Assembly (NCBI GenBank): GCA_023135255.1
Contig: JAGLTN010000085.1
Coordinates: 1-14,704, forward strand
Origin: Planctomycetota bacterium
GTDB lineage: Bacteria; Planctomycetota; Phycisphaerae; Sedimentisphaerales; Anaerobacaceae
Length of the DNA stretch: 14,704 nucleotides
Direction of reading: 5' to 3'
Position 1 is the stretch's first letter; every line of letters begins with the position of its first letter. Shown here in pieces: positions 1 to 14,704 of the stretch. The notes beneath the pieces are model-generated. The model saw nothing but the letters and a program-made list of their open reading frames with translations. It ran no database searches and was not told the DNA's origin. Both the position numbers and the translations under genes were made by a program.

Positions 1-468
1 ATCCGGATGCCAATCGCGGACGGTAAAGACTATACCATTTGGATCCTCACGGATAAATTCATAATAAACCAGATTGGTTTCATCACCATCATCAATAGCC
101 AAAGAAGCTCTCATCTCTACAGAATTCGGACCTGTCGGGGTAGGTTCGATTTCCCAGGTCATCGGGTTAGGTTCCGGAGGCGTTATATCGCCAACATCTT
201 CGCCGGTTAATGCACACCTAACATCTGACCAGTCAGACTCAGCAAAATTCGGAGAAAGATCCCGGACTTTGAATCTGAAGCAATATTCCACCTCACCTTG
301 TAAACCGGCAGCGATATACTCAGGCTCTTCCTGCCAATTGCTATTAGCATCTCCGTCGTTGATACACTCGAAATAGTATTCAACATCCCAGCCCCAGCTG
401 TTAATAACTGTCTTAGCTTCCATAGCGATACTTAACGTCGTCTGAGTGTAAGGCTCTACAAGCCATTT
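1..468 (-). repeat. Two Fn3-like repeats (second one cut by the window edge)
   Basis: Repeat 1 (about residues 2887-2973) runs from 'KWLVEPYTQTTLSIAMEA' through 'DVEYYFEC' and 'VEYCFRFKVRD' to 'AESDWSDV'. Repeat 2 starts at about 2989 ('MTWEIEPTPTGPNSVEMRA', then 'VYYEF') and continues off the window. The two align at W-x-(V/I)-E-P, at S-(I/V)-x-M and at (E/V)-Y-Y-(F/E). Such domains are beta-sandwich spacers or ligand-binding modules. Confidence 0.65.
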
Positions 469-3400
469 AGCTGTCATACCGCTGGCAGTTACCATCCAGC
501 ACTGAGCTATCCTGGAATAATCTTTAAAGTCAATTTTATCATCCGCTACAAGGTTAGCACCCTGACACCAACTGTTATCAACTGTACATTCAGTATCCAA
601 ATAAAGCCAGTATTGTGCCAAAATAGCAAGATCACCAAATTCCACTTTTCCGCTGTTATCAAGATCGCAGATTCGACACTCATCACCAATCGAATAATGG
701 TAACCCATATCCACGACAGTCTGGTCATACTTACCATCAGTCCTGGTAGTATAGGCCTGTAAACCAAACTCAGTTGCATCCGCGCTGCCAGCATCGATTG
801 CTGGACTGTCTTCGGTCTGATTCGGATCATCGATCTCTGCATGGCTGAGGAAGTAATCACCCCTAAAACCTGAAGCAAAGAATGGATCAACATAAAGGTT
901 ATTCGGACCCCAGATAACATCACATTCATTTGCAACGAACACTGCTGTCTCACCGCCAAGCACAATACTGTACGATACTTCCAGAGTAGAGCCGCTGGTG
1001 TTGCCATCTTGTTCAGATGCAACAGCCAACTGGTGACCGCTGCTGGCAGTATTGTTCCAGAAGATACTATTAATTATATTCGTATAACTGCCATAGCCGC
1101 AATACAAACCACCACCGTAGTTATAAGGTGACGGGAAGTTGATTCCGGCAATCATATTATTCGCAACCGTACAGTTAGAAACATTAAGCTGAGATAACCA
1201 GTTAGCCGAAATACCGCCACCGTCTCTTTCTGCTGTGTTAGATGTGATCAGACAGTTACGCAAACTGGAATTTGTATTGGAGAAATACACACCACCACCA
1301 GATGCACCCGTACTGTTCATGCTGATATTACAGTCAACGACCTCAGTATTGCCGGCAGTTATATACAGACCACCACCGAGACCAAATATTTCATCAGGGA
1401 ATATATTCGCATCCGGAGGCTGAATAGTAGAGTTATAAACAATTGTAGTATTCTCCACAAGACCATCACCGTCAGCATAATAAAGACCACCGCCGTGGAA
1501 AGCTGAATTATTAACAAAATTACAATCAATGATCTTCGCGTCTATACCGCCGCAATACATACCGCCGCCAATCGCAGCAAGGTTGTCGGTGAAGCTACAA
1601 TTCTTAAACGTAGGCTTTGCATTATCACGAGCTGCAACAGCACCACCATAACTGATGAATGGTTTATCATTATCAGCCGGGACATTTACATCAGCCTCGT
1701 TGTCAACGAAGTCACAGTCATAGAAATAAGGTGTACTGTTACTGTCGCAATAAACCGCACCACCTAAGGAATCAATCCTCAAAGGAGCCGCAGGTGTCAT
1801 TATCAGATCCCACCCGCCATTCAATCCGTTAATTCCACAGGAACCGCCGTAACTTCTGTTGCCTTCGAAGTAACATTCCTTAAATACAGGACTGCAATCA
1901 GGCCCAACAAACACAGCTCCGCCTAATCCGCTGTACCTGGTATATTCGTCATACTGACCATCATAACCTCTGCCGTCAAAATGATAACCGAAAGGCCAAT
2001 AAATCAATGTCCAAGAGTAATAACTGTAAGGCTCACCATAATACCAACCGCCGCCAAGACCAGCATCTCCATAAATGTAGTTATCGTTATCTTCAAAACC
2101 ATCACCGCCGTTACCGCCGTCACCACCCTGCGCTGAACAATCAATAAAGTCGCAGTTAATAAACGTTGGATTACTCGGACCTTGTTCTTCACCAGCCATA
2201 TCCCATCCAATATACATAGCAACAGCACCACCATGTGCCCCGCCGGGCCAACCGCCCATACCACCGTTGTTTTGCGCCTCATCACCATTAACACCATTAC
2301 CACCATCACCACCTATAGTATTACAATTTACAAATCTGCAGTTCTTGATAGTCGGAGATGCCTTAGAACACACAAGCGCAACACCGGCATTAGTACCGGA
2401 ATTCCTACCAGACATATTCGAAAAAGTATTAGGATCTGAATCTCCGTCATCACCATCAACAGTACGAATACTAAAATCACGAATAGTAATACCATTGAGC
2501 ACAGCCTGGGGACCGACATCTATAAAAGTAAATGCTCTGCCGTGGCTTCCGCCCTCAACAAGAAGTTGTTCGATGATCGTACCTGCAACGCAGTTCGGGT
2601 CATCAGGACTGCTGCTTGCAATAGTAATATTTTTACCAATAATAGTGAAACCTTCCTGCACACGATAAGTTCCACTGGCAAGAATAATAGTATCCAGCTC
2701 TCGGGCAGTATCAATAGCTGCCTGCAATGCGCCTGCATCACCGCCCGGAACAGAAATTACACCTGGTGTTTCAAATTCTATAGTAACTATCTTGTCACCA
2801 TCCATGACAACCGTGTTTTCCAATGTCAATAATGTATCATCGTCTGTACCGCTCCACTGTTTAACCCTGTAGCCACCATCCGGCGCCGCCGTTATAGTAA
2901 CAACCGTATCACGAGGATAAACACCATTTGCATCAGGCTCAGGATCAACCTCATAGCTGCCGTTGCCGCCGACAATACTTACATCAAGAATACACGAATT
3001 TTTAACAAAACCTACAACAACAGTCTTGTTGGTATTCATATGTACTGTGTTAGTCGTCGCTGTCAGGTTGTCATTATCGCTGCCGCCCCACTGCACCTGG
3101 TAATTTGCCGGCGGATCACTTACCGTAAGTGTAACCGTCGTGTATTGAGTGTAATAAGTAATGCCGCACGGATCAATAACAGGCACAACATTAATATCAG
3201 GATCCGTTATTGCTATAAAGTTAAGCTCCATAATATCTGTGTCAAACATCGGATGATGATAACCCATATCAACGATATCTTCGTCCGGGCCTGAATCTGT
3301 ACGTGTAGTATAGCCGTCAAAACCGAGCACGCTTGCAAAATCACTGCCCGTATCAACTGACGGACTGTCCACAAGCTGACCTGCTGATATCTGTGACAGG

Positions 3401-6400
3401 AGATAATCACCCATGAACAACGGATCCTGGTTTCTATTCTCAGTATACGGTGCCCATCCATTGCTGTCAGGATACATATTCGGATCCCAACCTTCTATGA
3501 AGCAGTTCGTATCTGCATAGACAGAAACATCTCCTGGGCCAATATTACTGTATGTAACATATACCGATGCTGGTTCCTCTTCAACACCAACAGAAATCTG
3601 AACACCAGGATTATCCCAGACAATAGAATTAACGATATTTGCACTACCACCATTAGAAACATCAATACCTGCTCCGAAAGTACCAACATAAGACGACGCT
3701 TCAAGATGTATCACAGTTATTCCGAGATGCAGCATACTTGGCATTCCTGGATATTCATAGTAACCGCCCCATTCCATCCTGTCTTTCCGGTTATCCCATG
3801 TATTATGCAGTATGATTTCCTGAGTTGCATCATTATAACCAACACCAGTCATCGAATGACCTGTAACAGTGATCAGTACCGGATAACCAGCGTCTATTTC
3901 TGCTTTATAATCCTCGAATGAAAATCCGCCTGCTGCATAAGTATCAACCATTTGGTTATAGTTTTCTGTTACAATATAACTCCGCGATTCAGCAAACAGC
4001 CTCATACCATGGCAACCAGCAGTCGCAGGTAATCCCCAAGATGAAGGTGGAATAAAGTTATATATTTTTTCCCCGTATGGTTCAAACCAAAACCATGTAC
4101 CACCATCTGGAAGACTGTCTTTACTGCCATTGTCGTCACCATGCCAGTCCCACTTCCACTGGCTTGTTCCCATAAAGTCAGCGGTACAACTGCCCCATTG
4201 ATGTTCAGTCGTACCATTTACTTCCCACGGATCAGGACCTTCTGCAAGCTCAGCAATCCAGTAATCATCTACATGGCCGTTAGTAGTTCTGCCGTCAACG
4301 CCATTCTGTGTTGCAATAATTGAACAGGAACCTGCTATAGGATTATTAGGGTCAGCACCCTGACCAAGATTTGTCAGAGGCACAACACCGCCGTTGGTCG
4401 GCCCGGTGTACATATTCGGATAACCATTACGATCATAGTAACCGAATACCATACCAGCTGCCGTAGCCGAACAACCATAAGTCCACGTCGAAGTGGGAAC
4501 ACTTGCAAGAACTACATCACCCAAAGCACTTACCGGCTGCACCTGAAGATGCAGTGCTATTGATTCAGGACTTGGTGGCGGACTGTTTTGGTCTAAAATT
4601 ATAAGATTGCTTAATTCTTCTGCACTAAGATCGTCACCATAAGTTGTAAGCCCTGAAACTGGCGATCCGCCTTCCTCTGAACTGCCACCCATGCCAATCA
4701 AAGATCCTATCCGGTTGCCGACAATAGTACAATTCGATATTGTCGGGTCAGCCCATGTCGTAACTGCTATACCACCGCCGTCATGACTCGCTATGTTATC
4801 CGTTATCAGACAGTTGATTACTGACTGATACTCTCCGCCATCAAAGAACAAACCACCACCAGAATATTCAGCAAGGTTTTCAGAAATATTGCAGTCAACA
4901 ATATTAACGTCAAGACTGCTGATATGTATACCGCCGCCGCTGCCGTCAGTTATGAATAGTAGGTTAGGATCTATCAAAGCCCTGGATTCATTGCCAATAA
5001 TGTTACATCCTATGATATCAGCTACACCATAGTTACCATAAATACCGCCGCCCTGCATAGCTATATTGCCGACAATATTACTGTCTTCAATAACAGGATT
5101 CGAATCAGCAAAGTGAATTCCACCGCCGATATCAGCTTGGTTCTCGTTTATATGACAATTTTTGAAAATAACAGAAGCTGTATCTTCAGAACAAACACCG
5201 CCACCATGACTGACTATAGGACTAAGGCGATATCTTCCCTGCATCTGGGATGCTACATTATTCGATATAATACAATTTTCAAACAGCGTATTACTGCCCC
5301 TGTCACAGTAAACACCCGCACCGAACGATGGTAATTCGTATGAAATTTGAGGCTCATAACGTTTTGGACCATAAAAACCACCTAAACCACTCATACCGCT
5401 GACAACAGTATTGCCGGTTATCTCACAGTTTATAAAATTAACATCAGAATTTAATCCGCAGTATACCGCTCCGCCGTAACCGCCATACCACTTATAATCG
5501 CCATAATAACCCAAATAGTCTGTGTCATCAATAGTGTACTCTGATCTATAATAAGTACCAAACATACCCATAGGATCGGTAGCAGGATTTGCTGATTTAT
5601 CCCAGATTTCCCACAATTCCCTGCTGGTATCAGAATTAGCGGGATCCGAATTCGTCCCACCAACATTAGTTCTGGGGTCGATATTACGGAATTCAAAAGA
5701 CATAAATGTACTCCAGTTACCGCCGTAGTTGGACCGGTTGCCGCTTTGCGCGTGGAAGTCACCGCCGTTACCACCGCTGCCGCCGATTGCTCTGTTATCC
5801 TGGAATGTACAATTAATAAACTGTGGTGCAGAATCGGTTCCGCAATAAACCGCGCCGCCTCTCGACCAGCCTCCCCAGCCTCCTCGACCAGCGTTAAAGG
5901 TAGCGTCAGCATCATGGCCATTGCCGCCGTCGCCGGCTTCACCTTCATTGTTCCTGATGATGCAGTTTCTAATTATCGGACTCGCATCGGCGTGAATGTA
6001 AATACAACCTCCCTGGAAAGATGGACCATCACCACCATTAAATCCGGCATCCCTCGGAGTACCGCCAGGCAGCCATGACCAACCGGCATTAATCATTGTC
6101 AAACCATCAATTACCGTGCCATTATCAATAATACCACTTATCCAAAACGCACGTTCGCGATAACCTCCGCGGTCAATAATTGTATCCGCAACATATAACG
6201 GGTCATTAGGATTTCTTGAACGTATATGAACATTTTTATAAAGTTCAATAACCGGCCCACGATAAACACCCTTATAAACTTCGATTACATCGCCATCCTG
6301 GGCCGCAAAGAGAGCATCACGAATATCAGAATAATAACCATCTCCGCCGTCACTTTTTACCTTGAGAACCTTAGGCGTTTCGAATTCTACTATGACTGTT

Positions 6401-9126
6401 TTATCTGAATTCATGATAACAGTATTAGTCAACTCTGTAGAAGAATCACTTTCAGTCCCATCCCAGTAGGCAACCCTGTAACTAAAATTAGGATTCGCGA
6501 CAAGAGTTACTACGGTGCCGGAATAAAAATCATTATTTTCCATTACCGGTATCGTTGTTACCGTACCATACGGGTTAACGATCTCAATATTAAGATGATA
6601 CACCGGCATATCAGCAGTCTTTGGACTGTGATAACCTAAATCAACCATACCAGCATCACCTGAGCCGGTTGGGTTTGTCAGGCTGTCAGTTCTGGTTGTA
6701 TAATTCTCCAACCCGACATTTACAGCCGAGGTGCTTCCCGCATCGACAGCCATGCTCTGCGGCTGATTTGGATCGGCTGCGGTCTGACTAAGATAATAAT
6801 CACCAAGGTCGCCAGAAACAAAATTCGGGTCGTCGTCAATATTAGCATTGGCATTCGCCAAACCATTAAGCTCAATCTTACCTGTATAAACCGTCTCTCC
6901 GCCGGGAACATAAACCCGGTAGTCACCGTCCGGATTCGAATAAAACAGGTTGTTATTCAATACAGACTGACTGTTTTCGTCACTCTCGTAAACAGCAACC
7001 TTATTGCACTGATTAAATATACAATTCTCTATCACAGGACTGCCGTTAAAGTTATTGTAAACAGCGCCGCCTGTTCCTGTAGGTGATGTAATTGTATTTT
7101 CACTGAAAGTATTATTGGTAAACAAAATCACAGAATAATTTAAATTAAATTCACTCGATATAGCGGAACCTTCATAGACCGCTGAGTTGTCAACAAATAA
7201 ACAGTTCTTAACCTCTGTTTGACCGGGAAAGAAGAAATAAATACCGCCGCCGTAACCTGATGAACTGTTTCTCAATATCCTGCAATTTTCAAAAGTAACT
7301 TCAACGTTGCTCGCGTAAACACCGCCTCCATATGCGCCACTCTCGAAAGTACTGTTGTCGGTGATATCGCAATCAACTACCCTCGAACCTAAGCCCGCTC
7401 TGTTACCGGACAGATATATACCGCCTGCTTCATCCTCAGCTAAGTTACTTATAAAAGTACAATTTGTAAACAAGTCAGGGTTTGGATTCCCAACTGATGG
7501 GTCAATAGGTTGGAAATTTTCAAAGTAAACACCACCACCTATAAGAGCCTCGTTGGAAATAACGGATGTTGAATACATTGCTACCTTACAAAACTGTCCA
7601 TCGCCTATTAAACTGATAGCTCCACCATATTCGGTAGCCTCGTTTAAACCAAATGAACATGAATTAATTTCAAGAACTGAACCACTTATCGTGGAAATTG
7701 CTCCGCCATTCCCCCAACTGAAATTAGTGCCGTCGTCAACACCTGCTGTATTCGCGTTTAAAGAAGAATGCGAAATGTGAATATCACAACCCATATCAGT
7801 ATTGATAGCACCACCGTCAAACATGGCATAGTTACTAAGGAACTTCGTGTCATTGATGTCAAAGATACACAAGGCCTCAGCCTCTATTGCACCACCGGAA
7901 CCATTCAATGCCTGGTTATGATTAAATACACACCCAGCATTAATGTTCAAAATACTTCCCGTCGCACAGTAGATGGCACCACCACTCTCACCTGCATCGT
8001 TGTGCTCAAATGTAGATGAATTCAGATTATTAGACGATTGCGTATTGTAATAAACAGCACCACCATGTCTCATATTGTTGGTAATGGTAGTACCCTGGGA
8101 TCCATCAGTTGCCGGATTATCGGGGTCTAAGTCGCTATTACCCATCTGACCACCTTGCCCGCCAAGACCCACTGTTACAGTATTGCTTGTAAAAGTACAT
8201 CTGGTTATATTGGGGTCAGATAATTGATCTGCGTAAATTACACCACCCTGACCATCACCTATACCATCACCTCCATCACCGCCATCACTGGCATATATTT
8301 CATATTGAGGAACAGCTCCTAAACCGGCACCACCTGCACCGCCGATACCGCCGTGCGCAAAGTTGTCGGCAAAATTACAATCGACGATCGTAGGTGTACT
8401 CGCCATGCCGCAGTAAATTGCACCACCTAAGCCGTTACCATCACCATCACCACCGGCGCCGCCAGGCAATATAGCCTCAATGGTTATAACACCAGTGACA
8501 GGGTCTTGGGTATATATGAAAAATCCAGGAGCACCTACACCACCTACCGCACCGTAAATATGACAGTTTTGGAAAACACAATTTTTAATCACCGGAGCAA
8601 TGGAAACTCCGGGCGTAATAACCGAACCAACATAAATCGCACCGCCGTAACCATCACCCTTAATTGACTCACCTGCCCACGTATCAGGATCAGGATTAGT
8701 GGGGTCTACACCAGTCAGGTCCCCATCAGCACCTATAGGCCCGGTGGCCATACCATTGATTATAGTAAAACCTGTAACAACAACATTACAATCCTGGTCA
8801 TCGACAAATGTAAAAGCCCTGCCTGAATTACCACAGTCTATAACTGTATCAGCAACACAACATGGGTCTGTAGGAGTATATGACTGTATCGTCAATTCTC
8901 TGACACCTGCCGGTATTGTAATACCAGTAACAGCAGGAACTGTATAAGGGACACCGCCATTGGAAGATATCCTCTTGACAATAACCCAATCACCATCATC
9001 ACACGCGTTAACCGCCGATGCAATAGTGGGGTATTCATTTGTTGGTACGGATCGAACCGTAGCAGCAAAAACTGACATTTGAATTGCTAACAAAATAATT
9101 ACACAAGCAAATAGTCTGCTTTTCAT
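1..9126 (-). CDS. Giant secreted multi-module beta-helix protein with embedded cysteine peptidase (C-terminus off the left edge)
   Basis: The frame is open from an ATG at 9126 to position 1 (3042 codons, no stop), so the C-terminus is outside the window. The start has an AGGAG six bases upstream and a clear signal peptide (MKSRLFACVIILLAIQMSVFAA), so the protein is exported by Sec. The mature part opens with 'YPTIASAVNACDDGDW', typical of extracellular pectin-lyase-like helices. Three right-handed beta-helix modules follow (about 23-790, 925-1920, 2123-2773), with recurring rungs of the form N-C-x-F-x-x-N and G-G-(A/G)-(I/V)-Y. InlB-B-like repeats lie at 842-917, 1966-2041 and 2045-2118. A C39-like peptidase lies at about 1524-1809, a dockerin-like pair at 2816-2878, and Fn3-like repeats from 2887. 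Substrate and partner are not recognisable; adhesion, polysaccharide binding or degradation are all possible. No polysaccharide-lyase catalytic motif was identified. The secretin gene lies 168 bp upstream in the same direction. Confidence 0.9.
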   Translation of the reverse strand, partial: MKSRLFACVIILLAIQMSVFAATVRSVPTNEYPTIASAVNACDDGDWVIVKRISSNGGVPYTVPAVTGITIPAGVRELTIQSYTPTDPCCVADTVIDCGNSGRAFTFVDDQDCNVVVTGFTIINGMATGPIGADGDLTGVDPTNPDPDTWAGESIKGDGYGGAIYVGSVITPGVSIAPVIKNCVFQNCHIYGAVGGVGAPGFFIYTQDPVTGVITIEAILPGGAGGDGDGNGLGGAIYCGMASTPTIVDCNFADNFAHGGIGGAGGAGLGAVPQYEIYASDGGDGGDGIGDGQGGVIYADQLSDPNITRCTFTSNTVTVGLGGQGGQMGNSDLDPDNPATDGSQGTTITNNMRHGGAVYYNTQSSNNLNSSTFEHNDAGESGGAIYCATGSILNINAGCVFNHNQALNGSGGAIEAEALCIFDINDTKFLSNYAMFDGGAINTDMGCDIHISHSSLNANTAGVDDGTNFSWGNGGAISTISGSVLEINSCSFGLNEATEYGGAISLIGDGQFCKVAMYSTSVISNEALIGGGVYFENFQPIDPSVGNPNPDLFTNCTFISNLAEDEAGGIYLSGNRAGLGSRVVDCDITDNSTFESGAYGGGVYASNVEVTFENCRILRNSSSGYGGGIYFFFPGQTEVKNCLFVDNSAVYEGSAISSEFNLNYSVILFTNNTFSENTITSPTGTGGAVYNNFNGSPVIENCIFNQCNKVAVYESDENSQSVLNNNLFYSNPDGDYRVYVPGGETVYTGKIELNGLANANANIDDDPNFVSGDLGDYYLSQTAADPNQPQSMAVDAGSTSAVNVGLENYTTRTDSLTNPTGSGDAGMVDLGYHSPKTADMPVYHLNIEIVNPYGTVTTIPVMENNDFYSGTVVTLVANPNFSYRVAYWDGTESDSSTELTNTVIMNSDKTVIVEFETPKVLKVKSDGGDGYYSDIRDALFAAQDGDVIEVYKGVYRGPVIELYKNVHIRSRNPNDPLYVADTIIDRGGYRERAFWISGIIDNGTVIDGLTMINAGWSWLPGGTPRDAGFNGGDGPSFQGGCIYIHADASPIIRNCIIRNNEGEAGDGGNGHDADATFNAGRGGWGGWSRGGAVYCGTDSAPQFINCTFQDNRAIGGSGGNGGDFHAQSGNRSNYGGNWSTFMSFEFRNIDPRTNVGGTNSDPANSDTSRELWEIWDKSANPATDPMGMFGTYYRSEYTIDDTDYLGYYGDYKWYGGYGGAVYCGLNSDVNFINCEITGNTVVSGMSGLGGFYGPKRYEPQISYELPSFGAGVYCDRGSNTLFENCIISNNVASQMQGRYRLSPIVSHGGGVCSEDTASVIFKNCHINENQADIGGGIHFADSNPVIEDSNIVGNIAMQGGGIYGNYGVADIIGCNIIGNESRALIDPNLLFITDGSGGGIHISSLDVNIVDCNISENLAEYSGGGLFFDGGEYQSVINCLITDNIASHDGGGIAVTTWADPTISNCTIVGNRIGSLIGMGGSSEEGGSPVSGLTTYGDDLSAEELSNLIILDQNSPPPSPESIALHLQVQPVSALGDVVLASVPTSTWTYGCSATAAGMVFGYYDRNGYPNMYTGPTNGGVVPLTNLGQGADPNNPIAGSCSIIATQNGVDGRTTNGHVDDYWIAELAEGPDPWEVNGTTEHQWGSCTADFMGTSQWKWDWHGDDNGSKDSLPDGGTWFWFEPYGEKIYNFIPPSSWGLPATAGCHGMRLFAESRSYIVTENYNQMVDTYAAGGFSFEDYKAEIDAGYPVLITVTGHSMTGVGYNDATQEIILHNTWDNRKDRMEWGGYYEYPGMPSMLHLGITVIHLEASSYVGTFGAGIDVSNGGSANIVNSIVWDNPGVQISVGVEEEPASVYVTYSNIGPGDVSVYADTNCFIEGWDPNMYPDSNGWAPYTENRNQDPLFMGDYLLSQISAGQLVDSPSVDTGSDFASVLGFDGYTTRTDSGPDEDIVDMGYHHPMFDTDIMELNFIAITDPDINVVPVIDPCGITYYTQYTTVTLTVSDPPANYQVQWGGSDNDNLTATTNTVHMNTNKTVVVGFVKNSCILDVSIVGGNGSYEVDPEPDANGVYPRDTVVTITAAPDGGYRVKQWSGTDDDTLLTLENTVVMDGDKIVTIEFETPGVISVPGGDAGALQAAIDTARELDTIILASGTYRVQEGFTIIGKNITIASSSPDDPNCVAGTIIEQLLVEGGSHGRAFTFIDVGPQAVLNGITIRDFSIRTVDGDDGDSDPNTFSNMSGRNSGTNAGVALVCSKASPTIKNCRFVNCNTIGGDGGNGVNGDEAQNNGGMGGWPGGAHGGAVAMYIGWDMAGEEQGPSNPTFINCDFIDCSAQGGDGGNGGDGFEDNDNYIYGDAGLGGGWYYGEPYSYYSWTLIYWPFGYHFDGRGYDGQYDEYTRYSGLGGAVFVGPDCSPVFKECYFEGNRSYGGSCGINGLNGGWDLIMTPAAPLRIDSLGGAVYCDSNSTPYFYDCDFVDNEADVNVPADNDKPFISYGGAVAARDNAKPTFKNCSFTDNLAAIGGGMYCGGIDAKIIDCNFVNNSAFHGGGLYYADGDGLVENTTIVYNSTIQPPDANIFPDEIFGLGGGLYITAGNTEVVDCNISMNSTGASGGGVYFSNTNSSLRNCLITSNTAERDGGGISANWLSQLNVSNCTVANNMIAGINFPSPYNYGGGLYCGYGSYTNIINSIFWNNTASSGHQLAVASEQDGNTSGSTLEVSYSIVLGGETAVFVANECDVIWGPNNLYVDPFFASGFRGDYFLSHAEIDDPNQTEDSPAIDAGSADATEFGLQAYTTRTDGKYDQTVVDMGYHYSIGDECRICDLDNSGKVEFGDLAILAQYWLYLDTECTVDNSWCQGANLVADDKIDFKDYSRIAQCWMVTASGMTAKWLVEPYTQTTLSIAMEAKTVINSWGWDVEYYFECINDGDANSNWQEEPEYIAAGLQGEVEYCFRFKVRDLSPNFAESDWSDVRCALTGEDVGDITPPEPNPMTWEIEPTPTGPNSVEMRASLAIDDGDETNLVYYEFIREDPNGIVFTVRDWHPD
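493..681 (-). other. Dockerin-like EF-hand pair
   Basis: Residues 2816-2878. The first loop 'DLDNSGKVEFGD' (2821-2832) fits a dockerin/EF-hand calcium loop and is followed by 'LAILAQYWL'. The second loop 'NLVADDKIDFKD' (2858-2869) lacks the usual acidic residue at position 3 and the Gly at position 6, and is followed by 'YSRIAQCWM'. Cysteines (2817, 2820, 2847, 2854) flank the loops. Such modules are common in planctomycete secreted proteins, usually without a known cohesin partner. Here the pair is internal rather than C-terminal. Confidence 0.7.
694..807 (-). repeat. Module-closing segment, copy 3
   Basis: Residues 2774-2811: 'SPAIDAGS', 'QAYTTRTD' and 'VVDMGYHY'. It closes beta-helix module 3 and is followed within five residues by the dockerin-like pair rather than by an InlB-B-like repeat. 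Confidence 0.8.
2773..2994 (-). repeat. InlB-B-like bacterial repeat 3
   Basis: Residues 2045-2118, with 'PRDTVVTITAAPDGGYRVKQW' (residues 2071-2091) and the ending 'NTVVMDGDKIVTIEF'. It sits three residues after copy 2 and leads directly into module 3. Confidence 0.75.
3004..3231 (-). repeat. InlB-B-like bacterial repeat 2
   Basis: Residues 1966-2041, with 'TQYTTVTLTVSDPPANYQVQW' (residues 1992-2012) and the ending 'NTVHMNTNKTVVVGF'. It is the first of two tandem copies between modules 2 and 3. Confidence 0.72.
3253..3366 (-). repeat. Module-closing segment, copy 2
   Basis: Residues 1921-1958: 'SPSVDTGS', 'DGYTTRTD' and 'IVDMGYHH'. It is preceded by 'MGDYLLSQ', as in copy 1 ('LGDYYLSQ'). 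Confidence 0.8.
3691..4704 (-). other. C39-like (papain-fold) cysteine peptidase domain inserted in beta-helix module 2, with its linker
   Basis: Residues 1475-1812 interrupt the helix. A linker rich in Gly, Ser and Pro (1475-1522) leads into a domain at about 1524-1809. This domain shows a nucleophile motif 'WTYGCSATAAGMVFGYYD' (Cys1552), 'NGHVDDYW' (His1618), 'CTADFMGTSQ' (1647-1656), the catalytic-His segment 'VLITVTGHSMTGVGYN' (His1757) and 'LHNTWDN' (Asn1775). This Cys-His-Asn order and spacing fit the C39-like peptidase clan. The domain resembles secreted family members of the 'GCGPTAAGM...GYYD' type seen in environmental bacteria. Catalytic residues look intact. Its substrate is unknown; processing of the host protein or of surface proteins is conceivable. 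Confidence 0.75.
6376..6603 (-). repeat. InlB-B-like bacterial repeat 1
   Basis: Residues 842-917. The pattern is a strand-rich domain with 'YSGTVVTLVANPNFSYRVAYW' near its middle (residues 868-888) and 'NTVIMNSDKTVIVEF' at its end. This is the usual layout of divergent InlB B-repeat/bacterial repeat domains, which act as rigid spacers in surface proteins. It links beta-helix modules 1 and 2. Confidence 0.75.
6628..6756 (-). repeat. Module-closing segment, copy 1
   Basis: Residues 791-833 end module 1. They contain 'AVDAGS', 'ENYTTRTD' and 'GMVDLGYHS'. This segment follows the last helix rungs ('GDYYLSQ') and precedes the InlB-B-like repeat. The same block closes modules 2 and 3. Confidence 0.8.
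9061..9126 (-). other. Signal peptide of the giant protein
   Basis: Residues 1-22 show a basic start (MKSR), a hydrophobic core (LFACVIILLAI) and a small-residue end (SVFAA). Signal peptidase I cleavage is most likely around A21/A22. There is no lipobox, so a lipoprotein is unlikely. Confidence 0.85.
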
Positions 9127-9132
9127 GTTCTG

Positions 9133-9137
9133 CTCCT
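9133..9137 (-). promoter_or_regulatory. Ribosome binding site of the giant gene
   Basis: AGGAG lies six bases before the ATG at 9126 and fixes the start, which is also the residue that gives a complete signal peptide. Confidence 0.75.
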
Positions 9138-9151
9138 AAACCTTAATTTTC

Positions 9152-9169
9152 ATATACATATATGTATAT
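9152..9169. promoter_or_regulatory. 18-bp perfect palindrome in the giant gene's leader
   Basis: ATATACATATATGTATAT is its own reverse complement. It lies between the ribosome binding site and a GATAAT (9170-9175, minus strand), which could serve as a -10 box. No convincing -35 goes with it; a TAAA (9195-9198) with GATGATAA (9171-9178) only loosely recalls a sigma-28 pattern with a 16-base spacer. The position suits an operator or an mRNA hairpin, but an AT-only chance palindrome cannot be excluded. Confidence 0.4.
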
Positions 9170-9209
9170 ATTATCATCCTAAAAGGGCTGATACTTTAGT
9201 ACATTAAGA

Positions 9210-9260
9210 CAGGTTTGCGGACAAATCTTCACTTCTGATGTCCGCAAACCTGGATTTTTT
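9210..9260. terminator. Strong stem-loop between secretin and giant gene
   Basis: A perfect 14-bp stem (9210-9223 with 9239-9252) encloses a 15-base loop. On the plus strand it is followed by GATTTTTT, a canonical U-tract; on the minus strand, the coding direction, only by TCTTAATGT. It starts 43 bases after the secretin stop. It may be a bidirectional or weak terminator for the secretin mRNA, a 3'-end stabiliser, or a block against antisense transcription entering the secretin gene. Confidence 0.6.
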
Positions 9261-9294
9261 ATGCTATTCTACAAAAACATTATTAGACTTTGAA

Positions 9295-12200
9295 TTAGAA
9301 ATCACCTTCCATCGCAGCTATAGCTTCAGCTTCAGCCTCCTCCTGCAGAATTATTGTTGGCTTAACCAGGATCAAAAGAATTCTCTGATCCTTAACTTTA
9401 CTGCGATTGTTAAACGCTCTTCCGATAATAGGTATCTTGCTCAAAATAGGAACACCTGCTTCTGTTTCGGTTTCTGCCGTCAATTTCTGACCACCTAACA
9501 GGAGTGTACCACCATCGGGAACACTAACACGAGTACGAACTCGAGATGTCTCAACATGCGGAAATTCAACCGAAAAATTCATACCACCAACACCACCGGT
9601 GTACATACCAACATCAATAGTCCGTTTCGTGAAACCAAGGAAGTCATCAAGCTGAGCTTCAATATTTAAAATTACATGCTTCTTATCATGTGTTATGATA
9701 GGAGTAACATTAAGAATCGTTCCGGAAGTAACCGTTCTGTCTTCATAGTTGACATTACTCATCAAAATATTTGATGATTCATTGCCAGAAGTACCTACCT
9801 GCGTATCTATCTCAATATCACCAGCATAACCAAATGTGGTCTGAACACGCAAGTCCGCTGATTCACCATTGATTACAGTTACCTTAGGTGCTGTCAAAGC
9901 CCTGGTATCTTTGTGAGCCTGTGTTGCCCTGAGCACAAAACTAACCATAAGGTCGTCAAGTAGGCCACCATAACCGCCCGAAAATTGTGCAGCAATTCCA
10001 GTACCTGCCAGACTTCCAGGTATATCAGCCAGCGATGCTGTGTCTGTTATACCACTTGAATCCTGCAGGAAATTAGGAGCCTGCCATCCACCACCACCAA
10101 GCTTGAAAAATTGAAAATCAACATCCAAACCAATATCCTCAAGGAAATTTTCACCTACCAACAAGAATCTGGCTTCAATCGCCACCTGGTAACCAAGAGA
10201 TTTACGAAGCTTCTCAAGGAGCTTATCGATCTTACCATGGATTTCTGAAGTCTGACGCACAATAAGCTTCTTTGTTCCGTATATAGTTATTGAACCTTCA
10301 CCGCCAAGTTCTTCCCAACTTTCAGGATCAATCGTATTCTGGATCAAAAGAACCAATCCGCCTGCTCTTTCGCCGGCATCTTCTCTAAGCTCATCCCTGT
10401 CCAGCTGATCATCACTGCCGCCTGAATCCTGAAAACCGCCTCCAATATTATCAAGGCTCGATGAGCTGCCTCCACCTGTAGGGGCCTGTGTTCTATAATC
10501 AGCCCTTCTGCCAAGCAAATCGGTGATATCATACACCAGGGTCTCAAGCTTACTTGGAAGTGAATAAACCGTGGCAATAGTTATAATACCATTTTCAACT
10601 GAGTAACCAAGTTCAGCAAAACCACCTGAAACCGACCGCAGCAGCAAATCCAAAGCCGCTGATACTGGTATTGCCTCTACCGCATCCATATTGATGGGTG
10701 TTGTAGGTTCGATATCAGCATTGTCAAGCAAGTCACCCCACATAACAACGATCTTCAAAGCTGGATCTACCGACTTTTTCAATATCTCAATAGCAGCACT
10801 AAAAGAAGTATCAGGTGTCAATTCAGAAAGATCGACCGTCTCTGCCAACTGTTTGTAAACAGCCGCATTAGCGGGATCCTGACCGATAGCCTCTTCAGGT
10901 CTGCGCTTTGCGGAAATCTCACGCCAGTTTTTAGGCAGTGTCATTTCTTTAGCATAAGGGATCGATGCCTCATCAGTCATAAACAGAAGATCAGCTCTTT
11001 GTTTTTCAGATTCTTTTTTCAACTCAAGCTGCTCTCTGAAGTTGATAGTATCTTCGAGAGTCTGCTTAAGAATAAGAGCATTATTATTCAATGGATCAAT
11101 TGCAAGCAGACTGTCAAGCTGACCAAGGGCTTCATCATATCGCTGCTGCTCAAGATAAGCATTAGAATTTCCCATCAGCTCTGTAATTCTTTTTTGCCTG
11201 TCAGATTCCATCTGCTCTCTATGAACCCTCTGAGCCTCAATAGATTCCTGACGCCTTTTCTCCTCAAGATCGATCTGCTGGACTTTTTTGCCCTGCTCTA
11301 TCTGATCATGCAATTGTTCCAGGTGGTCGCTGTAGCCCATGAAAAGCTGATCACCAAGATGAAGCGGGTTTTTATTAACAAGACGCTCAGCTGTTTCAAC
11401 GGCATCTTTAGCCTCATCAAAGCTGCCCTCATTGATAAATACGTTAGCCTTTGCTACTGAATCATTTACAACAGCATTGGTATGGCTCTTAAGAATGTTT
11501 CTTTTGCGGTTGATAACATCAATATAAGCATCTTCTTCTTCAACCTCGACTACTGCCTCAGGCTCAGTTACAACCTCTATCACTTCGACCTCCGTAACAG
11601 GCTCAATACTTACAACCTCTTGCGGAATTTCTTCAACTACAACTTCCTTGATCTCGACAACCTCAACCTCTTTAATCTCAACAACCTCAACCTCTTTGAC
11701 CTCGGTGAGTTCTTCTGCAGGGGCTTCGAGCTCTTCGAACTGCTCAACTGCCGGTGCCTGCTTTACAAGAATATTGTCGATCTTAACCAGATAGTCTTCT
11801 GCTGTCTCACCCGTAGGTGCTACCAGCAAACCATTTTTGCTGACTTTGATAAAACCATCACGAGCTTCTTCATACTGACCCGCTTCAAAAAGATTAACAC
11901 TCTTATTGTAAAGCTCAGCTATATCTTTCTTTTCTCCGCCAAGCCTGGAATCTGCCTCCGCCAGAGATTCACTGACAAGTTGTCTTTCCTCGTCAGAGAG
12001 ATACTGATTACTAAGAATCTTTTCATAATAAGCTTTAGCCCGAACAAATTTACCGCTGCTCATAAGCTTGTCTGCTTGTTTGATATCTTTTAATATGTCC
12101 TCTCTTTGCAAAGAAGCTTCATGTGTTTTTGCAAGAAGGGTTTCAATCTGCTCAAGCTCCTCGACCGTAAGATATTCCTTATAATCTCTCGCTCGAAGCA

Positions 12201-12408
12201 GTGATTGTTCAGCCGCCTTATAAAAACCGCGGTTAAATTGCTCGCTGCCGACCTGAATCCAGCGCATCGCAACTTTGTGAACTATCTGTTTGCCATTATC
12301 GGCTGCCTGACAGTTCGGCGTCATTACTGAAAATGTCACCACCAGCAAAAACGCAGATAACACAACCAGTAAAAAACTCCGGGTAAATTTACTATTAACT
12401 CTTCTCAT
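9295..12408 (-). CDS. Secretin of a type II secretion / type IV pilus system with long N-terminal helical extension
   Basis: Forms the multimeric outer-membrane gate of a GspD/PilQ-type machine. The ATG at 12408 is preferred because GGAGGGG lies four bases upstream and a signal peptide begins there (MRRVNSKFTRSFLLVVLSAF, cleavage near CQA-ADN). This gives 1037 residues; longer versions from TTG 12459 or ATG 12444 would bury the signal peptide. Order: TPR-like repeats (about 38-217), Glu/Val-rich linker (223-293), second helical block (303-383), charged coiled-coil/TPR stretch (383-473), N0/N1-like domain (523-633), Gly/Ser/Asp linker (640-683), N3-like segment (684-735), secretin core (about 741-1020). 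Core signatures are 'QVAIEARFLLVGENFLEDIG', 'ALTAPKVTVINGESADL', 'TILNVTPIIT', 'VPDGGTLLLGGQ' and 'GVPILSKIPIIGRAF'. Typical GspD is about 650-700 residues, so the extension is unusual. The exact subfamily cannot be set by eye. Confidence 0.92.
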   Translation of the reverse strand: MRRVNSKFTRSFLLVVLSAFLLVVTFSVMTPNCQAADNGKQIVHKVAMRWIQVGSEQFNRGFYKAAEQSLLRARDYKEYLTVEELEQIETLLAKTHEASLQREDILKDIKQADKLMSSGKFVRAKAYYEKILSNQYLSDEERQLVSESLAEADSRLGGEKKDIAELYNKSVNLFEAGQYEEARDGFIKVSKNGLLVAPTGETAEDYLVKIDNILVKQAPAVEQFEELEAPAEELTEVKEVEVVEIKEVEVVEIKEVVVEEIPQEVVSIEPVTEVEVIEVVTEPEAVVEVEEEDAYIDVINRKRNILKSHTNAVVNDSVAKANVFINEGSFDEAKDAVETAERLVNKNPLHLGDQLFMGYSDHLEQLHDQIEQGKKVQQIDLEEKRRQESIEAQRVHREQMESDRQKRITELMGNSNAYLEQQRYDEALGQLDSLLAIDPLNNNALILKQTLEDTINFREQLELKKESEKQRADLLFMTDEASIPYAKEMTLPKNWREISAKRRPEEAIGQDPANAAVYKQLAETVDLSELTPDTSFSAAIEILKKSVDPALKIVVMWGDLLDNADIEPTTPINMDAVEAIPVSAALDLLLRSVSGGFAELGYSVENGIITIATVYSLPSKLETLVYDITDLLGRRADYRTQAPTGGGSSSSLDNIGGGFQDSGGSDDQLDRDELREDAGERAGGLVLLIQNTIDPESWEELGGEGSITIYGTKKLIVRQTSEIHGKIDKLLEKLRKSLGYQVAIEARFLLVGENFLEDIGLDVDFQFFKLGGGGWQAPNFLQDSSGITDTASLADIPGSLAGTGIAAQFSGGYGGLLDDLMVSFVLRATQAHKDTRALTAPKVTVINGESADLRVQTTFGYAGDIEIDTQVGTSGNESSNILMSNVNYEDRTVTSGTILNVTPIITHDKKHVILNIEAQLDDFLGFTKRTIDVGMYTGGVGGMNFSVEFPHVETSRVRTRVSVPDGGTLLLGGQKLTAETETEAGVPILSKIPIIGRAFNNRSKVKDQRILLILVKPTIILQEEAEAEAIAAMEGDF
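11651..11698 (-). repeat. Two tandem 24-bp repeats in the Glu/Val linker of the secretin
   Basis: The 24-base units 11651-11674 and 11675-11698 differ at two positions. They encode the repeated eight-residue motif around 'EVEVVEIK'. The surrounding linker continues the same Glu-Val-Val theme in a less regular way, which suggests expansion by slippage. Confidence 0.75.
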
Positions 12409-12412
12409 ATTA

Positions 12413-12419
12413 CCCCTCC
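12413..12419 (-). promoter_or_regulatory. Ribosome binding site that decides the secretin start
   Basis: GGAGGGG lies four bases before the ATG at 12408. The upstream in-frame TTG (12459) and ATG (12444) have weaker signals (the latter a GAGG about nine bases away). Confidence 0.7.
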
Positions 12420-12534
12420 AATCAAAACGTCGACTAAATTTCATCACCGAAATCCTCAATTAATATCTGAAACTTTAATTCAAAAACACAAAACCCCACC
12501 AACAACAGTAAGATAGGTTATTTCCTATTGCCCT

Positions 12535-12563
12535 AGTTTATAAAAAACTGGGTAGTTTTGCAA
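12535..12563 (-). promoter_or_regulatory. Possible sigma-70-type promoter of the secretin gene
   Basis: On the minus strand, TTGCAA (12558-12563) and TAAACT (12535-12540) are separated by 17 bases, about 125 bases before the chosen start codon. Each box matches the consensus at four of six positions, and the region is AT-rich, so chance matches are likely. Confidence 0.3.
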
Positions 12564-12964
12564 GTAAAAAATCTATCTACCAGTACTGAAAAGGCTGTTT
12601 TTCTAACACTATTTTTAAAAAGTCCTATATTATCTAAAACCTGCTGTAAACACAGGCAATATACAAAGAATAGCTAATGTGGGTAATATTGGCAAATAAA
12701 TAAAAAAAAATTAAGTTTTTCCCATAAAAAGGCATTAACTAAGCTTTAATTTAAAAAAGTTCTGTGCTATTTTAAGAAAATCGACCATTAATTACACAAG
12801 CTTTTCAAAATTAAATAAAAAATGGAAAATAAAAAATTTTAGAAATGGAGCCCAAAGCACCCTCCGCAATTGACCTATCTTACCTATGTTGCCAGTTTTT
12901 TGATGGTTTGATTAAAAAAAAATAATATTTTCCCAAAATTTACAAAAAGATAATGCTTGTTTTG

Positions 12965-14089
12965 CTAATTTTCCTGCTCAGCCTTATCTTCTGTCTCACC
13001 AAGCCATTCCATTCTGCCGGCAATAATTACCTCTGACAAAATTTTAAGCTGCTCTTTATACTGGTTATAAAGTTCATCGCCGATCATGTTCCTGTTTGCC
13101 GTTAATATGTTAAAAGCTTTTTCAACTGCCTTTTGAGCATGATAGAAACGCCCCTCCCTGGCAAGCTTATCCGCAGTATCAACCGCATTTTTTACTACCG
13201 CTCGGCTATAACTTTCCTTAACACTCAACTTAGGCTTTGATTTTGTTTCAACCGCCTTAACTTCCGCAACATCGACTGTAGGCTCATTTACATTTACATT
13301 AACAACCTCAATAATTCCAATAACCTCCACAGGTTCTTCTGTTTTCCCATCACTACCTGACGGTGCCGCTATCTCAGTCAGCAAACTTTCTTCTGCTTTT
13401 GCTTTTTCTTCCTCTATCTTTTCTTCCTCTAATGAAGGAAATTCTGTCCTCTGAACAAGTACCGCATCGATCTTAGCGAGGTACTGCTCTGCCGATTTAC
13501 CCTTTTCTGCCTGAAAAAGTTCCTCTCTGCTCACTTCTAAAAAACCTTTGCGGGCATTCTCATAATCTTCGTTCTCGAAGAACTTAACGCTGTCCTTATA
13601 AATCTGGCCGACAACTTTCTTTCTTTGTTTTATCTTCTGGTCTATCTCTTTAAGTGTCTCTTCAATATATTTAAGCTTATCTGCTGAAATCCCCTGACTA
13701 CTCTTTGCCTGCTCATAACACATCTGAGCCTCAGGCAATTTGCCCTCAGCAAACAGTAGTCCGCCTTTTCTCATGTTTTCTTCGACCTTGGAATTGTCCT
13801 CAGCAGCGTTTTTGACCTTGGTCAAAAGCTCATTGATCTGGTTGAGATCACTAACCGAAAGATACTTCTTATAATCTAAAGCTCTAAGCAAAGACTTTTC
13901 CGCCTGGCTGTAAAAACCCCTCTCATATTGCTTGGCACCAACCCTCATCCAGTCCTGTGCTACGCGGTTAACGATCTTTTGCTTATCCGGCGGTTGAGGT
14001 TGAGCAATAGTTAAAGAAGATGAAATGAAACCGACAAATAAACTTACCAGCAAAATCCTGCCGGCTGTAGGTAAATATCTCTTATCCAA
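12965..14089 (-). CDS. Exported TPR-like protein, paralogue of the secretin N-terminal extension
   Basis: Predicted periplasmic protein of 374 residues. A TTG start at 14089 is chosen because AGGAGGT sits five bases upstream and a signal peptide begins there (MDKRYLPTAGRILLVSLFVG, cleavage near TIA-QPQ). The TTG at 14140 has no such site, and no ATG precedes the signal peptide. Residues 35-214 align without large gaps to the secretin N-terminus; both share 'QVGSEQF/RVGAKQY', 'RGFY', 'SLLRA' and 'DYK-YL'. In one 54-residue block about 31 positions are identical. A Glu/Val-rich linker (about 219-285) and a second helical block (289-355) also match. The protein ends where the secretin continues into its coiled-coil, N0 and gate domains. 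Likely role (inference): accessory or assembly partner of the secretin, or a surplus duplicate. I know of no named family. Confidence 0.85.
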   Translation of the reverse strand: MDKRYLPTAGRILLVSLFVGFISSSLTIAQPQPPDKQKIVNRVAQDWMRVGAKQYERGFYSQAEKSLLRALDYKKYLSVSDLNQINELLTKVKNAAEDNSKVEENMRKGGLLFAEGKLPEAQMCYEQAKSSQGISADKLKYIEETLKEIDQKIKQRKKVVGQIYKDSVKFFENEDYENARKGFLEVSREELFQAEKGKSAEQYLAKIDAVLVQRTEFPSLEEEKIEEEKAKAEESLLTEIAAPSGSDGKTEEPVEVIGIIEVVNVNVNEPTVDVAEVKAVETKSKPKLSVKESYSRAVVKNAVDTADKLAREGRFYHAQKAVEKAFNILTANRNMIGDELYNQYKEQLKILSEVIIAGRMEWLGETEDKAEQEN

Positions 14090-14094
14090 AATGA

Positions 14095-14101
14095 ACCTCC
14101 T
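14095..14101 (-). promoter_or_regulatory. Ribosome binding site that selects the TTG start of the paralogue
   Basis: AGGAGGT is followed by five bases and then TTG. This near-perfect site is the main reason to place the start at 14089 rather than at the upstream TTG. Confidence 0.7.
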
Positions 14102-14182
14102 GTTCAACAGATGGTAATAAAATTCAATTTCAATACTCAAACAATTTTCAATAGATTAGCTTTATTCAAAGGCAATTGCAAC

Positions 14183-14211
14183 TTTTTATAAATGAAAAAT
14201 TGCTTTATAAT
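14183..14211 (+). promoter_or_regulatory. Likely tsaB promoter
   Basis: A perfect TATAAT lies at 14206-14211, about 69 bases before the tsaB ATG. The matching -35 position (14183-14188, TTTTTA) is poor. A TTGCAA at 14176-14181 is too far away (24-base spacer). The 190-bp gap is shared with the divergent paralogue gene. Confidence 0.5.
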
Positions 14212-14279
14212 CCGATCATCGCTATTATTTGCTCTATTGTTAAAATAATCGGCAACTTAATAACGGTATTATTAGCAAA

Positions 14280-14704
14280 ATGACACAAGAACCATTAATA
14301 CTATCAGTCGAAACATCCGGGCGAACAGGCTCTGTGGCTATCGCAAAAGGCGAAAATATCCTCGCAAACCAGCATTTTTCAGCCCCGATGAAACATAGTG
14401 CCGAGCTTTTCCCCTGTGTAACCAAAATGCTGGAAAATAATAATTACTCGCCCCAGCAGATCGAACATGTCTATATCTCTATAGGTCCGGGCTCTTTTAC
14501 AGGCCTGAGGATCGCCACTACTATGGCAAAAATGATGCACCTGGCAAATAATGTCAAAATTGTAGCAGTAGACACGCTTGACGTTATCGCCGCTAACGCC
14601 TACCAATACATCCAAAGCCAATCTGATTCAAATATTGATAAAATTGGCGTTATTCTCGACGCAAAAAGAGGCAGATTCTTCGTTGCAGCATATCAAAAGA
14701 CCCG
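14280..14704 (+). CDS. tsaB: tRNA threonylcarbamoyladenosine biosynthesis protein TsaB (C-terminus off the right edge)
   Basis: TsaB partners with TsaD and TsaE to transfer threonylcarbamoyl to A37 of tRNAs that read ANN codons. It is cytoplasmic and has an ASKHA fold. The first 141 residues are present of a usual length of about 220-230. Family hallmarks are the N-terminal 'ILSVETS...GSVAIA' strand pair (7-22), 'HSAELFP' (39-45), the signature 'ISIGPGSFTGLRIATTMAK' (66-84) and 'DAKRGRFF' (127-134). The ATG at 14280 has no clear Shine-Dalgarno sequence, but no better in-frame start is present. It is transcribed away from the secretin cluster and is probably functionally unrelated. Confidence 0.93.
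   Translation, partial: MTQEPLILSVETSGRTGSVAIAKGENILANQHFSAPMKHSAELFPCVTKMLENNNYSPQQIEHVYISIGPGSFTGLRIATTMAKMMHLANNVKIVAVDTLDVIAANAYQYIQSQSDSNIDKIGVILDAKRGRFFVAAYQKT

Follow-up and report, generated by a model that had tools for sequence, protein, structure and literature searches.

The locus described here raises the question of how a whole cysteine peptidase comes to lie between two adjacent rungs of a β-helix and what it might do in that position. The window, which is the whole stretch of 14,704 nucleotides that was analysed, stems from a fragmented MAG (644 contigs, 83% complete, 4% contamination). Most of it is occupied by one gene on the minus strand, of which 3042 codons are read; the frame is still open at the window end and the C-terminus lies beyond it.

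Host protein and insertion site

The host protein matches PF13229 of Pfam with 121.7 bits in seven stretches, which identifies it as a right-handed parallel β-helix, and two further stretches match Flg_new_2 (InlB-like repeats). It is probably a secreted, ribbon-like coil and is built from three homologous modules.

1..9126, minus strand: gene of the host, a giant multi-module right-handed β-helix protein (Pfam PF13229 and Flg_new_2; signal-like N-terminal stretch, by eye)
6352..9066, minus strand: β-helix module 1, residues 21–925 (borders set by reading with the modules aligned)
2764..6351, minus strand: β-helix module 2, residues 926–2121, which bears the guest (module alignment and homologue search)
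682..2763, minus strand: β-helix module 3, residues 2122–2815, a paralogue without the interruption (module alignment)
4714..4740, minus strand: last rung element before the insert, ISNCTIVGN, residues 1463–1471 (motif position; second and third strands of the rung in the in situ model)
3682..4713, minus strand: guest unit at site A, residues 1472–1815, consisting of linker, pre-segment and papain-like cysteine peptidase (Pfam, relatives and predicted fold)
3610..3675, minus strand: first rung after the insert, GAGIDVSNGGSANIVNSIVWDN, residues 1818–1839 (motif position, homologue strings and in situ model)

After module 3, at about 487–678 on the minus strand, a dockerin-like or EF-hand-like pair of repeats (CRICDLDNSGKVEFGDLAILAQYWL...) was recognized by eye; strings similar to repeats of this type come after the last module in L087 and L089.

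A preliminary description of this DNA had located the insertion by comparing modules 2 and 3, and the motifs and spacings on which it relied are exact. In module 2, ISNCTIVGN is separated by 346 residues from GAGIDVSNGGSANIVNSI (residues 1818–1835, nucleotides 3622–3675), as against 13 residues between the equivalent elements of module 3 at 2649–2657 and 2671–2688. Upstream of the insert residues 2–571 of module 2 (own numbering) align with residues 7–560 of module 3 (E 1e-74), and downstream of it residues 892–1037 align with residues 549–694 (E 3e-20). The two modules are thus collinear on both flanks, and the paralogue marks both borders of the insertion as had been proposed.

Next, the region was modelled in situ using AlphaFold2. 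In the model the helix is interrupted after the third strand of a rung and resumes, beyond the insert, with strand one of the following rung. The flanking rungs, with three strands each, are predicted with confidence (block pLDDT 78–94 before and 79–91 just after the insert), while the guest is mostly below 50 and the model as a whole reaches a pLDDT of 51.5 and a pTM of 0.46. When guests and hosts were aligned together with MAFFT, the host rows came out in the wrong place, and separate alignments were used instead: the in situ alignment has 31 rows with only two guest relatives among them, and the guest alignment has 20 rows. As a consequence, the in situ model says nothing about the guest. 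Structure prediction had been suggested as a check of the insertion: the flanking rungs are confident and the guest, modelled separately, is predicted to adopt a papain-like fold, but in situ its pLDDT stays low.

We then surveyed homologues of the host for the same insertion, again as had been suggested. The part of module 2 upstream of the insert (residues 926–1471), used as a query at E up to 1e-25, matches 52 of the 89 genomes of the same family, the source genome included. From the other 51 we fetched 30, which together with the window gives 31 hosts compared at site A. The insert is absent from all 30 homologues fetched, where the loop has about 4–15 residues. In 21 of them a pattern running from the NCTxxxN strand to the next GG(G/A) rung measures a loop of 4–14 residues, and in the nine where the pattern failed the printed strings put the next rung about 14 residues on. 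Alignments of a probe made of the flanks cross site A uninterrupted in all 30, and a search of 46 host ORFs with the guest itself (E 1e-3) gives no match. Of these 31 hosts, a single one thus has a cysteine peptidase at site A.

The guest peptidase and its relatives

4504..4662, minus strand: pre-segment that travels with the peptidase, residues 1489–1541, LTTYGDDLSAEELSNLIILDQNSPP... (identity to L016 and L054; pLDDT 82–86 for residues ∼1494–1513)
3688..4503, minus strand: peptidase core, residues 1542–1813
4471..4473, minus strand: putative catalytic Cys1552
3856..3858, minus strand: putative catalytic His1757
3802..3804, minus strand: Asn1775, candidate third catalytic residue

A search against peptidase families, also proposed earlier, gives a match of the guest to PF13529 (Peptidase_C39_2) with 27.6 bits in the whole protein and 35.4 bits on a 400-residue piece, the cut-off being 24. 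The matched stretch spans positions 39–143 of the profile and includes the histidine; the cysteine end of the profile is matched in relatives, by residues 67–92 of L006 (profile positions 2–31) and 102–146 of L007 (profile positions 1–52). The predicted fold of the guest has a papain-like core and ranks nearest to peptidases of C10 and C47, the families of streptopain and interpain A and of staphopain, respectively, with a C39-like and a C39 domain lower. Guest and C10 or C47 peptidases are only 10–15% identical over the aligned residues, and the Pfam families for C10 and C47 have no match listed for the guest or the host protein. A sequence search with another alignment (A1) against solved structures produced a chance match only (PDB entry 2e6o, E 0.69). 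The guest resembles the PF13529 or C39-like peptidases in its score, its cysteine and histidine motifs and its papain-like fold, but is longer, with a core of about 270 residues plus the pre-segment of which the Pfam match covers part, and differs in being nested in a β-helix. The earlier claim of a whole papain-like domain between adjacent rungs stands, and it is close to certain that a peptidase-like fold is nested there.

Cys1552, His1757 and Asn1775 are found where the preliminary description had placed them. The cysteine and the histidine are invariant in all 20 aligned rows, window included, and the third position is Asp in 16 rows, Asn in two (the window among them), Ser in one and Glu in one. 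In PF13529 the third residue is an aspartate. The papain-like fold (clan CA) further has a glutamine six residues before the cysteine; this position is Ser, Tyr or Phe in all 20 rows and Gln in none, and another residue may serve in its place. The guest is likely to be catalytically active.

The same description had drawn on kinship with C39 to suggest cleavage after Gly-Gly and possibly self-processing. The protein is indeed rich in Gly-Gly, with 85 occurrences in 3042 residues, six of them inside the guest, but this abundance alone says nothing about cleavage. PF03412, the profile of the bacteriocin leader Peptidase_C39, has no listed match with E up to 1 in either the host protein or the guest, and its single match in the source genome lies on another contig (C194). 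Since the guest matches PF13529 rather than PF03412 and its fold is nearest to C10 and C47, the Gly-Gly idea was rejected; nor does the same Pfam scan (E up to 1) give any PF03412 match that would point to leader-peptide processing by the guest.

Relatives of the guest occur in Planctomycetota, Ignavibacteriales, an Epsilonproteobacteria MAG, Methanolinea and Dehalococcoidia. With the source genome counted, matches were obtained in six of 89 genomes of the family (E up to 1e-3), 38 of 397 of the class (1e-3), nine of 161 of the order (1e-20) and three of 392 of the phylum (1e-20). By reading, the strong relatives are mostly separate proteins in which a signal-like N-terminus is followed by the domain and then by a PEP-CTERM-like tail or by PKD, Ig-like or other domains; Pfam reports PEP-CTERM for L017 only among 11 strong relatives, below the cut-off. 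Because these are mostly separate, secreted-looking proteins, the insertion seems to have involved a complete unit. The pre-segment is shared, being identical to L054 at 21 of 53 and to L016 at 20 of 50 aligned residues (before residue 1541, counted from residue 1484), so that the unit also seems to have moved as a whole. In L004, L006, L073 and L164 the segment before the core keeps an IxVPGxPP-type motif across phyla, and a pre-segment of this kind may be a propeptide.

Other arrangements of the domain are also found. In genome G027 it lies N-terminal to a β-helix and is not nested. In L054 an SdrD_B-like Ig domain encloses it: ahead of the guest, the Pfam match to this domain breaks off at position 80 of the 112 in the profile, and behind the guest comes a string (THTVVVDSGEIETGWNFGN) that resembles the final strands of the intact copy in L140. 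The nesting in L054 is read from uninterrupted SdrD_B-like tails in L140 and L141, a weak basis of five stretches in two loci, and two earlier patterns had found two and one stretches. Joining the SdrD_B flanks of L054 gives 40.0 bits versus 40.7 for the match alone, with a Pfam match that is no longer than before. In the guest tree the window and L054 do not form a pair, but the tree does not fix the window's place, so that two separate insertions are probable without being demonstrated. A tblastn search with the guest against plasmids and phages gave no match. L164, an IMG/VR contig of 13.7 kb that is classed as viral, codes for a relative of the peptidase in which an N-terminus rich in Thr and Pro and Ig-like repeats were recognized by eye; this protein reads like a cellular surface protein and the contig may be cellular DNA. 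In another relative, L036 (G145:C70), the frame is broken within the domain, the pieces lie apart and one has an internal stop. Weaker C39-like relatives in long frames are L020 and L055–L066.

Other domains at a nearby loop in the homologues

3472..3552, minus strand: site B, YSNIGPG...GWDPN, residues 1859–1885, empty in the window (many homologues have a subtilase, VWA or choice-of-anchor L domain there)

A second loop that accepts whole domains lies two rungs beyond site A. It was first seen in G088 and G061, where a complete-looking subtilase is found about 50 residues past site A, after a YSDI or FSDI strand, and the module tail resumes after it. In a first set of 30 full or partial homologue ORFs (L165–L194; 28 are from the first 30 genomes) nested cargo is present at site B in 17, a lower bound because the end of a contig or region truncates several of the ORFs. 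Subtilases are found in six (L165, L166, L175, L186, L191 and L194), VWA domains in 12 (L172, L175, L176, L177, L178, L181, L182, L184, L185, L186, L192 and L193) and a choice-of-anchor L domain in one (L190); L175 and L186 have a subtilase and a VWA domain in successive modules. The nested cargo occupies, for example, residues 1617–2046 of L165 and 1642–2070 of L166, and both flanks are visible in all carriers except L181 and L191, which start inside the cargo. Profiles were used to check eight of the 19 cargo modules (PF00082 with 146.7 and 138.6 bits, one with Inhibitor_I9; VWA models in five; choice_anch_L with 246.8 bits) and the others were assigned to these by BLAST. Eight ORFs of the first set also have more distant subtilases near the N-terminal end.

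Across the class, module 2 matches 23 of 198 genomes, the source genome included, and all of these belong to the same order. A hold-out set was taken from 16 of the 18 genomes unused as hosts, 15 of the 16 being outside the window's family, and was searched for the known cargo classes only; G034 and G186, the two largest new order-level host frames, were left out of the fetched hosts. Site-B cargo is present in eight of the 16, as seven subtilases and one VWA domain (in G010, of the same family), and L198 has a choice-of-anchor L domain in the module following that with the subtilase. In all nine of these cargo modules NCT-like and (D/N)(S/T/N)I rungs come before the cargo, in most together with a YSDI-like strand, and an NIxxxPxF...TTRxD...VDxGYHY-like tail comes after it. 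Taken together, 25 of 46 host ORFs have cargo at site B, in modules with 13 subtilases, 13 VWA domains and two choice-of-anchor L domains. None was found in 13 of 30 ORFs of the first set and eight of 16 of the hold-out, some ORFs being incomplete and the hold-out having been searched for known classes.

In module 2 of the window site B is empty, but the module has the longer tail of the cargo-bearing kind. A marker for this tail separates modules with cargo from those without (21 of 21 versus 0 of 56); it was written after the sequences had been seen, an earlier version marked only some of them, and the independent test for site B is the hold-out and not the marker. A tree of the tails does not resolve the window's module and does not place it among the cargo-bearing ones. 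In the strand order of the model both sites come after strand three of their rung, two rungs apart, which suggests that cargo at A and at B would stick out on the same side of the helix.

Gene context, rival readings and significance

9295..12459, minus strand: secretin with TPR, immediately upstream of the host gene (PF00263, 104.2 bits)
14280..14702, plus strand: first part of a TsaB gene that runs off the window (TIGR03725, 126.4 bits)

A secretin gene lies upstream of the host gene in 18 of the 19 relatives with at least 200 upstream bases, the sole exception being G031; 11 other relatives are outside this count. This gene order suggests that the host is exported or assembled at the surface through the neighbouring secretin. 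Between the secretin and TsaB genes, at 12965–14140 on the minus strand, a 391-residue protein is encoded whose matches in relatives are the N-terminal half of secretin genes (∼30–34% identity), which identifies it as a partial paralogue of the N-terminal part of the adjoining secretin. G061 has a second such stretch upstream of its secretin.

We consider it likely that the host is an exported, secretin-linked β-helix scaffold of several modules that displays exchangeable domains, in this case a cysteine peptidase. A complete unit of pre-segment and core would have been inserted in frame into the loop of site A, which connects strand three of a rung to strand one of the following rung, such that the helix continues past the insert while the enzyme projects from its side. 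The insert would be one case of a wider habit, with homologous modules holding a subtilase, VWA or choice-of-anchor L domain at site B. The scaffold most likely shows enzymes or binding domains outside the cell, and the peptidase would act on other proteins, foreign or neighbouring.

Alternatively, the peptidase could be a built-in processing enzyme that, after export, cuts its own β-helix or the same protein on a neighbouring cell for maturation or release. It is covalently joined to the scaffold, the pre-segment conserved with it could be a propeptide, and some autotransporter passengers are cleaved by a protease subdomain of their own, according to excerpts of PMC9289746. We nevertheless find this unlikely: all 30 same-family homologues fetched do without the peptidase, its strong relatives are, by reading, mostly separate proteins with no β-helix to process, and specificity for Gly-Gly belongs to PF03412, which the guest does not match. 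Many relatives of the host hold quite different domains in the loop two turns on, so that the coil looks like a cargo rack, and this broader survey favours a domain displayed as cargo over self-cleavage.

A papain-like fold might also be put to non-proteolytic use, such as binding or transglutaminase, amidase or acyl-transfer activity, or be catalytically weakened here. This is quite unlikely given that the cysteine, the histidine and their surrounding motifs do not vary over rows from several phyla and that peptidases head the ranking of folds. The fragmented MAG and the restriction of the insert to one genome among the 31 hosts could suggest an artefact of assembly or a neutral insertion that is not fixed, but this is very improbable: both junctions are in frame within one open frame of 3042 residues, base composition is continuous over the insert (0.41–0.48 GC), the guest keeps its cysteine and histidine, and nested cargo recurs throughout the order at the nearby loop.

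The displayed-cargo reading can be set beside known systems. Protease autotransporters (type Va) have a C-terminal β-barrel translocator. Excerpts of PMC9977779 and PMC9289746 describe such proteins (SPATEs, and subtilase autotransporters such as Ssp) as having an N-terminal protease atop a β-helix and small subdomains that jut from helix loops, of which d2 of Pet is a loop of 57 residues. The host shares with them, as excerpted, a peptidase on the right-handed β-helix stalk of a presumably exported protein. It differs in having a whole peptidase in mid-helix between rungs, several helix modules and a secretin as gene neighbour; the peptidase is not N-terminal but lies at residues 1472–1815 of more than 3042, inside module 2.

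Domains that interrupt others, and families reused as inserted modules, are treated in excerpts of a 2026 survey of nested domains (PMC13114784), and its main text has no mention of peptidase, protease, β-helix, solenoid or papain. Unlike the nested domains described in those excerpts, the guests seen here are unrelated and recur at one position of one solenoid host. Excerpts of PMC12057145 describe giant, putatively extracellular proteins of the PVC superphylum with tandem β-helix domains; the host belongs to the same superphylum and is likewise very large, putatively extracellular and built of tandem β-helix modules, but has a nested peptidase, and its homologues a cargo site between rungs, beyond what is described in them. 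No description of nested peptidases or of site-B cargo in such proteins was found in the open-access PMC literature. Nested domains and protease-bearing β-helices are thus already known, while recurrent, unrelated, full-size guests at one position were not found described.

What sets the present case apart is the repeated occupation of a single structural position, in one host family, by full-size domains that are unrelated to each other; this is seen in several bacterial families of an order, and homologues with an empty site are available for comparison. A broader reading, for and against which we are evenly divided, is that of an order-wide family of secretin-linked giant β-helices in Planctomycetota whose dedicated cargo loops exchange whole, unrelated, independently folding domains while the helix stays unbroken, a natural display rack of which the window would be the capture of a new enzyme in the loop adjoining the usual one. 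The loops of sites A and B are natural candidate insertion points for protein display, and the system lets one test how a solenoid accepts insertions, how domains move between scaffolds and what role the secretin-linked giant proteins of Planctomycetota have.
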